This document shows positions 1 to 64,000 of a stretch of DNA of 64,000 bases, in pieces. How positions within the stretch are numbered: the first letter of the stretch is position 1; each line of letters starts with the position of its first letter. The stretch is from contig NZ_CP137642.1 of NCBI RefSeq assembly GCF_033472595.1, positions 1,364,001 to 1,428,000 of the forward strand. Reading direction: 5' to 3'. This stretch comes from Methanoculleus receptaculi (GTDB lineage: Archaea; Halobacteriota; Methanomicrobia; Methanomicrobiales; Methanoculleaceae). The notes beneath the pieces are model-generated. The model was not told the DNA's origin and did no database searches. It worked only from the letters and a program-made list of their open reading frames with translations. The translations under genes were made by a program, and so were the position numbers.

Positions 1-35
1 AACGGTTAAACCTTTTGCCTTTATTACTCCAGGAC

Positions 36-135
36 GGGGGGAGGCCATCGATCCAATGCCCTCACTGGTTTGATGGCAACTTTCAGCGACCACGCAAGAT
101 CCCTCCCTCATCCCCCTCACTCTGCATAATTAGAG
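36..135 (+). repeat. 100-bp direct repeat, copy A
   Basis: This stretch is nearly identical to 1579-1676, in the same orientation; both run from a G-run followed by aggccatcgatccaa to tctgcataattagag and differ at a handful of positions. The two copies bracket the transposase gene at 299-1396. Copy B sits directly upstream of an IS5-type transposase pseudogene, so copy A may be the leftover end of a second copy of that element. Confidence 0.8.
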
Positions 136-298
136 TCCTCCACCTCATCTCCCACCCTCTCATAGAGACGATACCTCGAGCCTTGAGAGCAAATTGTGGC
201 AGAACCTGGAAAACTGAAGACAGCTCCCGCTCTTCATGTCCCCCCATATTTCGGGGGGGGGAAAAGTTCCCTCAACTCCGACTGAGTATCAGATTCCC

Positions 299-1396
299 TC
301 AGACCAGTGCACTCAGGTGCGTTGGATTCTTCAGTCCCGCGCGCAACCCGAACAGAAGGAGAATTTGATATGCTACGAAGTTGAGAGTCATATAGAGTTT
401 CCGGCTCTCATGTCGGATCCCTTTGAGGTGAAAGGTTACAGAAGCCTTAATCCGGCCATGTATCCGTTCACACTCACCGCGGCTTTGTATGAGAGTTGGG
501 AATTCCGGGTCGAGAAGATTCTTGTTTCGCAAATGCATCCCGACCTGTTCAACTCTTCCATGCTGGTATAGGAATCGCAACTGTTGAGTCAGGGGAGCAT
601 GGATATCTCCCCCTGCTCTCCAGAGTTTGTTGACCCAATGCCGGATGCGTGGTTCCGTCCCTTCTTCCTGGATCACTGCCCCATCCCGGGTATCAATACA
701 GGGTCGAGCATTCAGATGATACCAGAGGTGTGCATGTGCCTCGTATGAGTCGTATCCGGTATCAAGCAGCACAAGACTGAGTTTAGGTTTCAGCGCCTCC
801 ACTCTCTCGATAAGTGGAAAAAGGTGGGTTAAATCCGCATCAGTCCCATTCGAGTAGACCATGGTGAGTGGGTATGGTCCGAGATGGAAGATATGCGCTT
901 TATCCATCTTAACCTGGTAATGCGGGTGAAAAAGAGCATATCTGTCATACCGGGATGCTTCGATTGGAGTTGAATCGATGATCCCAACCCTCTCCTGCTG
1001 TGCCCAGAGAACAATTGCCTCACCGACAAGATGCATAAGCCGTTCCACACCTTCGACGCCGAGACGATATTTCACAAAATTGTGGAGTGTTGCAGGATTG
1101 GGCAATAGATACCCTGCTTCAGTCTTCTCTGCACCAAGGTTGAAACAATCATCCTCTGTCAGGAGACGAATTGTCCGGACATAGGACTGTTTCCTGAAAC
1201 ACTTGATGACAAGTAGTTTGATCATAAGAATAACCGGATAATGGAACCGAGAGACCTGTCTGGAGTAGTATTCTCGTTCAATAGTCTGTGCAATGGTGTC
1301 CAGATAGGGCGAACTGAGGAACTCCGTGAGAGAGAACCCTGGTTCAATCTCTTCAAATCCGCCTTTTTTTGCCAAAAACTCGGTGTTAAAGGCCAT
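299..1396 (-). CDS. DDE transposase (IS4/IS5 superfamily)
   Basis: This gene encodes an apparently intact DDE-type transposase of about 365 residues. Landmarks are an N-terminal helical region, the segment GIIDSTPIEASRYD holding the likely first catalytic Asp, VLLDTGYDSYEAHAH with the second, and ESRGECERIHGRIKA-like sequence (residues QSRGECERIHGRIKAS) with the catalytic Glu near the C terminus. The frame is open up to 1504, but ATG 1396 starts the recognisable domain. The exact IS family was not resolved; clear terminal inverted repeats were not found by eye. It lies between two 100-bp direct repeats, which suggests that it is part of a composite or nested insertion. Confidence 0.8.
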   Translation of the reverse strand: MAFNTEFLAKKGGFEEIEPGFSLTEFLSSPYLDTIAQTIEREYYSRQVSRFHYPVILMIKLLVIKCFRKQSYVRTIRLLTEDDCFNLGAEKTEAGYLLPNPATLHNFVKYRLGVEGVERLMHLVGEAIVLWAQQERVGIIDSTPIEASRYDRYALFHPHYQVKMDKAHIFHLGPYPLTMVYSNGTDADLTHLFPLIERVEALKPKLSLVLLDTGYDSYEAHAHLWYHLNARPCIDTRDGAVIQEEGTEPRIRHWVNKLWRAGGDIHAPLTQQLRFLYQHGRVEQVGMHLRNKNLLDPEFPTLIQSRGECERIHGRIKASVTFHLKGIRHESRKLYMTLNFVAYQILLLFGLRAGLKNPTHLSALV

Positions 1397-1578
1397 GAGC
1401 CATTTTGGGGCCAGGTATATATACCTGTCGGAACAGCCCTCATCGAGGCGCAAAAAAATTAGCAGACCTGGTAAATCTCCGGTAAAAACCAGATAAACTG
1501 GCAAGGTGCGCCAGAGGCGCGCATACTACCGGAAAAGAGAGAAGAGTTTATAAGCCAGATCGTTGATTTGATGGGCTC

Positions 1579-1676
1579 GGGGGAGGCCATCGATCCAACA
1601 GCCTCACTGGTTTGACGGCAACTTTCAGCGACCACGCAGATCCCTCCCTCATCCCCCTCACTCTGCATAATTAGAG
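1579..1676 (+). repeat. 100-bp direct repeat, copy B
   Basis: This is the partner of copy A at 36-135, on the same strand, with a few substitutions and one missing base. It ends about 60 bases before the start codon of the IS5-type transposase remnant at 1739, so it is probably the left-end region of that element. Confidence 0.8.
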
Positions 1677-1738
1677 AGAATTTCGAACAACCCCGTCTCA
1701 TCCAAAGTACTTTATAGTCCCGGATCGACGTTTTTCCC

Positions 1739-2560
1739 ATGAGTACGTTTACCAATTTCGCGATTCGGCACGAATATGCCTCTCTTGCCGCCCTGGGTGA
1801 TCGACTGGGTGAGGTTAGCGGTCTGATCGACTGGGAAGCCTTCCGTCCTCTGCTTGCTGACCTCTACACAAATGCCGAGGGTCGAGGTGGTCGTCCGAGC
1901 TGTGACGTCGTTCTCATGATCAAACTGCTGGTGCTCCAGCAGTGGTATGGCCTCTCGGATCCTGAACTGGAGCGTCAGGCGACCGACCGGATCTCGTTTT
2001 GCCACTCCCCGGGTATCCGGAGACCATTCCGGATCGGTCAACGGTCTGGCTGCTCCGGGAACGCCTGGCCACAACCGGGAAAGATACTGCGATCTGGGAT
2101 GAGTTCCAGCGGCAACTCGAAGTACAAGGGCTCACCATCAGGCGCGGCGTCATGCAGGACGCCTCGTTCATCACCGCCGAGCCCGGACATGCCCCGGGGC
2201 GAGCAGGCAGAGACGCGGCGCAGCCGCGACGGCACCTGGGCGAAGAAGGGGTCGAAATCCCACTTCGGCTACAAACTCCATGTCCTCATGGACAGGGACT
2301 ACCAGATCATCCGCCGGATCGAGGCCACCACCGCGTCGCTCCATGACAGCAGGATCGACCTCTCCAGGAAAGGCGAGACGGTGTATCGCGACAAGGGGTA
2401 TTTCGGGGTGGAGCCCCGGGCGTCCATGGACAAGACCATGCACCGGGCGACCCGCGGTCATCCGTTGTCGATCAAGGAGACCCGGGAGGGTTACCAGGAT
2501 GATCGACGAAAAGACCACCCGGGAGCCCGGTCTTACGAGACGAACCGGGACGTAAAGTGG
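1739..2560 (+). pseudogene. IS5-family transposase, frameshifted
   Basis: The N-terminal part reads as an IS5-type transposase (LIDWEAFRPLL, VVLMIKLLVLQQWYGLSD). Near 2005 the frame jumps to one encoding GYPETIPDRSTVWLLRERL, and near 2195 it returns to the first frame with GTWAKKGSKSHFGYKLH and YRDKGYFG. The reading frame therefore needs two shifts, and the usual C-terminal segment with the catalytic Glu (PVERPFAVIK-like) is unrecognisable after about 2560. The gene is inactive. It probably belongs to the same element as direct repeat B. Confidence 0.85.
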
Positions 2561-2924
2561 ATCTGCCGGACGCTCGCGCGAATGGAGGCGCAGGACGAAG
2601 ACTTCGAGGCCCGGCTCCGGCCCCTGAAGGGATGGCGGGCGGAGAAAGTAGGTGTTGAGAAGGGGATCTCAACGATCAGCGCCGGCGGGGTCGTGGGCAG
2701 GGTGGTGGCGGTGAGGGTGAGGGTGCTGGGTGGGGGATAGGGGTGCAGTGGACGTCAGGAGAGTGTGGATTCCGCAATCCTTCTCCGGCCTGACGACCGG
2801 GGACGTCCCCGGGGGTCCGGGTTTGAACCCGCGTTTGAACTCTTCCAAGCGGGCGAAATGACCACCCGAAGACGTCGGTCAGTATTATCATCACAAAGGG
2901 AGATGCTATTCTATCGCTGAGATC
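2561..2924. other. Gap with no recognised gene
   Basis: This stretch contains a decayed transposase tail, a G-rich run around 2690-2745 and a short palindromic CG-rich patch around 2800-2815. No gene, tRNA or repeat was recognised here. Confidence 0.5.
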
Positions 2925-3137
2925 ATGAGGACGTTCACGGCAGTGCTCTACAGGGAAGAGGATATGTACATCGCGGAGTGCCCGGAGGTCGGCACCGTCA
3001 GCCAGGGCCGGACGGTGGAGGAGGCGGTAGCCAACCTCAAAGAGGCTACGGAGCTGTACTTAGAAGAATCCCTGCTGGAAGACGGGAGAAGGCTGATCAT
3101 CACGACGTTTGAGGTGACCGAGGGTGCCCGGGCTTAA
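2925..3137 (+). CDS. hicB: HicB-family antitoxin
   Basis: This 70-residue protein has the HicB (UPF0150) fold signature: an AVLYREEDMYIAECPEV strand pair followed by the helix TVEEAVANLKEATELYLEE. HicB proteins bind and neutralise the HicA mRNA interferase and often repress their own operon. The gene overlaps the hicA reading frame by 14 bases, the compact arrangement expected of translational coupling. It is a short HicB without a separate C-terminal DNA-binding domain. The frame is intact, in contrast to its toxin partner. Confidence 0.85.
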   Translation: MRTFTAVLYREEDMYIAECPEVGTVSQGRTVEEAVANLKEATELYLEESLLEDGRRLIITTFEVTEGARA

Positions 3138-3354
3138 GCCGGTATCTGGCGAGACAGTGATAAAGATACTCTCAAAACAGTATGGATTCGCCGTCAGCGG
3201 GTAGACCGGGAGCCATGTGCGCATGTCAAAGGCGACGCCCGGCGATAAGGTTGGGGCAGTCGTCCCGTTGCACGACGAGCTGAAGATAGGCACGCTCCGC
3301 GGGGTTCTGAAGCTGGCGAAGATTGATCCCGACGATTTTGCCCGGTATCTCTGA
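3124..3354 (+). pseudogene. hicA: HicA-family toxin with in-frame TAG
   Basis: Starting at GTG 3124 this frame encodes a HicA/YcfA-type double-stranded-RNA-binding toxin. Its parts are SGETVIKILSKQYGFAVSG, then a stop codon TAG at 3202-3204, then TGSHVRMSKA, VVPLHDELKIGTLRGVL and LAKIDPDDFARYL to TGA at 3354. In HicA proteins the GSH motif carries the catalytic His and is preceded by a short basic or Gln-rich turn, so the TAG falls at codon 27, three residues before GSH. The rest of the frame is well preserved, so a single substitution explains the loss. Decoding of TAG as pyrrolysine is considered unlikely. Confidence 0.8.
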
Positions 3355-3366
3355 AGAGGATGCGGG

Positions 3367-3501
3367 ATGATCCCGGAGAGATGCACGTTCTGCAAAGGGA
3401 CACTGCAGGAAGGAAAGATCGATGCCGTGATGAAGGATGTCCACAGCGGCAGGCTCTGCTGCCGGCCCCTTGCGGCAGGTGGGGTTGATCTCACCAGGTG
3501 A
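3367..3501 (+). CDS. Small CxxC protein, possible zinc-finger fragment
   Basis: This frame of 44 codons starts MIPERCTFCKGTLQEGKIDA. The Cys-x2-Cys start is like the first half of YgiT/MqsA-type zinc-finger proteins, but the second CxxC pair is reduced to an adjacent CC. It directly follows hicA by 12 bases. It may be a decayed antitoxin-type protein. No function is assigned. Confidence 0.4.
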   Translation: MIPERCTFCKGTLQEGKIDAVMKDVHSGRLCCRPLAAGGVDLTR

Positions 3502-3740
3502 GGGCGACAGGTCCGCCGGGACGGATACTAGTACCATCTGGACCGGCGGCAACACTCTACGACCGGTTTCGACCGGATAAGCGTTTTTTCAACGAGGTTT
3601 CTGCATCCAGCTCTTACGGTCAGCCATTTTCTCTTCCCCGTCCGCCTCTCCTCCGGGGGTTCCCAGGATGAACGGGGAAAAGACCACCCGGGAGCCCGGA
3701 TGACCGCTCCTTTCTTCACCCCCCGCGCCCACTCTCCACT

Positions 3741-4403
3741 ATGCTCAACGACCCCGAGATCATCAGGGCGGCCATCCGAAAGGCGCATGAACTCGGCGCA
3801 GACGTAGTGGGCACCGTCCCGGCAAAGAGGCTCATCGACTGCCCCTCGGCCATCGCGGAAAAACGCCCGGGCTCGCAGGACCGCGGCACCTACATCGTCC
3901 TCGGCCTCTCCCACGACCCGGAGCACCCCGAACTCGACCTCTGGGAGCCGGGCCGGGGGACGCCCGGCGACCGGATCCTCGCGAGGATCGGTAAAGACCT
4001 CGCCCGCTGGCTGCAGGAAGAGTACGTAGTCCGCGCCCGCCTCATCCCCTACCGGCTCGAGGACGGCGGGATCTACCTCAAAGACGCGGCCTCTCTGGCA
4101 GGGATCGGGCGGATGGGACATAACAACCTCGTCCTCGTCCCCGGTTACGGGCCGCGGATCCGGTTCCGGGCGGTATGGGCAGACCTGGACTGCCCCGAAG
4201 AACCATCACCGGAGGGAGAAGACCCCTGCGCCGGCTGCGAGGAGTACTGCATCCGCGCCTGCCCGATGGACGCCTTTTGCACCGGAACGTACAGCCGTGA
4301 ACGGTGCCTGGCGCGGATGAGCACCGATAAGAAGTCCGGGCGGGAACGGATCGACCACTGCCGGGCCTGCGAACTCACCTGCCCTGGCGGGGACGAAGCG
4401 TAG
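3741..4403 (+). CDS. QueG-like 4Fe-4S protein
   Basis: This 220-residue protein resembles the reductase family of epoxyqueuosine reductase and its archaeal relatives. The N-terminal half (IIRAAIRKAHELGADVVGTVPAKR) matches the corrinoid-binding-type fold of that family, and SLAGIGRMGHNNLVLVPGYGPRIRF is its characteristic central segment. The C-terminal Cys motifs CAGCEEYCIRACP and CRACELTCP could bind iron-sulfur clusters. It is shorter than bacterial QueG, which has about 350-380 residues, and lacks the C-terminal HEAT-like region. The substrate in methanogens is not established, so the exact reaction is left open. Confidence 0.7.
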   Translation: MLNDPEIIRAAIRKAHELGADVVGTVPAKRLIDCPSAIAEKRPGSQDRGTYIVLGLSHDPEHPELDLWEPGRGTPGDRILARIGKDLARWLQEEYVVRARLIPYRLEDGGIYLKDAASLAGIGRMGHNNLVLVPGYGPRIRFRAVWADLDCPEEPSPEGEDPCAGCEEYCIRACPMDAFCTGTYSRERCLARMSTDKKSGRERIDHCRACELTCPGGDEA

Positions 4404-4479
4404 ATAATCCGGCAATGCTCCAGGGACCGCTGAAGAGGAGGGCCTGATCCGGGTTGAGCCGGACGCAGCAGGAGATACC

Positions 4480-4629
4480 ATGAACGTGCTCGTGAGGACC
4501 CCGGACGGGGTCGAAGAGGTCAGGGAGGTCGATTCCGAATGGGTCATCCCCGGCGACGTCCTGGACGACGGCTCGGTCGTCCTCGAACTCTCGGACGACG
4601 ACTACCTGGCGATCGGCCTGTACGACTGA
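4480..4629 (+). CDS. Small acidic hypothetical protein
   Basis: This 49-residue protein (MNVLVRTPDGVEEVREVDSE...) is rich in Asp and Glu. A GGAG sequence lies 5 bases upstream of the ATG, and codon use matches the surrounding GC-rich genes. It follows the QueG-like gene by 76 bases on the same strand. No family was recognised. Confidence 0.5.
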   Translation: MNVLVRTPDGVEEVREVDSEWVIPGDVLDDGSVVLELSDDDYLAIGLYD

Positions 4630-4789
4630 GCGGTGCCGCCGTGCCCGTGGTGCGGGGCGTTCACAGCAGCATATGAGTTCATCTCAAAACGATCTCCGAG
4701 CCATCGGTATACCCTGATCGGATCCCTTACATCTCAGGTATCCGCCATCTGAGCCTCATCCTGAGAGCCAGGAGGGTGAAACGGCTTTC

Positions 4790-4856
4790 CGTTGGATATC
4801 GCCACCCGGGGGGGTCCGGGAGGGGGTGTCCCCTTCCTGGGAACAGCGTTTTGGGA
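4790..4856 (+). repeat. Partial copy of the dispersed GC-rich repeat
   Basis: The segment around ggatatcgccaccc, followed by a G-run and a C-run separated by a few bases, resembles the core of the hairpin repeat seen at 51215-51290 and 58550-59180. Only the core is recognisable here. It lies just beyond the 3' end of addA. Confidence 0.4.
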
Positions 4857-4900
4857 CAACCCTCTATCTCTTTCGGATTCGCGGAGAGACCGCGCCGCCG

Positions 4901-7900
4901 TCAAAAACTCTCTTCTTCGATCCCACTGACCGCACGGGCGATCTCGGCGAAGACCAGATCCTCGTCCACCTCGATCTCCACCCAGCGGTCGGCATCGACG
5001 AAGTAGAGGTAGGGCGTGACCGGAGCCCCGAGGATCTGGGCGGCGGCGCGGCGGTAGATCGCCATCTGGATCGCATACTCCCCGGCGTCCCCCGGCGTCC
5101 CGGTCTTGTAGTCGATGAGCATCCAGGTGCCGTTCTGCCGCTGCACCAGCCGGTCGATGACACCCCTGAACGCGATTCCGTTCACCCGCACCGAAAACGG
5201 CACCTCGCGGTGGTCGCGAACAATCCCCTGCATCAGGGGGGACGCGAGGAACCGGGCGTAGAGTTCCTGGAACTCCGCAGCCCGGGCAGGGTCCAGCCCG
5301 TAGCGTCGCAGCACCGCGACGGGATCCCGGCCGCGGAAGACCTCGTGGACGACCAAACCGCGGGTCAGCGCGTCATCTTTGGTCGTTCCGGCGGAGGCCG
5401 GGCCGCGGAGGTACGCCTCAACCTCGCTTGCCGAGTAGGCACGTTCCCTCTTCCCGTTGGAAGGGATGCACGCCGGAACCTCCGGCGCGGGGATGTCGTC
5501 GGGAACCGGCAGGCAGACCGGGGCGATCTCCTGCACGTCGACCGGGATTGCCGCGGGGTCAAGGGTAAGCGGGATACGGAGCGTCCCGAGGCCGGCTTCG
5601 CCCCGGGCGTAGACCTCGTCGCAGAGCCCGAGGCAGTGCGCGAGCCAGGCCATCCGGGTCTTCCCGTCGCGGAGGCTCTCCGGGGCCGCGTCAGGCATCT
5701 CCCCGCAGAGGATGAGGTGATCTTTTGCACGGGTGACCGCAACGTAGAAGAGCCGTTTACGCTCCGCCTCCTCCTTCTGCCGGTACTCGTCCTTGAGGAG
5801 ACGGAGGATGGGCGTCTCCTCGCGCTCGTGATCGTTTGCCGGGTTCGGTATCGAGACCCCGAGCAGCAACCCCTCCTCCACCATGATCGTGCCCCCGCCG
5901 GACCGGGGTGTCTCTGCGAGGTCGGGAACGACGACGACCGGGAACTCAAGCCCTTTCGCGGCGTGCACCGTCATGATCGAGACCGCGTCCGTGGAGGCGA
6001 AGTCGAGAGGAGCATCTCCCTCCCGTTGTGCGTCGTCGATACAACGGCCAAGTTCTGCGACAAACTCTGGAAGTGTGGAGAATTCGGCATCCCTTGCAAG
6101 GGCGATCAGTTTCTCAACGTTCGCCGCGGCCTGCTCGCCCCCAGCCGTCCCGCCGAAGACGACGAAGATCCCCGACTCGTCGACGATCCGGCGGAGGAGG
6201 CGGGCGGGCGGAAGCCTGCGGGAGAGCGAGAGCCAGCCCCGGATGGTCGCCGCCGCAGGCTCCGCCGCGGCCTGCAGCCGCTCCCAGAGAGAATTCCCCG
6301 GCAACCGGGCGATATGGAAGAGCCGGGCGTCGGAGAACCCGAAGTAGGGTGAGCGCAGCACGCCGTAGAGCGCCGCGTCGTCCAGGTTGTTTGCGAGGAA
6401 CCGGAGGATGTTGTAGAGGTCGTAGACCTCCTGGCGGTCGTAGAACCCGAGACCGGCATGGACGTGGTAGGGGACGCCGTAGCGGGCGAGCGCCCACTCG
6501 TAGTAGGCGAGGTTCGTCCGCCGCTCGAGCAGGACGGCGACGTCGCCGTAGCCTGCCGGCCGGACCTCCCCGTCGTGGGAAATCCGCTTCTCCCCCCGCT
6601 CGACGAGAGAACGGATCTTCCTTGCCGCCATCTCCGCCTCGGCCCGGCGGCCGGCCGCCCGGTCTTTGATCTTCTGGCTGAGGAGGAGTTCGACCGAACC
6701 GGCGTCGTTTCGGCGGAACGCATGCAGCGGTTCGTAGAGGAACTCCCAGGGCCGGCCGGCCTCCGCCATCAGGGCGGAAAAGACGGCGTTCGTGAACCCA
6801 ACGACCTCAGGCGTGCTCCGGAAGTTGACGTCGAGCGCGACCGTCTCCCCCCCGAGGTCCCGCTCGATCAGGTCCCGGGTATGCGAAAACTGCGTCACGT
6901 CGGCCTCCCGGAAGAGGTAGATGGACTGTTTCGGGTCGCCGACGACGAACAGGTTCGCGGAATCGCCGAGGAGGGTGCGGATGATGGCGATCTGGACGGG
7001 ATCGGTATCCTGAAACTCGTCGACCAGGATAAACCGGAACCGGCTCCTAAAATGCGCCTCGACGATGTCCCCCCGGTCGCGAAAGAGCCGGTGGGTGCGG
7101 CTCACCAGGTCATCAAAGTCGAGGGCGTTCATCCGCCGCTTCTCCGCCTCGACCGAGTCAAGGAAGGCCTTAAAGACCACCCCGAGGTCGCGGAGGAAGT
7201 CGAGCGTCGCCCGGGCGAAGGGGTCGGTGGGGTCGAGCGCGAGCGAGCAGGCATCCCCGTGGTCTTTGAGGCACTGCCTGAGGATGCCGTAGGCCGCCCG
7301 GAGGTTTTTGAGGTCGTCCCCCTCCCAGTTCTTCTTCTGCCCCATGTTCCTGCGGAAGCGCGACTCGTTGTGAACCGCGGCAAGTTCGGCGACCGCAACC
7401 TCGCCGGCGAGGCAGGGCTCGATCGCCCGGAGGTAGGCCCCGGCCGGGTCGCGCTCGCCCGGGTAGCGAGCGGCAAGGTCACGAAGCGTCTCGATAGAGG
7501 GGGCGGCACGGTCAAAGAAGGCCGCAACTGCCGCCTCCCGGTGCCGCTCCAGGGCCGTCCGCCAGGCGTCGAGCACCCCCTCTTCGCTCTCCACGAGGGC
7601 GGCAAAGAACGCTTCCGCAGCCCCGCGGCGGGAGTACAGCGCCTCGAGGTAGTTCTTCAGTTCGTAGGTTCCGACGGCCCGGAGAGCGCCGATCACCGCG
7701 TCCCGGCACTCCGCGGGCGGATCGCCGTGGATTAGATCGTCGATCGCCTCCTCACGGAGCCAGAACGCCTCCCGCTCGTCGAGGACGGAAAAAGACGGCC
7801 CCACGCCGGCCTCGATGGGGAACTCCCGGAGAACAGAGGCGCAGAAGGAGTGGAAGGTCGATACCTTCGCCCACAAAAATTCGTCGCGGATCGCGTCCCA

Positions 7901-8131
7901 CCGCTCGCCCTCCTTCTCCGTGATCGCCTGGCGGACCCGGACTTTCATCTCGCCGGCCGCCTTCTCGGTGAAGGTCAGCGCAAGGATGTTGCCGACGCCG
8001 ACACCCGACTCAAGCAGGCTGAGGTACTTCTGCACCAGGACGTGCGTCTTCCCCGTTCCCGCACCGGCAGTGACGCACTTGCTCCTCGAATGATCGAGCG
8101 CGGCCCGCGCCTGGCGTTCAGTCAGTCCCAT
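4901..8131 (-). CDS. addA: AddA-like helicase-nuclease (UvrD/RecB type)
   Basis: This 1076-residue protein is a superfamily 1A helicase of the AddA/RecB type. Walker A GAGTGKT lies at residues 23-29, the Walker B/motif II segment is DEFQDTDPVQ, motif III region is GDPKQSIYLFREAD, and motif VI is KRLFYVAVTRAKDHL. The C terminus (about residues 960-1040) carries a PD-(D/E)xK nuclease with GVIDRLV and MLIDYKTG. In bacteria AddA works with AddB to resect double-strand ends for recombination. Here the gene overlaps the upstream addB by 14 bases, so the two are co-transcribed. AddAB is mostly bacterial, so ancient lateral acquisition is plausible. Confidence 0.9.
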   Translation of the reverse strand: MGLTERQARAALDHSRSKCVTAGAGTGKTHVLVQKYLSLLESGVGVGNILALTFTEKAAGEMKVRVRQAITEKEGERWDAIRDEFLWAKVSTFHSFCASVLREFPIEAGVGPSFSVLDEREAFWLREEAIDDLIHGDPPAECRDAVIGALRAVGTYELKNYLEALYSRRGAAEAFFAALVESEEGVLDAWRTALERHREAAVAAFFDRAAPSIETLRDLAARYPGERDPAGAYLRAIEPCLAGEVAVAELAAVHNESRFRRNMGQKKNWEGDDLKNLRAAYGILRQCLKDHGDACSLALDPTDPFARATLDFLRDLGVVFKAFLDSVEAEKRRMNALDFDDLVSRTHRLFRDRGDIVEAHFRSRFRFILVDEFQDTDPVQIAIIRTLLGDSANLFVVGDPKQSIYLFREADVTQFSHTRDLIERDLGGETVALDVNFRSTPEVVGFTNAVFSALMAEAGRPWEFLYEPLHAFRRNDAGSVELLLSQKIKDRAAGRRAEAEMAARKIRSLVERGEKRISHDGEVRPAGYGDVAVLLERRTNLAYYEWALARYGVPYHVHAGLGFYDRQEVYDLYNILRFLANNLDDAALYGVLRSPYFGFSDARLFHIARLPGNSLWERLQAAAEPAAATIRGWLSLSRRLPPARLLRRIVDESGIFVVFGGTAGGEQAAANVEKLIALARDAEFSTLPEFVAELGRCIDDAQREGDAPLDFASTDAVSIMTVHAAKGLEFPVVVVPDLAETPRSGGGTIMVEEGLLLGVSIPNPANDHEREETPILRLLKDEYRQKEEAERKRLFYVAVTRAKDHLILCGEMPDAAPESLRDGKTRMAWLAHCLGLCDEVYARGEAGLGTLRIPLTLDPAAIPVDVQEIAPVCLPVPDDIPAPEVPACIPSNGKRERAYSASEVEAYLRGPASAGTTKDDALTRGLVVHEVFRGRDPVAVLRRYGLDPARAAEFQELYARFLASPLMQGIVRDHREVPFSVRVNGIAFRGVIDRLVQRQNGTWMLIDYKTGTPGDAGEYAIQMAIYRRAAAQILGAPVTPYLYFVDADRWVEIEVDEDLVFAEIARAVSGIEEESF

Positions 8132-11100
8132 CGGGCATCACCTCCGCGTCAAGCAGTCGCAGGGCGTCGAACCGGCAGACGGTCTTGAACCCGCAGTAGG
8201 GCGGGCAGGGACCCGCATCCGACCGGGGCGGAAAGCACCCGGCGCGTATCCCGGCGAGGTAGCGCTGCGTCCAGTCTAAAGCAGCCTTTACCACCTCGCG
8301 GACGTCCTCGACCCTGCTCCGCTGCGAGCCGGGGAAACAGGCAAAACAGTCCTGCAGTTCTGCGTCCCAGAAGACCGGCTTGTTTTTGACCTCGCCGCGC
8401 CGGAGGGTGTAGTAGGTGCCCGCGACTCCCTCCATCCCGGTCAGTCTCTCGACCGCCAGGAGGTAGAGGGGGAGCTGGAGCGCTCTCCCGGCCTCAATAT
8501 CCCTGAGCCGCGGATGCGACGACCCCGTCTTGTAGTCGGTGATCATGAACCGCCCGTCAGCCAGCATGTCGACCCGGTCGACCCTGCCCCGCAGGCGGAT
8601 GGTCTCCTCGCCGGGCGGGATCGCAACCGCATCAGGCGTCGATACCGCGTCGACCTCCCCAGGCACCACCGGGAGGCCGAACGAGACCTCGAAGGCGTGC
8701 GGGACGAAGCGGGAGGCCGCGACCTCGGCCTCGTGCCGGAGGAACCGCTCAAGCACCCCCTTTCCCGCCGCAGGCGACCCGAGGAGGTGCTCTTTATCCG
8801 CGACCCATGCCGGGGTCTCGAACGTGAACCGGTCCATCTCCTCCCGGGCGGTATCGAGGATCCGCCGGAGGGCGTCCGCGTAGCACGCGTCGGTGACCGC
8901 TCCGTTGCCGTCGCACTTCCAGCCTGAGTAGAACCGGTAGACGATCCGGTGGACGAGGGCACCCCGCTCCTGCGCCGTCAGGTCGGGATCGGCCTCGGGC
9001 AGCGGCGCAAGACCGAGAACCCGCTCCAGGTAGAACTGGAACGGGCAGTCGGCGTAGGTCTCGAGCGCCGTCGGGGAGAAGACTGCCCCCTCGCCGAACC
9101 GTTCGGCGAGCGCCGCGAGTATCGCCGGATCGTCCCCAAGCATGCCGTCGTAGGGAGAGTCGTAGCCGGCTTTCCGGTGGTAGTTCTCTATGTTGAGCCG
9201 GCGGACGGCCTCGCGGACGGAGAGCCCCCGCGGCATCCGGTCCGGCACCTCCCCCCGGGCGAGGAGGGCCCCGGCGCGCCGGGCTGCGGCGAGCCCGGAG
9301 TCCGGGAGATCATCGTTCCCCCACGTCCCCGGGGAGAACGCCTCGCGAACGGCGTCCACGAACCCGGAGCGCACCAGCGGCGTTGCCCCGTCGACCGCGG
9401 GGTAGCTCAGGTAGACGCGGGTGCGGGCGGAAAGCAGGGCGGCGGTGAAGTAGTAGCGCTCCTCCCGGAGGATATCCTCTTTCGACCGCGTCCCGAGGCG
9501 CCGGGTCTCGGCGTCGGTGGTGAGCGGGAGACGGGTGGTCAGCCGCGGCATCACGCCCTCGACGAGGTTGCCGATGAAGAGGTAAGGGACGGCGAGGTGC
9601 GCAACCTCCCGGACGCCGACCACACGGACGCCGCCGCTGCTCCGCCGACGGGCGGTCCGGGTTTCGGCGGCACCCTGCGCGAGCAGGGAGGAGAACTCCG
9701 CAAGGGAGATCTTCTCTTCCGGCAGCAGCCGGGAAAGGCGTTCGAACGTCGCGAGGACATCGTTGAATCCCCTGAGAACCCGTGCTTCCTCCTCGAGGAG
9801 ATCGGGATCGCCGTCCTCCGGCATAACCGGAGCCTGCCACCGCTCAAGGAGCGCGCGATAGGCGGCGATATGGCCGCCAATCGTCTTCGTCCCTTCGAGC
9901 GTCGCGAGATCGGCGAAGAGTTCCCGGACGGTCTTGCGTGCCGACTCGATGGCGGCGACCTTTTCGGCGAGCCGGGATTTTGCCGATTCCGGGGTGTCCG
10001 GCCGTTCTCGCTCCTCTTCGACGGAGCGGGCGAGCGCGGCGAGCCGCTCGTCCCAATTCCCGGCGGTTATCCGGGCCTCCCGGGAGAAGATGTCGAGGTC
10101 GCAACCGCCGGTGAACGGCAGGTAGGGGGAGGTCGCGAGAGCGACGACGTCCTCCCGCCGGTAACCGCGGGCGGGAACCATAGCGACGTCGAGCAGCGCC
10201 CGGACAAGCGGCGATGCGGAGAGCGCCCGGCCATCGGACGCGGTGTACGGAACCCCGAAGTCGGGGAAGACCTCCTCCACGCAGGGAAGCGCTGATGCGA
10301 AGTCGGGGAACGCGACCGCGATCTCGTCCGGCCGCACGCCGGCGGCGACCAGATCGCGGATCTCCTGCGCGATCGCCCGGACCTCGCCCTCCCGGTCACG
10401 CCGCTCTGCGAGACGGACGCAGTCGCCGCAGTCAACGGGCTCGGATCGGGAGAAGAGGGCGGCGAGGCGTGAGCGGCGGGTGTCCGGGGCATCACCGGAG
10501 ATGACCGTATCCGGGAGCAGCCACTCACCGGCGTCGGAAAAAACCGCCGGGTTTTCGCCATAGGGAATCGAGTAGTGAAACTCCTCCGCAGACTCCCGCA
10601 GGGCAAAAAGCAGGTCGCGTTCGAGCGGCATAGGCTCGAATAGGCCGTAGATATAGATCATCCGGAACCACCCCGTCTCGGAGAGCATCCGGGTCACCCG
10701 GGCAAAGAGCGTATTCTCGTCGACAAGACCGTGCTCGTCGAGGAACCGGAGGTAGGCGTCGAAGAGGGCGGCGATCTCGGCGCTTTTGGCGCTCGCAAGG
10801 TCGCCGAGGGCGGCCGGGTAATCGACCTTTCGCATGATGAGTACTTCAAAAAGGGTCGCGAGTTCGTCGACGGCTCCGGTCCCGGCGAGAAGCGGGTACC
10901 TGCCGGCGGCGAGGATGCGGGCGAGGATGAGCCGGGACTCGGCTTCGGAGATCAGCGTCTCCGACGTTGCATAGTCGAGAAAGACTTTCCGGGCGAACCC
11001 GGAGAGGGTGGTGACCGCGTCGGCGACGAACGGGACACCCTGCTCCCCGAGGCGGCGGGCGACCTCCCGGGCGAGGTAGGACGTCGGGACGATGAAGACG

Positions 11101-11198
11101 GTACCGAACGGGTCACGGACGGCGGCTTTCCGGAACTCCGCGATGAACATGTCGAGGCCCTCTCCGGGCAACTGGCGGTACAGAACGGTGGGGGACAT
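8118..11198 (-). CDS. addB: AddB-like nuclease subunit with Fe-S cysteines
   Basis: This 1026-residue protein has the AddB layout: an inactivated helicase-like N-terminal part (VFIVPTSYLAREVARRL replaces a canonical Walker A) and a C-terminal PD-(D/E)xK nuclease with MITDYKTGSS near residue 888. Four cysteines that could hold the AddB-type iron-sulfur cluster are visible: one in CPFQFYLERVLGL near residue 718, and three in CPPYCGFKTVC near residue 996. It is the first gene of the addBA operon and is transcribed divergently from the ADP-ribosylglycohydrolase gene at 11308. Confidence 0.85.
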   Translation of the reverse strand: MSPTVLYRQLPGEGLDMFIAEFRKAAVRDPFGTVFIVPTSYLAREVARRLGEQGVPFVADAVTTLSGFARKVFLDYATSETLISEAESRLILARILAAGRYPLLAGTGAVDELATLFEVLIMRKVDYPAALGDLASAKSAEIAALFDAYLRFLDEHGLVDENTLFARVTRMLSETGWFRMIYIYGLFEPMPLERDLLFALRESAEEFHYSIPYGENPAVFSDAGEWLLPDTVISGDAPDTRRSRLAALFSRSEPVDCGDCVRLAERRDREGEVRAIAQEIRDLVAAGVRPDEIAVAFPDFASALPCVEEVFPDFGVPYTASDGRALSASPLVRALLDVAMVPARGYRREDVVALATSPYLPFTGGCDLDIFSREARITAGNWDERLAALARSVEEERERPDTPESAKSRLAEKVAAIESARKTVRELFADLATLEGTKTIGGHIAAYRALLERWQAPVMPEDGDPDLLEEEARVLRGFNDVLATFERLSRLLPEEKISLAEFSSLLAQGAAETRTARRRSSGGVRVVGVREVAHLAVPYLFIGNLVEGVMPRLTTRLPLTTDAETRRLGTRSKEDILREERYYFTAALLSARTRVYLSYPAVDGATPLVRSGFVDAVREAFSPGTWGNDDLPDSGLAAARRAGALLARGEVPDRMPRGLSVREAVRRLNIENYHRKAGYDSPYDGMLGDDPAILAALAERFGEGAVFSPTALETYADCPFQFYLERVLGLAPLPEADPDLTAQERGALVHRIVYRFYSGWKCDGNGAVTDACYADALRRILDTAREEMDRFTFETPAWVADKEHLLGSPAAGKGVLERFLRHEAEVAASRFVPHAFEVSFGLPVVPGEVDAVSTPDAVAIPPGEETIRLRGRVDRVDMLADGRFMITDYKTGSSHPRLRDIEAGRALQLPLYLLAVERLTGMEGVAGTYYTLRRGEVKNKPVFWDAELQDCFACFPGSQRSRVEDVREVVKAALDWTQRYLAGIRAGCFPPRSDAGPCPPYCGFKTVCRFDALRLLDAEVMPDGTD

Positions 11199-11307
11199 CC
11201 GTTTTTCTCTCCTGGTGAGGGGTTTAGGAAGGAGGAAGGATGAGTGTTGTTATTTTGACCGGCACAAACCGGAACCGTCTTTGGTGAAAGCGACCTGAAA
11301 CAACACC

Positions 11308-12279
11308 ATGGACAGAATCGACCGCTACCGCGGCTGCCTCCTCGGCCTTGCCGCCGGCGACGCCCTCGGGGTATCAGTCGAGTTCCGGCCGCCCGGGACG
11401 TTTGCGCCCGTCACCGGTATGGCCGGCGGCGGGTACCATAATCTCAAGCCGGGGGAGTGGACCGACGACACCTCCCTCGCCCTCTGCCTCGCCGAGAGCC
11501 TGATCGAGAAGCGGGGGTTTGACCCCGTCGACCAGCTGGAGCGCTACGTACGCTGGTACCGGGAGGGGCACCTCTCCAGCACCGGTACCTGTTTTGATAT
11601 CGGGACGACGACCCGGAAGGCGCTCGAGCGGTTCATGGTTACCCGCGAGCCCTTTCCCGGGCTGACCGACGAGCGGTCGGCAGGCAACGGGTCCCTGATG
11701 CGGCTCTGCCCGGTGCCGATCTTCTACGCCGCAGACCCGGCCCGGGCGATCGAGCTCTCCGGCGAGAGTTCGCGGACCACGCACGCGCTACCGGTGGCCG
11801 TCGACGCCTGCCGGTTCTTCGGGGGGCTGATCGTCGGCGCCCTTGCCGGTGCACCGAAAGAGGTGCTGCTTTCGGAGCGGTACTCCCCGGTTCCGGGCTA
11901 TTGGGAAGAGCACCCGCTCACCGACGAGATCGATATAGTCGCGGCGGGGTCCTACCTCCGCAAAGAGCCTCCCGCGATCCGGGGGCGCGGCTATGTCGTG
12001 GCCTCGCTTGAGGCGGCGCTCTGGGCTTTTTCCCGGAGCAGCACATTTGAAGAGGGCTGTCTTCTCGCGGTGAACCTCGGGGAAGACGCCGATACCACCG
12101 CGGCGATCTACGGACAGCTCGCCGGGGCGTACTACGGGGCGTCCGCGATCCCGCAGGCATGGCTGGACTGCCTTGCTATGCGTGATCTCATCGAGTCGTA
12201 TGCTGAGCGGTTGATGCGATGCAGTGACGCCTGCGTCGAGCAGTTGTGCGGCACCGGTGACCCACAATGGAACCACTGA
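11308..12279 (+). CDS. ADP-ribosylglycohydrolase family protein
   Basis: This 323-residue protein belongs to the DraG/ADP-ribosylhydrolase family. The start [16 protein letters not shown] is the family signature. Metal-binding residues are in [13 protein letters not shown] and in the C-terminal [20 protein letters not shown]. In bacteria DraG removes ADP-ribose from dinitrogenase reductase, but many relatives act on other ADP-ribosylated targets, so the substrate is open. The gene begins 109 bases from the start of addB on the other strand, and is followed after 6 bases by a small Cys-rich gene that is probably co-transcribed. Confidence 0.85.
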
Positions 12280-12285
12280 TCGCTC

Positions 12286-12702
12286 ATGGACACGAACTTC
12301 TGCCGCCACTACACCGGCGACGGCACGCCGCCGTCGAACCGCTACTGCCGGGTCTGCCCGCAGGCAGCCTGCGGCCGGCTCTGGCGTCGGGTCCTCGATC
12401 TTGCAGAGGCAAACGGCGGAGACCCGGTCCCGCTCCCCGGGACGCGGGCAGTGCTCTTCCCGAACAAGAACCCGGATTTCGTCCGACTGCAGGTCAACTG
12501 CCGGTGGGGTCTCCCGAAGGAGGACTTCCTCCACTACGTCGCCACCGGCCATGCGAAGATGGGGCGGCGGGGGCAGCGGAGCGATCCCCGCGCATCCCCA
12601 AGCTGCACCCGGCAGGAGCCCTACGTGCAGGCGATCGTCGAACTGCTCGGCGGGATGGAGATACCGGAGATACGGGCGGTGCGGGAGGTGCAGGGCGGGT
12701 GA
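12286..12702 (+). CDS. Cys-rich conserved hypothetical protein
   Basis: This 138-residue protein begins MDTNFCRHYTGDG and has cysteines at residues 6, 21, 24 and 29 (RYCRVCPQAAC), which could bind zinc or a cluster. The rest is basic and Arg-rich without a membrane segment. It starts 6 bases after the ADP-ribosylglycohydrolase stop codon, so the two are likely one operon. No family was recognised. Confidence 0.6.
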   Translation: MDTNFCRHYTGDGTPPSNRYCRVCPQAACGRLWRRVLDLAEANGGDPVPLPGTRAVLFPNKNPDFVRLQVNCRWGLPKEDFLHYVATGHAKMGRRGQRSDPRASPSCTRQEPYVQAIVELLGGMEIPEIRAVREVQGG

Positions 12703-12895
12703 TTCATTGAGAAGCAGCCGCGTTCGTGAGCGATGCAATCTGCAAGGCTACCTGTATGCAATGAAACCGGATACGGTGAGACAACACAGGCTTTCCGTGC
12801 AGCCCAAAAAAGCCGTCGCCAGAGTGTATTTATGATCCTGATGAAGGAGGAAAACCGATATCGGCCCCTCAAAAGCAACGAAGCATAAACCGCCA

Positions 12896-12904
12896 CTTTA
12901 TATG
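12896..12904 (+). promoter_or_regulatory. Putative TATA box
   Basis: The sequence ctttatatg lies about 35 bases upstream of the ATG at 12937, the right distance for an archaeal promoter giving a short leader. The surrounding bases are AT-rich compared with the GC-rich neighbourhood. Confidence 0.4.
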
Positions 12905-12936
12905 TCACAACGAAAAGAACTGTAAATCAGTGCCTT

Positions 12937-13236
12937 ATGTCATGCGATCTCCCTGATGAAGCGCTCTTTATTCTCGATGTTTTATACAAAGGGAGGCACT
13001 TTCGGACGGATGCAGGCTACCATTCCGAAAAACTGTACAAAATTTATATAAAGAAATTCACGGGACGATCCTGTCTGTCCATTGAAGATACACTTCAGAT
13101 CCTGATGAAAGGCGGATATGTGGCACAGATCAGGAAAAAGAAAATGAAATACTACATAGCCGACATGAAGAGCGCCATCTTTGCCCTAAAAAGCCATGGG
13201 TATAACGTCGTTGATGGGCGATATCGTAAGCTCTGA
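12937..13236 (+). CDS. Hypothetical protein, possible winged helix
   Basis: This 99-residue basic protein contains a helix-turn-helix-like segment (LSIEDTLQILMKGGYVAQI) followed by a basic hairpin (RKKKMKYYIAD), the order expected of a winged-helix domain. The gene is lower in GC than its neighbours, suggesting acquired DNA. It lies just before another HTH gene at 13329. No named family was recognised. Confidence 0.5.
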   Translation: MSCDLPDEALFILDVLYKGRHFRTDAGYHSEKLYKIYIKKFTGRSCLSIEDTLQILMKGGYVAQIRKKKMKYYIADMKSAIFALKSHGYNVVDGRYRKL

Positions 13237-13328
13237 CATGATGCAAAATATTTTTATCGCTTGCGACAATATCAGTTATCAGTACGCGTATAGTATTCTT
13301 GATCACTGCATGAGATTATGTGAGATCT

Positions 13329-13823
13329 ATGGCAAGTCCGTTTGAAGGATTATTTGGAAACACCTGCGAGTTGAGAATTCTCGAGTTTCTCCTGCCACTA
13401 TCCGACATGGAATTTAACGTTACCGAACTCGCAGAAGAGGCAGGCGTTTCGCGTGTCACCGCAGGCAGGGTCGTGAAAAAATTTGTTGCATGGGGCCTCC
13501 TGAATGTGGGTACAGGAAGGGCTCCTCTCTACTCGATTAATACGGATTCTTCGATTGTACGGCGCATTGATGACCTGAACAATGCCCTCATCGAGAAAAT
13601 GCTCGGTGAAGAACGGCTTAAAGAAATCCACGAGTATATTCAGGACAGGGATGTCAGCGCACCCCCGGACATCTCCGCAGAGGAGGGCTGGGTTTCCAGG
13701 TATGCTCCTTTTGAGGGTGAAGCCTGGGGGGGCAGTGTCATTGGAGCGACATCTGTGCTCGTCCCACCGTGTGCGACTGCAGATAGCATCTATGGCGATG
13801 AGCATCCGAGATATTTCCAGTGA
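13329..13823 (+). CDS. Winged-helix transcriptional regulator
   Basis: The N-terminal 80 residues form a clear winged helix-turn-helix: LRILEFLLPL, NVTELAEEAGVSRVTAGRVVKKF as helix-turn-helix, and GLLNVGTGRAPLYSINTDS as the wing. A helical segment follows (RRIDDLNNALIEKML), then a Pro- and Ala-rich tail. ATG 13329 is preferred to GTG 13320. The next gene begins within a few bases, so the two form an operon. The pairing of an HTH protein with a small all-helical protein resembles toxin-antitoxin organisation, but this is inference. Confidence 0.7.
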   Translation: MASPFEGLFGNTCELRILEFLLPLSDMEFNVTELAEEAGVSRVTAGRVVKKFVAWGLLNVGTGRAPLYSINTDSSIVRRIDDLNNALIEKMLGEERLKEIHEYIQDRDVSAPPDISAEEGWVSRYAPFEGEAWGGSVIGATSVLVPPCATADSIYGDEHPRYFQ

Positions 13824-13831
13824 GGGAAATT

Positions 13832-14248
13832 ATGTCAAGGCAAGATTTCTTCAGAAAGGAACTCGTCACCGAGTTGCGGCGGGTAGAAGCGATGATGCGA
13901 AAGGAAGAGAACATTGAGAAGAAAATTTACTATTTCTCTGCAGCATATGGTATTACTAATCGCACGCTCCGCTATGCATTCACTGATGACTACCTTATGG
14001 CTGATTTCGTCCTCAATACCTGTTATACGGGGTTGATGGATCGGTTTAAACGCATTCGTTCCGGCGATAGCACAGTCCCACTTGAAGCGAGGCATTTTGA
14101 AAAAATTCAAGAAGGAATGAGGTTGCTTGCCGATGCTTTCGACGAAGGTACATCGATCCTCAAACCTCTCGAAGTCATACTGACTGCTACCTTCGCAACA
14201 TCAGGCCCCGGGAATTATCTGCGGGAAAAAGGAGATCTACAGATCTAA
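13832..14248 (+). CDS. Helical hypothetical protein paired with HTH regulator
   Basis: This protein of about 138 residues is predicted from its sequence to be mostly alpha-helical (LVTELRRVEAMMRKEENIEKK, FADAFDEG-like turns). ATG 13832 follows the regulator's stop codon by 8 bases with GAGGGA between as ribosome binding site; GTG 13820 is a possible alternative start. No HEPN motif (Rx4-6H) or other catalytic signature is visible. Its function is unknown; the operon with a winged-helix gene is the only clue. Confidence 0.6.
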   Translation: MSRQDFFRKELVTELRRVEAMMRKEENIEKKIYYFSAAYGITNRTLRYAFTDDYLMADFVLNTCYTGLMDRFKRIRSGDSTVPLEARHFEKIQEGMRLLADAFDEGTSILKPLEVILTATFATSGPGNYLREKGDLQI

Positions 14249-14374
14249 TCTAATAATCCCGTTTCCAAAGTATTTCTACTCCGTCAAGGATCTTTTTTTA
14301 CAGCACCAAAAGAGCGAAGCAGCCTGTTAACACATCCCGACGCTCGACCCAAGGACGCCACCCGCCACAACCCC

Positions 14375-14668
14375 TCACCCCCATCCGAACCCGTATGCCA
14401 GCACGGCGACCAGAAAGACCATGATGCCGTTCCGGAGCACCGTCGAGACGAGCATGATCTCCGTTCCCGTCCGCATCCCGAAGATCGCGACGTAAGAAGA
14501 GCCGAGCCAGCGGATGCTTCGTGTCACGCTGGTGAGGACGTTCCCCACAAGCAGGGTGAGGACGATCTGCTGCCAGGTCATATCTCCCGCGGCGAGCAGG
14601 GTGGACGCAACGCTCGGACCCGCGACGAAACTGCCGAACTGGGCGGCGATGACGGCGAACCCCTGATA
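14375..14668 (-). pseudogene. C-terminal fragment of a nucleoside-recognition membrane protein
   Basis: About 97 codons remain of a membrane protein with hydrophobic segments GFAVIAAQFGSFVAG, IVLTLLVGNVLTS and IMVFLVAVLAYGFGWG at its C terminus. The pattern is that of GATE/nucleoside-recognition-type transporters of methanogens. The 5' part is missing: coding similarity stops at the left end of the IS256-family element at 14669. The missing half is not elsewhere in this window. Confidence 0.65.
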
Positions 14669-15920
14669 GTGTAACGAATTTTCTGTAAAAATGATTTGGC
14701 CCTGAATCCAACCTAGATTTGGACAAAGGAGAAACAGGGCCATGGATCCCTTAGCGTTAATCGAAGATTATCTTTCCGATCAGGAGAATGGCATGAAGAC
14801 CCTCATCACCTGGTTCCTCAACCAGGTGATGCTGCTCGAAGCCCTCCAACAGGCGGGAGCCGAGCAGTATGAACGAACCGATGCGCGGAAAGCGCATCGG
14901 AACGGCTACAAGAAGCGCTCTCTGAAAACCCGATATGGAGAAACGATCCTCCTGAAACCACAATTCCGAGAGTTCTCCTTCGAAACACAGGTGTTTGGAC
15001 GCTATTCACGGGTTGAGAAGGCTCTTGAGAATGCTATCTTTGAATCCTATCTTCAGGGTGTTTCAACCCGCAGGATCCAGGAGATTGTTGCTCATTTTGG
15101 CATCGAACAACTCTCTCCTGCTTTCAGTATCCAGGATAGCAAAAGATCTCGATGAACAGGTCCATGCATTCCTTCAGAGGCCGATTGAACAGGATATTCC
15201 CTATCTCTTTGTGGATGCTTCGTACTACAAAGTGAGAGAGAGACCACGGTACATCACCAAATCTCTTCTGGTGATCGCCGGGGTTCGAATGGACGGCTAC
15301 CGGGAAATCCTGGGAGCCAGAATCACCGACTGTGAGAATGAAGAATTCTGGTCAGGATTGTTCGAAGACCTCAAAGAACGAGGATTGACGGGTGTCAAAC
15401 TGGTTGTCTCGGATGGTCATGCCGGGATCCAGAAGGCGGCGGAAGCCGCCTTCCTCGGCGCATCGTGGCAGATGTGCTCGGTCCATTGCACGCGGGCGGT
15501 TTTAAAGAATATTCCCCGGAAACATCAGAAAGAAGTTGCTGAATCCTTGAAGGAGGCATATGGGAACGAGAAGAGACTTCAGCAGCTTGCAGATGATCTG
15601 AACGAACGAGGATACCGGAAAGCGGCCAATACGATCGAGAGATTCATCCCGGGACTTATGAGTTACACGGCGTTCCCGAAAGAGCACGCAAAGCGGATCA
15701 GAACGACGAACATGATGGAAAGAGTCAACAAGGAACTGAAACGGAGAACCAAAGTTGTAGGGGCATTTCCCAATGAAGAGTCACTCCTCAGGCTGGCAGG
15801 ATCCATCCTGATGGACATCAATGAGGAGTGGGTGGCCGGCAGAAAATATTTGACGATGGAGGGGGAATGATCAAACAAGGAGACAGGGCTCAGAAGAATT
15901 ACAGAAGATCTGAAACACTA
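14669..15920 (+). mobile_element. IS256-family insertion sequence, nearly complete
   Basis: The left end reads gtgtaacgaattttctgtaa and the right end, read in reverse, also contains ttctgtaa and gccctg at matching distances, so imperfect terminal inverted repeats of about 35 bases can be aligned. One frameshifted transposase gene lies between. The flanks ccctgata and taccgatc do not form a target duplication, which suggests rearrangement by recombination between IS copies after insertion. Related sequences are at 37214-37856 and 21731-21768. Confidence 0.8.
14742..15870 (+). pseudogene. IS256-family (mutator-type) transposase, one-base frameshift
   Basis: The two overlapping frames together give a full-length IS256 transposase. 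The first (from ATG 14742) covers DPLALIEDYLSDQENGMK to GIEQLSPA. The second covers VSRIAKDLDEQVHAF to the end. Catalytic residues are visible in FVDASYYKVR, VVSDGHAG and TNMMERVNKELKRR. An extra T in a TTT run near 15122 shifts the frame; the related copy at 37288 has the uninterrupted sequence (LSPASVSRVAKDLD). One reversion would restore the protein. Confidence 0.85.
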
Positions 15921-16197
15921 CCGATCACCACGAAGACGGGGAGGCGGTTTGACCGGGAGTAGGCGTTGTATCGCCTGATCTGGTCGGGGGAGATTTATTC
16001 GGCCAGGCTGTGCTCAGCCGCATGCAGTATGCCATGAACATGACAATTTCAAATAATCAATATTAATACCCTCTCATACCACCGGATAATTGTATGAAGA
16101 TTTTTCACCGTATGGAATCCTCCCGCCATCAAGGAGCACATCCTCGTCAATATCAACCCAAACGCAGATATTCGGCTCTCTGGGCAGGAGATGAGGG

Positions 16198-17172
16198 ATG
16201 AACGTTCTCGATGCCGCATATGAGGTGCTCCGTGCAGCAGGTGAACCGCTCCACTACCGCGAGATCACGCAACGGATGCTCGATCGAGGTCTCTGGTCGA
16301 GCGCAGGGTTGACCCCCTGGAATTCGGTCAACACCCGGATTGCTGTTGATATCAAAAGAAATCGGGAGCAGTCCAGATTTTATCGAGCAGCTCCCGGCAT
16401 CTTCGGGTGCCGTGAGGCTGGAGATCCCAACCCCTCTCCGGAGCCCGAACCCGAGCGGGATAGCATGTCCTTCCTCGATGCCGCCGAAATGGTGCTCGAG
16501 GATTATGCAGATAGGCAACCGATGCACTACCGGGATATCACCCGAAAGGCTCTCGACCTCGACCTGATCACAACCGGCGGCCTGACCCCCGAAGCGACGA
16601 TGTACGCCGCGATCCTCACCGAGATCCAGCGGCAGAACAAACGAGGGGAACTCCCGAGGTTCGAGAAGTTCGGCAAAGGCTACGTCGGGCTGACCCGGTG
16701 GCACGAACAGGGGCTTCCCTACCAGATCGAGGCGCATAACCGCGAGGTGCGGGAGCACCTCATGCAACGGATCAGGACGATGGACCCCGCCGCCTTCGAG
16801 GGGCTCGTCGGGGAACTGCTTGCAAAGATCGGGTTCGAGGACGTCGCGGTCACCCGGGCGAGCGGCGACGGCGGCATCGACGTTCGAGGGACGCTTGTTG
16901 TTGGCGACGTCATCAAAACGAAGATGGCCGTCCAGGTGAAACGCTGGAAGAACAATATCCAGACGCCGGTCGTCCAGCGGGTCAGGGGCTCTCTCGGGGC
17001 ACACGAGCAGGGGCTGATCATCACCACGAGCGACTTTTCGACTGGCGCCCGGCAGGAGGCGGAGCAGCCGGACAAGACCCCTATTGCCCTGATGAACGGA
17101 GAGCAGATGGTGAATCTGCTTATCGAGTATGATATCGGGGTGCGTACGATCTCATCAAACTCCAGGAGATAG
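16198..17172 (+). CDS. Mrr-type restriction nuclease with two HARE-HTH domains
   Basis: This 324-residue protein has two tandem HARE-HTH winged-helix domains: residues 1-70 (AAYEVLRAAGEPLHYREITQ) and 91-167 (AEMVLEDYADRQPMHYRDIT). They are followed by an Mrr-type nuclease domain at about 190-315. The catalytic core is GDGGIDVRG at 223-231 and QVKRW at 246-250. Mrr-family enzymes cut modified DNA; HARE-HTH domains have been proposed to sense DNA modification. The gene is the first of an operon, 3 bases before a DUF262/HNH gene, so a modification-dependent (type IV-like) restriction role is likely but not proven. Confidence 0.85.
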   Translation: MNVLDAAYEVLRAAGEPLHYREITQRMLDRGLWSSAGLTPWNSVNTRIAVDIKRNREQSRFYRAAPGIFGCREAGDPNPSPEPEPERDSMSFLDAAEMVLEDYADRQPMHYRDITRKALDLDLITTGGLTPEATMYAAILTEIQRQNKRGELPRFEKFGKGYVGLTRWHEQGLPYQIEAHNREVREHLMQRIRTMDPAAFEGLVGELLAKIGFEDVAVTRASGDGGIDVRGTLVVGDVIKTKMAVQVKRWKNNIQTPVVQRVRGSLGAHEQGLIITTSDFSTGARQEAEQPDKTPIALMNGEQMVNLLIEYDIGVRTISSNSRR

Positions 17173-17175
17173 AAA

Positions 17176-18987
17176 ATGGCAATCGGAATCACAACTTTCC
17201 AGAGTACAAAAGTCTTCCTCAAAGATATTCTTGAGAAGATCAACGAGCGCAAGATTCAGCTTCCCGACTTCCAGCGAGGATGGGTGTGGGACGACTACCG
17301 GATCCTGAGCCTCCTCTCGAGTGTCTCCCTCTCGTTTCCCATCGGGACTGTAATGATACTCCAGACCGGAAACAGCGAATACCGGTTCAAGCCGCGACCA
17401 ATCGAAGGGCTGCCCCTTGAACCGGCTGTCGAGCCTGAACAATTGATCCTCGACGGGCAGCAACGGCTCACCGCACTTTTTCAGGCGCTGATCAAGCCAG
17501 GTCCAGTCATCACAGAGGATGCCAGGAAGAAGCCTATCCATCGATATTATTACTTCGATATCGAAAGATGCCTAGATCCCAACGAAGACCGCGAAGACTG
17601 CATCCGGAGTATTTCGGAGGATAAACGTGTCAGGGACTTTCGGCGCAAGGTCGTCGAAGACTACTCTACACCAGAAAAGGAGTACGAGGCCGGTCTCTTT
17701 CCGGTGAAGCAGGTGTACGATAGTTTCTCCTGGAGGATGGGGTACGATGAGTACTGGGATTACGACAAATCAAAGATAAAACTCTTCAACCAGTTCTATA
17801 CAGAGGTCATCCAGCGATTCGAACACTACCAGCTCCCGGTCATCGAGATGGAGAAGGAGACGCCGAAAGAAGCGGTCTGCCTTGTTTTTGAGAAGGTAAA
17901 CACCGGCGGGGTATCGTTGACGGTCTTCGAGCTCCTGACCGCCACGTTTGCAGCTGATAACTTCTCGCTCCGCAACGATTGGAAGAATATTGCAGAACAG
18001 TTTGCCAAGGAAGATGTTCTGAGTAAGATCCCGAACGATCATTTCCTCCAGGCGGTCACCCTGCTTACGACGATGAAGCGGAACCGGGAATACATAGAAA
18101 GAAGAGGAGACTCGGACGGACGTGCGCCTGCAATCAGCTGCAAGCGCAAAGACATTCTCAAACTCAATCTCGAGGATTATCTTGAGCACCGTGATGCGGT
18201 GGTTGACGGTTTCATGAAGGCTGCCAAGTACCTGAGGATGCAGAAGATCTTTACCGCCCACGATCTGCCGTACCAGACGCAGATCGTCCCGCTGGCCGCC
18301 ACATTTGCGGTCCTCGGCGATGAAGCTGATAACGACACCGTAAGACAGCTCCTCTCGCGATGGTACTGGTGTGGGGTCTTTGGCGAGCTCTACGGAGGCG
18401 CGATTGAGAGCCGGCTTGCAAAGGATCTTCCTGAGCTGATCGCGTGGATCCGGGGCGGCGATGAACCGACAACGGTGAAGGACGCCTCGTTCTCGGGAGC
18501 ACGCCTGGAGGAACTGACAACCCGCGGAAGTGCGGCCTACAAGGGTATCTTTGCGCTGCTGATGCGCGATGGATGCGAGGACTTCCAGACCGGCCAGCCG
18601 ATTGATATTACAAACTACTACGATGAAAATATCGATATCCATCACATCTTCCCTCAAAAATGGTGCAGCGAGCATCTCGATAGGGCGGAGCTCGCGAGGC
18701 GCAAGAGGGCGGTGGACTGTATCATCAACAAAACACCTCTCTCTTCTCGCACCAATCATATGATTGGCGGGCATGCGCCGAGTGTCTACCTGCGACGGAT
18801 CGAGAAGAACGAGCAGATCCCGGCAGAGCGCCTGGATCAGATCCTGCGCTCACATGTCATCGATCCGGAAGCGCTTCGGAACGACGACTTCTGGGCGTTC
18901 TACAACCGGCGATACGAGGAGATCCTCGACCGTATCGAGGCCGCGATGGGCAAGCCCGTGATCCGGGAGGAGGTAGAGACGGTATGA
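17176..18987 (+). CDS. DUF262 protein with C-terminal HNH-type nuclease
   Basis: This 603-residue protein begins with a ParB/Srx-like DUF262 domain: LPDFQRGWVW near residues 29-38 and DGQQRLTAL at 93-101, the family's nucleotide-handling motif. The C-terminal region has an HNH/DUF1524-type nuclease signature, DIHHIFPQKW near residue 487, followed by NKTPLSSRTNHMIGG near 515-529. The same domain pair is found in the GmrSD type IV restriction enzyme and in several phage-defence proteins. Its start lies 3 bases after the HARE-Mrr gene, so both are probably subunits or layers of one defence system. Confidence 0.85.
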   Translation: MAIGITTFQSTKVFLKDILEKINERKIQLPDFQRGWVWDDYRILSLLSSVSLSFPIGTVMILQTGNSEYRFKPRPIEGLPLEPAVEPEQLILDGQQRLTALFQALIKPGPVITEDARKKPIHRYYYFDIERCLDPNEDREDCIRSISEDKRVRDFRRKVVEDYSTPEKEYEAGLFPVKQVYDSFSWRMGYDEYWDYDKSKIKLFNQFYTEVIQRFEHYQLPVIEMEKETPKEAVCLVFEKVNTGGVSLTVFELLTATFAADNFSLRNDWKNIAEQFAKEDVLSKIPNDHFLQAVTLLTTMKRNREYIERRGDSDGRAPAISCKRKDILKLNLEDYLEHRDAVVDGFMKAAKYLRMQKIFTAHDLPYQTQIVPLAATFAVLGDEADNDTVRQLLSRWYWCGVFGELYGGAIESRLAKDLPELIAWIRGGDEPTTVKDASFSGARLEELTTRGSAAYKGIFALLMRDGCEDFQTGQPIDITNYYDENIDIHHIFPQKWCSEHLDRAELARRKRAVDCIINKTPLSSRTNHMIGGHAPSVYLRRIEKNEQIPAERLDQILRSHVIDPEALRNDDFWAFYNRRYEEILDRIEAAMGKPVIREEVETV

Positions 18988-19064
18988 GTGTCGGGGCGGT
19001 GAGAGATGTCAAAGGGTTCACCATCGACCAGGCAAAGGTGCGGACGTGGAAGCGGTATCCGGCA
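18984..19064 (+). pseudogene. Truncated third gene of the restriction operon
   Basis: An ATG overlaps the stop codon of the DUF262 gene as ATGA, the typical sign of translational coupling. The frame encodes MSVGAVRDVKGFTIDQAKVR and seven more residues, then runs into the left end of the IS66-family element at 19065. No continuation is found beyond the right end of the element at 20674. The family cannot be recognised from 27 residues. Confidence 0.5.
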
Positions 19065-19160
19065 TGTAACAGGTCAGGACACCCCTTCACCACACCTTGC
19101 TCTTACCCATCATATCACAATCCCCCTTTTCTGAAAATACGCCCATACAACCGTTAGATC

Positions 19161-19170
19161 TTTATATAAT
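19161..19170 (+). promoter_or_regulatory. Putative TATA box of the IS66 element
   Basis: The sequence tttatataat lies about 35-40 bases upstream of the first ATG inside the IS66 element at 19203, the normal spacing for an archaeal promoter. Confidence 0.45.
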
Positions 19171-19202
19171 GAGAGATAAATAGATATTCAGGTTATGTCA
19201 TC

Positions 19203-19358
19203 ATGGAACGTGACGATATTCTTGCACTGATACAGAACGACCCTGAAGCGATCGTCACGATCATCCAGCGTCTGGAAGAAGAAGTCAAGCAACTTCAAGA
19301 ACTCTGCTCACTTCAGCAGACCCGGATCGCTGAACTCGAACGACGTACTCAGACATGA
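19203..19358 (+). CDS. IS66 N-terminal coiled-coil ORF
   Basis: This frame encodes 51 residues rich in heptad-like Leu, Ile and Glu (IVTIIQRLEEEVKQLQELC, then RIAELERR). In standard IS66 transposases such a helical segment lies directly before the SSKPPSSD motif within the same protein. Here it ends in an ATGA overlap with the transposase gene whose product starts MSSQNSSRPPSTDG. The N-terminal helical part is therefore encoded separately and probably translated by coupling. Confidence 0.6.
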   Translation: MERDDILALIQNDPEAIVTIIQRLEEEVKQLQELCSLQQTRIAELERRTQT

Positions 19359-20665
19359 GCAGTCAAAACAGCAGTCGTCCCCCATCCACCGATGGCTTCA
19401 AACGGCCTCAGAAAGAGCGTAAAAAGACCGGGAAACGTCCGGGGGGTCAGAAAGGACATGAAGGTCGGACGATTGAATGGTGTGAGACTCCAGACATCAT
19501 CCAGACACACCGCGCAGATGTCTGTGAAGAATGTGGTGCATCCCTTGCTCTCGTCCCGGCATCCTCTGTTCAGAAGAGACAGGTTCATGACATTCCCCCA
19601 CTCCGGATAGTTGTCACCGAACATCACGCTGAAACGGTCGTCTGCCCACACTGTGGTCGGATACATGAAGGGTCATTCCCCGAGGAGGTTCCGGCTTACC
19701 TCCAATACGGCTACAACATCCGGGCGTTGATGGTTTACTTCTGCATCTACCAGTTGCTTCCGTATGAACGTTCAGCGGAGATCTTCACGGACATCTTTGG
19801 GTGTTCCCCGGTCAAGGCAACCCTGATGCAGTCCGTTTCAGCCTGTGCAGCAAACCTTGACGGTTTTGAAGAAGAGGTGAAACACCTTCTGCAGGGAGCA
19901 CCTGTTCTGCATGCTGATGAAACCGGATTCCGGGTGAACGGCAAACGAGAATGGCTGCATACAGCCAGTACGGATCTCCTCACGCTGTATGGTCATCATC
20001 CGAAAAGAGGATCGGAGGCGATGGATGCGATCGGTGTACTTCCTGCGTTCAAGGGGATCATGGTCCATGATTGCTGGTCGCCATACTTCGGGTATGCATG
20101 CGAGCATGCGGTCTGTAATGCCCATATCCTCCGCGATCTCAAAGGGATATCGGAGAATACCGGCCAGCATTGGTCTGATGAGATGCATGATCTCCTTCTT
20201 GAGATCTACGCCGCTGTTGATGGAGCCCCGGAATCAGCGGGTTCTCTCACACCGATTGAGATCGAAGAGTTTCAAAGACGATTTGATCGGATCCTCGAGA
20301 GCGGGAAGGCAGAGAACCCCTCCTCTCCTCTGCCGGTTCAAGGAGGGAGACGTAGTCGGAAGAGACGAACTCCTGCTGAGAACCTCATTGACCGGTGTCA
20401 GAGATATCGTGTAGAGATCCTCCGGTTCATGACCGATTTCAGGGTGCCCTTTACGAACAACCTTGCAGAGCGCGATATCAGGATGGTGAAGGTTCAGCAG
20501 AAGATCTCAGGGACGTTTAGAAGTGTGGAGGGGGCATCTAACTTCTGCAGGGTTCGGGGGTACATCTCAACGGTGAGGAAGAATGGAGGGTCGGTAATCA
20601 CGGCCATCAGGAAGTCATTCGAGGGAGAACCCTTCATACCAACTGCGGCTTACAGGTATACCTGA
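19355..20665 (+). CDS. IS66-family transposase (TnpC type)
   Basis: This 436-residue transposase has the IS66 domain order: the NSSRPPSTDG linker, a zinc-finger-like region (CEECGASL and CPHCGRIH), and a DDE core with HADETGFRVNGKREW (first Asp), HDCWSPYFGY (second Asp) and FTNNLAERDIRMVKVQQK (Glu). The C terminus has the usual ISGTFRS and VRGYISTVRKNG segments. The frame is uninterrupted and both inverted repeats are present, so the element may be active. The start ATG 19355 overlaps the stop of the coiled-coil ORF. Confidence 0.9.
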   Translation: MSSQNSSRPPSTDGFKRPQKERKKTGKRPGGQKGHEGRTIEWCETPDIIQTHRADVCEECGASLALVPASSVQKRQVHDIPPLRIVVTEHHAETVVCPHCGRIHEGSFPEEVPAYLQYGYNIRALMVYFCIYQLLPYERSAEIFTDIFGCSPVKATLMQSVSACAANLDGFEEEVKHLLQGAPVLHADETGFRVNGKREWLHTASTDLLTLYGHHPKRGSEAMDAIGVLPAFKGIMVHDCWSPYFGYACEHAVCNAHILRDLKGISENTGQHWSDEMHDLLLEIYAAVDGAPESAGSLTPIEIEEFQRRFDRILESGKAENPSSPLPVQGGRRSRKRRTPAENLIDRCQRYRVEILRFMTDFRVPFTNNLAERDIRMVKVQQKISGTFRSVEGASNFCRVRGYISTVRKNGGSVITAIRKSFEGEPFIPTAAYRYT

Positions 20666-20677
20666 CCTGTTACATTT

Positions 20678-20686
20678 TTTATACTA
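20678..20686 (+). promoter_or_regulatory. Putative TATA box
   Basis: The sequence tttatacta lies about 20-27 bases from the ATG at 20705, just outside the right end of the IS66 element. It is close enough for a nearly leaderless transcript. Insertion of the IS may have displaced upstream elements of this promoter. Confidence 0.35.
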
Positions 20687-20704
20687 TGTATTTCATTCAC
20701 TATT

Positions 20705-21457
20705 ATGCAATCCCTATCGAAGTGTTGTCTTCTCCTTCTCATCCTCATGCTCTGCGTCTCGCCTGCAGCGGCGCAGACCGGCTCGCATACCACACTGCAG
20801 GTATACACGAGCGAGGAGGTTCTCGGTCGAATCGTCTCGATTACCTCAGATTCGGAGATTGGTGCATATTCCGTCACCATTACACGCGGCACGAGCGTTC
20901 AGCCTGCCGGTGTGGGCGATACGCTGCGCCATAAGGATATCATCACCCTGCAGCGCGGCTCGTTTGCGGATATCCAGCTGGTCGACAGGAGCGATACGAC
21001 GATGCTCGGCGGAGGCACCGGGGGAACCGCGGTCCTGATAGAACGAGCAGGCGGCGGCTCCGGACAGGCGGCGACTCCCGAGGTGACGGAAACCCCGTCG
21101 GGCAGCGGGATAATTTACGTGGATTACGGACAAACTGAAGCAGGAACGGTGACATCTATTCAGGGCAGAGCGGAGATCCTTAGAAATGCCCGGATCTTTC
21201 CTGTATATAGAGGAGATAGCCTGCTTGTCGGCGATACCCTGTTTATCAGAGAGGGTGTGGTGACCGTTGAGATCTGGGACTCCGGGACAAGGACGATCTA
21301 TGAGGGAGGGATACTCAGCATTGAGCAAAAAGAGAAACCCCAGGGGCTGCTCGAACCGATCTTCACCTTCTTCGGCGGGGTCTGGAAGTCCATAAAGCAG
21401 TTCATTGCACCGCAGGAAGCCAGTGAACTAACCGGCACATGTGGGGTCCGGGGATAA
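20705..21457 (+). CDS. Secreted FecR-domain protein, C-terminally short
   Basis: This 250-residue protein begins with a signal peptide (CCLLLLILMLCVSPAAAQT). Two stretches are FecR-like: GDTLRHKDIITLQRGSFADI and GDSLLVGDTLFIREGVVTVE. FecR-like domains of this kind are extracellular beta-structures, often involved in surface assembly. The protein ends TGTCGVRG at the point where related domains usually continue with a TEF-type motif, so the C-terminal part is probably lost. It begins 30 bases after the IS66 element. The function in archaea is unknown. Confidence 0.6.
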   Translation: MQSLSKCCLLLLILMLCVSPAAAQTGSHTTLQVYTSEEVLGRIVSITSDSEIGAYSVTITRGTSVQPAGVGDTLRHKDIITLQRGSFADIQLVDRSDTTMLGGGTGGTAVLIERAGGGSGQAATPEVTETPSGSGIIYVDYGQTEAGTVTSIQGRAEILRNARIFPVYRGDSLLVGDTLFIREGVVTVEIWDSGTRTIYEGGILSIEQKEKPQGLLEPIFTFFGGVWKSIKQFIAPQEASELTGTCGVRG

Positions 21458-21526
21458 ATAAACGGATATGAGATGGAGGAGCCCTCCATCGGCTATTTTT
21501 AGTGATATACGACTGAACCGTCCCGG

Positions 21527-21722
21527 TCAGCGCTTTGTGCGGTGGTCGAGGTCTTCAGCCGCCGCCCTGAACTCTTTTAGGCGGTCTTCAACCGATCCGT
21601 CGGCGTCGCGAAGGGTCACTACCCTGCCGCAGCCGCCGCAGACGATCGGTCTGTTCTCTTTCAGGTGCTCGACCGTAACCTGAAGCGGAAAAATGCAGTC
21701 CGGGCAGCGTATTGTTGGTATG
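21527..21722 (-). pseudogene. Zinc-ribbon protein fragment
   Basis: Read on the minus strand this frame gives PTIRCPDCIFPLQVTVEHL, then a second pair in VCGGCGRVVTLRDADG and a helical tail ending at TGA. The two CxxC pairs form a zinc-ribbon. There is no start codon before the frame runs into the solo IS256 end at 21731, so the 5' end has probably been removed. Confidence 0.55.
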
Positions 21723-22527
21723 GGATGGCCTTCAGGGCCAATTCAATTTTACAGAACTTTCGTTACGTTACCTCGGTTATCCAGAAGGCCTGGGTTACAG
21801 GTCGTCTGTTGACGGATGTTTTAATCGGTTATATAGTCAGAAATCAGGTACCAGGATCTTCGATCTTACTGCCCGCAACGACTATCGGAATATAATCGAC
21901 TGGGTGTATCTTAAAGAAAAGACAGGTATCGATGTTCTTCATTGCTTCACTAAAATGTCTGCATATGACTATGCACTGATCGAATTCGGCAACCTGCTTC
22001 GTGAAGATCTCCTCGCCTGGCCTGAAGAAGAACTCCTTAGTATTGAACCAGAATCTACAATCGAGGATGTAATATTCAGGGCGGTTTCAGAAACGCGAGA
22101 GGATCTGCCTAAAGAGCATGATATATTCATCCTCCAGAAGGCTGCCGGAGAGGTTCCAGGGCTGCCCACATACCCGCTAGATCAGATCCCCCAGAGATTG
22201 GGGATAGCATCCGGAAGTAGTGACATTGACCCACAATGCAAAAAGGGCCGCAAGGGGTGGGTGGTCTCTTTCACATCCGAGTTCCGAAAGAATCTCAGCC
22301 AGTATAATGATAAAAAATTACAGGGCAGAGCTCTTGAAGCAGTGGCGGAGATCATTGTAACGCCTACAACAAAAAGAGGCAATACGGTCAAACCTCTGAC
22401 AGGCCCGCTTGCCGGACAGTGGCGATACCGTATTGGAGATTATCGGCTGATCTATCTTCCAGACGAGGATGCAAAAAGAGTGTCGCTAATCGCCGTTCGA
22501 GCGCGTGGAAACGCCTACGATGATTAG
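21712..22527 (+). CDS. Unknown domain fused to RelE-type toxin domain
   Basis: The last 90 residues form a RelE/ParE-type domain: WVVSFTSEFRKNLSQYNDK, a helix LQGRALEAVAEIIV, then GPLAGQWRYRIGDYRLIYL, the usual beta-sheet with Arg and Tyr positions of mRNA interferases. About 150 residues before it (RSSVDGCFNRLYSQKSG to LPTYPLDQIPQRLG) match no family recognised here. The first 20 codons are read through the solo IS256 end, so the original start and possibly part of the N terminus have been replaced. No antitoxin gene is adjacent. It ends 4 bases into the convergent gene at 22524. Confidence 0.55.
   Translation: MLVWDGLQGQFNFTELSLRYLGYPEGLGYRSSVDGCFNRLYSQKSGTRIFDLTARNDYRNIIDWVYLKEKTGIDVLHCFTKMSAYDYALIEFGNLLREDLLAWPEEELLSIEPESTIEDVIFRAVSETREDLPKEHDIFILQKAAGEVPGLPTYPLDQIPQRLGIASGSSDIDPQCKKGRKGWVVSFTSEFRKNLSQYNDKKLQGRALEAVAEIIVTPTTKRGNTVKPLTGPLAGQWRYRIGDYRLIYLPDEDAKRVSLIAVRARGNAYDD
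21731..21768 (-). mobile_element. Solo IS256 left end (38 bp)
   Basis: Read in reverse this is cgtaacgaaagttctgtaaa followed by attgaattggccctgaa. It matches the left-end sequence of the truncated IS256 copy at 37214-37256 almost perfectly and that of the copy at 14669 with more changes. The rest of the element is absent, so it marks an excision or recombination scar. Confidence 0.8.
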
Positions 22528-23000
22528 TTCCTGGCCTCCAGCGGCTCTCCCCTTTCCAGAGCCATTCTCACCCTTTTCATCATGCCTCCGATACCTCCTG
22601 CACCCGCAAGAGGCGCGTCCACCCTGATCTTCGGCAGCGCCCTCCGTACAGCAGTGACATAGTCTCTGCCGGCTACCACCACAACCCGGTCGAATCTGTC
22701 AAGTCCAAGCCGTTGTGCCTGCTCCTGCAGGTTCTCTATCGAGATTGCTTCAGGATCAGTGATGCGCACGTTATAGTTCCCTGAAACGACGTCATCAGGC
22801 ATCAGGAAACCGTACCTGGCGGAAAGAATGCACCAGGACTCGGGGTAAAACCGTTCAGCGTACTTCTGATTGAGGCGGGCGAAGTTGCCTGTGTACACGT
22901 TCCGCGCAGGAGTTGGTCCGGCATCCCGACCGCTGCTGTCATCCCAGATTTTTCTGCTGCCGCACGAGATGACGCAGAGAATCTTCCCACCCGTATTCAT
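22524..23000 (-). CDS. DUF6884-like protein
   Basis: This 158-residue protein begins KILCVISCGSRKIWD and contains ARNVYTGNFARLNQKYAERF, SWCILSARYGFLMPDD and VVVVAGRDYVTAVRRAL. The pattern matches the DUF6884/YaaA-like family, in which the CGSRK and SARYG segments are conserved. Such proteins occur near DNA repair and DNA or tRNA modification genes, but their reaction is not known. It is encoded 30 bases downstream of the gene at 23031-23951 on the same strand, so the two probably form an operon. Confidence 0.65.
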   Translation of the reverse strand: MNTGGKILCVISCGSRKIWDDSSGRDAGPTPARNVYTGNFARLNQKYAERFYPESWCILSARYGFLMPDDVVSGNYNVRITDPEAISIENLQEQAQRLGLDRFDRVVVVAGRDYVTAVRRALPKIRVDAPLAGAGGIGGMMKRVRMALERGEPLEARN

Positions 23001-23030
23001 CTTCTAATCACGTCCTGCATACCAAGCGTT

Positions 23031-23951
23031 TCACCTGCCCGCCAGCGTATCAAGGGTCACCTTCTGCCCATTAATAGACACTTTCCCATCCACGCAGAAC
23101 GCACCCAGCTCGCACGTCCCCAGGAGCGGGCAGAATCCCGTCTCAGGGTTCCTCCGGCCACACCCGAACTTGGAAAGGTGCCATAGTGGTTCGTCCACGT
23201 CCAGAGCGATCATAGGTCGCCCATCGACTGAATGGCCTTTGACACTCTCTGCCCAGGCACGCCGGACATCGGCAAATAGGTCCTCAAGCCGGCCCTCATA
23301 CTTCCCATACACTACGCCGAGGCAGAGCGAAGCCCGGGCAACATGGATATCCACCGGGATCGGGACGCTCTCTAGATTTTGAATCGTGTCGATCCTCGCG
23401 TTGTCCCTGAGCATCCGCAGCCAGAGCGGCCCGATCTTGTCTCCTCGCAGAAAGGGAAAATCGGTGTATGGTCGGCCGTCACCAAGGTGCTGGTCTTCCT
23501 TTAGCCGTCGGAGAATTGTCGGCCCGTCATAGCCGCAGTCGGCCAGGAAGTTGCGGGGATCACCGTTCCATTTCTTGTAAAACGAGAGACCGACCGTGCG
23601 CCAGATGAACGTGTCTTTCTGGCTCTTTTTTGAAAGCCCATGCCTCTGCAGGTCGTCGACAATCTTTGAGTACGCCACCTCGTGTAATGCCGCAGGGTTG
23701 AAGAGATACCGGGTTTCAGGGTCCTCGTATGTGCGCCGGGCGCTCTCCCAGAGCGCGTGGGCATCCCGCTGGTAGTCGATCGCCACGGTCAGGGTGAGAA
23801 AGAGGATGTGCTCCAGCGAGCCGGCCTCGACTCCTTGAGGAGGCCTGTCTTCGGGCATATCCACCCTGCCATGAATCCCGGTAGTCCTGAACGCTTCGTA
23901 GAGTAATGGTGCGATACGCTGACCTTTTGGGATGTCGAAGGAGAGCGCCAT
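23031..23951 (-). CDS. HhH-GPD-like protein with C-terminal Fe-S-type cysteine loop
   Basis: This protein of about 306 residues is helical and ends with a cysteine cluster, FGCGRRNPETGFCPL, then GTCELGAFC. The preceding DEPLWHLSKFGC and the spacing resemble the iron-sulfur cluster loop at the end of HhH-GPD DNA glycosylases. The central region (PVDIHVARASLCLGV) matches the segment with the catalytic Asp in that superfamily (D in VDIHVAR). A DNA glycosylase or DNA-binding role is suggested but not shown. ATG 23951 starts the recognisable protein; an upstream ATG at 24011 is possible. The downstream partner is the DUF6884-like gene. Confidence 0.5.
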   Translation of the reverse strand: MALSFDIPKGQRIAPLLYEAFRTTGIHGRVDMPEDRPPQGVEAGSLEHILFLTLTVAIDYQRDAHALWESARRTYEDPETRYLFNPAALHEVAYSKIVDDLQRHGLSKKSQKDTFIWRTVGLSFYKKWNGDPRNFLADCGYDGPTILRRLKEDQHLGDGRPYTDFPFLRGDKIGPLWLRMLRDNARIDTIQNLESVPIPVDIHVARASLCLGVVYGKYEGRLEDLFADVRRAWAESVKGHSVDGRPMIALDVDEPLWHLSKFGCGRRNPETGFCPLLGTCELGAFCVDGKVSINGQKVTLDTLAGR

Positions 23952-24166
23952 ACAGGGAGGTTGCCTGAAAGTGAGATAAGGTTGCCGGAAAGAGCTTTCG
24001 CTCAGTCTCACGGCTACTCATGCATTCATTTACTGCAGGTTCATGAGAACAAGGTTCAGCAACTCGCAGGTGTTTCTCTTGCTCTATGCTCACAGGCCAC
24101 CGAATCCATAAATAGAGATTCATGACAGTTCATTGCTTTATTCGGGTTTTACATCGTCCCAGTTAA

Positions 24167-24566
24167 ACTTGTAGTATCCAGCAGATCAATCGCAACGTCG
24201 AACTCATCCGCTACCGGCAGTTCGAAGACACCCTCCTGCTGTTTGAACTCGTGAACGCGACCGCAGCACAGAGTTCCACTACGACAGCCAGTAACAGCAC
24301 AGGACCGGGATTGGCCCGTATCGCACCAACATTCTCTGAAGAGATCGAACACTCAGATGTGGATCTTCGGGATCGCTTTGAGGCATTGCGGGCCTACATC
24401 GAAGCACTCGGAGACGACGTTCAGACAAGGGTGCTCAAGAACTATACAGCCTTCAAGCGGATCAAGAACTTTGCCTGTGTAAGCCTTCAGAGAAAAGGCG
24501 AGATCGCCATACGGGTGAAGATCGATCCCGATACGATTACACTGGAGCCGGGGTTCACCGATCAAA
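24167..24566 (+). pseudogene. Fragment of a DUF5655-type protein
   Basis: An open frame without an ATG start encodes QQINRNVELIRYRQFEDTLL, then FEALRAYIEALGDDVQTRVL and KNYTAFKRIKNFACVSLQ, then IRVKIDPDTITLEPGFT. These match the linker and C-terminal DUF5655 domain of proteins that normally begin with a PD-(D/E)xK-like nuclease or transport-protein-like domain. The N-terminal two-thirds and the last residues are missing. It is a remnant. Confidence 0.6.
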
Positions 24567-24641
24567 CAGGCAGGAAGCCCACTCCTCCTTTAGGGGTGGG
24601 TAGTTGACACGGAAGTGCGCCCACTTAATCGACGTCCGGGG

Positions 24642-24972
24642 GTGCGCAGCATAAACGCCCTGACCTGTCCCTTCTGCAACCCTGAGAGAGAAGAGATCGT
24701 CCTCGCAAACGACCTCTGCTACGCCCGCTACGATAAATACCCGGTAAACCCCGGCCACCTCCTCCTCATCCCCTTCCGGCACGTCGCGGATTTCTTCGAC
24801 GCGACGGACGCCGAGCTTGCCGCCCTCCTCGCCCTCCTCCGGGAGGCAAAAATCCTCATCGACGGCCGGTTCCACCCCGACGGCTTCAACGTCGGCCAGA
24901 CGGTGATGCACCTCCACGTCCACGTCATCCCCCGGTATGCCGGGGGCGGTCCCGGAGAAGAGGGTGTATTAG
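24642..24972 (+). pseudogene. HIT-family hydrolase, internally deleted (copy 1)
   Basis: From GTG 24642 the frame encodes LTCPFCNPEREEIVLAND, then YPVNPGHLLLIPFRHVADFF and VMHLHVHVIPRYAG, the HIT histidine motif (HxHxHxx). Compared with the family, residues between GFNVG and QTVMH (a NxGxxAG-like loop) are missing, and a further deletion after RYAG shifts the frame, so the natural end AVPEKRVY and its TAG at 24970-24972 are in another frame. A second fragment of the same gene is at 25841-26020. Confidence 0.75.
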
Positions 24973-25051
24973 AGGGGACCTCTCCGGCCTCCGTTCACCA
25001 TCAGATTTATCGGTTCTCCCTCCCATCCATTATCTATCAGGTGAAACTGCT

Positions 25052-25309
25052 ATGGCCGATGTTACCATCACCGTCCCCCAGGATATCGTACAGGCGCTTC
25101 GGCTCCCTCCCGACACCGTTGTCGCCGAGTTGCAGCGGGAGCTTGCCGTGGCGCTCTACCAGCGGGGCATACTCTCCTCCGGGAAGGCGGCGGCGCTTGC
25201 GGGAATGACCCGGTGGGAGTGGGAGGAACTGCTCGGGGCACGGAAGATCCCCCGGCATTACGCCGACGAGGATCTCGACCGGGACATCGCATATGCCGCT
25301 CGCAGTTAG
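25052..25309 (+). CDS. UPF0175-family antitoxin
   Basis: This 85-residue protein (VTITVPQDIVQALRLPPDT at the start) belongs to UPF0175, short helix-turn-helix proteins that serve as antitoxins. The segment ALYQRGILSSGKAAALAGM followed by TRWEWEELLGARKIP is the family core. It overlaps the downstream DUF3368 toxin gene by 17 bases. The pair lies between the two fragments of a HIT gene. Confidence 0.85.
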   Translation: MADVTITVPQDIVQALRLPPDTVVAELQRELAVALYQRGILSSGKAAALAGMTRWEWEELLGARKIPRHYADEDLDRDIAYAARS

Positions 25310-25790
25310 CAATTCTTCGCCACTCATCCACCTCTCGCTGATCGGCCGTGTCAACTTGCTTCGTCGTTTTTCAGAAGTATTCATCCCTCCTGCGGTCTGG
25401 CGGGAGGTCGTGGAACAGGGCGGCAGTCGCCCCGGGGCAACCGAGATCCGGGAAGCCCGTGAGTCAGGATGGCTGCGCGTGGTCGAGCCCTCCAACACGG
25501 CCCTGGTGCGCCTGCTCGAACAGGAACTGCACCCCGGTGAAGCAGAGTGCATCGTCCTTGCCATCGAGATCAGGCCCGACGCGCTCCTCCTTGACGAGGC
25601 CGAGGCCCGCCGCATAGCGGGGCTCTATGACCTTCCGGTCACCGGCATTATCGGCCTCTTGATCCAGGCGAAGCATGAAGGGCAGGTCTCCTCACTTGCG
25701 GAGGAGATGAACCGGCTGCGGGAGCAGGGAAACTTCCGGATCCATGATGCCCTCTACAGGCGCGTCCTTGAAGAGGAGAAGGAAGGGTAA
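25293..25790 (+). CDS. DUF3368 PIN-like toxin
   Basis: This 165-residue protein has the DUF3368 pattern of PIN-like nucleases: VSNSSPLIHLSLIGR at the start (first Ser/Asp position), LHPGEAECIVLAIEI with the acidic pair, and ALLLDEAEARRIA with a further acidic residue and the family's Arg. Proteins of this group are RNase toxins partnered by UPF0175 antitoxins. The reading frame is intact, unlike the other toxins of this region. Confidence 0.85.
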   Translation: MPLAVSNSSPLIHLSLIGRVNLLRRFSEVFIPPAVWREVVEQGGSRPGATEIREARESGWLRVVEPSNTALVRLLEQELHPGEAECIVLAIEIRPDALLLDEAEARRIAGLYDLPVTGIIGLLIQAKHEGQVSSLAEEMNRLREQGNFRIHDALYRRVLEEEKEG

Positions 25791-25840
25791 ACCGGAGGTC
25801 GGATGCCTCACCGGCACGGACTATTGCCCTGACGGGAACT

Positions 25841-26020
25841 CCCCTTCCGGCACGTCGCGGAACTCGCCCTCCTCCGGGAGGCAAAAATCCTCCTCGACGG
25901 CCGGTTCCACCCCGACGGCTACAACGCCGGCCAGACGATGATGCACCTCCACGTCCACGTCATCCCCCGGTATGCCAGGGCGGGGTGCGGGGAGCAGTCC
26001 CGGAGAAGAGGGTGTATTGA
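25841..26020 (+). pseudogene. HIT-family hydrolase fragment (copy 2)
   Basis: This segment repeats 24771-24972 with deletions. It starts ccccttccggcacgtcgcgg, skips about 35 bases, continues with the leu-rich helix and MMHLHVHVIPRYA, and keeps the natural C terminus GVRGAVPEKRVY with TGA at 26018-26020 after a small deletion. Together with copy 1 it brackets the UPF0175/DUF3368 module. Confidence 0.75.
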
Positions 26021-26166
26021 GAGGGCTGCACAGGGTGCCGGGAAGAATCAGTAAAGGAAAAGGCAGTGTGCCCGGCGGCCGGAGAGGTCGAACTGCCCGG
26101 ACTCAAGAGAAGACGATCGAGCCTATACGGTTGGAGCAGGGAGCCCCCGGTCCTGTGACGCCGTTC

Positions 26167-26518
26167 CTACTCCTCCCCCAGGAGATCCCGCACCTCACCG
26201 GAGAGAACCGGCAGGTAACCTTCAACGACACCCCAGACAACCTCATCAGAAACAGTTGCGTAGCCATGGATCAGGCGGTTCCTGAATGCGATGATCAGGG
26301 ATGCGTCGGAGATCTTCCCCTTGAGGTCAGGCTCTCGCCGCAGAAGTTGGTTCAACGCTTCGCCGATGATCTCAAACTGCCGCTCCACCGCAAGACCGGA
26401 GCATGGGGTCGGCGTGATACTCCTCGTAGGTCCTGCCGGCGGTGAATTGGGTGATATACTCGGCAGCCCTGGCTATATCATAGAGATACTTCTTTGCTTC
26501 AAGCGACGGCATAGACAT
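26167..26518 (-). pseudogene. hepT: HepT-family toxin, one-base frameshift
   Basis: The upstream frame (from ATG 26518 or 26512) reads MPSLEAKKYLYDIARAAEYI to ADPMLRS. An extra base at 26391-26394 then shifts the frame, and the continuation AVERQFEIIGEALNQLL to RNRLIHGYATV reads in another frame. RNRLIHGY is the HEPN Rx4-6HxY RNase motif. HepT is the toxin of MNT/HepT modules, and MNT adenylylates it. Its start overlaps the end of the MNT gene at 26499. Removal of one base restores a complete protein of about 115 residues. Confidence 0.8.
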
Positions 26519-26810
26519 CTTTGCAGGTTCCTTCCACGGACTCACGGAAGATCGGGTTTCTGATCGCCGATCGCTCGACGAGATCGATCTTGCGGCAAAA
26601 AAGCCGGGCCAGGTCTTCTGCGAGACCAAAGTAAGCCTCTGCATGCTCCGCTGGAGTCATCGGTTTGAACTCAACAACAAAATCGATGTCACTCGTTGCA
26701 GGGTTGAACCGGTCGCCGGTCACCGAGCCGAATACCCCGAGCCTCCTTACGCGGTGGCGTGCAGCGATGCGGTTGATCTCAGGGATCTTCTCATGAATGA
26801 TTGCGTGCAT
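26499..26810 (-). CDS. mntA: MNT-family minimal nucleotidyltransferase antitoxin
   Basis: This 103-residue protein contains the nucleotidyltransferase motif GSVTGDRFNPATSDIDFVV (GSx10DxD) and a C-terminal helix LARLFCRKIDLVERSAI that includes the third acidic residue. MNT antitoxins of this type transfer AMP to a Tyr of the HepT toxin. The gene is upstream of hepT and overlaps its start. It is intact. Confidence 0.85.
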   Translation of the reverse strand: MHAIIHEKIPEINRIAARHRVRRLGVFGSVTGDRFNPATSDIDFVVEFKPMTPAEHAEAYFGLAEDLARLFCRKIDLVERSAIRNPIFRESVEGTCKDVYAVA

Positions 26811-27050
26811 CGGACTCCTCTGTGATGATAGTCACACCCTGAATGCATTACCTTTTTCGGATTAGGATGAAGCAGGCCCTGAGAAAGCAGGAGTGATTCG
26901 AGAAGGTCTTTGACCAATAACTGTTCTGAAGAGGTTGATACCGGTCCCTGGGATTCGGTAAGAGCCCCGGGCCAGGAGGCGGGGAGACATCCGCAGGCAT
27001 CCTCTCCGGAGCAGTCGTCAGAGGGCCCCTGGAGGACTCTGATATGCCCA

Positions 27051-27251
27051 TCATCTCAGGGCGTGGAGCCGCCGCCCCTCCCGACCGTTCCACTCCCGCA
27101 CCAGCCGGGCATAACACCCCGCACAGATGCTCACCCGGTCAGCCGCCGAGCGGTAGACCACCTTCCCCGCATCGCAGACATCACCCCGGCCGAGGTCCAC
27201 CCGCACCCGGGAGAACGCCCGGTGGTCGAGCACCCCCGGCAGGGGCTGCAC
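27051..27251 (-). CDS. Small Cys-rich protein, start uncertain
   Basis: The frame encodes RVDLGRGDVCDAGKVVYRS and ending VSICAGCYARLVREWNG, with a CxxC pair. The open frame extends upstream of the GTG at 27251 through KKYLCYGCLAKV, which adds another CxxC but has no standard start codon. It may be a zinc-ribbon protein whose start has been mutated, or may start at the GTG. No family was recognised. Confidence 0.4.
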   Translation of the reverse strand: MQPLPGVLDHRAFSRVRVDLGRGDVCDAGKVVYRSAADRVSICAGCYARLVREWNGREGRRLHALR

Positions 27252-27310
27252 CTTCGCCAGGCAGCCATAGCAGAGATACTTCTTCCCGCCGCCCCGCCGG
27301 AGCGACGACG

Positions 27311-27475
27311 TCAGTCGCAGATATGGCAGGGCTCGTCCCGGGACACCAGGAGAGGCACGTAGTCAGCAGGGTTGATCCCCCTAGTTTGCAGAGTTACACC
27401 CTGACGTACACCCAGAAATCCCCCATACACCGACCGTTTTGGGATCGGACGGGAACCCCTCGGAATCCCCGACAT
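27311..27475 (-). CDS. Small hypothetical protein ending in CxxC
   Basis: This frame encodes about 54 residues ending NPADYVPLLVSRDEPCHICD. The terminal CHIC could pair with the CxxC of the next downstream ORF at 27051, and the two may once have been one zinc-binding protein. The start at ATG 27475 is tentative. Confidence 0.35.
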   Translation of the reverse strand: MSGIPRGSRPIPKRSVYGGFLGVRQGVTLQTRGINPADYVPLLVSRDEPCHICD

Positions 27476-27788
27476 CTTTGCACCATCCCCGGTAGCACGG
27501 GCACCCCTGGAGGGATCACCCGCCCCGCCGGTCGGGCTCTCCGTTCCCGGGAAATGATGTACATGAACACGCTGATCATTAAATATCTCTGTATATATCT
27601 CTTCGATGCAACAATAACCGCCAGACCGGGCATCTTGTTCTCGGTGCATTCAGTCAAAGCATAAACCAGGATTATTCCTGCCGTGAGACCTTCACCCGCC
27701 TTTTGTACCAGTCCGTCTCGAAATGCTTACATTAGGTAAAAAGAAGTGGCGATCCTGTGGACCGTCTCATCCGGGGTATCCACGCGCG

Positions 27789-28583
27789 CTACCTGCGCTT
27801 CTTCCCCATCAGCACGATACCTGCACCCATTATGCAGAGCAGGGCCAGAAATACCCCGCCACCCAGGAGATCCGGTTCCTCCTCTTCAGGAGGCTCGATC
27901 TCGTTGAACAACTCGTAGTCTGGTTTTTGCAGGAGATCAGCCCTGAGAGTATTCCACTTTTCCAGGAATTCGGCACTCTCGGCCTCGGTCGCGGTCTTAT
28001 CGACTTTCACCGCCCTGCGCAGCTCAAAGAAACCTTCTGGGAAGGCGTCCTCGCGGAGCGTGAGCGTCACGGATTCCCCCGTGGAAAGCCGGGTTACCTC
28101 AAACCGGTAGTCGTCAAGGCACCGGTTATTTGCAATCACCATCCTCGCCTGTTTTGAATAGTCGGCCAGTACAGACCCGTTGGGGGCAATCAGCGTCAAC
28201 CGACCGGCGGAACCGGCGTCCATCCCGGGACCGGTTCCGGTCACGTACCAGGCAGTATGGAGAGCTCCGTCCGAGACCAGGCGGCTCTGCACGCCGATAT
28301 CGGACCGTTCGGGGATTTCATCGCCCCAAACCTCATCGATACCGGCCAGCAGGACCCTGTACATGCAGACGCAACAGATGCAGGCATCGGGCTCTTTTCC
28401 TTCCAGCCCACCATGGTATGCCGCAATATCGTCGATGCCGATCTCCTCCGGAACGCCGTTATCCAGAACGACAATCGGACCGAGATCCACCTCGGGTGCC
28501 GCATCGGCGCCGGGCATGTGGGCAAGAGCGCCCTGGCAGAGCACCAGGGCGGCAAGCATCAGAATAAACCCTGTCCTCTTCAT
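27789..28583 (-). CDS. Membrane-anchored extracellular protein of the feo operon
   Basis: This 264-residue protein has an N-terminal signal peptide (TGFILMLAALVLCQGALAH), an extracellular body with a compact cysteine cluster (ACICCVCMYRVL), and a C-terminal membrane helix (GGGVFLALLCIMGAGIVLMG) followed by GKKRR. The topology is that of a surface protein held by its C terminus. Its start overlaps the previous gene as ATGA. It is the last gene of an operon that starts with feoA, so a role in capturing or passing iron at the surface is likely but unproven. Confidence 0.65.
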   Translation of the reverse strand: MKRTGFILMLAALVLCQGALAHMPGADAAPEVDLGPIVVLDNGVPEEIGIDDIAAYHGGLEGKEPDACICCVCMYRVLLAGIDEVWGDEIPERSDIGVQSRLVSDGALHTAWYVTGTGPGMDAGSAGRLTLIAPNGSVLADYSKQARMVIANNRCLDDYRFEVTRLSTGESVTLTLREDAFPEGFFELRRAVKVDKTATEAESAEFLEKWNTLRADLLQKPDYELFNEIEPPEEEEPDLLGGGVFLALLCIMGAGIVLMGKKRR

Positions 28584-29044
28584 ACCTCATCGAACCTCCC
28601 GTTGAAGAGGAAGTAGACGATCCCCAGCGTAAACGGCAGGAGGAGGATCGCCGGCGAGTAGGGTGGGGCAAACCCACCGATGAAACCGGCAACCGAGTTG
28701 AAGAACTCCGGCGCCTCCTCGCCGGCGGGAATGCTCTCGCAGAGCCGGGCGAAGATATCGGTGCCGGCAATGATCCAGATCATGGCCGCACCGAGCACCG
28801 TCTTCCCGAACTGTTCCATGGTTCCACGGCCCCTCAGGCTGCCGAGCATGAACAGGCCGCCGAAGACCAGAATGGCGCCTCCCCACGCCCAGCGGAAGAA
28901 GTCGTCGCCGGCGATCTCAAGGATGCCGATTGAAAAGCCGGGGCTCGCCCCGGCCCAGACAAGGATGTCAGCAAGGCCGAAAGCAAGCGTAACGAGGCCG
29001 AGCAGCCCGATGTAGAGTGTAAACATACTGGAATTCTGGTTCAT
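28580..29044 (-). CDS. Four-helix membrane protein of the feo operon
   Basis: This 154-residue protein has about four hydrophobic segments: FTLYIGLLGLVTLAFGLADI, WAWGGAILVFGGLFMLG, FGKTVLGAAMIWIIAG and PAILLLPFTLGIVYFLF. Its ATG directly follows the stop codon of the FeoB membrane gene (TAAATG). No family was recognised. The operon suggests a partner of the ferrous-iron transporter. Confidence 0.65.
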   Translation of the reverse strand: MNQNSSMFTLYIGLLGLVTLAFGLADILVWAGASPGFSIGILEIAGDDFFRWAWGGAILVFGGLFMLGSLRGRGTMEQFGKTVLGAAMIWIIAGTDIFARLCESIPAGEEAPEFFNSVAGFIGGFAPPYSPAILLLPFTLGIVYFLFNGRFDEV

Positions 29045-30111
29045 TTATGCAACCCCCATGAGGATGCCGGCGGCGTGGATCAGTCCGCCGTAGATGAAGA
29101 CCGCCGCCACGAGCACTGCAACCGCCGCTGCAAGTTCCTTCCACCCCTCACGCAGCATCACCACGAAGGTGGCCACGCAGGGGAAGTAGATAGAGACGAG
29201 CACCACGGCGGTGATCATCTGGTACGGCGTCATGGCAATGGCGGAGAGCTGAGCGACAGCGAGGTCTTTGCGGAGGAAAGCTGCAATGAGCGGCCCCACC
29301 GTCTCTTTCGGCACCCCGAACCAGGTGACGAAGAGCGGTTCGAAGAGATCGGCGAGTGCCCCGATGACACCGGCCAGATAGAGAACGTTGACGACCAGCA
29401 CCCCGAAGAGGACGAACGGAATTCGAGGATGAGGTAGAGCATGACCCAACCCACCGTCTCGGGAATGACCTCGAGCATCACGCCGAGCTGGGCGCCGCAG
29501 GGGATGAATATGGCAAGCAGGGTCATCATGATGAACCGCTGTTTTCTCGTCTCCAGGACACGGGTCGCCGTCACCGCCGGAACGTTGCACCCGAGTCCGA
29601 GGATCGTCGGCACGATGGCGTAGCCGTGCAGCCCCATCCGGTGGAAGACGGTATCCATCAGGACGGCGAGGCGCGGGAGGTAGCCAGAGTCTTCAAGAAC
29701 CGTCATCATCAGGTAGAAGATGATGATTGCCGGCAGCACCACCCCGATCGCGACGAAGAGACCCGATGTGAGCATCCCGAACGCTTCGAAACAATTTTCA
29801 GCCAGCGGGTCGCCGACGAAGAGGAAGTAGTGGATGCTCGCCGGGTCGGGCCAGGCCTCCTGGAGCCACGGAAGCCAGTAGTTGTCGAAGGCCTTTACCA
29901 TGAAACCGTCCGTGACGAGGGCACCCGCGAACGAGGAGAAGATGCTCCAGAACGCGTAGAGCACGGCGAACGCAACGGGTATGCCGGTGAGCGGCCTGAC
30001 GGTGAGGTCGCCGAGAACGTCGCCGAGGTTCTGCCGGTAGGCCCCGGCGGTCACCGTTTTTCTGGCGATTGCATCGACAAGGTCCCACCGTTCCTGCACG
30101 GTAAGCGCCAT
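29045..30111 (-). pseudogene. feoB: FeoB membrane domain with one-base frameshift
   Basis: This gene encodes the transporter part of a split FeoB. From ATG 30111 it reads LTVQERWDLVDAIARKTV, the gate domain with GLHGYAIVPTILGLGCNVPA, and ends the first frame near MLYLILEF. At about 29424-29428 a base is missing, and the next frame continues RIPFVLFGVLVVNVLYL to the C-terminal helices AGILMGVA. The core motif GxGCNVPA is preserved. As read, the protein would be truncated, so iron uptake by this locus may be lost; a sequencing error at a short run is the alternative. Confidence 0.8.
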
Positions 30112-30112
30112 C

Positions 30113-30709
30113 CTAGCATCCCCCGCACAGGCCGCACCCGGCACACCCGCCGGACTGTTCCGGCTCATCGAACCGTCCGTCGGCCCGGGCCCGCACGGCC
30201 TCAATATCGGCCTTCTGCGCCTTGCGGATCATCTCCGCAAGGTCTCGGACGCCTTCGCCGCTGACGGCCGATGTCGGCACCACCGGCACGCCGAGGATCT
30301 TCTGGAGCACGTGGGTATCGACCACGATCTGTCGGTCGCGTGCGGCGTCGATCATGTTCAGCGCGATGATCACCGGACACCCCCGTTCGATCACTTCCAG
30401 AGCCAGGTAGAGGCCCCGCTCAACGCGCGTCGCATCGAGGACGACCAGAACCACCGCATCCGAATTCTCCGAGATCAGCCTGACCGCCACGCCCTCGGCG
30501 GCATCCCGTGCCTCCAGGGAGTATGTCCCCGGTGCATCGATAACCTCGTATTCCTTCCCGTTCTCGATGAGAACGCCTTTCGTATAGTCGACCGTCGTTC
30601 CCGGGTAGTTAGAAACGACCGCATCCCCCCCGGTGAGCCTGTTGAAGAGAGCGCTCTTCCCGACGTTCGGGTTGCCCATCATCAGCACGGTCTTAGACGT
30701 ATCCGCCAT
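30113..30709 (-). CDS. feoB: FeoB G-protein domain encoded separately
   Basis: This 198-residue protein is the GTPase domain of FeoB. G1 is GNPNVGKSALFNRL, the switch region includes NYPGTTVDY, G3 is DAPGTYSLE, G4 is NMID, and a G5-like segment is PTSAVSGEGVRDL. It ends with a Cys-rich tail (GGCAGCGLCGGC) which could bind metal. In most species this domain is fused to the membrane part; here the two are separate genes one base apart. ATG 30709 is preferred to TTG 30715. The second feoA stop codon lies two bases before this ATG. Confidence 0.85.
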   Translation of the reverse strand: MADTSKTVLMMGNPNVGKSALFNRLTGGDAVVSNYPGTTVDYTKGVLIENGKEYEVIDAPGTYSLEARDAAEGVAVRLISENSDAVVLVVLDATRVERGLYLALEVIERGCPVIIALNMIDAARDRQIVVDTHVLQKILGVPVVPTSAVSGEGVRDLAEMIRKAQKADIEAVRARADGRFDEPEQSGGCAGCGLCGGC

Positions 30710-30711
30710 GC

Positions 30712-30945
30712 TCAAGACCCCTCGTGACCTTCGACCTCGACGACGACCCCTTCGGCGGTATCCAGCCCCATGGCCACTTCCATATCGTCGACGACGACGA
30801 CAACGGGCCCTTTGATGGGCTGGCGGGTGATCATCTTAACCTGTTTTTTCAGCCTGATCCCAAGGCAGTTGAGTTCGTGCTGCGAGGCACGGATCTCCCG
30901 GACAACGCCGGATTCGCCATATTCCAGTTCGGACAATCTTTTCAC
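30712..30945 (-). CDS. feoA: FeoA-like protein 2
   Basis: This 77-residue SH3-like protein reads VKRLSELEYGESGVVREIRA, then ELNCLGIRLKKQVKMITRQP and VVVVVDDMEVAMGLDTAEGV. The pattern RLxELGIxxGxxVxxxRxxPxxGPVxxxVxxxxxALgxxxAxxVxV is that of FeoA. It starts at GTG 30945, five bases after the end of the first feoA. FeoA regulates or couples to FeoB. Confidence 0.8.
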   Translation of the reverse strand: MKRLSELEYGESGVVREIRASQHELNCLGIRLKKQVKMITRQPIKGPVVVVVDDMEVAMGLDTAEGVVVEVEGHEGS

Positions 30946-30949
30946 GAAA

Positions 30950-31168
30950 TTACACCTTCTGTACCTGAATTTTCTGTGCCATTCCCCGGCCGAGGACGAG
31001 CGTCTCATCGCTAATCCGGACGACAACCGGGCCGAATCGGCCGGAGAGTGCGGTGAGGGTGCACCCCACGGCAAGCCCGCGCAGCGCGAGGTGCTGGCAG
31101 AGACACTGCCCGCCTTCGATCGCAACAACCCGGGCGCGTTCATTCGGAAACAAGTCGGTCAATTGCAT
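30950..31168 (-). CDS. feoA: FeoA-like protein 1
   Basis: This 72-residue protein (MQLTDLFPNERARVVAIEGG) is the first gene of the feo operon. It has the FeoA beta-barrel pattern with HLALRGLAVGCTLTALSGRF and VVVRISDETLVLGRGMAQKI. Two tandem FeoA proteins followed by a split FeoB is a layout seen in several archaea. ATG 31168 is the best start. Confidence 0.8.
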   Translation of the reverse strand: MQLTDLFPNERARVVAIEGGQCLCQHLALRGLAVGCTLTALSGRFGPVVVRISDETLVLGRGMAQKIQVQKV

Positions 31169-31535
31169 TCTCTCGCAAAACGGGTATCTAATTCGGTCGT
31201 AATCAACCAGAGCCGAACACTCTTCGGAAAACCGGGGATACCCCGAAGAGGTTTCGGAAGAAGCAAGTAAACCAAAAGCCGACCGGTTCCTCCGGCGAGC
31301 AGCGGTGCAACCCTCTCTGCGGGGGCATGACCCGCTCAACGAGACGTGAACTGAGATCCGGTCCGTTGTGTAGCGTGAGTCACAGCGCCATGGGAATTTC
31401 GTGACGCGAAAAAGAGAGAGATCGTTTATCGGATGATGTTGATCTGGTACGTTCTACGGAGTGAGGCACTACCATGGTTCTCCTGCCCCCTTATCCGGGT
31501 GACAACCCGGGAGAATGCTAAACTTCAGCGAATGG

Positions 31536-31730
31536 CTACACCGGATCACCTCCAGGGTTCCGGGCGGCACGGTTCGATGCCGGATCGGTTCCCTCCTCCC
31601 GGGAAACGATCCGGAGGAACTTCAGGCCGGAGAGTGCCGGGTGGCCGCCACCCGTCTCGAGTCGCGCGATCACGGTGAGAGGCCTGCGCGGGATCTCCGC
31701 CCCTCTGCAGGACTGCTTGTTTGGCTTCAT
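31536..31730 (-). CDS. Possible small protein
   Basis: A 64-codon frame starts MKPNKQSCRGAEIPRRPLTV with an AGGAG sequence about 11 bases upstream. It includes ARLETGGGHPALSGLKFLRI. No family was recognised, and codon use alone does not prove that it is expressed. Confidence 0.3.
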   Translation of the reverse strand: MKPNKQSCRGAEIPRRPLTVIARLETGGGHPALSGLKFLRIVSREEGTDPASNRAARNPGGDPV

Positions 31731-31892
31731 CTCTTTTTTGTCTCCTGGCGGATTCTGCCGCCACATATCCTGTGTGTCGTTCGGGAAGCATGTACCCTTC
31801 CCGCATTCTGTTCGGTTTTGCCCTGAAAACGAGAGAACAGTTCGGTTCATCGCTAAAACCAAAACCCTCCGGAGGCAGGGGTGCGGTCCGGG

Positions 31893-32012
31893 CTACCCGG
31901 ACCGTGGTTTTTCCTGCCGCTCCGGATCCGATTCCGATCCGGAGAGACGCCGGACGAACTCCAGGATCGCCTCCGGGTCCCGGACGCCACGGATCGACGC
32001 ACCGCTGCTCAT
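31893..32012 (-). CDS. Possible 39-residue protein
   Basis: This short frame starts MSSGASIRGVRDPEAILEF and is preceded by a strong GGAGG Shine-Dalgarno sequence at 7-base spacing, which is what supports it. Charged residues dominate and no domain was recognised. The rest of the stretch 31169-32225 holds nothing else that I can support apart from this ORF and the one at 31536. Confidence 0.35.
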   Translation of the reverse strand: MSSGASIRGVRDPEAILEFVRRLSGSESDPERQEKPRSG

Positions 32013-32225
32013 CTTAAGCCCTCCGAGAGCGAGGCTGCCGGCTCTCTCCGGGGAGAGCTATTCTTCGGATTCATGTATCCTGTATCTTTCATCTTCATGA
32101 CCTCCTGTGCCCTGTATATCCGGTAAGGCGTTCGGGAGAGATGATTTTCACCCGAAATAAGTTTGGATCCGTACAAATACCCGGAAAAGAGGGGGCAGAG
32201 AGCAGCGGGCAGCTGCATGGACGGT

Positions 32226-32411
32226 TCAGAGCCCGAGACGCGCAAGAGGGGAGGCAAACGGAGCAAACCTGCTCTTCTCCACGAGGCAGACCGGGCAACG
32301 CCAGTCCGGGGGAGGGTCTTCAAACGTGGTTCCCGGCGGAGCGCACGCATCGCCGATCTTTTCGTCGTAGATATGCCCGCATATCGAGCAACGGCAGGTC
32401 GTCACGGTCAT
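32226..32411 (-). CDS. Rubredoxin
   Basis: This 61-residue protein shows the rubredoxin iron site: CSICGHIYDE near the N terminus (Cys-x2-Cys-Gly) and WRCPVCLVEKS as the second pair (Cys-Pro-x-Cys), with PGTTFEDPPPDW between. Rubredoxins carry one electron in oxidative-stress and other redox reactions of methanogens. The tail FAPFASPLARLGL replaces the usual acidic end, so the C terminus may have been altered. Confidence 0.85.
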   Translation of the reverse strand: MTVTTCRCSICGHIYDEKIGDACAPPGTTFEDPPPDWRCPVCLVEKSRFAPFASPLARLGL

Positions 32412-32473
32412 GGGGTGAACCGGCTGCAGACTTGACCTGCCTGCAACGCTTTTTGAACCAGAGCGTAGAACTC

Positions 32474-32752
32474 ATGACATACATCATGAGAGAGACCCTC
32501 ACGGCACTCGCGGACCTGACCCGGGCTCATTTCTTCTTCGTCTGGCCCCTGCTCTTCTGCTCGGGACTGGCGCTTGCGTTTGAGAACTACGGCGGGTTCT
32601 CGTGGGAACTCGTCGGCCGGGCAGCGCTGATCGGCCTTTTCGGCTTTCTGGCCGGGTTCGTCCTAAACGACTACGTCGACCGGGAGTACGACCGGCGGGG
32701 AGAGAATGGAACCGGGAGATGCTCCCACAGACTGGTGCGCCGGGGAACCTAG
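32474..32752 (+). pseudogene. N-terminal fragment of a UbiA-family prenyltransferase
   Basis: From ATG 32474 (or 32486) the frame encodes TALADLTRAHFFFVWPLLFC, a second hydrophobic stretch, and LAGFVLNDYVDREYDRR, the first Asp-rich motif NDxxDxxxD of UbiA enzymes. After this the frame turns to unrelated residues and stops at 32752. The remaining three-quarters of the membrane enzyme is missing, so the gene is dead. UbiA enzymes attach prenyl chains to quinone, haem or lipid headgroups; the substrate cannot be told. Confidence 0.6.
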
Positions 32753-32902
32753 AGAGGCTAACAGGTCAAACAAAACAGATCGTTTTTTTAATGTACCTGA
32801 TCGATACGTCTCACATAGGAAGGGCGTGTCGCTTAAGGGGTACGGTGTCATCTCTCACCAGGAAGAAGATTATTGTGCACCACCTTCCAGGCGCGTGGTG
32901 AA

Positions 32903-33055
32903 ATGACAGAGAAAGGCGATCCGAGAGTGAACGTTGGCCAAAAATACGAGCGGGGTATGCTCCCGTATGGTGGTGCGGTTGATTGCCGCGGGCAGATTGC
33001 ATACGCCATAAGCGAGGATGAACACCGCCTCCTCATGCAACGGCTCAGGCGGTAA
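32903..33055 (+). CDS. 50-residue protein upstream of PIN gene, possible antitoxin
   Basis: This small protein (MTEKGDPRVNVGQKYERGML, then YGGAVDCRGQIAYAISEDEH) ends 16 bases before the PIN-domain gene at 33072. It starts from ATG 32903 and has a basic C terminus (LLMQRLRR). No antitoxin family was recognised, but its position and size match an antitoxin. Confidence 0.45.
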   Translation: MTEKGDPRVNVGQKYERGMLPYGGAVDCRGQIAYAISEDEHRLLMQRLRR

Positions 33056-33071
33056 ACCAGCAGCAGGTTCA

Positions 33072-33545
33072 ATGGACCAATCGGTCTTTCTGGATGCCTG
33101 CGTCTTTTATGATTGTCTTGAGCATCCACGATGTAAACAGATCCTTGACCGGGCTCACAACCTCGGATTCAAGATCTGCACCTCGATAACGGTTCTGGGC
33201 GAGGCACTCATCACAATGCTCAGACGGGACGATGCCGACGACCATATTGCAGCGTTTGTTTCCCTGCTGAAAGAATGGGATATACTCTTTGTTGTCCCGA
33301 GTGACGGCGTCAGGATCATCCGTTATGAACTTGGGGAGGACTACACCGATACAAGAATGCTTGGGCAGGCCACCGACAGGACCCATCTGGCATATGCGAT
33401 GGCATACGGGTTTAAGCACTTTATTTCTACAGATCAAGTCATCAGGACATACAGCCTCCCAAGAAAGGTCCTCGACATGGGCTTTAAAAAAACTGAAGTC
33501 TACGACCTGATCGAATTCAGAAACGATGTCCTGAACCGCCGATAA
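33072..33545 (+). CDS. PIN-domain RNase, likely toxin
   Basis: This 157-residue protein is a PIN-type nuclease. The acidic residues are in VFLDACVFYDCLE (first Asp), ITVLGEALITML (Glu), and THLAYAMAYGFKHFISTDQ (Asp near the end of the helix and in the TD pair). ATG 33072 precedes the domain; an in-frame upstream ATG at 33018 would overlap the small gene before it. PIN proteins with a small upstream partner are usually VapC-like toxins. Confidence 0.7.
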   Translation: MDQSVFLDACVFYDCLEHPRCKQILDRAHNLGFKICTSITVLGEALITMLRRDDADDHIAAFVSLLKEWDILFVVPSDGVRIIRYELGEDYTDTRMLGQATDRTHLAYAMAYGFKHFISTDQVIRTYSLPRKVLDMGFKKTEVYDLIEFRNDVLNRR

Positions 33546-33600
33546 AAGCAGCGGGTATGATTTAACACCACTTCTTCCCATATTCTAAGGCAGGTACAAC

Positions 33601-34452
33601 ATGACTGACAGGAAGAAGAACAGAAACCAGGGGGTCATCCGCCTCCGGGAGAAGGGAAAGGTCGCCGTGCGGGGGAGGATACCCGCCGGCGTGATGACCG
33701 TGCAGCAGATGGCGGCAATATCCCGGATCGCAAAGGAGTTCGGGGACGGTACGATCGAGCTGACGGCCCGGCTCAACGTGGAACTCCCCGGCGTCGACCG
33801 GCGGGACGCGGGGGAGGTTGCAGAAAGGCTCCGGCAAGCCGGAGTAGAGCCCGGGAGCACCGGGGCCACGCTCAGGTCAGTCGTCGCCTGCAAGGGTACG
33901 GTCTGCAGGCACGGGTGCTACGACACCCAGGGGCTCGCCCGGGCGATCGAGGAACGGCACGGCGGATGCGATCTCCCCCGGAAACTGAAGATCTCGATCG
34001 CAGGGTGCCCGAACAACTGCGCGAGAGTCCAGCTCAACGATATCGGGATTATGGGGAGGCGATTCCCCCTGTTTGCCGAAGAATGTGGCGGCTGTGGGGC
34101 GTGCGAGAAGGTCTGCCGGGAGGGAGCGGTCCGGGTCACTGACAATAGCGTCTTCTTCTCCGGGGAGGACTGCGTCGGGTGCGGTGACTGCATCGCAGTC
34201 TGCCCGGAGAACGCAATCGGTGTCGCTTCGGAGGGACTGTGCCTCTTCCTCGGCGGGAGGTCGGGCAGGGTGCTCCAGGTCGGGACCGAAGCAGAAGGGC
34301 TGGTCACCGAAGAGAGGGCGCTTGCGATCGTCGGAATGCTGCTCGACTACTTCAGGGAGAACGCACGGCCTGGCGAAAGGCTCGGGGAGTTGATGGAGCG
34401 AGTTGGGGAGGATGAGGTCTTTGCGGCCGTCGGGATGAGACCAGGGAGGTGA
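33601..34452 (+). CDS. Small sulfite-reductase-like protein with 2[4Fe-4S] ferredoxin domain
   Basis: This 283-residue protein has the nitrite/sulfite-reductase pattern: a half-domain TIELTARLNVELPGV, then cysteines in VACKGTVCRHGC and AGCPNNCARVQ that could bind a coupled siroheme-4Fe-4S centre. It is followed by two ferredoxin-type 4Fe-4S motifs, CGGCGACEKVC and CVGCGDCIAVCP. Such small proteins in methanogens are related to dissimilatory sulfite reductase, but no activity is established; sulfite detoxification or assimilation is a reasonable guess. It has one domain copy, where larger enzymes have two. Confidence 0.75.
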   Translation: MTDRKKNRNQGVIRLREKGKVAVRGRIPAGVMTVQQMAAISRIAKEFGDGTIELTARLNVELPGVDRRDAGEVAERLRQAGVEPGSTGATLRSVVACKGTVCRHGCYDTQGLARAIEERHGGCDLPRKLKISIAGCPNNCARVQLNDIGIMGRRFPLFAEECGGCGACEKVCREGAVRVTDNSVFFSGEDCVGCGDCIAVCPENAIGVASEGLCLFLGGRSGRVLQVGTEAEGLVTEERALAIVGMLLDYFRENARPGERLGELMERVGEDEVFAAVGMRPGR

Positions 34453-34479
34453 GGGGGTCCCGGGTTCGCTTGTATCTGG

Positions 34480-35310
34480 TCCCCCACCGGTAACTCTTTT
34501 GATGGGCGGTATCGGCATGCCAGGTGAATCAGTCCCATGAATGAGTGCTCATACCGCTCGTATCGTGGAACGATCTTCTTAAGCGCTTCAATCCAGCTGA
34601 AAAACCGTTCTACCGCACTGTGCTTCTTGTAGAGTTCCGGATCGAACCAGAACGGTCTTCCGCGTTTTGGATGTTTCCGGGATCTCCAATTTACCGGAAT
34701 ATTACTTTTGATTCCTCGTTTCCGGTTGTACTGACGAATTTCCAGGGCATCGTAGGTTGCATCTGCGGAGATGACCCCGGGATGATCCAGCACTTTGGGG
34801 ATCTCAAATGCTTCGAGAGTTGGCTCGTAGAGCCGGGAATCATGGACATTTGCAGGGGAAACTATGCAGACAAGCGGGAGCCCGTTCCGATCGACCAGAG
34901 CACTCAGCTTGTTCCCGTTTACCTATTTATAGCCATCATAGCCGATTGATCCCTTTTCGTATGAAAATGGCCCTCTAGATATTTTCATCTGGTATGCATG
35001 TGGCCCTGTGGGCATCATGTAGTTTTTTGCCGGGATATCCTTGGTGTCGGTCGCACAATGCGAGAGATCGATCTTCTTGATCTCGTACCCCGACTGGAGC
35101 AGGTCGAGAAAGATTGCCTGGTACACTCCTTTCCGTCGATTTGGTACCGTAGTTCGCCGGTACATCGAGCCAGGAGCATCCGGTAGTGAGAACGTACAAA
35201 ATACCGTTGATCAGTCCGCGGGGATCACACCGGGGCCGGCCGATGTGTGGCTTTGTTGGGGGGGAGGTATTTCTGAACAATCTCCCAGAGATCATCGTCA
35301 ATTTCCCGGA
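34480..35310 (-). pseudogene. IS5-family transposase, degraded
   Basis: Pieces of an IS5-type transposase are spread over at least three frames. The N-terminal part has LINGILYVLTTGCSWLDVP. The middle has an LDHPGVISADATYDALEIRQ segment with a catalytic Asp, and the C-terminal part has AVERFFSWIEALKKIVPRYE with the catalytic Glu. Frames change at about 34920 and 35170, and the original stop codon appears lost. It has no partner element in this window. Confidence 0.75.
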
Positions 35311-35348
35311 ATACCATTATCCCCGGTTTTATCTGAGGGGACTTATAA

Positions 35349-35597
35349 TTATAGGATCACCTCCTTCTCACGATGCCCTCTCTCGTAGTTGTCCCAGTCC
35401 CCGCATTCGGCGAGAACCTTCCACTTCTGCTGTATATCCCCCTCCAGCCGCACGATCCGGGCAGTCCCGTCGAAACTCTCCTCGACCCCGAAGAATTCTC
35501 GTGCCTTCTGCTCGTTGAACGGGCCATAGCGCTTGATGTCGTCATGGTCGCCGAGAACCTCTACCCTGTACTTCAGACGGGAGATGTCCATCATCAT
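35349..35597 (-). CDS. Hypothetical protein of 82 residues
   Basis: The protein (MDISRLKYRVEVLGDHDDIK, then GPFNEQKAREFFGVEESFDG) is highly charged with beta-strand-like repeats. It lies alone, downstream of thiC in the same direction, with 200 bases between. Function unknown. Confidence 0.5.
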   Translation of the reverse strand: MMMDISRLKYRVEVLGDHDDIKRYGPFNEQKAREFFGVEESFDGTARIVRLEGDIQQKWKVLAECGDWDNYERGHREKEVIL

Positions 35598-35797
35598 TCA
35601 CCGGTCCAGGGAATCACCTGCAGATCTATAAACCATGGGGATCTCCCACCGATACGAGGTGGGTGAGAGGGCCCCGGGAGGGGAACCGCCGCGCTCAGGT
35701 CCGGGGTTGATGAGGTCATGGCACCAGGCACGCGGCACCGGAGGGATGCCAGAGTTATGGGATCAGGGAATGAAGGTCAGAAAAAGCCTGACAATCC

Positions 35798-37048
35798 TCA
35801 CCTCTGCTCCCTGAGCCGTTTCATCAGGGCGACCGCACAGAAGTCCCCGCACATCGTGCACGGTCCCGGTTCGGGGGCGAGAGCCCGTGCAGTCTCAGGA
35901 TCGATGGCATGGGCGACCTGCCCATCCCAGTCGAGGCGAGAACGGGAACGGGCGAGGGCGAGATCCTCGTCGTCCATGCCGTACTTGATCGAGTCGCCGA
36001 TATGGGCGGCGATCTTGAAGGCGATGAGCCCCGCCCTGACCTGGTCGGGGGTCGGGAGGCTGAGGTGCTCGGCCGGGGTGAGGTAGCAGAGGTAATCGGC
36101 GCCGGCGCCGCTCGCGATGCTTGCACCGACGCACCCGGCGATGTGGTCATACCCAACAGCGGTATCAATGGGGAGGGGGCCTGCGACAAACAGCGGCGCG
36201 GGGGAGTGCTCCCGGTAACGCCGGAGGTAGACCGGGATCCGGTCGGCCCTGACATGGCCGCCGAGCCCCTCGACGATCGTCTGGACACCCCGTTCATGGG
36301 CGTAGGCAGCAAGCCTCGCGTTCTGGCGCATCTCCCCTTTCTGGGCCTCGTCCATCTCGTCGTGAATGCACCCGCTCCGCATCGTGTTACCGAGGGAGAG
36401 GACGATGTCGTGCTCCCTGAGGATAGCGAGGACCTCGTCGAAGTGCTCGACGAAGGGGTTCTCGGCGTCATGGGTGAGCATGTAGGCAGCGGTCATCGAC
36501 CCGCCCTTCGAGACGACTCCCATGATCCGCTCCCCATCCCAGGCAGCGTCGATCATCTCCCTGCTGACGGCGTGGAGAACGAACGAGGAGACGCCCTCCT
36601 CAGCCTGGTGCTTGAGGGTGGCAAGGACATCCTCTGCAGTCAGGTTGCCGATCCCGATCCCGGCGGCGGCCTGGTAGATCGGCACCGTGGTTATCGGGAG
36701 GGCAGTGGCGGCAAAGATCGTTCGCCTGATCGCCGTGATATCGCCTCCGGTAGAGAGGTCGGTGATGGTATCAGCGCCATGCAATTCGGCAATCCTGGCT
36801 TTCTCAACCTCCTCTTCGGGGTGCACCCGGGAGGTTGAGGTCCCAAGGTTGACATTGACCTTTGTCCGCAGCCCGCGGCCGATGCCGATCGAACATCTTC
36901 CGCGCGTCATGATGACAGCTTCGCCGGCAGCGATGGATCGGCAGAGGTCTTCGGCCTCGATTCCTTCGGCCGCTGCGACCGCTTTCATCTGGGAGGAGAT
37001 AATTCCCTCCTGAGCCTCTTCGATCTGGGTCTTCATCCTCTCATACAT
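35798..37048 (-). CDS. thiC: Phosphomethylpyrimidine synthase (ThiC)
   Basis: This 416-residue enzyme makes HMP-P, the thiamine pyrimidine, from aminoimidazole ribotide by a radical SAM reaction. Signature segments are NVNLGTSTSRVHPEEEVEKA, the STGGDI motif, and the C-terminal CTMCGDFCAV, which holds the Cx2Cx4C cluster-binding motif. The length matches archaeal ThiC, which lacks the long N-terminal domain of bacterial enzymes. Either ATG 37048 or 37033 could be the start. No TPP riboswitch consensus was seen upstream. Confidence 0.9.
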   Translation of the reverse strand: MYERMKTQIEEAQEGIISSQMKAVAAAEGIEAEDLCRSIAAGEAVIMTRGRCSIGIGRGLRTKVNVNLGTSTSRVHPEEEVEKARIAELHGADTITDLSTGGDITAIRRTIFAATALPITTVPIYQAAAGIGIGNLTAEDVLATLKHQAEEGVSSFVLHAVSREMIDAAWDGERIMGVVSKGGSMTAAYMLTHDAENPFVEHFDEVLAILREHDIVLSLGNTMRSGCIHDEMDEAQKGEMRQNARLAAYAHERGVQTIVEGLGGHVRADRIPVYLRRYREHSPAPLFVAGPLPIDTAVGYDHIAGCVGASIASGAGADYLCYLTPAEHLSLPTPDQVRAGLIAFKIAAHIGDSIKYGMDDEDLALARSRSRLDWDGQVAHAIDPETARALAPEPGPCTMCGDFCAVALMKRLREQR

Positions 37049-37213
37049 TGGGCTTCAACCCGGAAAAATCCCGCTGCGCAGAGACCACCGGCACCAGGGA
37101 GCGGGTTGGGTTATTCTCCCGGGCAGTGGACCGTGTGGGAGGAAAACCGTGCCCGGGAGCCCACCAACCAGGATTCCAGCTCGTTTCCAGAAACCCCTGC
37201 GCGATCCGCGGTA

Positions 37214-37856
37214 GCGTAACGAAAGTTCTGTAAAAATTGAATTGGCCCTGGATCCAACCTAGATTTAGAGAAAGGAGAAACAGGGTCATGGATCCCTTAG
37301 CGTTAATCGAAGATTATCTTTCCGATAATGAGAATGGCATGAAGACCCTCATCACCTGGTTCCTCAACCAGGTGATGCTCGCAGAGGTCCTCCAGCAGGC
37401 AGGAGCTGCCCAGTACGAACGCACCGATGCGCGGAAAGCGCATCGGAACGGCTACAATGACCGAACCCTCAAGACCTGATACGGGGAGACAGTTCTCCGG
37501 AAACCCCAGTTCCGCGAGTTCCCGTTCGAGACGCAGGTCTTCGGGCGCTACGCCCGGGTGGAGAAGGCACTGGTGAATGTTGTTGTCGAATCTTATCTGC
37601 AGGGTGTCTCGACCCGCCGGGTTCAGGGGATTGCTCAGCACCTTGAGCACCTTGGTATTGACAAACTCTCGCCTGCCTCCGTCTCCCGGGTGGCGAAAGA
37701 TCTCGACGATACGGTTCGGGAGTTTCTCCAGCGACCAATCGAACAGGCGATTCCATACCTCTTCGTGGATGCGTCCTACTACAAAGTCCGCGACGGAGCA
37801 CGATACGTCACCAAGGCGGTCCTGGTGGTCGCCGGCCTCCCGAAAGGGGCGAGGGT
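37214..37856 (+). mobile_element. IS256-family element, truncated second copy
   Basis: The left end gcgtaacgaaagttctgtaa followed by a spacer and an ATG at 37288 matches the element at 14669. The right half is missing: similarity to the transposase stops at about 37856, after the FVDASYYKVR motif, and no right inverted repeat is present. This copy is the closest match of the solo end at 21731-21768. Confidence 0.75.
37288..37856 (+). pseudogene. IS256-family transposase, nonsense codon and truncation
   Basis: The frame starts DPLALIEDYLSDNENGMKTL and reaches TGA at 37477-37479, where the copy at 14742 has an Arg codon (CGA; a C to T change). Beyond it the frame continues through LSPASVSRVAKDLD and FVDASYYKVRDGARYVTKA, then loses similarity. 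It cannot make transposase. Confidence 0.8.
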
Positions 37857-38040
37857 CGAGATCGAGATGGTCGCGAGGGTGCGGTAACCCGGCCGGAAAT
37901 GCACCGGTGCCGGGACCTGCCGTGCCGACACCACCTTCGGCAGGGGATACCGCGATGACCGGAGCCGATGCTCCCACGGCGAACAATAGATTAAAGCAAT
38001 CCGCGAGCGTAAGAGGACATACAGCAGGAGCGTTGCGCAC

Positions 38041-38334
38041 ATGAAAACCCGCACCGAAGTCCTCGAGGTCCTTCGCTCCCTGAAGGCCGAACTCAGAGAG
38101 CGATATCACGTCGAAAGCATCGCCCTTTTCGGGTCGTATGCCCGTGAAGAACAGGGGGAGGGCAGCGATATCGACGTACTTGTCGAGTTCGGTTCCGGTG
38201 CGGATCTCTTCGATTTTATCGGGTTGTCACACTACCTTGAAGAAAAACTCGGAACAGGCGTGGACGTCGTGCCGGAGGCGGCACTTCGCCCAGAGATCCG
38301 CAGTCAGGTTACCCGGGACCTCCTTGTTGCATGA
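38041..38334 (+). CDS. mntA: MNT-family nucleotidyltransferase antitoxin
   Basis: This 97-residue protein has the minimal nucleotidyltransferase motif GSYAREEQGEGSDIDVLVEF (GSx10DxD). The stop codon overlaps the start of the HepT gene as ATGA. As with the MNT at 26499, the reading frame is complete while the toxin partner is broken. Confidence 0.85.
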   Translation: MKTRTEVLEVLRSLKAELRERYHVESIALFGSYAREEQGEGSDIDVLVEFGSGADLFDFIGLSHYLEEKLGTGVDVVPEAALRPEIRSQVTRDLLVA

Positions 38335-38671
38335 GATCGCATACTCTCTATCTCTCGGACCTTGCTGCTGCGCTTGAGAAGATTGAGGAGTTTACCGCAG
38401 GCATGATCTATGATCAGTTCCTGCACGACGACAGGACTCAGAGCGCCGTCATCAGGAAGTTCGAGATCATCGGCGAGGCGGCAAGATTCCGCTGCCCGTC
38501 CGGGAGAAGTATCCCGCCGTTCCCTGGCGCGAGATGGCGGGGATGCGGGATAAACTGATTCACACGTATTTCGGCGTCGATACGCAACTTCTCTGGCGGA
38601 CCGTCGTCAATCGCGTTCCAAAGCTCCGGCAGGAGATCCGCCGCATCCTCGAGCAGGAGCGCGGGCGGTAA
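38331..38671 (+). pseudogene. hepT: HepT-family toxin, one-base deletion
   Basis: The first part encodes LYLSDLAAALEKIEEFTAG, then DDRTQSAVIRKFEIIGEAA. Near 38481-38485 one base is missing; the continuation in the next frame is LPVREKYPAVPWREMAGM, then RDKLIHTYFGV with the HEPN RxxxxH motif, ending RRILEQERGR at TAA 38671. As read, translation stops at 38558. Apart from the one-base loss the protein is well preserved. Confidence 0.8.
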
Positions 38672-38799
38672 CTTCAGGATGGCGTTGCCTGACACACGAA
38701 TGGCGTGATACCCGTTCACCGCCGCATTCCGAACCCGCGACACCCCCATTGATAAACACCCATCAACCTCCCTCTCCATACTCGTTATGGAGAGATTCG

Positions 38800-39378
38800 A
38801 TGCCCGCAATAGGAATAAGTGAAGGAAGCGAACTGGCTCAGCAACCGGAACCCTTCAGGAAGGAGTACGAACTGCAGGAGATCCTCGCCGGGCACCCGGT
38901 GCTCCTCGTTGACCGGGACGATACCGCGCTCGTCACGGTAAGCCGGGAGTTCCCGTTTGAGAACGGGTTCGCCGATATCGTTCTCATCGACAGCAACGGG
39001 CAGCCGGTCATCGTCGAGGTGAAGCTGGCCTGCAACGGGGAGTCGCGGCGCGAAATGATCGGCTGGCTCTGCGACAACCTCTCTGCGATGGGGGGACTTT
39101 CGCCCGACGACGTGAACGAGAGGTCTGCAGGCCTTCTCGAAGAGATGTTCCAATCCATGGCCGACGCCGAGGGGGAAGAGAATCCCCGGGACCGGCTCGC
39201 CCGGTTGAAGAGCAATTTTGCCTCGTATTTGAGAGCCGGGCAGATCCCGGGGGGCATCATCGTCCTCGACGCCGCTCCGAACGACCTCATCAGAGAGTTT
39301 GGCTACCTCAACGAACACAGCGATCTCGATCTCCGGCTGCTGGTGGTCGAGCGCTACCGGCCCCGCAGCCGCCTGCCG
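38800..39378 (+). pseudogene. PD-(D/E)xK-type nuclease fragment
   Basis: The N-terminal 190 residues form a nuclease-like domain: VTVSREFPFENGFADIVLID with Asp 59, then PVIVEVKLACNGESRREMIG with the E-x-K motif at 73-75, and a helical part ending DLRLLVVERYR. After about 39378 the sequence becomes Arg-rich and unrelated, so the C-terminal part is missing. The frame remains open to 39726 but overlaps the J-domain gene on the other strand. Confidence 0.6.
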
Positions 39379-39517
39379 TATCGGGCGAGCGCGAACAACG
39401 CTCGCCCGGGACCGAACCCCTGGTGTTCGCGAGAGAGAATAAGCATGAGGAGCGACGGCCGGGTTATCCGGCAGCGTAAACCGCTTCGATATCCTCCGGG
39501 TCGTAAACGGGGAACCC

Positions 39518-39829
39518 CTAACCCCAGATCGGGTCGTCGCCGAACCTCTCCATCCAGTAGTCCGCGGGGCTCTGCTCCAGGTCCTTTTCAAGATCTTCGA
39601 GCCGGAATGAGACGGGACGGTTCATGCAGTAGTCGGTCAGGAGATCGTAGGCCTCTTTTAAGCGGATCGTCATCTCGTGGGACTCCGCCGGGTCGTTTTG
39701 CGACACGTCGGGATGCCATTCCTTGACCCGCTCGGAGTAACGGGCGCGGATCTCGTTAAGGGTGGCCTGGTTCCGGATGCCGAGCAGTTCTGCCGCTTCC
39801 CTCAGCCGCCCGGCGGTTATTGTGGTCAT
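39518..39829 (-). CDS. J-domain protein
   Basis: This 103-residue protein has a J domain: LREAAELLGIRNQATLNEIR, then YSERVKEWHPDVSQNDPAES, with the HPD tripeptide that stimulates Hsp70 ATPase. It lacks the Gly/Phe region and zinc fingers of full DnaJ. The C-terminal helix DYWMERFGDDPIWG is acidic. ATG 39829 is preferred over 39853. The partner chaperone gene is not in this window. Confidence 0.8.
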   Translation of the reverse strand: MTTITAGRLREAAELLGIRNQATLNEIRARYSERVKEWHPDVSQNDPAESHEMTIRLKEAYDLLTDYCMNRPVSFRLEDLEKDLEQSPADYWMERFGDDPIWG

Positions 39830-39927
39830 CAAAGATGCATGTACGGCGCCCACAGGATAAGTGTTGCGAAGTGCTCAAAGCGATCTCTTTTTGGTCGCAG
39901 AGGACAGATCCATTCAAATCGAGTCTT

Positions 39928-41097
39928 ATGGCAGACAACCCGCCGATCATCTATTTAAACAACGCCGCCACGACCTGGCCGAAACCCCCGGAGGTGCTGG
40001 AGGCCGCGAGACTATCCCTTGCCCTCCCGGTCTTCGGGTCGGGGAGGACCACCGGGAGCCAGGGCGAGGACTATGTCACGCTGGCACGGGAGGCGCTCTC
40101 GGGCCTCCTTGCCGCAGACCCGCCGGAGCACGTGGTCTTTACCCAGAACGCGACCGAGTCCTTAAATATCCTCATCCAGGGATTCCTTGCCGAGAAAGAG
40201 GCCGGGTGCCACGTCCTCACGACAGAACTCGATCACAACTCCGTTCTGCGGCCGCTTCACGAGCTCGAACGGCAGGGCCGCATCCGGCTGACCGTCCTCC
40301 CCTTCGAGAACGGCGCTGTTCGCCCCGATATGGTCGAAGCAGCCATCACGCCCGACACCCGGCTCATGGTCACGGCCCACGGGAGCAACGTGCTCGGGTC
40401 GGTGCAGGATGTCGCCCGCATCGGGGAAGTCCTGCACGATCACGGGGTCTATTTCATCGTCGACGGGGCACAGACCGCCGGCCACACTCCCGTCGATCTC
40501 GGGGCTCTCCCGGTCGACGCCTACGTCTTCACCGGCCATAAAGGCCTCCTCGGCATCCCCGGCACCGGCGGATTCTACCTGCGGGATCCTGAATCGATCG
40601 CGACTGTCCGCTACGGGGGGACCGGGACGGACTCCTTCTCGCTCTTCCAGCCCCGGGAGATGCCGGAGCGGTTCGAGACCGGTACGCACAACTATCCCGG
40701 CCTTGCGGCGCTCGCTGCCGGGGTGAACTACATTGCATCCATCGGCTTAGAGACCATCGCAGAGAAGGCTGAGCGCCAGACGGCGTATCTCATCGGGGAG
40801 TTGAAGAAAGAGCCGAACATCACAATCTACAACGAGTCGCCCGCCCTTCCGATCGTCTCCTTCAACATCCATGGGATGGAGAACGACGACGTGGGGTTCA
40901 TCCTCGCCCGTGCCTACGGGATAGTCGCCCGCACGGGGCTCCACTGTGCGCCGCTCGTACACCGGGCGATCGACGAGGGGCGAGGCTCCGTGCGGCTCAG
41001 CCTCTCCTGGTTCACCACGGACGAAGAGTGCCACCTCACCGCACAAGCAGTAAAGGAGATTGCACAAAATGCGAATTCTTCGATCGGTTCGCCATAA
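39928..41097 (+). CDS. Class V aminotransferase, cysteine desulfurase type
   Basis: This 389-residue PLP enzyme starts IIYLNNAATTWPKPPEVLEA. The PLP Lys is in YVFTGHKGLLGIPGTGGFY and the aspartate in VDGAQTAGH. A Cys in RTGLHCAPLVHRAI could act as the sulfur acceptor, as in SufS/NifS-type desulfurases. The gene is followed by a small conserved gene that overlaps by 29 bases if it starts at 41069. It may supply sulfur for iron-sulfur clusters, though methanogens often use other sulfur sources. Confidence 0.8.
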   Translation: MADNPPIIYLNNAATTWPKPPEVLEAARLSLALPVFGSGRTTGSQGEDYVTLAREALSGLLAADPPEHVVFTQNATESLNILIQGFLAEKEAGCHVLTTELDHNSVLRPLHELERQGRIRLTVLPFENGAVRPDMVEAAITPDTRLMVTAHGSNVLGSVQDVARIGEVLHDHGVYFIVDGAQTAGHTPVDLGALPVDAYVFTGHKGLLGIPGTGGFYLRDPESIATVRYGGTGTDSFSLFQPREMPERFETGTHNYPGLAALAAGVNYIASIGLETIAEKAERQTAYLIGELKKEPNITIYNESPALPIVSFNIHGMENDDVGFILARAYGIVARTGLHCAPLVHRAIDEGRGSVRLSLSWFTTDEECHLTAQAVKEIAQNANSSIGSP

Positions 41098-41440
41098 ATC
41101 CTGTGCCGACGGCACGTTCATGAAGGAGTTTCTCCTCAGTGAACCGGTGCCGTCGGGGTTCTTCTCGTACCTGGAGAATTTCGGGGGGGTTGAAGCGCTC
41201 CCCGGCCTCGGCGAGGGGTTCTACAAGTTCGAGAAACCCGACTGGTTCTCCATCAAAGGCCTTGCCGGGGACACCACCGTCGAGGTCAGGTTCAAAAAGG
41301 AGGTCATGCACCTGACGGTGGATTTCCTCTATTTCCTCATCTCAGCCTACCGGGAAGGGCCGGTGGATCTCTCGGTGCTAAAACAGAGGGAGCAGGCGGT
41401 CGGGAAACGGGTGCGAGAACACCTGTATGGGCATGATTGA
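41069..41440 (+). CDS. Conserved hypothetical protein next to desulfurase
   Basis: This protein of 123 residues (or 106 from ATG 41120) contains KEFLLSEPVPSGFFSYLENF and a C-terminal FYKFEKPDWFSIKGLAGDTT, then VEVRFKKEVMHLTVDFLYFL. It overlaps the desulfurase gene by 29 bases and the methyltransferase start by a few. The tight overlap suggests a partner in sulfur metabolism, but no family was recognised. Confidence 0.6.
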   Translation: MRILRSVRHKSCADGTFMKEFLLSEPVPSGFFSYLENFGGVEALPGLGEGFYKFEKPDWFSIKGLAGDTTVEVRFKKEVMHLTVDFLYFLISAYREGPVDLSVLKQREQAVGKRVREHLYGHD

Positions 41441-42053
41441 CAGTAGCAGAATGCCAGGGGACGTATTCGAGCGATTTGCGGAGGATTACGATCGCTGGTT
41501 CGAGGAGCACCGCACCGATTACCACGCAGAACTCGCCCGGATTCGCCGTCTCCTCCCCGCCCCGGACTCCCGTGCCGTCGAGATCGGGGTCGGTTCCGGG
41601 CGGTTTGCCGCACCACTTGGTATCCCGCTCGGGATAGAGCCCTCGCGAGCCCTCGGGCAGATGGCGCAGCGGCGGGGGATCGAGGTGATCCGCGGGAGAG
41701 CGGAATCGATCCCGCTCAGGGACGGATCGTGTTCGTCCGTCCTGATGGTGACGGTCATCTGTTTTCTGGACGATCCGGTTTCGGCATTCGAGGAGATCCA
41801 CCGGGTTCTCGTTCCGGGGGGTACGCTCGTCCTCGGTTTTCTCGAACGCGAAGGCAAGGTTGCCCAAAAATACCTGCACGAGAATGAAAAACACCGGTTC
41901 CTCTCCCGCGCCCGGTTTTATTCGCTGGACGAAGTCGGGGAACTCCTCGAACGCACCGGGTTTCGCGTGGCGGAGGTCGACTCAAGGGCCGGATTCTCGG
42001 TTATCGCCGCGCGGAAAGACTGCCCGGATCCCTGCACCTCAACGATGAGTTGA
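41427..42053 (+). CDS. Class I SAM-dependent methyltransferase
   Basis: This 208-residue protein has the Rossmann SAM motif VEIGVGSGRFAAPLGIPLG, the acidic loop region IRGRAESIPLRDGSCSSVLM, and a FEEIHRVLVPGGTLVLGFLE segment typical of UbiE-like methyltransferases. It overlaps the preceding gene by 14 bases. The methyl acceptor is unknown. ATG 41433 is an alternative start. Confidence 0.8.
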   Translation: MGMIDSSRMPGDVFERFAEDYDRWFEEHRTDYHAELARIRRLLPAPDSRAVEIGVGSGRFAAPLGIPLGIEPSRALGQMAQRRGIEVIRGRAESIPLRDGSCSSVLMVTVICFLDDPVSAFEEIHRVLVPGGTLVLGFLEREGKVAQKYLHENEKHRFLSRARFYSLDEVGELLERTGFRVAEVDSRAGFSVIAARKDCPDPCTSTMS

Positions 42054-42113
42054 CGGAGGTCTCAATTTTTATAGTGTCCTGCCGCCACTGCCGGGTCGAA
42101 AGGAGGCGGGAAA

Positions 42114-42618
42114 ATGAAAGCCCTGGCAATACTCAAGATTGGAGAGATCGGGGGTGGATAGAAAAAGGATAGACCCGCCTGCTGCCCGGGAGACGCCGTC
42201 GTCAAACCGCTGGCGCTCGCCCCGTGCACGTCCGATATCCACACTGTCTGGGAGAGGGGGAGAGGGCGAGAGGCACGACCTCATCCTGGGGCACGAGGCG
42301 CTCGGGGTGGGAGACGAAGTCCGGGACTTCAAGCCAGGTGATCGGGTCATCGTACCGGCGTTCACCCCCGACTGGGAGACGGAGGCCGCACAGCGCGGGT
42401 ATCCCTCGCAGACCGGGAGCCGCTCGGAGGATGGAGGTTTTCGCCGAGTTTTTCCACATAAACCTGACTGATTACAACCTCGCGCACCTGCCGGGGGTAT
42501 GTCCCTGGAGGCGGGGGTCATGCTCCCGGACATGCTCAGTACCGGGTTTATGGGCGCCGAGAACGCTCACATCGGGATCGGGCCGGTCGGGCTGTCCACC
42601 GTCGCCGGTGCAAGAATA
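42114..42618 (+). pseudogene. Zinc-type secondary alcohol dehydrogenase, degraded
   Basis: From ATG 42114 the frame begins KALAILKIGEIGG and then stops. Pieces in other frames match the N-terminal half of secondary alcohol dehydrogenase: DAVVKPLALAPCTSDIHTVW (a zinc Cys), HDLILGHEALG, DFKPGDRVIVPAFTPDWETE, MEVFAEFFHINLTDYNLAHL, and finally IGIGPVGLSTVAGA at the start of the NAD(P) fold. At least three frame changes and a lost C-terminal half make it nonfunctional. Such enzymes let some methanogens use secondary alcohols as electron donors. Confidence 0.75.
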
Positions 42619-42755
42619 AATAACACCGCTGAGTTCTCCGATCGGAGATTATTGACTATATGGTTGTCCTTGATACGATATAGTAGTTTTGTACCGTCTT
42701 GTCCCAGCCTGAACGCACGGGTTTGGGAGAGACGAACACACAGAACCTTCGCCCG

Positions 42756-45700
42756 TTACGCCAGTCCATGGTAGTGCGCGAGTGGCTCGATCGTGATCTC
42801 TGCATGCTTGATGACCTCGATCGCCATCGCGGCCGCCCTGGCAGCCTGGAGTGTCGTGATGTAGGGGATAGCATAATCCACAGCAGCCCTCATGATCTGG
42901 ATATGGTCGTGGCGGGAGGCCTTGTCCGCCGGGGTGTTGATGATCAGCCGGATGTTCCCCGACCTCATAGCGTCGATGACGTTTGGCGACCCCTCCAGCA
43001 CCTTCCGCACAAGGTTTGCCTCTATGCCGTTCTGGGCCAGGAATTCAACCGTCCCGCTCGTCCCGTAGAGGGTGAGACCGAGTTCCCTGAGTTTCCGTGC
43101 GATCGGCAGGAGTTCCTCCTTCTGCTCGTCGCTCACCGATATAAAGACGTTCCCCTCCGTCGGCAGGGTGTTCTCCGCGGCGGTAGATGCTTTGTAATAG
43201 GCGCGGCCGAAATCGTAGTCGATCCCCATCACCTCACCCGTACTCTTCATCTCCGGGCCGAGCACGGTATCAACGCCGGGAAGTTTGTTGAAGGGGAGGA
43301 GAACCTCCTTCACCGCAACGTGCCGGATCTCGCGTTCAGCAGCACCCATGTCGGCAAGTTTCCTGCCGACCATCACCTTTGCCGCTATCTTTGCAAGTGG
43401 AATCCCGGTTGCCTTTGCAACGAACGGCACCGTCCGGCTCGCGCGGGGGTTGGCCTCCAGCACGTAGACCACATCATTCTGCACGGCGTACTGGATATTT
43501 ATAAGCCCGACAACCCCGAGACCCAGGGCAATCTTTCTCGTGTATTCGCGCACCCGCTCGATCACCGATGGCGAGAGCGACTGCGGCGGGATGACACAGG
43601 CCGAATCCCCCGAATGGACTCCCGCCCACTCGATGTGCTCCATGATACCGCCGATAAGAACATCCGTCCCGTCGCAGACCGCATCCACATCGATCTCGAC
43701 AGCGCCCTGGAGGAACGAGTCGATCAGCACCGGGTGCTTCCGGCTCACCCGGACAGCCTCCTTGATGTAACCTGCGAGTTCGGCATCGTCATGGACGAGT
43801 TCCATTGCCCGTCCCCCGAGGACATAAGACGGTCTGACCAGCACCGGGTAGCCGATCTCTCGGGCAATCTCAAGCGCCTCCTTCTCCGAGTAGGCGGAAC
43901 TGTTCGCCGGGCTCGGGATCCCGAGACGCTTCAGGAGGCGGCTGAACCGGTCACGGTCCTCCGCCACGTCCATCGCGTCGGGAGATGTCCCCAGGATCTC
44001 TGTCCCAAGACCGAGACGCCTGATCTCCGCCTCGAGCGGCACGGCCAGGTTCACCGAATTCTGGCCGCCAAACTGGACCATCACACCGTAATAGTCGTCT
44101 TTCTTGAGGATGTTCATGACGTCCTCAAGGTGCATCGGCTCAAAGAAAAGCCTGTCAGATGTGTCGGCATCGGTTGAAACCGTCTCGGGGTTGTTGTTGA
44201 TGATATGAACCTCGATCCCCTCTTCCTCGCGCAGAGCCATCACCGCGTGGACGGTGCAGTAGTCAAACTCGATCCCCTGCCCGATCCTGATCGGCCCGGA
44301 ACCAAGGATCAGCACCTTCTTTGTGCCGTTCCGTGTAAGCTCGCAGCCGTCCTCCCAGGTGGAGTAGAAATACGGCGTGGTCGCCGGGAACTCGGCGGCA
44401 CATGTATCAACCATCTTGTAGGTCAGCACCCCGGACAGTCTCTCAACCTCGGCGGCGGTCAGGCCGGTCAGTTCCTGGATCTCCTCGGCCGTGAACCCGT
44501 AACGCCGGGCGGTTCTGACATCTTCCGGTGCAGCGCTGGTCTTCAACTTCCGTTCGAGGTCTACGATGTTTCTGACCTTCTCCAGGAAGAATGGTGCTAT
44601 GGATGTAAGCCTGGCAACCTCCTCGACGGTGAACCCCTCGCGGAAGGCATCGAAGAGACACCCGAACCGCTCGTCTGTAGGGGATGTGAGGATCATCCGG
44701 ATCTCGCTCGGGTTTTCGTGCCGCTGCATATCGTTGTCAAGCGACCGGAGTGCCTTCTTGAACGCCTCCTCGACCGTCCGCCCGATCGCCATCACCTCGC
44801 CGGTGCTCTTCATAGCGGTGGTGAGCGTCCTGTCTGCCGACCGGAACTTATCAAACGGCCAGCGAGGCACCTTCACCACGACGTAGTCGATTGCCGGCTC
44901 AAAGGACGCCGGGGTGACGCCGGTCACGGTGTTCGTGATCTCATCCAGCCGCAGCCCTATTGCAATCTTTGCCGCAACACGGGCGATCGGGTAACCGGTC
45001 GCCTTGGACGCGAGCGCTGAGGAGCGCGAGACCCGTGGGTTCACCTCGATGACCCGGTAATCGCCGTCCTGGTAGGCAAACTGGATGTTGCACCCGCCCT
45101 GGATGCCAAGCGCCCGGATGATCTTTATCGCGGCAGTCCGGAGCGTCTGGAACTCGTCGTCCCGGAGGGTGAGGATTGGTGCGACAACAACGCTCTCACC
45201 TGTATGGATGCCCATCGGATCGACGTTCTCCATGCCGCAGACGGTGATGCAGGTATCTGAGGCGTCCCGCATCACCTCAAACTCGATCTCCTTCCAGCCG
45301 GCGACGCTCTCCTCGACCAGAACCTGGTGAATACGGGAACGTGCAAGACCGGTCTCGCATATGCGCCGCATCTCCTCCGGTGTGTGCGCCACGCCGCCAC
45401 CTGAACCGCCAAGGGTGTATGCCGGCCTGATGATCGCAGGCAGACCCACCTCCTGGATGGCGTCCTCGATCTGGTTCATGTTCTCCAGGATCATGCTCCG
45501 GGGGACGGGCTCTCCGATGCTGTTCATCAGGTCGCGGAACTGTTCCCGGTCCTCGCCGCGGTAGATCGCCTCAAGCGGTGTTCCAAGGATCTCGACGCCC
45601 TTGAGAGCACCCATCTCTGCGAGTTCCGCGGTCAGGTTGAGACCGGTCTGGCCGCCCATGCCGCTCAGTATACCATCAGGCTTCTCCTTCTCTATGATCT

Positions 45701-45926
45701 TTGCGATGATCCCGGCCTTCAGGGGTTCGATGTAGATGGTGTCTGCCATATCGGGGTCGGTCTGGATCGTCGCGGGGTTTGAGTTGACCAGGACGACCTC
45801 GACACCCTCTTCCCGGAGGGCGCGGCAGGCCTGCGATCCCGAGAAATCAAACTCGGCCGCCTGTCCTATCTGGATGGGGCCGGAGCCGATAAGGAGGACC
45901 TTCTTAATATGAGGCATCTTTGGCAT
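42756..45926 (-). CDS. carB: Carbamoyl-phosphate synthase, large subunit
   Basis: This 1056-residue subunit makes carbamoyl phosphate from ammonia, bicarbonate and two ATP for arginine and pyrimidine synthesis. It contains two homologous ATP-grasp halves: KVLLIGSGPIQIGQAAEFDF near the start and VLILGSGPIRIGQGIEFDYC at the middle. The segment EVNPRVSRSSALASKATGYP and its counterpart EANPRASRTVPFVAKATGIP are the matching metal-binding regions. The C-terminal allosteric domain starts VFISVSDEQKEELLPIARKL. Start and carA stop overlap by one base. Confidence 0.97.
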   Translation of the reverse strand: MPKMPHIKKVLLIGSGPIQIGQAAEFDFSGSQACRALREEGVEVVLVNSNPATIQTDPDMADTIYIEPLKAGIIAKIIEKEKPDGILSGMGGQTGLNLTAELAEMGALKGVEILGTPLEAIYRGEDREQFRDLMNSIGEPVPRSMILENMNQIEDAIQEVGLPAIIRPAYTLGGSGGGVAHTPEEMRRICETGLARSRIHQVLVEESVAGWKEIEFEVMRDASDTCITVCGMENVDPMGIHTGESVVVAPILTLRDDEFQTLRTAAIKIIRALGIQGGCNIQFAYQDGDYRVIEVNPRVSRSSALASKATGYPIARVAAKIAIGLRLDEITNTVTGVTPASFEPAIDYVVVKVPRWPFDKFRSADRTLTTAMKSTGEVMAIGRTVEEAFKKALRSLDNDMQRHENPSEIRMILTSPTDERFGCLFDAFREGFTVEEVARLTSIAPFFLEKVRNIVDLERKLKTSAAPEDVRTARRYGFTAEEIQELTGLTAAEVERLSGVLTYKMVDTCAAEFPATTPYFYSTWEDGCELTRNGTKKVLILGSGPIRIGQGIEFDYCTVHAVMALREEEGIEVHIINNNPETVSTDADTSDRLFFEPMHLEDVMNILKKDDYYGVMVQFGGQNSVNLAVPLEAEIRRLGLGTEILGTSPDAMDVAEDRDRFSRLLKRLGIPSPANSSAYSEKEALEIAREIGYPVLVRPSYVLGGRAMELVHDDAELAGYIKEAVRVSRKHPVLIDSFLQGAVEIDVDAVCDGTDVLIGGIMEHIEWAGVHSGDSACVIPPQSLSPSVIERVREYTRKIALGLGVVGLINIQYAVQNDVVYVLEANPRASRTVPFVAKATGIPLAKIAAKVMVGRKLADMGAAEREIRHVAVKEVLLPFNKLPGVDTVLGPEMKSTGEVMGIDYDFGRAYYKASTAAENTLPTEGNVFISVSDEQKEELLPIARKLRELGLTLYGTSGTVEFLAQNGIEANLVRKVLEGSPNVIDAMRSGNIRLIINTPADKASRHDHIQIMRAAVDYAIPYITTLQAARAAAMAIEVIKHAEITIEPLAHYHGLA

Positions 45927-46981
45927 TATGGAATCTCCCTGTATATGCGGTCAAAGAAGTGCATCTCAGTATCCCTGGGCCCACCGTGCGCCTCTGGATG
46001 GAACTGGACGCAGGTGATGCTGAGATCGCTGTTCTCGAACCCCTCGACCGTTCCGTCGTTCACGTTCCGGTAGGAGACTGTGCAGCCCTCCGGCAGGCTC
46101 TCCTCGTCCACGGCGAACCCGTGGTTCTGTGTGGTGATGTAGATCTTTCCGTCGCGGTAGCGGACAGGCTGGTTCGTCCCCCGATGGCCGAACTTCATCT
46201 TGTAGGTCTCTGCGCCGAGTGCAAGGGCTGCAACCTGGATACCCATGCAGATCCCGATTATGGGCAACTCTCCGGCCAGTTCTCCCACACACCTGATGGC
46301 CCCCGCCGCCCTTTTCGGGTCGCCGGGGCCGTTGCTGATGAAGAGAGCGTCGGGTTCTGCAGCCATCAGATCGTCTGCTGCTGCGTTGTGCGGGAAGACG
46401 TGGATCTCGGCGCCCCGGTAGCGGAGACTCTCTATGATGTGGCGTTTCACCCCGAGATCTATGAGGGCGATCCGTTTTCCGGGGCCGCTGATGGTGTATG
46501 GTGCGGTGCAGGAGACACGCTCGATGAGATCCGTTCCTGTGATCGGGGGAGCCGACCTTGCAAGCCTGACCGCCTCATTCCCGTCCTCGCCACCGACGAT
46601 GAGAGATGCCCTGAGTGTGCCGCATGTCCGTGTCTTTATGGTCAGGCTGCGGGTATCGACACCCGATATCCCCAAAAGAGCGTTTTCTTCAAAGTATTCC
46701 GCAACCGGGGGTCTCGAAGCTGGCACGCGAGCGATCTCGCGCACGACACAGCCAGCCGCCTGAACCCGGGGGCTCTCAAAATTCTGTAGGTCTACACCGT
46801 AATTCCCGATGAGGGGGTAGGTGAACATCAGGATCTGCCCGGCATAACTGGGATCGGTCAATGCCTCCATGTAACCGGTCATCTGCGTCGTGAAGACGAG
46901 TTCCCCGGAACATCTCCCTTCAACACCAAAACCATCCCCTACAACAAATGTTCCGTCTTCAAGACCCAGAACCGCCTTCAT
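45926..46981 (-). CDS. carA: Carbamoyl-phosphate synthase, small subunit
   Basis: This 351-residue glutaminase subunit supplies ammonia to CarB. The N-terminal domain begins KAVLGLEDGTFVVGDGFGVE. The class I amidotransferase domain has the nucleophile elbow IIGICMGIQVAALALGAETY (Cys), plus the HRGTNQPV and FHPEAHGGP segments that complete the triad. It precedes carB with a one-base overlap. Confidence 0.97.
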   Translation of the reverse strand: MKAVLGLEDGTFVVGDGFGVEGRCSGELVFTTQMTGYMEALTDPSYAGQILMFTYPLIGNYGVDLQNFESPRVQAAGCVVREIARVPASRPPVAEYFEENALLGISGVDTRSLTIKTRTCGTLRASLIVGGEDGNEAVRLARSAPPITGTDLIERVSCTAPYTISGPGKRIALIDLGVKRHIIESLRYRGAEIHVFPHNAAADDLMAAEPDALFISNGPGDPKRAAGAIRCVGELAGELPIIGICMGIQVAALALGAETYKMKFGHRGTNQPVRYRDGKIYITTQNHGFAVDEESLPEGCTVSYRNVNDGTVEGFENSDLSITCVQFHPEAHGGPRDTEMHFFDRIYREIP

Positions 46982-47109
46982 GAATTACCATATCATGTGG
47001 ATCGGATTCCTTATTAACGGTAGTGACCAGCCGCGTGCCGGCCTGGAAAACGGCGCATACCTCAGGTAATCCGAAATGTAGAATATAGGACAAGACGAGA
47101 TGAGAGACG

Positions 47110-47991
47110 ATGAGCGAGAGCGCGACAGAAGAGAAGACCCAAACTATCGAGACACCTGAAGGAACGTTCACCATCAGGCTGACCATGGATGATATGGGAG
47201 ACATCTACCCCGGGATGATCCGCTACAACATCGAGGTTCTGCGCGGCACGGAGACGGTCTACACCTACGCGATCAACTCTTACGAGATCCCGCCTGGTTC
47301 GCTCTTTGATGCCCGGAAGACGGCGGATATAGTCTTTGCCAGGCTCGCGCAGGACGTCTCGTCGCGCCCGCACCTCTATCTCAGGCCGCGGGTCTTTACG
47401 CGGCCGCTGCCGGGGGATACGGTCGATGTTGTGATCCTGCAGGGGAGTCCCCGCAGGTTCGGCAACTCCGCAAAGATTGCGTCCTGGTGCGATGATGAGG
47501 CCGCAAGGGCAGGTCTCTCCTCCCGTGTCTTCTACCTGCAGGATATGGATATCAGGGCGTGCATAGGCTGCTACGTCTGCTACGACCAGGGTTACTGTCC
47601 TGTGGATGATGATATGCCCCGTCTCATCCGGGCGCTTGAGACTGCATCGCTCATAGTTGTCTGCACGCCGGTCTACACCAACACGGTTCCTGCACCCCTG
47701 AAGGCGGCGATGGACAGGTGCCAGTGGCTCCACGCACGGGAGAAGGTGCTGGGAAAAGAGGTGCGAGCCCGCGGTCTGCTCATCGCGGTTGCGGGGCGGC
47801 GGGGGAAGGAGGCGTTCACCTGCGTCACGGGCGTGGTCAGGGCGTTCATGGGAAACCTGGGTATCCGTTTCGCTGAGCCGATTTTGATAGGTGATCTCGA
47901 CCGGCTGCGGGACGTGGCAGAGATCGAAGGGATTGAAGAGGAGATCAGGGCTTCGCTGCGTGTTCTGCTCGTCTCCGGGGACGAAGGATAA
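47110..47991 (+). CDS. Iron-sulfur flavoprotein (flavodoxin family)
   Basis: The C-terminal 190 residues form an NADPH-dependent FMN reductase-like domain: VVILQGSPRRFGNSAKIASW, then the cysteine motif CIGCYVCYDQGYC, which matches the compact 4Fe-4S site of methanogen iron-sulfur flavoproteins, and ASLIVVCTPVYTNTVPAPLK. About 100 residues before it (TIETPEGTFTIRLTMDDMGD) are a separate unknown domain. These proteins handle electrons from ferredoxin and are linked to oxidative stress. A small conserved gene follows 28 bases later. Confidence 0.8.
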   Translation: MSESATEEKTQTIETPEGTFTIRLTMDDMGDIYPGMIRYNIEVLRGTETVYTYAINSYEIPPGSLFDARKTADIVFARLAQDVSSRPHLYLRPRVFTRPLPGDTVDVVILQGSPRRFGNSAKIASWCDDEAARAGLSSRVFYLQDMDIRACIGCYVCYDQGYCPVDDDMPRLIRALETASLIVVCTPVYTNTVPAPLKAAMDRCQWLHAREKVLGKEVRARGLLIAVAGRRGKEAFTCVTGVVRAFMGNLGIRFAEPILIGDLDRLRDVAEIEGIEEEIRASLRVLLVSGDEG

Positions 47992-48019
47992 TATAGCATA
48001 CGCCCCTCACCGTTGATGC

Positions 48020-48364
48020 ATGCCAGAAGTGATAGTCGAGATTGTCGGGCTCAAAGATTCCGAGTGCGGGCCCTTTCCCTGTGACGAGACGAGATCCTGC
48101 GGCCTTGAGGCCTGCCACCCCTCAAACAGCCTGCTGAGGGCCATCGGCGCCCTGCGCGAAGAACTCTTCGCTGAGTATGGGGGGAGGGTGGTGCTGAAGA
48201 CGACTCTGATCGATGAAGGGATGCCTGAATACGTGCGGCGCCTCATCGAGGAGCACCACCCGCCGATCCCGATCATCCTGGTCAACGGCAGGCTCACGCC
48301 TATTGGGAGGATCTCGCTCGACCTGATAAAAGAAGAGATTGATTCGGTTCTTAGAACCCCCTAA
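48020..48364 (+). CDS. Small thioredoxin-fold-like conserved protein
   Basis: This 114-residue protein has a cysteine-rich start (GLKDSECGPFPCDETRSCGL, with further Cys in EACHPSN) and a C-terminal half that looks like a thioredoxin-like fold (PIPIILVNGRLTPIGRISLD). It may be a redox or metal-binding protein. It overlaps the convergent carbonic anhydrase gene by 4 bases. Function unknown. Confidence 0.55.
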   Translation: MPEVIVEIVGLKDSECGPFPCDETRSCGLEACHPSNSLLRAIGALREELFAEYGGRVVLKTTLIDEGMPEYVRRLIEEHHPPIPIILVNGRLTPIGRISLDLIKEEIDSVLRTP

Positions 48365-48942
48365 AATATCTTCTTCAGCTCGCCTGTGGCAAGGTCGAAG
48401 TAGAGGCCGTGAATCTGGATCCGCCCCTCTTTTTCTGCGGCCCTGACGGGAGGATAGGTGCGGAGATGCTCGATCTGCAGGCCGACGTTCTCGATCTCGA
48501 TGAGACGAAGCCTGTTCTTCTCTTCTTCGGGGGTCTTCGGGACCGGGATCCGGGAATCGACACGACGTTTCGCCTCAACCGCGTTGTTTAACCAGAGCGG
48601 GATGTAGTTGTCGCCCCCTTCGTGGTCGAGCGACTTTATCGCTCCGCAGTTTGAGTGTCCGCAGATGACGATATCATCGACCTTGAGGTGGTTCACTGCA
48701 TACTCTATCACGGTTGCCAGGTTCCAGTCGTGAAGGGGGACGATGTTGCCGATGTTGCGGTGCACAAAGAGTTCTCCGGCTTTTGCACCGGTGATCCGCT
48801 CCGGGTCCACCCTCGAGTCGGAGCACCCGATCCAGAGGGCACCGGGGTGCTGGGCCGATGCGAGCGGCCCGTAATGATCGGGATCTCTTCTGAAGTCTTC
48901 TTCGAGGAAACGCTTGTTCCCTTCAAGGTATCTCTCTATCAT
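48361..48942 (-). CDS. Beta-class carbonic anhydrase
   Basis: This 193-residue enzyme interconverts CO2 and bicarbonate. Zinc ligands are the Cys in LWIGCSDSRVDPERITG, and the His and Cys in DIVICGHSNCGAI. The Asp-Arg pair of SDSR is the catalytic dyad. ATG 48942 starts the MIERYLEGNKRFLEEDF helix; an open frame upstream to 49128 is probably noncoding. It can supply bicarbonate to CarB and carboxylases. Confidence 0.9.
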   Translation of the reverse strand: MIERYLEGNKRFLEEDFRRDPDHYGPLASAQHPGALWIGCSDSRVDPERITGAKAGELFVHRNIGNIVPLHDWNLATVIEYAVNHLKVDDIVICGHSNCGAIKSLDHEGGDNYIPLWLNNAVEAKRRVDSRIPVPKTPEEEKNRLRLIEIENVGLQIEHLRTYPPVRAAEKEGRIQIHGLYFDLATGELKKIF

Positions 48943-49064
48943 CTCTCTTCTGCTCCTTATGCGGTGTGGACGATCACATCTCCATCCATCACCTGGCAGA
49001 AGAGTGGGTTGTTCCGGGGGGGTTAAAAATGTATACAGGTGGATCTTTGAATACCGTTCAACCA

Positions 49065-49215
49065 GTGACACGCCGAGACAGGGGCGAGCCCCACACCAGG
49101 GGATGATTCTCCGTCGATGCGGTGCCATGGGGGATGAGAAGATCCGCGGTTCGATGCGATCACCTCACCGAAATCCCGTTCCTCTCCCCGTGCACTCTAT
49201 CCGGCTCAATCACCC
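49065..49215 (-). repeat. Diverged copy of the GC-rich repeat, inverted
   Basis: Read in reverse this segment contains ggatagagtgcacggggag, then cgggatttcggtgaggtg and ggcaccgcatcgacgg, the same order as the repeat unit at 58735-58830. The hairpin core is not recognisable here. The rest of the gap 48943-49293 holds no gene that I can support. Confidence 0.45.
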
Positions 49216-49293
49216 CTCTCTGGTCGATTCCTCACCTCAAAAGACGGTATTCAAGAGAGAGGGGGTGTCCCCTCCGCCGTCACGGGGAAACCC

Positions 49294-50937
49294 TCACCGC
49301 TGGACGGCGCCGTGGTTTGCCTGCTCGACCGTCCTGGCATACCTGCCGAGCACGCCGGCGATCTTGCGTTCGGGTGGTTTCCAGCCCTTCTGCCGCTCTT
49401 TCAGCGTCTGCGGATCGAGACAGAGGTCGAGTCGCTTCTCGTAGAGGTCGATCTCGATCTCATCGCCGTCCTCCACAAAGGCGATAGGCCCGCCGACCGC
49501 GGCCTCGGGTGCTATATGCCCGATGCATGGCCCCCTTGTGCCGCCAGAGAACCGGCCGTCCGTGACCAGTGCAACCCTGGCATAACCAAGCCCCATCAGT
49601 GCTGATGTCGGTGAGAGCATCTCCGGCATCCCGGGGCCTCCCCGCGGCCCCTCGTAGCGGATCACGACAACATCGCCCTCCGCAATCTCGCGCTTAAGGA
49701 TCGCGTTCATCGCGGCATCTTCGCCGTCGAAGACACGTGCCGGACCCCGGTGACGCCACATGGCCTCCGGGACAGCGGCGCACTTGACGACGGCGCCGTC
49801 GGGGGCGAGCGTTCCCCGGACGATCTTTAGACCACCGGCGGGACTGACCGGGGCATCGGTCGACCTTATCACCCCCGGGTCAGCGATCCTGGCGTTCTTT
49901 GCGATCTCCAGTATAGACCGGCCGGAGACCGTCGGGGCGTCGTCGAGGAGGTGCTCAAGCCTCTTTAATACCGCCGGTATGCCTCCCGCGCGGTAGAGGG
50001 CAAGCATCGAGTGTGGCCCACCGGGCATCATGTGGCATATGTGCGGCGTCTCCTCACCGATGGCGCTAAATGTCTCAAGATCAAGAGGAATGCCTGCCTC
50101 CAGCGCAATGGCCATCAGATGAAGCACGGTGTTCGTCGACCCGCCGAGCGCCATGTCAACCCTTATAGCGTTTGAAAGGCTCCCGGGGGTGAGGATATTG
50201 CGTGGCCGCAGATCTTCCCGCACCAGGCCGACAACGCGTTCCCCGCTCTCACGGGCTATGCGGAGTTTAGCGGCATCGACCGCCGGGATGGCTGCACACC
50301 CCGGGAGGGAGAGACCCAGCGCCTCGGTCACGCATGCCATCGTGTTTGCGGTATACAGTCCCTGACAGCTCCCGCACCCAGGCATCGCCGCACACTCGAT
50401 CTCGCCAAGGTCTTCTTCGGTCATCGTGCCGGCGGCAACGCGGCCAACGCTCTCGAAGACGTCTATGAGAGAGAGTTCGCGGCCAGCCGCGAAACCGGGG
50501 AGCATCGCCCCCCCCGTGACGACGATCGTCGGGACGTTGCACCGCACCGCCGCCATGAGCATCCCGGGGACGATCTTGTCACATGTCCCGAGACAGACCA
50601 GGCCGTCGAAGCGGTGCGCCTCGACCATCAGTTCAATGGCGTCAGCGATGTTCTCCCGCGAGGGGAGGGAATACCGCATCCCCTCGTGCCCCATCGCGAT
50701 CCCATCGCAGATACCGATTGTCCCGAACTCAAACGGCACCCCGCCCGCGGCCGCGATCCCCTCCTGCACCTTCTGCGAGATCGACCGGAGGTGGATGTGC
50801 CCAGGGACGATGTTGTTGTAGGCGTTTGCTATCCCGATGAACGGCATCTCCATCTCGCGGTCGGTGATGCCAAGCGCCCTGAGCAGCGCCCTGTTCGGGG
50901 CACGCTGGTAACCCCTCTTAACCGTCTCACTCCGCAT
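49294..50937 (-). CDS. ilvD: Dihydroxy-acid dehydratase
   Basis: This 547-residue enzyme makes 2-oxo acids in the synthesis of valine, isoleucine and pantothenate. Its Fe-S ligand cysteines are in [18 protein letters not shown] and [20 protein letters not shown]. Other family segments are [20 protein letters not shown] and [23 protein letters not shown] 50937 is the conserved start, beginning MRSETVKRG; the open frame continues upstream but without similarity. Confidence 0.95.
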
Positions 50938-50989
50938 GGTAATCCTCGTATGAGAATACGCGCGTGGGGGGGAAAAGAGTATTCCGGGT

Positions 50990-51372
50990 GTCGGGGGGTG
51001 GTGCAGGAAACGACTGGCGGGAGCGTAGTGCGATGCTCCGTGCGGAGCGGAGCAGGAGTACCGGAGGTGCGAGTGGCGACTTCCCCGCAGGGGAAGGAGG
51101 TCTGAGGCCGGAGGGGAATCTGTACGGTGAAGGACGTGGAATGTCACGTTTGAGACCGCGCCTTCGCCCGCTCCCAAAGTCACATTCCATCTGGTCAAAC
51201 ATAGCCGGGCACGGCTTCCCAATGGATATCGCCACGCGGGGAGGGGCTGACGGGGAGGGGGATGCAGCCCCCCTCCCCTGTCTCCATCCCAGAAGGGCAC
51301 ATCTGTAAACCCCACCCCGCCCGGCCTCCGGCCTCCTCCCCCGCCCCCAGGGGCCAGGGGCAGTCATGATGA
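50990..51372 (+). repeat. Copy of the GC-rich hairpin repeat
   Basis: The central part (atggatatcgccacgcgggg, then ggggctgacggggaggggga, then the complementary C-run) and the segment ccccgcccggcctccggcct match the tandem units at 58.5-59.2 kb in the same order. The G-run and C-run pair as a long hairpin. It lies upstream of ilvD, so it could affect that promoter. Beyond it (51373-51635) nothing was recognised. Confidence 0.65.
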
Positions 51373-51635
51373 TAGGCGATTGTTCCTTACAGGACATCGC
51401 TGGAGAATACCGAAGGCCCTAGACAGGGACTGGTCGAAGGTGCGAAGAACAGCACACCTGGAGTTTGAGAAACAGCCAGGCTTCGAGTGCACGAGCATGA
51501 GCACTAAATGTGCGGAGACACCACGGTCCAGTGTATCGGGCTTTTTCCTCGTTCAACTGTTCAGTTCGTCGCAACGCGACTTAATAAGCGCCAAAAAAAG
51601 AACCGCACCGACACAGGTATGGGGGGGCGGTCGCT

Positions 51636-52364
51636 TCACCCCTCATAAAGTCCCACAACCCCGCCGATGACGATCACCGCTGGCGGTCTGACATCCGCCG
51701 CACGGGCTTTATCGGCGATATCGGCAAGCGTCCCGACCGTCACGCGCTGGTCCGGCCGTAACCCACGCTCAATGACCGCCACCGGGGTCGCAGGATCCTT
51801 CCCGTGCGCGGTCAGGGCTGCTGCGATTTTGGGGAGGTTCTTTACCCCCATCAGGATGACGAGCGTCCCCTTCAGCCGCGAGAGGACCTCCCAGTCGAGG
51901 GCGGACTCAGGTTTTGCTGGATCCTCGTGCCCCGTGATGAATGTCACGGTCGAGGCGTAGCGTCGGTGGGTGACCGGGATCCCGACCATCTCCGGGACGG
52001 CAATGGCGCTCGTCACACCCGGCACGACCTCGACAGGGACGCCGTGCGCCCGGAGCGTCTCCATCTCCTCCCCCCCGCGGCCAAAGAGGAAGGGGTCACC
52101 ACCTTTCAGGCGTACGACAGTCTTTCCCTCCTTCACCCGCTCGACCATCAGCGCCTCGATCTCGTGCTGCTCCAGGGTATGGTTACCGCCGTACTTCCCG
52201 CAGTCGATGAGTTCGGCGCTCCTGGGGAGAGTCGCCAGGATCTCTTCACCCGGGAGCTGGTCATAAAGGATCACATCCGCGCTCTCGATCACCTCACGGG
52301 CGCGTATCGTCATGAGGCCCAGACCACCGGGTCCTGCCCCAACCAGGTAGGCTCTTCCTGTCAT
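51636..52364 (-). CDS. cobA: Uroporphyrinogen-III C-methyltransferase
   Basis: This 242-residue SAM enzyme methylates uroporphyrinogen III twice to give precorrin-2, the branch point to siroheme, F430, B12 and the alternative haem route. The N-terminal segment AYLVGAGPGGLGLMTIRARE, the VVRLKGGDPFLFGRGGEE motif and VEVVPGVTSAIAVPEMVGIP are family hallmarks. The GTLVILMGVKNLPKIAA region is typical of SumT. It overlaps hemC by 4 bases and is the last gene of the operon. Confidence 0.95.
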   Translation of the reverse strand: MTGRAYLVGAGPGGLGLMTIRAREVIESADVILYDQLPGEEILATLPRSAELIDCGKYGGNHTLEQHEIEALMVERVKEGKTVVRLKGGDPFLFGRGGEEMETLRAHGVPVEVVPGVTSAIAVPEMVGIPVTHRRYASTVTFITGHEDPAKPESALDWEVLSRLKGTLVILMGVKNLPKIAAALTAHGKDPATPVAVIERGLRPDQRVTVGTLADIADKARAADVRPPAVIVIGGVVGLYEG

Positions 52365-53245
52365 GGCCGTATCCCCAGTGCTGCGTAGGCCTCCCGGATC
52401 AGGTCGGCCGCCTTCTCGCGCAGTTCTCGGCCGCATTCCCGTGCCTCCTCGATCGTCGTGACGCGCCGCTCGATACGCTCCCACCGGGAGCCATCGAGCG
52501 AGAGCACCTCGGCAACCAGGTCTGTGCCCCGGCAGTATATCCCCTGCGGGGTGAAACAGCCTCCACCGACCTCCTCCATCACGGCGCGCTCGATCCCGGC
52601 GTCAAGACGAGCCCGGGCATGGTCAAGCTCTGCAATCGTCTCGACGACCGCCGGGTCATCGCGGCAGACCACAGCGATCGTCCCCTGATTCGGCGATGGG
52701 ACAAACCTCTCCGTGGGAAGCGGTTCGCCCTCCAGCGTCAGCCCGAGCCGTTCAAGACCCGCCTCGGCAAGCACGATGGCGTCGTAGCGCCCCTCCCGGA
52801 GTTTCCGGATCCGGGTATCAACGTTCCCGCGCAGTTCTCGCACCTCAAGCGCCGGGTCGTCGCGGAGGATCTGGGCGCGGCGCCTTGTGCTCGACGATCC
52901 GACGACGCGAACCGCATCGAGCGGGGCGTCGTGCGCCAGAAAATCGGCGGCAGAGTCACGCTCAAGCACCGCAGGGCATGCAAGCCCTGCCGGACGCGCC
53001 GCCGGGATATCTTTCATGCTGTGCACAGCAGCATCGATCTCGCCGCGGAGGATGGCGTCATCGAGGGCCCGGACAAAGACCCCCTGCCCCCCGATGGCAT
53101 GGAGCGGGACGCCGGTCGTGGTGTCGCCCTCTGTTGTGATGGTGACAACCTCTGCATCGACGCCAAGGTCAGCAAGCAGGCCAAGAACCTTCTGTGTCTG
53201 CGCCATAGCAAGAGCGCTCCCCCGTGTGCCTATGCGAAGAGACAT
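52361..53245 (-). CDS. hemC: Hydroxymethylbilane synthase
   Basis: This 294-residue enzyme joins four porphobilinogen units. The start [20 protein letters not shown] is the family signature; the dipyrromethane cofactor Cys is in [17 protein letters not shown], and the catalytic Asp in HSMKDIPA. It overlaps hemL by 16 bases and cobA by 4, consistent with one transcript. Confidence 0.97.
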
Positions 53246-54477
53246 GACCTGTAAGCGTCCGCAATCTTCTCGATATCCGATCTGCTGTGCGCGGTGGAGA
53301 GAAAGTTCGTCTCAAACTGTGACGGCGGGAGGAAGACCCCTGCATCAAGCATCGCCTTCCAGAACCGTGAGAACGCCTCCCTGTCACACTCCTGGACGTC
53401 CCTGTAGTTCCGGGGGGGCGCCTCCCTGAAGAAGTGCTTGAAGAGCGAGCCCGTCCTGACAAACGAGCCCCTCTGCGCATCCACTGTGGCCTCCTCGATC
53501 GCCCGCGCCGCCTCATCCAGGTGCTGGTAGACCTCCGGGTGGGTGTGAAGCCAGCACAGCGTTGCATACCCCGCCGCAAGGCTTGCAGGGTTGCCGCTGA
53601 AGGTTCCGGCCTGGTAGACCGGGCCTGAGGGTGCGACCAGTTCCATGATATCGCGCCGCCCCCCGAACGCTCCGATGGGAAGCCCGCCACCGATGATCTT
53701 TCCAAATGTTGCAAGGTCTGGTTTAACCCCGTAACGCACCTGCGCACCCCCGATCCCGACCCGGTAGCCGGTGATCACCTCATCAAAGATCAGGAGGGTG
53801 TCGTGTGCGGCGGTGATCTCCCGGATATCAGCGAGATAGCCGTCCTCGGGCAGGACGGGGCCGATGTTTCCCATGATGGGCTCCACTATGAACGCGGCAA
53901 CATCCTCGTTCCCGGCGAGCAGGGTTTCAAGCGCCTCAGGGTCGTTGTATGGGACCTGCCGGGTGTGGGCAACAACGTCCGCCAGGACGCCTGCGGAGTC
54001 GGGCACTCCAAGGGTCGTCGCCCCGGAACCGGCCTTCACCAGGACAGCGTCGTGGGCGCCGTGGAACCCCCCCTCGACCTTGACGATATCCTGCTTTCCG
54101 GTGTAGCCGCGGGCAGCGCGGATCGCGGCCATCGTGGCTTCTGAGCCTGAAGAGACGAACCGGACCATACCTACCGCTGGATGGTCATCGACGATCCTCG
54201 CGGCAAGGTCTATCTCAAGCGGTGTCGGGGTGCCGTAGAGCCACCCCTTCTCAACCTGGCGCACGATTGCGTCCCTCACATCCGGGTGAGCGTGGCCGAG
54301 TATGAGTGGGCCGTAACCGAGACAGCAGTCGATGAACTCCATGCCATCGACGGTCATAAGACGCGATCCCGCCGCGCGTTCCACGTAGAACGGGTATGGC
54401 CTGATCGCCCTGACCGGGCTGCTGACCCCGCCGGGCATCAGTTGCTTTGCACGGGAAAAGAGGTCACTGCTCTTCAT
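53230..54477 (-). CDS. hemL: Glutamate-1-semialdehyde 2,1-aminomutase
   Basis: This 415-residue PLP enzyme converts glutamate-1-semialdehyde to 5-aminolevulinate. The PLP Lys is in [20 protein letters not shown] and [11 protein letters not shown] holds the cofactor Asp. The start [20 protein letters not shown] is typical. ATG 54477 is preferred, since upstream residues have no similarity. It overlaps hemB by 14 bases. Confidence 0.97.
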
Positions 54478-55447
54478 CAAGCCACCTCGCTGCATCTTCT
54501 GCATAGTATGTGATGATAAGGTCGGCCCCCGCCCGTTTTATGGCTATGAGACTCTCGATGGCAACCGCCCTCTCGTCCAGCCAGCCGCGTTCTGCAGCGG
54601 CTTTGATCATAGCATACTCCCCGCTGACCTGGTAGGCGGCAACCGGCAGCCCTATCCGCTTCACGGAGGCCAGGATATCAAGGTAGATCCCGGCCGGTTT
54701 GACCATCAGTATGTCAGCACCCTCTGCGCTGTCGAGTTCCGATTCCATCACAGCCTCGCGTGCGTTCCCGGGGTATATCTGGTAGGTGGTCCTGTCGCCG
54801 AACGTAAACCCGGAGTCTGCTGCATCGCGGAATGGGCCGTAGAGGGCGCTTGCAAACTTCGATGAGTAGGACATGATCAGGGTGTCTGTATGCCCGGCAG
54901 AGTCGAGAGCCTGCCGGATCGCCCTGACCATGCCATCGAGCATGCAGGAAGGCGCGACGATATCGGCACCGCTCTCTGCGTGTGAGACGGCGATCCGCGC
55001 CATCAGGTCAAGCGAGGGGTCGTTTAAGAGGTCGGGGCCATCGGCGGTCTCTCCGACGATCCCGCAGTGGCCGTGGTCGGTGTACTCACAGGCGCAGAGA
55101 TCGGTTATTACCGCCATACCTCCAAGCCCTCTCTTGATCCCCCTGACAGCCCGCTGGACAACGCCGTCGCTTGCGTATGCCGCGGTCGCCCCGCTGTCTT
55201 TCTCCGCCGGGATGCCAAAGAGGATCACCGCCCGGATACCGCTATCCATGAGACGGCGGCAGTGGTCGAGAACGCCGTCCACCGGGTGGCGGAACTGCCC
55301 CGGCATCGAGGCGATCGGGATCGGCACATCTATCGATTCATCCACAAAGACCGGCGCGATCAGGTCTGTCTTTCGCAGTTCTGTCTCGCGGAGGAGCGGC
55401 TGGATGATCCGCCTGCGCCTCCGTCTCATTCTCTGTTCTGGAAACAT
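54464..55447 (-). CDS. hemB: Delta-aminolevulinic acid dehydratase
   Basis: This 327-residue enzyme condenses two 5-aminolevulinate molecules to porphobilinogen. The active-site lysines are in [20 protein letters not shown] and [19 protein letters not shown]. The metal site is [18 protein letters not shown], whose Cys residues mark a zinc-dependent type. It overlaps hemA by 22 bases; an ATG six codons in (55429) is possible. Confidence 0.97.
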
Positions 55448-56697
55448 GATTCTCCCCGGGTAATTGCCCTTATCAGGGTCTCTGCCGTGTTTAGATCGCC
55501 GCGTTCCGCGCTTGTCCGGATGGCCGTGGTCACGTCCGCCAGGAGTTTTTTGGTGAGCGCTCTCGTCAGGTCGTCGACTATTGTCTGCGTGCGTTCGTCC
55601 ACCATCCCGAGTCGGGCGAGCGCACGGTCGCGTTCACGCCCACGGATCGACTCCGCCCACGTGTAGAGGAGGGCGAGCATCTCGTCGGCCGCCGTCCGGC
55701 GGAGGAGCCGGATGAAATGCTCAAGTTCCTCCTCGATTATCTGGCGCGCCCGGTTGGCCTCGTCCCTCCTGGAGGCCATGGCAGCCTCGTTGACGCTACG
55801 GAGGTCGTCGATGGTGAAGAGGTGGACGCCCTCGATCTCGCGCACACCCTCCTCGATGTCGCGCGGCTGGGCGATATCGATCAGGATCAGGTGGCGGGGC
55901 TGGCGGTCGAGCGGCCAGAGGCGTTCTTTCATAGCCTCACGGACACCCTCCGTCCGGATTACCGGGTGCGGTGCGGCGGTGCATGATATGACGACGTCGG
56001 AGAGAGCGATGTAGCGGTAGAGGTCATTGAAGTTGACCGCAAGTCCCCCGATCTTCTCTGCAAGCATCACAGCGCGGTCGTAGGTTCTGTTGGCGACGTA
56101 GATTGCGGTGAGGCCTTTCGCGGCCAGGGCCTGCGCCACCAGCACCCCCATCTCCCCGCTGCCTACCACCAGGATGTGCCGGTCGCTCAGGGTGCCAAGG
56201 AGTTTCTCTGCAAGCGCCACCGCAGCGGAACCGACTGAGACCGCGCCGCGGTTGATCCCTGTCTGGCGCCGGACCCTGACACCTGCATGCACGGCCTTGG
56301 TGATGCAGAGTTCGATTGCAGCACAGGATGTTCCTGCCTTCTCCGTGGTTGCAAGCGCCTGTTTGAGCTGACCCAGGATCTGGTCCTCGCCGACTATCAG
56401 GGAGTCGATACCGGCGGCCAGTTCCAGGAGGTGGCGGGGCACGGCCTCGCCCTCGATGAGCGTAAACCCGTCCCTCCCCATCTCGTGCAGGAACTCTTCA
56501 AGGCTACGTCCATCCCCCTGCACCAGTACCTCAACGCGGTTGCAGGTCTGGAGCAGGAGCACGCCGCGGAACCGTTCCCGCGCTTCGCGGAGAAAAGCCG
56601 TCTCGTCAGGGAACCTGAACGCCTCAAGCGTGGCGATGTCGGCGGTGTGGTGGCTGACGCCCGCGATAGCGAGGGGGATCATGAGCGGTTCAGGCAT
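55426..56697 (-). CDS. hemA: Glutamyl-tRNA reductase
   Basis: This 423-residue enzyme reduces glutamyl-tRNA to glutamate-1-semialdehyde, the first step of the pathway. The catalytic Cys is in VLLLQTCNRVEVLVQGDG, followed by GEDQILGQLKQALATTEKAG and the NADPH-binding LVVGSGEMGVLVAQALA-like segment (HILVVGSGEMGVLVAQAL). The C-terminal dimerisation helices are present. Start candidates are ATG 56697 and 56682; the first overlaps the preceding gene by 8 bases. Confidence 0.96.
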   Translation of the reverse strand: MPEPLMIPLAIAGVSHHTADIATLEAFRFPDETAFLREARERFRGVLLLQTCNRVEVLVQGDGRSLEEFLHEMGRDGFTLIEGEAVPRHLLELAAGIDSLIVGEDQILGQLKQALATTEKAGTSCAAIELCITKAVHAGVRVRRQTGINRGAVSVGSAAVALAEKLLGTLSDRHILVVGSGEMGVLVAQALAAKGLTAIYVANRTYDRAVMLAEKIGGLAVNFNDLYRYIALSDVVISCTAAPHPVIRTEGVREAMKERLWPLDRQPRHLILIDIAQPRDIEEGVREIEGVHLFTIDDLRSVNEAAMASRRDEANRARQIIEEELEHFIRLLRRTAADEMLALLYTWAESIRGRERDRALARLGMVDERTQTIVDDLTRALTKKLLADVTTAIRTSAERGDLNTAETLIRAITRGESCFQNRE

Positions 56698-57316
56698 GGA
56701 GGTACCTCGTGATCGCGAGTTCGCGTGCACGGCCGTAATCAAGGGCCAGCAACTCCCGGATCTCGTCATCCAGCAGGATCTTCCAGAGGGTGCGTGATCG
56801 CTCTGCCTGCACCGGTTCGGTCTCCCGGAGGATTGAGCGCATCTCTTCCTGCAGGTCGATCATCCGATCCAGGTCTGCATACTCCGACTCAAGCCTCATC
56901 CGGAGGTAACGTGATACGGCAGGGCTCTTTCCGCCGGTGCTGATAGCGATGAGGTAGTTGCGTCCCCGGACGACCGAGGGGATGATGACGTCGCCGGGTT
57001 TTCCCGCGGCGTTGTTGAAGAGGACGCCGGCCGAGGCGCAGAGTCTTCCTATACGGTTGTTGAGGGCCGGATCGGGTGTTGCGGCTACCGCAAGGAATGC
57101 GCCATCCAGGAGTTCCACGATTGCATCATCCGGGAGAGAGGCGAGGTCGGTCTCGTGCCGCCTGACCGAAAGACCGTCAAACCGTGGTGAGAAAGAACGA
57201 CTGATCACCGTCACCTCCGCTTCATGCTCGAAGTGCGCAGCCTTCCGGGCACCGACACCGCCTCCACCGAAGATGAGCACCCTCCTGCCGGTCAGATCAA
57301 GCATGAGAGGGATCAT
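56690..57316 (-). CDS. Precorrin-2 dehydrogenase / siroheme synthase N-terminal domain
   Basis: This 208-residue protein is the dehydrogenase/ferrochelatase part of siroheme synthase. It has the NAD-binding start GRRVLIFGGGGVGARKAAHF, followed by FLAVAATPDPALNNRIGRLC and FNNAAGKPGDVIIPSVVRGR, and the later ISTGGKSPAVSRYLRMRLE segment. It takes precorrin-2 towards sirohydrochlorin for siroheme, F430 or haem. It is the first gene of the hem operon. ATG 57304 is an alternative start. Confidence 0.92.
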   Translation of the reverse strand: MIPLMLDLTGRRVLIFGGGGVGARKAAHFEHEAEVTVISRSFSPRFDGLSVRRHETDLASLPDDAIVELLDGAFLAVAATPDPALNNRIGRLCASAGVLFNNAAGKPGDVIIPSVVRGRNYLIAISTGGKSPAVSRYLRMRLESEYADLDRMIDLQEEMRSILRETEPVQAERSRTLWKILLDDEIRELLALDYGRARELAITRYLHA

Positions 57317-57512
57317 TCGTTCTATAGTGTGGTGAATAGACTACATTAAGGTGTTGAAATGCCGGTTTCACCAAGAAACTGGTGGATCCACCGGGAGCAT
57401 CTCTCCCTGAGACCTGTTCCCGGTCAAGTTTATACTTTTTCATGCCTGGTCTTGAAGATGGTGAAATGCCGCGCGGAAAGGCTCTTACTCTCCAGGAGAT
57501 GAATCAATATGT

Positions 57513-58205
57513 GTGGTCGCCGTCGAGCCGCTTCTGATCCTTGCCCTGGCACTGGCGCCGGGTGTGTTCTGGGCGTGGTACTTCTACCGGAGGGACAGAT
57601 TCGAGCCCGAACCGGCGGCCATGGTCGTGAAGATCTTCATCCTGGGTCTCCTGGTCACGTTTCCTGTTGCCTTCACCGAGGGATTCATCGGTCTCTTCAT
57701 AGCGTCCCCCATTCTCATGGGCGCCGTTGTAGCACCCATGGTCGAGGAGTACGGCAAGTTTGCGGTTGTGCGCCGGTTTGCCTGCCAGAACACCGAGTTT
57801 GACGAACCGATGGACGGTATCGTCTACGCCGCTGCCGCTGCGCTCGGGTTGGCAACGTTTGAGAACGTTCTCTACGTCTTTTCGGCTTACCTGACCTCTC
57901 CCTCACTTGCGTTCAGCACGGTCATCGTGCGTGCGATCTTCTCGGTCCCGGGGCATGCGCTCTTTGCCGGGGTCTGGGGCTACGCTCTCGGTCAGGCCCG
58001 GTTCGCGCCCGCCGAGAAGCGACCCTCCCTCATCCGTCGGGGGCTCGTTCTGGGGATGGCGCTGCACGGCATATTCAATCTCCTGCTCATCTCCGCAGAA
58101 ATCATCGCTTACGCCATGGCTGCGTTCATCCTGGTCCTGACACCTGGTCTCTGGATGCTTGCGAACCGGAACATAAGGCGGGCTCTGCGGAAGGGGCACC
58201 GTTGA
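57513..58205 (+). CDS. PrsW-like intramembrane metalloprotease
   Basis: This 230-residue membrane protein has the PrsW/CAAX-like motif: APMVEEYGKFAVVRRFAC (the EExxK pair), FENVLYVFSAY and PGHALFAGVWGYALG, and LGMALHGIFNLLLISAE with a His. About seven hydrophobic segments are visible. Such proteases cleave membrane substrates in signalling. It starts at GTG 57513; GGAGAT upstream at 57495 is a possible ribosome binding site. It is divergent from the hem operon. Confidence 0.75.
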   Translation: MVAVEPLLILALALAPGVFWAWYFYRRDRFEPEPAAMVVKIFILGLLVTFPVAFTEGFIGLFIASPILMGAVVAPMVEEYGKFAVVRRFACQNTEFDEPMDGIVYAAAAALGLATFENVLYVFSAYLTSPSLAFSTVIVRAIFSVPGHALFAGVWGYALGQARFAPAEKRPSLIRRGLVLGMALHGIFNLLLISAEIIAYAMAAFILVLTPGLWMLANRNIRRALRKGHR

Positions 58206-58307
58206 GACGAGCGGCGGTGCACAACCGCCGCAGCGGGCAGGTCTTCGATAGGCTTATTAGCCTGAAAAACTCATCCTCTTAGGCACACAGTGCGAAAGCA
58301 CAGGCGT

Positions 58308-58379
58308 GCGCCGATAGTGTAGTGGTTATCACTAGGCGTTGCCAACGCCTAAACCCGGGTTCGAGTCCCGGTCGGCGCA
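58308..58379 (+). tRNA. tRNA-Gly (GCC)
   Basis: The sequence folds into a cloverleaf with acceptor arms GCGCCGA and TCGGCGC, an anticodon loop with GCC within aggcgttgccaacgcct, and a T-arm with ccgggttcgagtcccgg. The 3' CCA is not encoded. The D-arm is agtgtagtggttatcact. No intron was seen. Confidence 0.97.
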
Positions 58380-58479
58380 TTCCAGCGTCAGGCTGGAATC
58401 TCTTCTTCTCTTGCACACGGATAACTTGCTATGTGGAGACCGTAGCCGGGCAGTGAGTTATGATAAGTCCCGGTAGCCG

Positions 58480-59190
58480 TGGCAGGGGACGAGACAGGAT
58501 TTCGGCAGGGTGTTCACATCAAGCCGTGGAGATGCTCTCCCCGGCAGTGCATCGATGGGATATCACCCCGCGGGGGTGGGGCTGACGGGGAGGGGGTGGA
58601 TCACCCCCTCCCCTCTCTCCTGCATCTCCGATTGAACGGTGTTCATAGACCACCCCCACCTCCCGGCGCGTTCCGCGCCTCCTCCCGCCCCCTGCAAGGG
58701 GGCGGGCAGTTGATTGGCGATTGGCCCGGATAGAGTGCACGGGGAGTGGAGGCAGGAACTTCGGGGGGGTGTCGGGTGAGACCGCGAAGAGACTGCCAGA
58801 TCCCCCGGCACCGTATCGATGGGATATCGCCCCCCCTGGGGGAGGGGCTGACGGGGAGGGGGTGGAACATCCCCCTCCCCTGTCTCATGCGTCTCCGATT
58901 GAACGGTGTTCATAGACCACCCCCACCTCCCGGCCGCTCACGCGGCCTCCGCCCGCCCCCTGCAAGGGGCGGGCGAGTGTTTGGCGATTGGCCCGGTGGC
59001 CGTGCCATGGGACGAGACAGGATTTCGGCAGGGTGTTCACATCAAGCCGTGGAGATGCTCTTCCCCGGAGACTGTATCCATGGGGAATCGCCCCGTGGGG
59101 GTGGGGCTGACGGGGAGGGGGTGGAACATCCCCCTCCCCTGTCTCATGCGTCTCCCGTTGAACGGTGTTCGCTGGATCACCCCGCCAGGA
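58480..59190 (+). repeat. Tandem array of about 265-bp GC-rich units
   Basis: Three units start near 58480, 58735 and 59000. Each contains catcgatgggatatc-like sequence, ggggctgacggggagggggt, the complementary C-run, and gattgaacggtgttc. The first two end with cgcccgccccctgcaagggg, its complement and ttggcgattggcccgg. The runs pair as strong hairpins (for example ggggagggggtggaacatcc with its mate), and no ORF was accepted. It may be a non-autonomous element or a structured RNA. Diverged copies are at 4790, 49065, 50990 and 61310. Confidence 0.85.
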
Positions 59191-59217
59191 AAACGTCCCG
59201 GGACCTTTAACTTGCGG

Positions 59218-59362
59218 GGGTGAAGGGGGCGGAGCGGGAAGTCCCCGGTCTTCTGGCCGGGGATGAAAGTGGAGCCAAGACCTCTACATCACATCTCTGT
59301 GGTGCACGTGTTGACCATGATAGCCGGGAAGCCCCGCCCGAGAGGCGCGGGGTAGTTCACTC
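59218..59362 (+). ncRNA. Two-hairpin element with IS200/IS605-like ends
   Basis: A first hairpin pairs TCCCCGG at 59242-59248 with CCGGGGA at 59257-59263, in the context gcgggaagtccccggtcttc and ggggatgaaag. A second pairs CCCCGC near 59332 with GCGGGG, and ends in ggtagttcac. Both are like the terminal hairpins of IS200/IS605 elements and the omega-RNA regions of TnpB genes, but no tnpA or tnpB gene is near. It ends one base before the fae stop codon. It may be a non-autonomous remnant or an orphan guide-like RNA. Confidence 0.45.
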
Positions 59363-59866
59363 TCACGCAAAGGGATGCTTCGCAGTATCTTTCTGTGCGA
59401 GCACGTCCTTCATCTTCGGCTCGCCTCTTATCGCCCGGTGAATTGCGGTCTTCGTCGCCTCGTAGTTCCAGTCGTAGATCTTCTTCTTGTCCTTTGCATC
59501 CCACTCTATGAAGACCGATGCTATGATCAACAGGTTATCGGCCTCTGCCTCCGGGATGATCCCTTCAGCAACGCTGTCCACTACCGCCTTCGCGACGGCT
59601 GCCTGGGCAGGCCCGAAGATCAGGAGAGCCTGGTCTGCATTCTTGATGGTTACCTTGTTGACCATCAGCGTCGATGGTTTTGCCGGAACGTTCGGTGTGA
59701 GCACCGCAAGAAGTGGTGTGTGCCCCCGTGCAGGCGATGCGAGCGCCGTGACAAACGCCTGCTCAACGCTGCTCCCTTTCTTGCCTATGACAAGATCGAT
59801 ATGAGCAACCTCCGGGCCTTCGCCAACAAGCGCTTCTCCAATCAATGCATGTTCAAAATCAACCAT
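59363..59866 (-). CDS. fae: Formaldehyde-activating enzyme
   Basis: This 167-residue protein condenses formaldehyde with tetrahydromethanopterin. It begins FEHALIGEALVGEGPEVAHI and includes GKKGSSVEQAFVTALASPAR and LLIIASVFIEWDAKDKKKIY. A GGAGGT ribosome binding site lies a few bases upstream of the ATG. In methanogens Fae is linked to formaldehyde detoxification or to pentose synthesis with hexulose-phosphate synthase. The IS605-like element borders its 3' end. Confidence 0.93.
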   Translation of the reverse strand: MVDFEHALIGEALVGEGPEVAHIDLVIGKKGSSVEQAFVTALASPARGHTPLLAVLTPNVPAKPSTLMVNKVTIKNADQALLIFGPAQAAVAKAVVDSVAEGIIPEAEADNLLIIASVFIEWDAKDKKKIYDWNYEATKTAIHRAIRGEPKMKDVLAQKDTAKHPFA

Positions 59867-60191
59867 GGTTTACTACCTCCTGAATATAATCGTGTCAATC
59901 TGGACCAGTAGAACAAAAAAGGTTGTGGATGGGGCAATCAGAGACAAAGGGGCGATGATGGGCGGGTGCTTCCACACGGTGCGGCCCTGGACGTTCAGAC
60001 GAGTCACCTTTCTCAGGCCACAAAACCATCATCATGCTCAAAGACCATATCCTTATATTCACCACTGAAGCAAATTACTCATAAATCAGAGGTGTTGAAA
60101 AGAGGTGTGTCTTTGCAACCTCTGCTGTCTCTGGCGCGGGTAGCAGAAAAAGATCTGTGTCAGAAAACGTACCAGCTGATGGAGGGCTGTT
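59867..60191 (+). other. Divergent promoter region of fae and ino1
   Basis: This gap holds the ribosome binding site of fae at its left edge and a TATA-like ccttatattc at 60051-60060 upstream of ino1. No gene was recognised. Confidence 0.45.
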
Positions 60192-61295
60192 GTGGATTCT
60201 ATCAAGATTGCAATAGTGGGTGTTGGAAACTGTGCCAGTTCCCTGCTCCAGGGGATTGAATACTATCGGGGAAAGAGCGAGAAGGACGCAATCGGGCTGA
60301 TGCACTGGGATCTCGGCGGCTACCGACCTTTTGATATTGAAGTGACCGCGGCATTCGATATCGATGCAAGGAAGGTTGGAAAGGACGTTGCAGAAGCGAT
60401 CTTCGCGCCTCCCAACTGCACCACAGTCTTCTGCCCGGAGGTGCCGAGAACCGGCGTGACCGTCCGGATGGGCCGGGTACTGGACGGCTTTCCGGAGCAC
60501 ATGCTCGACTACAAGGAAGATTGCAGGTTTGTTCTCGCCGACGAGGAGGAGGCGTCACGTGAGGATATAGTCCGGGAACTTGAGGACTCGGGCGCCGAGA
60601 TGCTGCTCAACTACCTCCCGGTAGGCTCGGAGAAGGCCGCAAGGTTCTACGCCGAGTGCGCGCTGGAGGCTGGTGTAGGGTTTATCAATAACATGCCGGT
60701 CTTTATCGCGAGCGATCCTGGCTGGGCAGAGAGGTTTAAGGAACGCCGCCTTCCGATCATCGGTGATGATATCAAGAGCCAGATCGGCGCCACAATCACC
60801 CACCGGGTTCTTGCCGATCTCTTCCGCCAGCGGGGTGTTGTGCTTGAACGGACCTACCAGCTGAACACCGGCGGCAACACAGATTTTCTGAATATGCTCA
60901 ACCGCGATCGCCTTGCCTCAAAAAGGAGGTCTAAGACCGAGGCGGTTCAGTCGGTCCTGAAAGAGCCCCTTGACGCTGACAACATCCATATCGGCCCGAG
61001 CGATTACGTCTGCTGGCAGAAGGACAACAAGGTCTGTTTCCTCAGGATGGAGGGGAGGATCTTCGGTGACGTCCCCATGTACCTCGACCTCCGCCTATCC
61101 GTTGAGGACTCCCCAAACTCAGGCGGGATAGTCATCGACGCCATCCGCTGCTGCAGGCTTGCCCTTGACCGGGGTATCGGCGGGCCGCTGATCTCTCCTT
61201 CAGCCTACTTCATGAAGCACCCTCCGGTGCAGTTCAGGGACGACGACGCCTACCATATGACTGAAGAGTTTATCCAGGGGCTCCGCGACTCCTGA
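60192..61295 (+). CDS. ino1: Myo-inositol-1-phosphate synthase
   Basis: This 367-residue enzyme makes inositol phosphate from glucose 6-phosphate with NAD; inositol is used in archaeal membrane lipids and as a compatible-solute precursor. The start KIAIVGVGNCASSLLQGIEY is the NAD-binding fold. IIGDDIKSQIGATITHRVLA, TYQLNTGGNTDFLNMLNRDR and SKTEAVQSVLKEPLDADNIH are family core segments, the last including the catalytic Lys region. It starts at GTG 60192. Confidence 0.92.
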   Translation: MDSIKIAIVGVGNCASSLLQGIEYYRGKSEKDAIGLMHWDLGGYRPFDIEVTAAFDIDARKVGKDVAEAIFAPPNCTTVFCPEVPRTGVTVRMGRVLDGFPEHMLDYKEDCRFVLADEEEASREDIVRELEDSGAEMLLNYLPVGSEKAARFYAECALEAGVGFINNMPVFIASDPGWAERFKERRLPIIGDDIKSQIGATITHRVLADLFRQRGVVLERTYQLNTGGNTDFLNMLNRDRLASKRRSKTEAVQSVLKEPLDADNIHIGPSDYVCWQKDNKVCFLRMEGRIFGDVPMYLDLRLSVEDSPNSGGIVIDAIRCCRLALDRGIGGPLISPSAYFMKHPPVQFRDDDAYHMTEEFIQGLRDS

Positions 61296-61309
61296 AACCC
61301 TGGAGAACG

Positions 61310-61440
61310 TCCCTTCATCGACCACTCCACCTCCCGGGGGGCCGTGCAACTGTCTTGGCGGTTGCCTCACGGAGAGCCATGCCGGGGGAGTGGAGATCTC
61401 CATCCTGACACCGTCTCGATGGAGAAAACCACACCTCAGC
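61310..61440 (+). repeat. Diverged copy of the GC-rich repeat
   Basis: The segments cgaccactccacctcccggg and gggggagtggagatctccat, then ccgtctcgatgg, are in the same order as in the 58.5-59.2 kb repeats. The hairpin runs are less regular. It fills most of the gap after ino1. Confidence 0.35.
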
Positions 61441-61473
61441 GGATGAACGAAAGAAGAGGGGATTCCAGGCGCC

Positions 61474-62121
61474 TCACTCGATGAGGACGAGCCCCACGGA
61501 TCTGATGTTGCCGTGCTCGATCTTGCCGTACTCAAGGTTCCTGCACGGGACTATATGGATATCCCAGCCTGCCCTTTTGGCGGTGGAAAATACATCTATC
61601 CCGGCAGCCTCCATGCTCGGCCGGACGAGGTCCATGTGCCGGCAGAGCCTGCGGATGCTCTCGTCAACAACACCCTCCCCTTCCTCTGCGACACAGTGGA
61701 GGTGCTCGCAGTATATGCAGGGGTATCCTCCGAACCCGAAGGCCTTCGGGAAATCATCGTAAAAAGCCGTCTTCTCCAGGAAATGCACCGTTGAGTTCAC
61801 CCACAGGATCAGGTCGCGCAGGAACGGGTGAAAGTCAAGCGGTATCTCTTCAGGTTTGAGGTCGGGATGCCCCGGTATACCCTCAAACTTGAGGAGCAGT
61901 CCGGTGCTGTACTCACCGATCATCTGCCGCGTCTCGGCGGGTGCGGGAGCATATGGCGGACAGGACATATGCTTCCCGTAACCCTTGCAGCCGTAGCGGC
62001 ACTTGAACCGCACCCACTCTGCGACCACGATCTCGTGGGCCGCTATCCGCCGCGGCTCCGCCCCCCGGTCTCGCGCCAGGGACGAGAGTTTCTCGATCTC
62101 CTCCTCCAGTTCGACCCGCAC
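61474..62121 (-). CDS. DUF2284 metal-binding protein
   Basis: This 215-residue protein has the DUF2284 cysteine pattern: VRFKCRYGCKGYGKHMSCPP near residues 37-56 and GYPCIYCEHLHC near 132-143. Such cysteine-rich methanogen proteins may bind an iron-sulfur cluster or corrinoid. The C-terminal GWDIHIVPCRNLEYGKIEHG is also conserved. Function unknown. Confidence 0.8.
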   Translation of the reverse strand: MRVELEEEIEKLSSLARDRGAEPRRIAAHEIVVAEWVRFKCRYGCKGYGKHMSCPPYAPAPAETRQMIGEYSTGLLLKFEGIPGHPDLKPEEIPLDFHPFLRDLILWVNSTVHFLEKTAFYDDFPKAFGFGGYPCIYCEHLHCVAEEGEGVVDESIRRLCRHMDLVRPSMEAAGIDVFSTAKRAGWDIHIVPCRNLEYGKIEHGNIRSVGLVLIE

Positions 62122-62265
62122 GTCTCCTCGCCTCGATGATGTGTATCATCCATATCCCACTATTTATAGGTTACTTGAGAACCGGGTCTGAGATCTCTCG
62201 GGCAAGGGAGAGATAAAACGCGAGGATCGGGGATCGAACTATGCCGTCATGGGCGAAATTGAGAC

Positions 62266-63405
62266 TCAATGGTGCTCTGGATTCCAGTCTGTGCAGACGT
62301 CCATTCCCGGATCGAGCAGCACCTTGTGCGGGAGACCGATGAGTGAGACCGCCGCGAGCGCCCCTATAACACCACGCCCACCGTGGAGGTGCACCCCGAA
62401 CCGCCTGGCGGTGACCTCGGCCTCCTCCCGCTCGATCACCGCCTCTCTTGCGACCTTACCGTAAGCGCGGAGGTCACGAGGTACCACAAATCCCTCCCGG
62501 AGAGCGATTCCCCACTCTGGGGACGCCGCCTCCCCGGCGACAAACCGCACCGCGGCCTCCTCTATCCGAGGGATCATTGAGGGTTCCACCGCAACCTCGA
62601 TGCAACTGCAGGAGTTTCCGGCAGTCCTGGGCTCGAGGTGGGGGTTAAGCATCGCGACGCGGTGACCGATCGGCATGACGCCATCGAGTTTCGTGAGATG
62701 TTGAAGGAGGGCGAGGGCCAGGGCGAAGGTTGCGCCCTCCGCAGCAGTATCGGTGTCATCGATACCAATAGCGACGTAAGCAAGCGCCCGGGTGACCACC
62801 TCTCCCTCGACCAGAGGCCCCTCGCGGTGGACGGTTACGCCACACACACCCTCTGCAAAGGACATCATATCGGTGAGAGAGTAAGCCGGGCCGCCGATAC
62901 ACCTGATCTGCTGACGGATAAGGCCATCTTCGTAGAAGACGCCGAGAATCCCCACTGCCGGCGCAGGATCAAGACCCACAGCGACCTCCTGCCGTCCGAG
63001 GTGCGCCCGCTCACGGAGCAGCGTCCCGTCTCGCCAGACAGACTGGAGAGCACCACCCGCGCGGGCGTGATGGAATTCGCAGAACGCAGCGCACCCACCG
63101 CTCATGCACTCGTGATAGATCTCGACCTCCTCACCATCAATCGTGGTGAATACCCGGCGGCAAGCGCTCTCCGGCATCACGCTGATCGCCACATACCGCG
63201 CAGCGTGCCGACCCCGCTGCTCTTCCAGCAGAGCGACGCAGCCCTCCTCGATGAGACGGTTGACCCAGTCCTGGATGGTGCTCCGGGGGATGCCGGTTGC
63301 TTCAGCGATACCGGCGACCGTGAAGTAACCGTTATCCAGCGTTGCCTGACGCATCAGTCGCATCAGTTGCTTTCTCCGCTCAAGAACCCTGGACATACCT
63401 GTCAC
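62266..63405 (-). CDS. TiaS-like protein with N-terminal HTH
   Basis: Residues 1-65 form a helix-turn-helix (FTVAGIAEATGIPRSTIQDW). The rest resembles the nucleotide-binding core of TiaS-type tRNA-modifying enzymes, with AIGIDDTDTAAEGATFALAL near the middle (GIDDTDx motif) and RTAGNSCSCIEVAVEPSMIP after it. It may correspond to a methanogenesis-marker protein of this superfamily, but the specific assignment is tentative. It overlaps the homoserine dehydrogenase gene by 26 bases. The HTH suggests a fused regulator. Confidence 0.65.
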   Translation of the reverse strand: MTGMSRVLERRKQLMRLMRQATLDNGYFTVAGIAEATGIPRSTIQDWVNRLIEEGCVALLEEQRGRHAARYVAISVMPESACRRVFTTIDGEEVEIYHECMSGGCAAFCEFHHARAGGALQSVWRDGTLLRERAHLGRQEVAVGLDPAPAVGILGVFYEDGLIRQQIRCIGGPAYSLTDMMSFAEGVCGVTVHREGPLVEGEVVTRALAYVAIGIDDTDTAAEGATFALALALLQHLTKLDGVMPIGHRVAMLNPHLEPRTAGNSCSCIEVAVEPSMIPRIEEAAVRFVAGEAASPEWGIALREGFVVPRDLRAYGKVAREAVIEREEAEVTARRFGVHLHGGRGVIGALAAVSLIGLPHKVLLDPGMDVCTDWNPEHH

Positions 63406-64000
63406 GGATGTAGAGTATATCGCCGATCACAGCACTGGCGGTCTCGATGGAGCCCGCGCCCTTGCCGATGAACGTGAGGTCACCGGCGAGATCCGTCTCC
63501 ACCGTAACGGCGTTGAGTGTCCCCTCGACGACGAGGGGGTGCGTCTTTGTGATTATACGTGGCGATACACGAAGCACTCCAGCCGCCGGGACGATCTCAC
63601 CTATCAGCCGGATGGTACAGTCCTGCTCTTCTGCCAGGTGGAGGGCCTCGGGCGTCAGAAGGGATATTCCCGTCCTATCCACCCTATCAAGCGTGGTCTG
63701 CATATCGAGGACGGTATTTGCCAGGATTACCAGTTTGATCGCCGCGTCGATCCCTTCAACATCGTATGTGGGGTCTGCCTCTGCATACCCGAGTTCACGG
63801 GCTTCGGCCAGAGCCTGTGCGTAGGTGAGACCTTCTGCAGCCATCCGGGTGAGGATGTAGTTGCAGGTGCCGTTAAATACTCCGTAGAGCCGGGAGATGG
63901 TGTTGCCGGCAAGCCCTTCCTGCATGGCATGTATGAGCGGGATCGCACCGCAGACCGTTGCCTCGTACCTGAGGGTGACGCCATTCTCCTCGGCAAGCAC
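63380..64000 (-). CDS. hom: Homoserine dehydrogenase, partial (N terminus outside window)
   Basis: The visible 206 residues belong to homoserine dehydrogenase, which makes homoserine for threonine, methionine and isoleucine. The family segment VFNGTCNYILTRMAAEGLTY and the substrate-binding LGYAEADPTYDVEGIDAAIK are present. The frame is open to the window edge; the NAD-binding start is beyond it. The C-terminal end is short, without an ACT domain. Confidence 0.93.
   Translation of the reverse strand: MLAEENGVTLRYEATVCGAIPLIHAMQEGLAGNTISRLYGVFNGTCNYILTRMAAEGLTYAQALAEARELGYAEADPTYDVEGIDAAIKLVILANTVLDMQTTLDRVDRTGISLLTPEALHLAEEQDCTIRLIGEIVPAAGVLRVSPRIITKTHPLVVEGTLNAVTVETDLAGDLTFIGKGAGSIETASAVIGDILYIRDRYVQGS

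Follow-up and report, generated by a model that had tools for sequence, protein, structure and literature searches.

Two nuclease genes and their surroundings

The window (the whole analysed stretch of DNA, 64,000 nucleotides) is part of the genome of Methanoculleus receptaculi, a single contig of 1.98 Mb. Two adjacent genes on its forward strand encode predicted nucleases of different folds. The upstream gene, referred to here as HARE-Mrr (16198..17172, 324 aa), was delineated by Pfam matches and motif alignment and contains two HARE-HTH domains (2.1e-33) and an Mrr_cat domain (2.6e-28) with a PD-QxK motif. The downstream gene (17176..18987, 603 aa) combines a DUF262 domain with a C-terminal HNH domain and is identified as a GmrSD-type nuclease by Pfam, motifs and a fold match. 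The stop codon of HARE-Mrr (TAG, 17170-17172) is separated by 3 bp from the ATG of the DUF262 gene at 17176, and the stop codon of the latter (TGA, 18985-18987) overlaps the start codon of a third open reading frame at 18984, i.e., the two form an ATGA. Coordinates and domain matches agree in this respect with the initial annotation, which had described two nucleases of different folds 3 bp apart in a restriction context and a third frame starting at an ATGA overlap. It had also proposed translational coupling; the overlaps are indeed tight, but they indicate no special coupling, ATGA being the usual joint in the type I restriction-modification operons described below.

HARE-Mrr is a predicted Mrr-type nuclease on the basis of its Mrr_cat domain and PD-QxK motif. 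Residues Q246-x-K248 are invariant in 9/9 aligned sequences, and the GDGGID motif is present in seven of the nine, missing only in L117 and L118, which are the most distant. A sequence search of the PDB with HARE-Mrr gave no match. The window copy carries a 10-nt deletion near its 3' end, which replaces the conserved tail YDLIDLEEDEE with RTISSNSRR and leaves the catalytic motif intact. The joint between HARE-Mrr and DUF262 is an ATGA overlap in relatives as opposed to the 3 bp gap in the window, and the gap is derived, a consequence of this deletion.

The DUF262 protein is assigned to the GmrSD family by its DUF262 motifs and its predicted C-terminal His-Me finger (HNH). The match to GmrSD_N (PF03235) is strong (2.4e-32), and that to GmrSD_C/HNH is weak (6e-4; 20.1 bits, under the Pfam cut-off of 23). 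The motifs QR, DGQQR and FxxxN are invariant across the aligned relatives, in which the HNH signature DIHHIF...NK...N of the C-terminus is likewise kept. When the AlphaFold model (mean pLDDT 85) was compared with known structures by Foldseek, BrxU was the best match, over the whole chain (E=8e-14), followed by SspE; BrxU was also the sole meaningful match in a sequence search of the PDB. At 0.39-0.42 the global TM-scores are low, compatible with domains that are placed differently, and the fold match accordingly supports membership in the GmrSD family and not the details.

Both flanks of the locus are occupied by insertion elements. The upstream boundary of what we interpret below as a relic is a Mutator-family (IS256-type) transposase gene (14742..15870, forward strand; PF00872) split over two frames, with two adjoining ORFs matching profile positions 19-135 and 136-378, respectively. 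On the downstream side lies an IS66-family element with a DDE_Tnp_IS66 transposase (19066..20673, forward strand), identified by Pfam and by comparison of its copies; the genome contains four further near-full-length copies. The copies L002 and L005 have an 8-bp target duplication (GGAATTAG and GGCGAAAG) and none was found at the copy in the window, so a rearrangement probably came later and removed downstream DNA.

Remnants of hsdS and hsdM

The third frame (18984..19065, forward strand) encodes a peptide of 27 codons, MSVGAVRDVKGFTIDQAKVRTWKRYPA, and is followed by IS66 from 19066. The full HsdS proteins of Methanomicrobiales relatives with complete operons open with the same leader (MSAADGEGFAIDPTQVRAWKRYPAYKDSGVEWLGEVP in L110 and MSAEFAIDPAEVRTWKRYPEYKDSGVEWLGKVP in L112). 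A profile built from six HsdS N-termini, with that of the window excluded, found the third frame at E=3e-8 as its sole match among 1,895 six-frame peptides of the window, the next best value being 0.55. At the DNA level, the corresponding frame of the Methanoculleus chikugoensis locus (L010) matches hsdS 5' ends in other genomes with 75-81% identity. The full hsdS genes of the relatives are assigned by Pfam to Methylase_S and their neighbours to HsdM, HsdR and DUF2513. The third frame is the start of hsdS, which encodes the specificity subunit in type I restriction-modification systems, and the profile match rules out a novel third component.

The initial annotation had the third gene cut by IS66 after 27 codons. 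The element does begin at 19066, but the frame ends at the same place without IS66 in the two closest relatives (L009 and L010), where a frameshift leads to a TAA after codon 27. The break in these loci goes back to a small deletion, with GCGTATAAG in intact genes as against GCATAAG; the bases left before IS66 in the window (GGCAT) fit both an intact and an already broken hsdS. We consequently reject a long third gene cut by IS66 alone, the relatives' frame being broken at codon 28 without the element. The third frame is coding in intact loci insofar as distant loci have a full hsdS, but it is a dead remnant of 27 codons in the two closest relatives. The remainder of the gene was not found beside another IS66 copy: the genome is without HsdS, and the sequences flanking the other copies cannot be paired with those of this one. 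Two ORFs of 174 aa and 350 aa first listed around L010 are antisense artefacts. As a separate observation, what is left of hsdS in L009 and L010 is joined to a 46-nt stretch (L010:7922-7968) that also occurs at about 2696-2746 of the window and in most of about 40 Methanomicrobiales genomes; this stretch forms the 3' tail of small ORFs of one family (80-110 aa) with a hydrophobic end.

Upstream, a remnant of hsdM (16131..16202, forward strand) runs into the start of HARE-Mrr. It was detected by tblastn of HsdM against the window as a match of 24 residues with 71% identity (E=1e-4), and corresponds to about residues 225-248 of the 680-aa protein, within an internal segment (residues 219-252); this replaces an earlier reading as the start of hsdM joined to its end. 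The scrap is found at the identical place in M. chikugoensis (L053) and in Methanoculleus sp. MH98A (L009), with E of about 1e-7. In L110 and L112 the 680-aa HsdM immediately precedes HARE-Mrr, and in intact operons its end (...EMMG*) overlaps the ATG of HARE-Mrr as GGATGA. In L009 the scar has the sequence GGGCAGGAGATGATGGGATGAACG, consistent with removal of the DNA between two short repeats of GGAGA.

In the window genome we found no Methylase_S or HSDR_N and no HsdM of the family present in the relatives' operons, all of which were recovered in control genomes; the sole N6_Mtase match is a 1,094-codon open frame elsewhere. The genome therefore does not hold the complete set of hsdR, hsdM and hsdS that a working type I system comprises, and the traces of HsdS and HsdM that point to a type I operon as the origin of the locus are remnants only.

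Relatives of the pair and the hsdM-hsdS interval

We searched 232 genomes of the order and 393 genomes sampled across the phylum, the two sets partly overlapping. An adjacent HARE-Mrr/DUF262 pair was found at four loci only (the window, L009, L010 and L051), which are all at least 80% identical in DUF262 and have an ATGA overlap as the joint in three of the four. The association that the initial annotation expected to be conserved elsewhere holds among these closely related loci but in no others of the two sets. HARE-Mrr and DUF262 were not found together between a full hsdM and hsdS in this search, the combination occurring only in eroded loci or on the short contig L051. On that contig (L051:1-1586, genome G122) a gene for a 323-aa protein comes next, and after it the beginning of a P-loop ATPase gene that looks BREX-like by eye, so that here the pair may have moved into another defence locus.

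The genome of M. chikugoensis (G049) holds both states. Its complete operon (L110) has the order hsdM - HARE-Mrr - hsdS - DUF2513 - hsdR, and its eroded locus (L010/L053) consists of the hsdM scrap, HARE-Mrr, DUF262 and the 27-codon hsdS remnant, with YgjP-like and HsdR genes further downstream. The locus of MH98A is eroded in the same way and its HARE-Mrr is itself frameshifted by one base. Other arrangements are hsdM - HARE-Mrr - Fic - hsdS - hsdR (L112) and HARE-Mrr - hsdS (L114). Altogether, HARE-Mrr accompanies hsdM or hsdS without an intact DUF262 gene in L110, L112, L113, L114 and L115; relatives of DUF262 occur with hsd genes and without HARE-Mrr in L055, L056, L057, L138, L140 and L141, and without hsd neighbours in L012, L013, L014, L054 and L139. 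In G068 (L058) a Fic gene directly follows the 3' end of DUF262. The DNA identity between the window and L010 is 0.90-0.96 for HARE-Mrr and 0.74-0.84 for DUF262, i.e., the locus is a mosaic, and the pair was consequently not simply inherited as a unit.

When the HsdM family of these operons was traced through the order, the interval between hsdM and hsdS was often found to hold other genes, namely Fic (L120, L122), GmrSD proteins of a different subgroup (L175, L180, L187, L189, L190), a DUF1016/YhcG nuclease (L180) or SIR2 and HerA (L186, L188); it is empty in L121, L174 and L191. In L173 and L192 hsdM is likewise followed by Fic, with no hsdS detected further downstream. The SIR2-domain protein and the HerA/DUF87 ATPase after it (L186:2219-5730 and L188:2415-5914), identified by Pfam in the former locus and by sequence likeness in the latter, are a known kind of defence pair as cargo. 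At L124:3630-3836 a mini-HsdM of 68 aa, its N-terminal part joined to the last residues, precedes Fic; this is another type I operon that has lost its core and kept its cargo.

Origin, possible function and known systems

We are confident that the locus is a relic of a type I operon of the order hsdM, HARE-Mrr, DUF262/HNH, hsdS, YgjP or DUF2513, and hsdR, with the nuclease pair as its cargo, because the third frame is hsdS, a scrap of hsdM lies upstream, intact relatives exist and the genome contains no HsdS or HSDR_N. The locus is not the unnamed three-component system proposed initially, the third gene being hsdS, the upstream scrap hsdM and the pair type I cargo, and comparison with relatives thus removes a false lead. 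In the course of erosion, hsdM would have been lost through an internal deletion that left the scrap directly before HARE-Mrr, hsdS would have been cut down to its first 27 codons, and IS66 and a later rearrangement would have removed everything downstream, the two passenger genes staying as intact ORFs.

As for function, HARE-HTH domains fused to a restriction endonuclease have been proposed to discriminate modified DNA (PMC10853773), and in GmrSD the DUF262 domain is the NTP-dependent modification sensor and HNH the nuclease (PMC11411939; PMC12707154). By analogy, both proteins are most likely modification-dependent (type IV-like) nucleases that would cut invading DNA with modified bases: the HARE domains would detect the modification on behalf of the Mrr nuclease, and DUF262, as NTPase/sensor, would control the HNH nuclease. 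In intact operons the passengers would complement the type I enzyme by acting on phages that evade it through modified DNA, as proposed for TgvAB; in the window they would act alone, without a type I enzyme. For DUF262, comparison of L009 with L010, which have both scars in common, gave an omega of 0.117 (66 synonymous and 30 non-synonymous differences, p=4e-22), and for HARE-Mrr, comparison of the window with L010 gave 0.166 (p=7e-13); these tests ignore transition bias, and the margin is large. Both genes keep their motifs and are under purifying selection (omega 0.12-0.17), and may still function in type IV-like restriction. Decay of HARE-Mrr may nevertheless have begun, given the frameshift in L009 and the altered tail of the window copy.

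The present state of the pair can be read in more than one way. It is conceivable, and we suggest it only tentatively, that the pair is a type IV module, once interchangeable cargo of the hsdM-hsdS slot of archaeal type I operons, that was freed and selected as an independent defence unit after the loss of all three hsd genes; if so, type I operons take up, reshuffle and release other defence genes as their carriers. It is also possible, and in our opinion doubtful, that the nucleases are pseudogenes in the making, a dead remnant without present function after loss of the type I operon. The disappearance of hsdM and hsdS, the missing HARE-Mrr tail in the window, the HARE-Mrr frameshift in L009 and the insertion elements on both flanks would all suit such a remnant, but both frames are full length with intact motifs, and omega remained well below 1 after the shared loss of hsdM and hsdS.

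The adjacency of the genes at four loci, three of them with an ATGA overlap, together with the mutual dependence of TgvA and TgvB (PMC11411939), could alternatively mean that HARE-Mrr and DUF262-HNH are one obligate two-protein restriction system to which hsdS is irrelevant. This is unlikely, considering that each gene often occurs without the other (HARE-Mrr with hsdS in L110 and L114, DUF262 with hsdS in L140) and that the two have diverged unequally. Still less probable is that the passengers are guards kept silent by the Hsd complex and set free upon its inhibition by a phage. The model for this is PrrC, whose gene lies inside a type I locus, by which it is silenced (PMC2610378, PMC12707154). 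The position of HARE-Mrr between hsdM and hsdS would accommodate this role, but the pair persists under purifying selection without any Hsd protein, which a silenced toxin should not survive; in addition, the domains are those of DNA-directed nucleases and related DUF262 genes also occur alone.

The type I relic is a decayed case of a known arrangement, a type I operon with GmrSD cargo; among the defence genes found next to GmrSD, those of type I systems are the most frequent (PMC4619093). The new element is modest: HARE-Mrr combined with GmrSD, and the cargo slot in archaea. In the open-access literature, of which our coverage was partial, we found no description of HARE-Mrr as cargo between hsdM and hsdS. 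The slot offers a clear archaeal example of a variable defence interval (HARE-Mrr, Fic, GmrSD, DUF1016/YhcG nuclease, SIR2-HerA), and the locus one of passenger nucleases that survive their host operon; the closest published precedents that we found are bacterial.

Among known proteins, BrxU, a GmrSD-family type IV enzyme (PMC4619093), resembles the DUF262 protein in its N-domain with QR/DGQQR/FxxxN, its helical linker and its C-terminal HNH, but the two are only 16% identical. Mrr and the HARE-HTH-REase fusions (PMC10853773, PMC12839542) likewise combine HARE-HTH with a PD-(D/E)XK-type domain, are proposed to discriminate modification and occur in defence loci; HARE-Mrr differs from the published fusions in having two HARE domains and in its type I hsd context as opposed to Dnd or BREX. 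RloF, a DUF262 gene of Campylobacter type I loci, is, as far as the papers citing it relate (PMC4619093, PMC11411939), also an accessory ORF, placed there between hsdS and hsdR whereas the cargo in the window lies between hsdM and hsdS. TgvAB, a tested case of GmrSD in a type I locus whose hsdS is disrupted by IS256 in one strain (PMC11411939), shares with the window the placement of DUF262/HNH restriction genes within a type I hsd operon. It consists, however, of two mutually required DUF262 proteins, one of them with DUF1524, whereas the archaeal window, its hsd genes gone, has one DUF262 protein, a single-chain GmrSD, with HARE-Mrr as its partner.

Follow-up and report, generated by a model that had tools for sequence, protein, structure and literature searches.

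A short two-hairpin element beside fae in Methanoculleus receptaculi, very probably a PATE-like derivative of a resident IS200/IS605-family transposon

Anatomy of the fae-adjacent element

Palindrome-associated transposable elements (PATEs), named in work on Haloquadratum, have no terminal inverted repeats, carry palindromes near their termini, do not duplicate their target and are too short to encode a transposase; some of them derive from IS605-type elements by repeat-mediated deletion of the core, and terminal-only forms of 52 bp have been described (PMC3119063). A PATE-like, ends-only IS605 sequence of approximately 271 nt, consisting of a left end (LE), the end of tnpB and a right end (RE), has been described in Halanaerobium hydrogeniformans (PMC7290912).

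We analysed a 64-kb stretch of the Methanoculleus receptaculi genome (genome positions 1364001–1428000, hereafter the window), in which a two-hairpin element lies next to fae, the gene for formaldehyde-activating enzyme. This element belongs to an already described class, and is very probably a non-autonomous, internally deleted, PATE-like derivative of a resident tnpA/tnpB transposon of the IS200/IS605 family. Because the genome carries approximately 20 copies of this transposon that still bear genes, we regard it as an ordinary non-autonomous derivative and not as a new kind of RNA. The earlier note had placed the element at 59218–59362 of the window; the element is indeed there, but these limits were slightly off, and the left-end starts and right-end stops of the sibling copies set the element proper at 59211–59360 (150 nt), with its target at 59206–59210. 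The features referred to below are as follows (window coordinates).

59206–59210, plus strand: TTTAA target, or transposon-adjacent motif (TAM), on the left side; supported by most of the 28 left ends (TTTAA or TTTAT), a sibling insertion and the empty site of a relative
59211–59276, plus strand: LE of the IS200/IS605 element; 83–89% identity over approximately 71 nt to most other left ends
59242–59263, plus strand: left-end imperfect palindrome with a 9-bp stem, preceded by GGAAG; DNA fold, z −2.78
59269–59276, plus strand: LE/RE junction, an 8-nt overlap GTGGAGCC and the end point of the deletion; LE and RE matches overlap exactly here
59269–59360, plus strand: RE; 17 other genomic copies at 89–98% identity
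59287–59304, plus strand: conserved omegaRNA hairpin CATCACA/TGTGGTG (H4), kept; 7/7 pairs in the window copy
59328–59358, plus strand: right-end palindrome, in which GAA (59328–59330) can pair with TTC (59356–59358) of the right cleavage site; DNA fold, z −2.16; 6/6 model pairs
59361–59380, plus strand: would-be guide if an omegaRNA is made, TCTCACGCAAAGGGATGCTT, antisense to the fae 3′ end; placed by the known TnpB arrangement
59363–59866, minus strand: fae, 167 aa; 84–95% protein identity to Methanoculleus relatives

The two end hairpins claimed in the earlier note were present, and both folded better than shuffled DNA (59242–59263, z −2.8; 59331–59353, z −2.2). By local re-alignment, 59206–59276 corresponds to the left end and 59269–59360 to the right end, with the 8 nt of GTGGAGCC common to both. 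The left-end matches include full elements with tnpB or with tnpA and tnpB, and some copies match over a shorter length. In intact copies, the RE takes in the end of the tnpB coding sequence, whose TAG stop codon lies within GGTAG, as well as the 3′ portion of the omegaRNA scaffold.

The termini of the window element, CTTGC and TTCAC, form no inverted repeat, palindromes lie near both termini, TTTAA is found on the left side only, and 150 nt is too short for a transposase gene. Judged by sequence, the element fits the PATE definition in its lack of terminal inverted repeats, its near-terminal palindromes, its short length and its IS605-related ends. The absence of target duplication was observed on a full sibling copy and would be expected of the window copy, and mobility is suggested for ends-only forms by 66-nt copies in a relative. 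It differs from the Haloquadratum PATEs in belonging to a different archaeal lineage, in keeping 92 nt of the right end beyond the palindrome, and in a deletion that used the GTGGAGCC repeat and not the palindrome itself. Like the H. hydrogeniformans sequence, it is a single copy in which a left-end hairpin is fused to the end of tnpB and a whole right end, without tnpA; that sequence is bacterial, longer than the 150 nt found here, and has unrelated ends (PMC7290912).

Parent transposon, target and deletion series

A BLAST search with the stretch as query covered the complete 1.98-Mb genome and gave 45 matches. Query positions 33–126 (window 59269–59362) matched 17 other places with 89–98% identity over 92 nt (best E value 8.5e-41), and positions 1–40 matched different loci, where the left ends of these elements lie. 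The fetched loci contained 28 left ends including that of the window; TTTAA or TTTAT precedes most of these, ATTAA or a divergent flank precedes a few, and most start with CTTGC. Nearly all of the right ends stop at GGTAGTTCAC, beyond which the sequences are unrelated. A second right-end subfamily, GGGCCTGTGGAC...GAAGCC, was observed at 802535 and 781618, and the copy at 802535 is a tnpB-less form of 230 nt with a TTTAT target.

Profile searches detected approximately 20 TnpB genes (PF07282) and three TnpA genes (PF01797, E value 2e-36) at 1458709, 1514924 and 1789129. Ends of the window type flank most of the TnpB genes and each of the three TnpA genes, in agreement with the claim that the end hairpins are of IS605 type. 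The TnpB of full copies is a protein of 396 aa with RuvC and zinc-ribbon regions (E value 1e-43 to TnpB structures 8bf8/8h1j) and with the motifs GIDVG, EDLN, DRDYNAA and CSNC..CPYC. The TnpA frame is of 140 codons in three copies (E value 5e-23 to Y1 TnpA structures 2xm3/2xqc), and its alignment to 2xm3 placed an HYH motif and a C-terminal Tyr (PSY), with both the His and the Tyr residues of Y1 HUH enzymes present. The parent thus has the Y1 HUH TnpA, the RuvC/zinc-ribbon TnpB and the fixed short target without duplication of the IS200/IS605 family. In the tnpB-only copies inspected, a scar made of the first and last tnpA codons precedes tnpB, and in most copies the tnpB frame crosses the right end to stop at the TAG of GGTAG.

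The three resident elements with both genes share their target and both ends with the window copy, from which tnpA and tnpB are missing together with the 5′ part of the omegaRNA. Neither gene was found within the 64-kb window, and the nearest matching right ends lie approximately 34 kb rightward (genome 1457504) and 85 kb leftward (1338396), so that the claim of no tnpA or tnpB nearby holds at this distance. At the genome level, however, the term orphan used in the earlier note is wrong, given 27 other left ends, 17 other right ends, the TnpB genes and three intact TnpA genes. The search that the note had proposed, for TnpB and matching ends in the genome, yielded an IS605-type element with exactly these ends, and its reading as a remnant or non-autonomous palindrome-associated element was borne out by the matching left and right ends on resident copies.

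The target and boundaries were observed on a full tnpB copy at 1282302–1283731 (approximately 391–1820 of locus L045), which splits a gene. When the flanks of this copy were joined as TTTAA/A (TTTAA/element/A), an open frame crossed the joint, GDDPLYAEFKEKIGPFYW; the uninterrupted gene is present in nine other Methanoculleus genomes, and in the closest of these the joint reads GAGTTTAAGGAG, that is, TTTAA at the empty site. Since the joined frame is open and the intact gene of relatives contains TTTAA, insertion of the family 3′ of TTTAA without target duplication is established at the sequence level for this sibling. The product of the split gene resembles an iron–sulfur protein (CDACIRRCP motif).

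The copies in the genome form a size series of approximately 1.3–1.7 kb (full copies), 183 and 177 nt, 155 nt (the window copy with its target included) and 66 and 67 nt. The 183-nt and 177-nt forms (358970 and 924476) are joined at GCCCTT and the window form at GTGGAGCC, while the left and right hairpins of the 66- and 67-nt forms (1117987 and 1130694) are merged into one. RAYT (TnpA-REP) transposases mobilize REP/REPIN sequences; these are single short palindromes that have a conserved tetranucleotide at their base and resemble the 66-nt forms, the ends of which belong here to a tnpA/tnpB element. A pattern search detected ends-only forms of the 66-nt type in 8 of the 35 Methanoculleus genomes, compared with none for the reversed pattern. 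These forms are paralleled by the 52-bp terminal-only forms of ISHwa23 and HqIRS46 in Haloquadratum walsbyi (PMC3119063). One genome (G045) contains two identical copies of the 66-nt type with flanks of just 28–30% identity, suggesting that ends-only forms move, presumably by the action of TnpA in trans. The Methanoculleus genomes G009 and G001 each carry a single-hairpin ends-only element, apparently at one and the same position, directly upstream of AGGAGG and a start codon; this is possibly an element kept in a 5′ leader.

The exact 150-nt form occurred only once among the 35 Methanoculleus genomes, and a search of these genomes for the window-type deletion found only the window and the 183-nt copy. 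Since the exact form is single-copy, it may have arisen by deletion in place. A tnpB-bearing element, or an already deleted form, would have inserted 3′ of TTTAA beside the fae stop codon, and short GTGGAGCC-like repeats present in both LE and RE would then have allowed the segment between the ends to drop out by recombination or slippage; loss of tnpB by such a short-repeat deletion is indicated by the fusion of the two ends at the 8-nt overlap. Because both target/cleavage sites and both subterminal hairpins are kept, the Y1 TnpA of an intact sibling could still excise the element and move it as single-stranded DNA.

Guide RNA and fae termination as alternatives

We built a consensus omegaRNA fold from the right ends of 31 tnpB-bearing copies, taken from this genome and its relatives. 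It consists of H0 (GCGGTG/CACCGC), H1, a closing stem P2 (CCUG/CAGG), H3 (GCCAA/UUGGC), H4 (CAUCACA/UGUGAUG) and H5, the right-end hairpin, and H3 contains a C-G/A-U exchange (C-G in 17 of the 31 sequences, A-U in 9 and unpaired in 5). The window copy keeps 0/6 pairs of H1, 1/4 of P2, 6/7 of H3, 7/7 of H4 and 6/6 of H5, figures that lean towards the fold because the same sequences were used to build it; the 5′ loss is a plain deletion. The conserved scaffold is thus incomplete in the window copy, which lacks the 5′ third, namely, H0, H1 and the 5′ strand of P2, and a substitution breaks one pair of H3. The parts lost here, H0, H1 and the 5′ strand of P2, are kept by nearly all of the 31 tnpB-bearing copies.

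The right half of the element would accordingly represent the 3′ part of the family omegaRNA, and the earlier note had proposed a solo guide RNA. In that case, TnpB made elsewhere in the genome would use a shortened LE/RE chimeric omegaRNA whose guide corresponds to the fae 3′ end (TCTCACGCAAAGGGATGC, antisense to the end of fae); the RNA would protect the insertion by cutting empty sister-chromosome sites, or would serve as an antisense RNA against fae. Activity is possible for shortened omegaRNAs, many TnpB genes are available in trans, the fold of the family is supported (including by the H3 exchange), and the window copy has H4 and H5 complete and H3 nearly so; moreover, the host site would stay uncut, because the GTTCAC adjoining the guide is not a TTTAA TAM. 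Nevertheless, we consider this proposal unlikely. The right-end part of the omegaRNA is present as claimed, but an active guide RNA from the window copy is unlikely according to the model, because the conserved 5′ domain is deleted and a core H3 pair is broken. In addition, the element is not conserved at the fae locus of relatives, and a search of the genome for a second site with TAM and guide returned only the site of the element itself, with two TAM mismatches, and chance-level sites with three mismatches. A chimeric RNA in which the left-end hairpin replaces the lost 5′ hairpin, used by resident TnpB with the fae 3′ end as guide, is very unlikely. The element had no family match in an Rfam scan, in which a tRNA alone passed its gathering score, and a term search of a paper on archaeal omegaRNAs found no mention of solo or tnpB-less omegaRNAs (PMC12558985).

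Three right ends from two genomes (G006 and G012) carry an in-frame tnpB insert of approximately 51 nt just before GTGGAG, with two extra hairpins. These hairpins are kept through paired changes between the genomes (GGGAAAT/ATTTCCC versus GGCAAAT/ATTTGCC), a pattern that points to selection on the omegaRNA inside the coding sequence.

A role of the inverted hairpins as a transcription terminator or mRNA-stabilizing 3′ end of fae was judged distinctly unlikely. The element does border the fae stop codon (59363–59365, minus strand), as the note had stated; its end at 59360 lies 2 nt away, and a read-through transcript would include both hairpins. However, no run of at least four T was found on the fae strand inside the element, the first such run being 172 nt into the stretch examined, and the element is absent from the fae 3′ ends of 13 relatives, while the same ends occur in many unrelated contexts. 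The features of an archaeal intrinsic terminator, a coding-strand T-run and a conserved position, are thus lacking, leaving the suggested action in fae termination unsupported. The fae locus of the nearest relative is collinear up to 59361, where the match stops. The predicted empty fae site, TTTAA followed by TCTCACGC, was not found in its TTTAA form in relatives, because the left flank of the element consists of diverged repeat sequence in this genome. Because relatives lack the element and it contains no T-run, sequence comparison does not support a conserved role in fae expression, and the element is most likely carried along without any function for fae.

A chance pair of G+C-rich hairpins, to which a neighbourhood (58470–59170) full of other such hairpin repeats might point, is ruled out by the repeated left and right ends across the genome (27 and 17 others, the latter with 89–98% identity), making it extremely improbable.

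The region 58470–59170 contains three G+C-rich repeat units approximately 260 bp apart, each with a hairpin of the GGGGAGGGGGTGG...CCCCCTCCCC type. A 126-nt probe from one unit gave 42 genome matches, many clustered at approximately 260-bp steps (40 of 107 candidates scored). All of the matches listed lie within 0.92–1.64 Mb, a restriction that may be an artefact because just 40 of the 107 candidates were scored.

Implications for the Methanoculleus family

Among the papers searched, none dealt with Methanoculleus insertion sequences carrying tnpB. The present analysis supplies, for one Methanoculleus family of IS200/IS605 elements, the exact ends, the TTTAA/TTTAT target and an omegaRNA fold that is backed by some covariation. 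The copies form a graded series, from elements with tnpA and tnpB through tnpB-only and ends-only forms to a single 66-nt hairpin, within one complete genome and across the genus. This series provides a tidy system in which to ask whether TnpB can still use shortened omegaRNAs supplied in trans.
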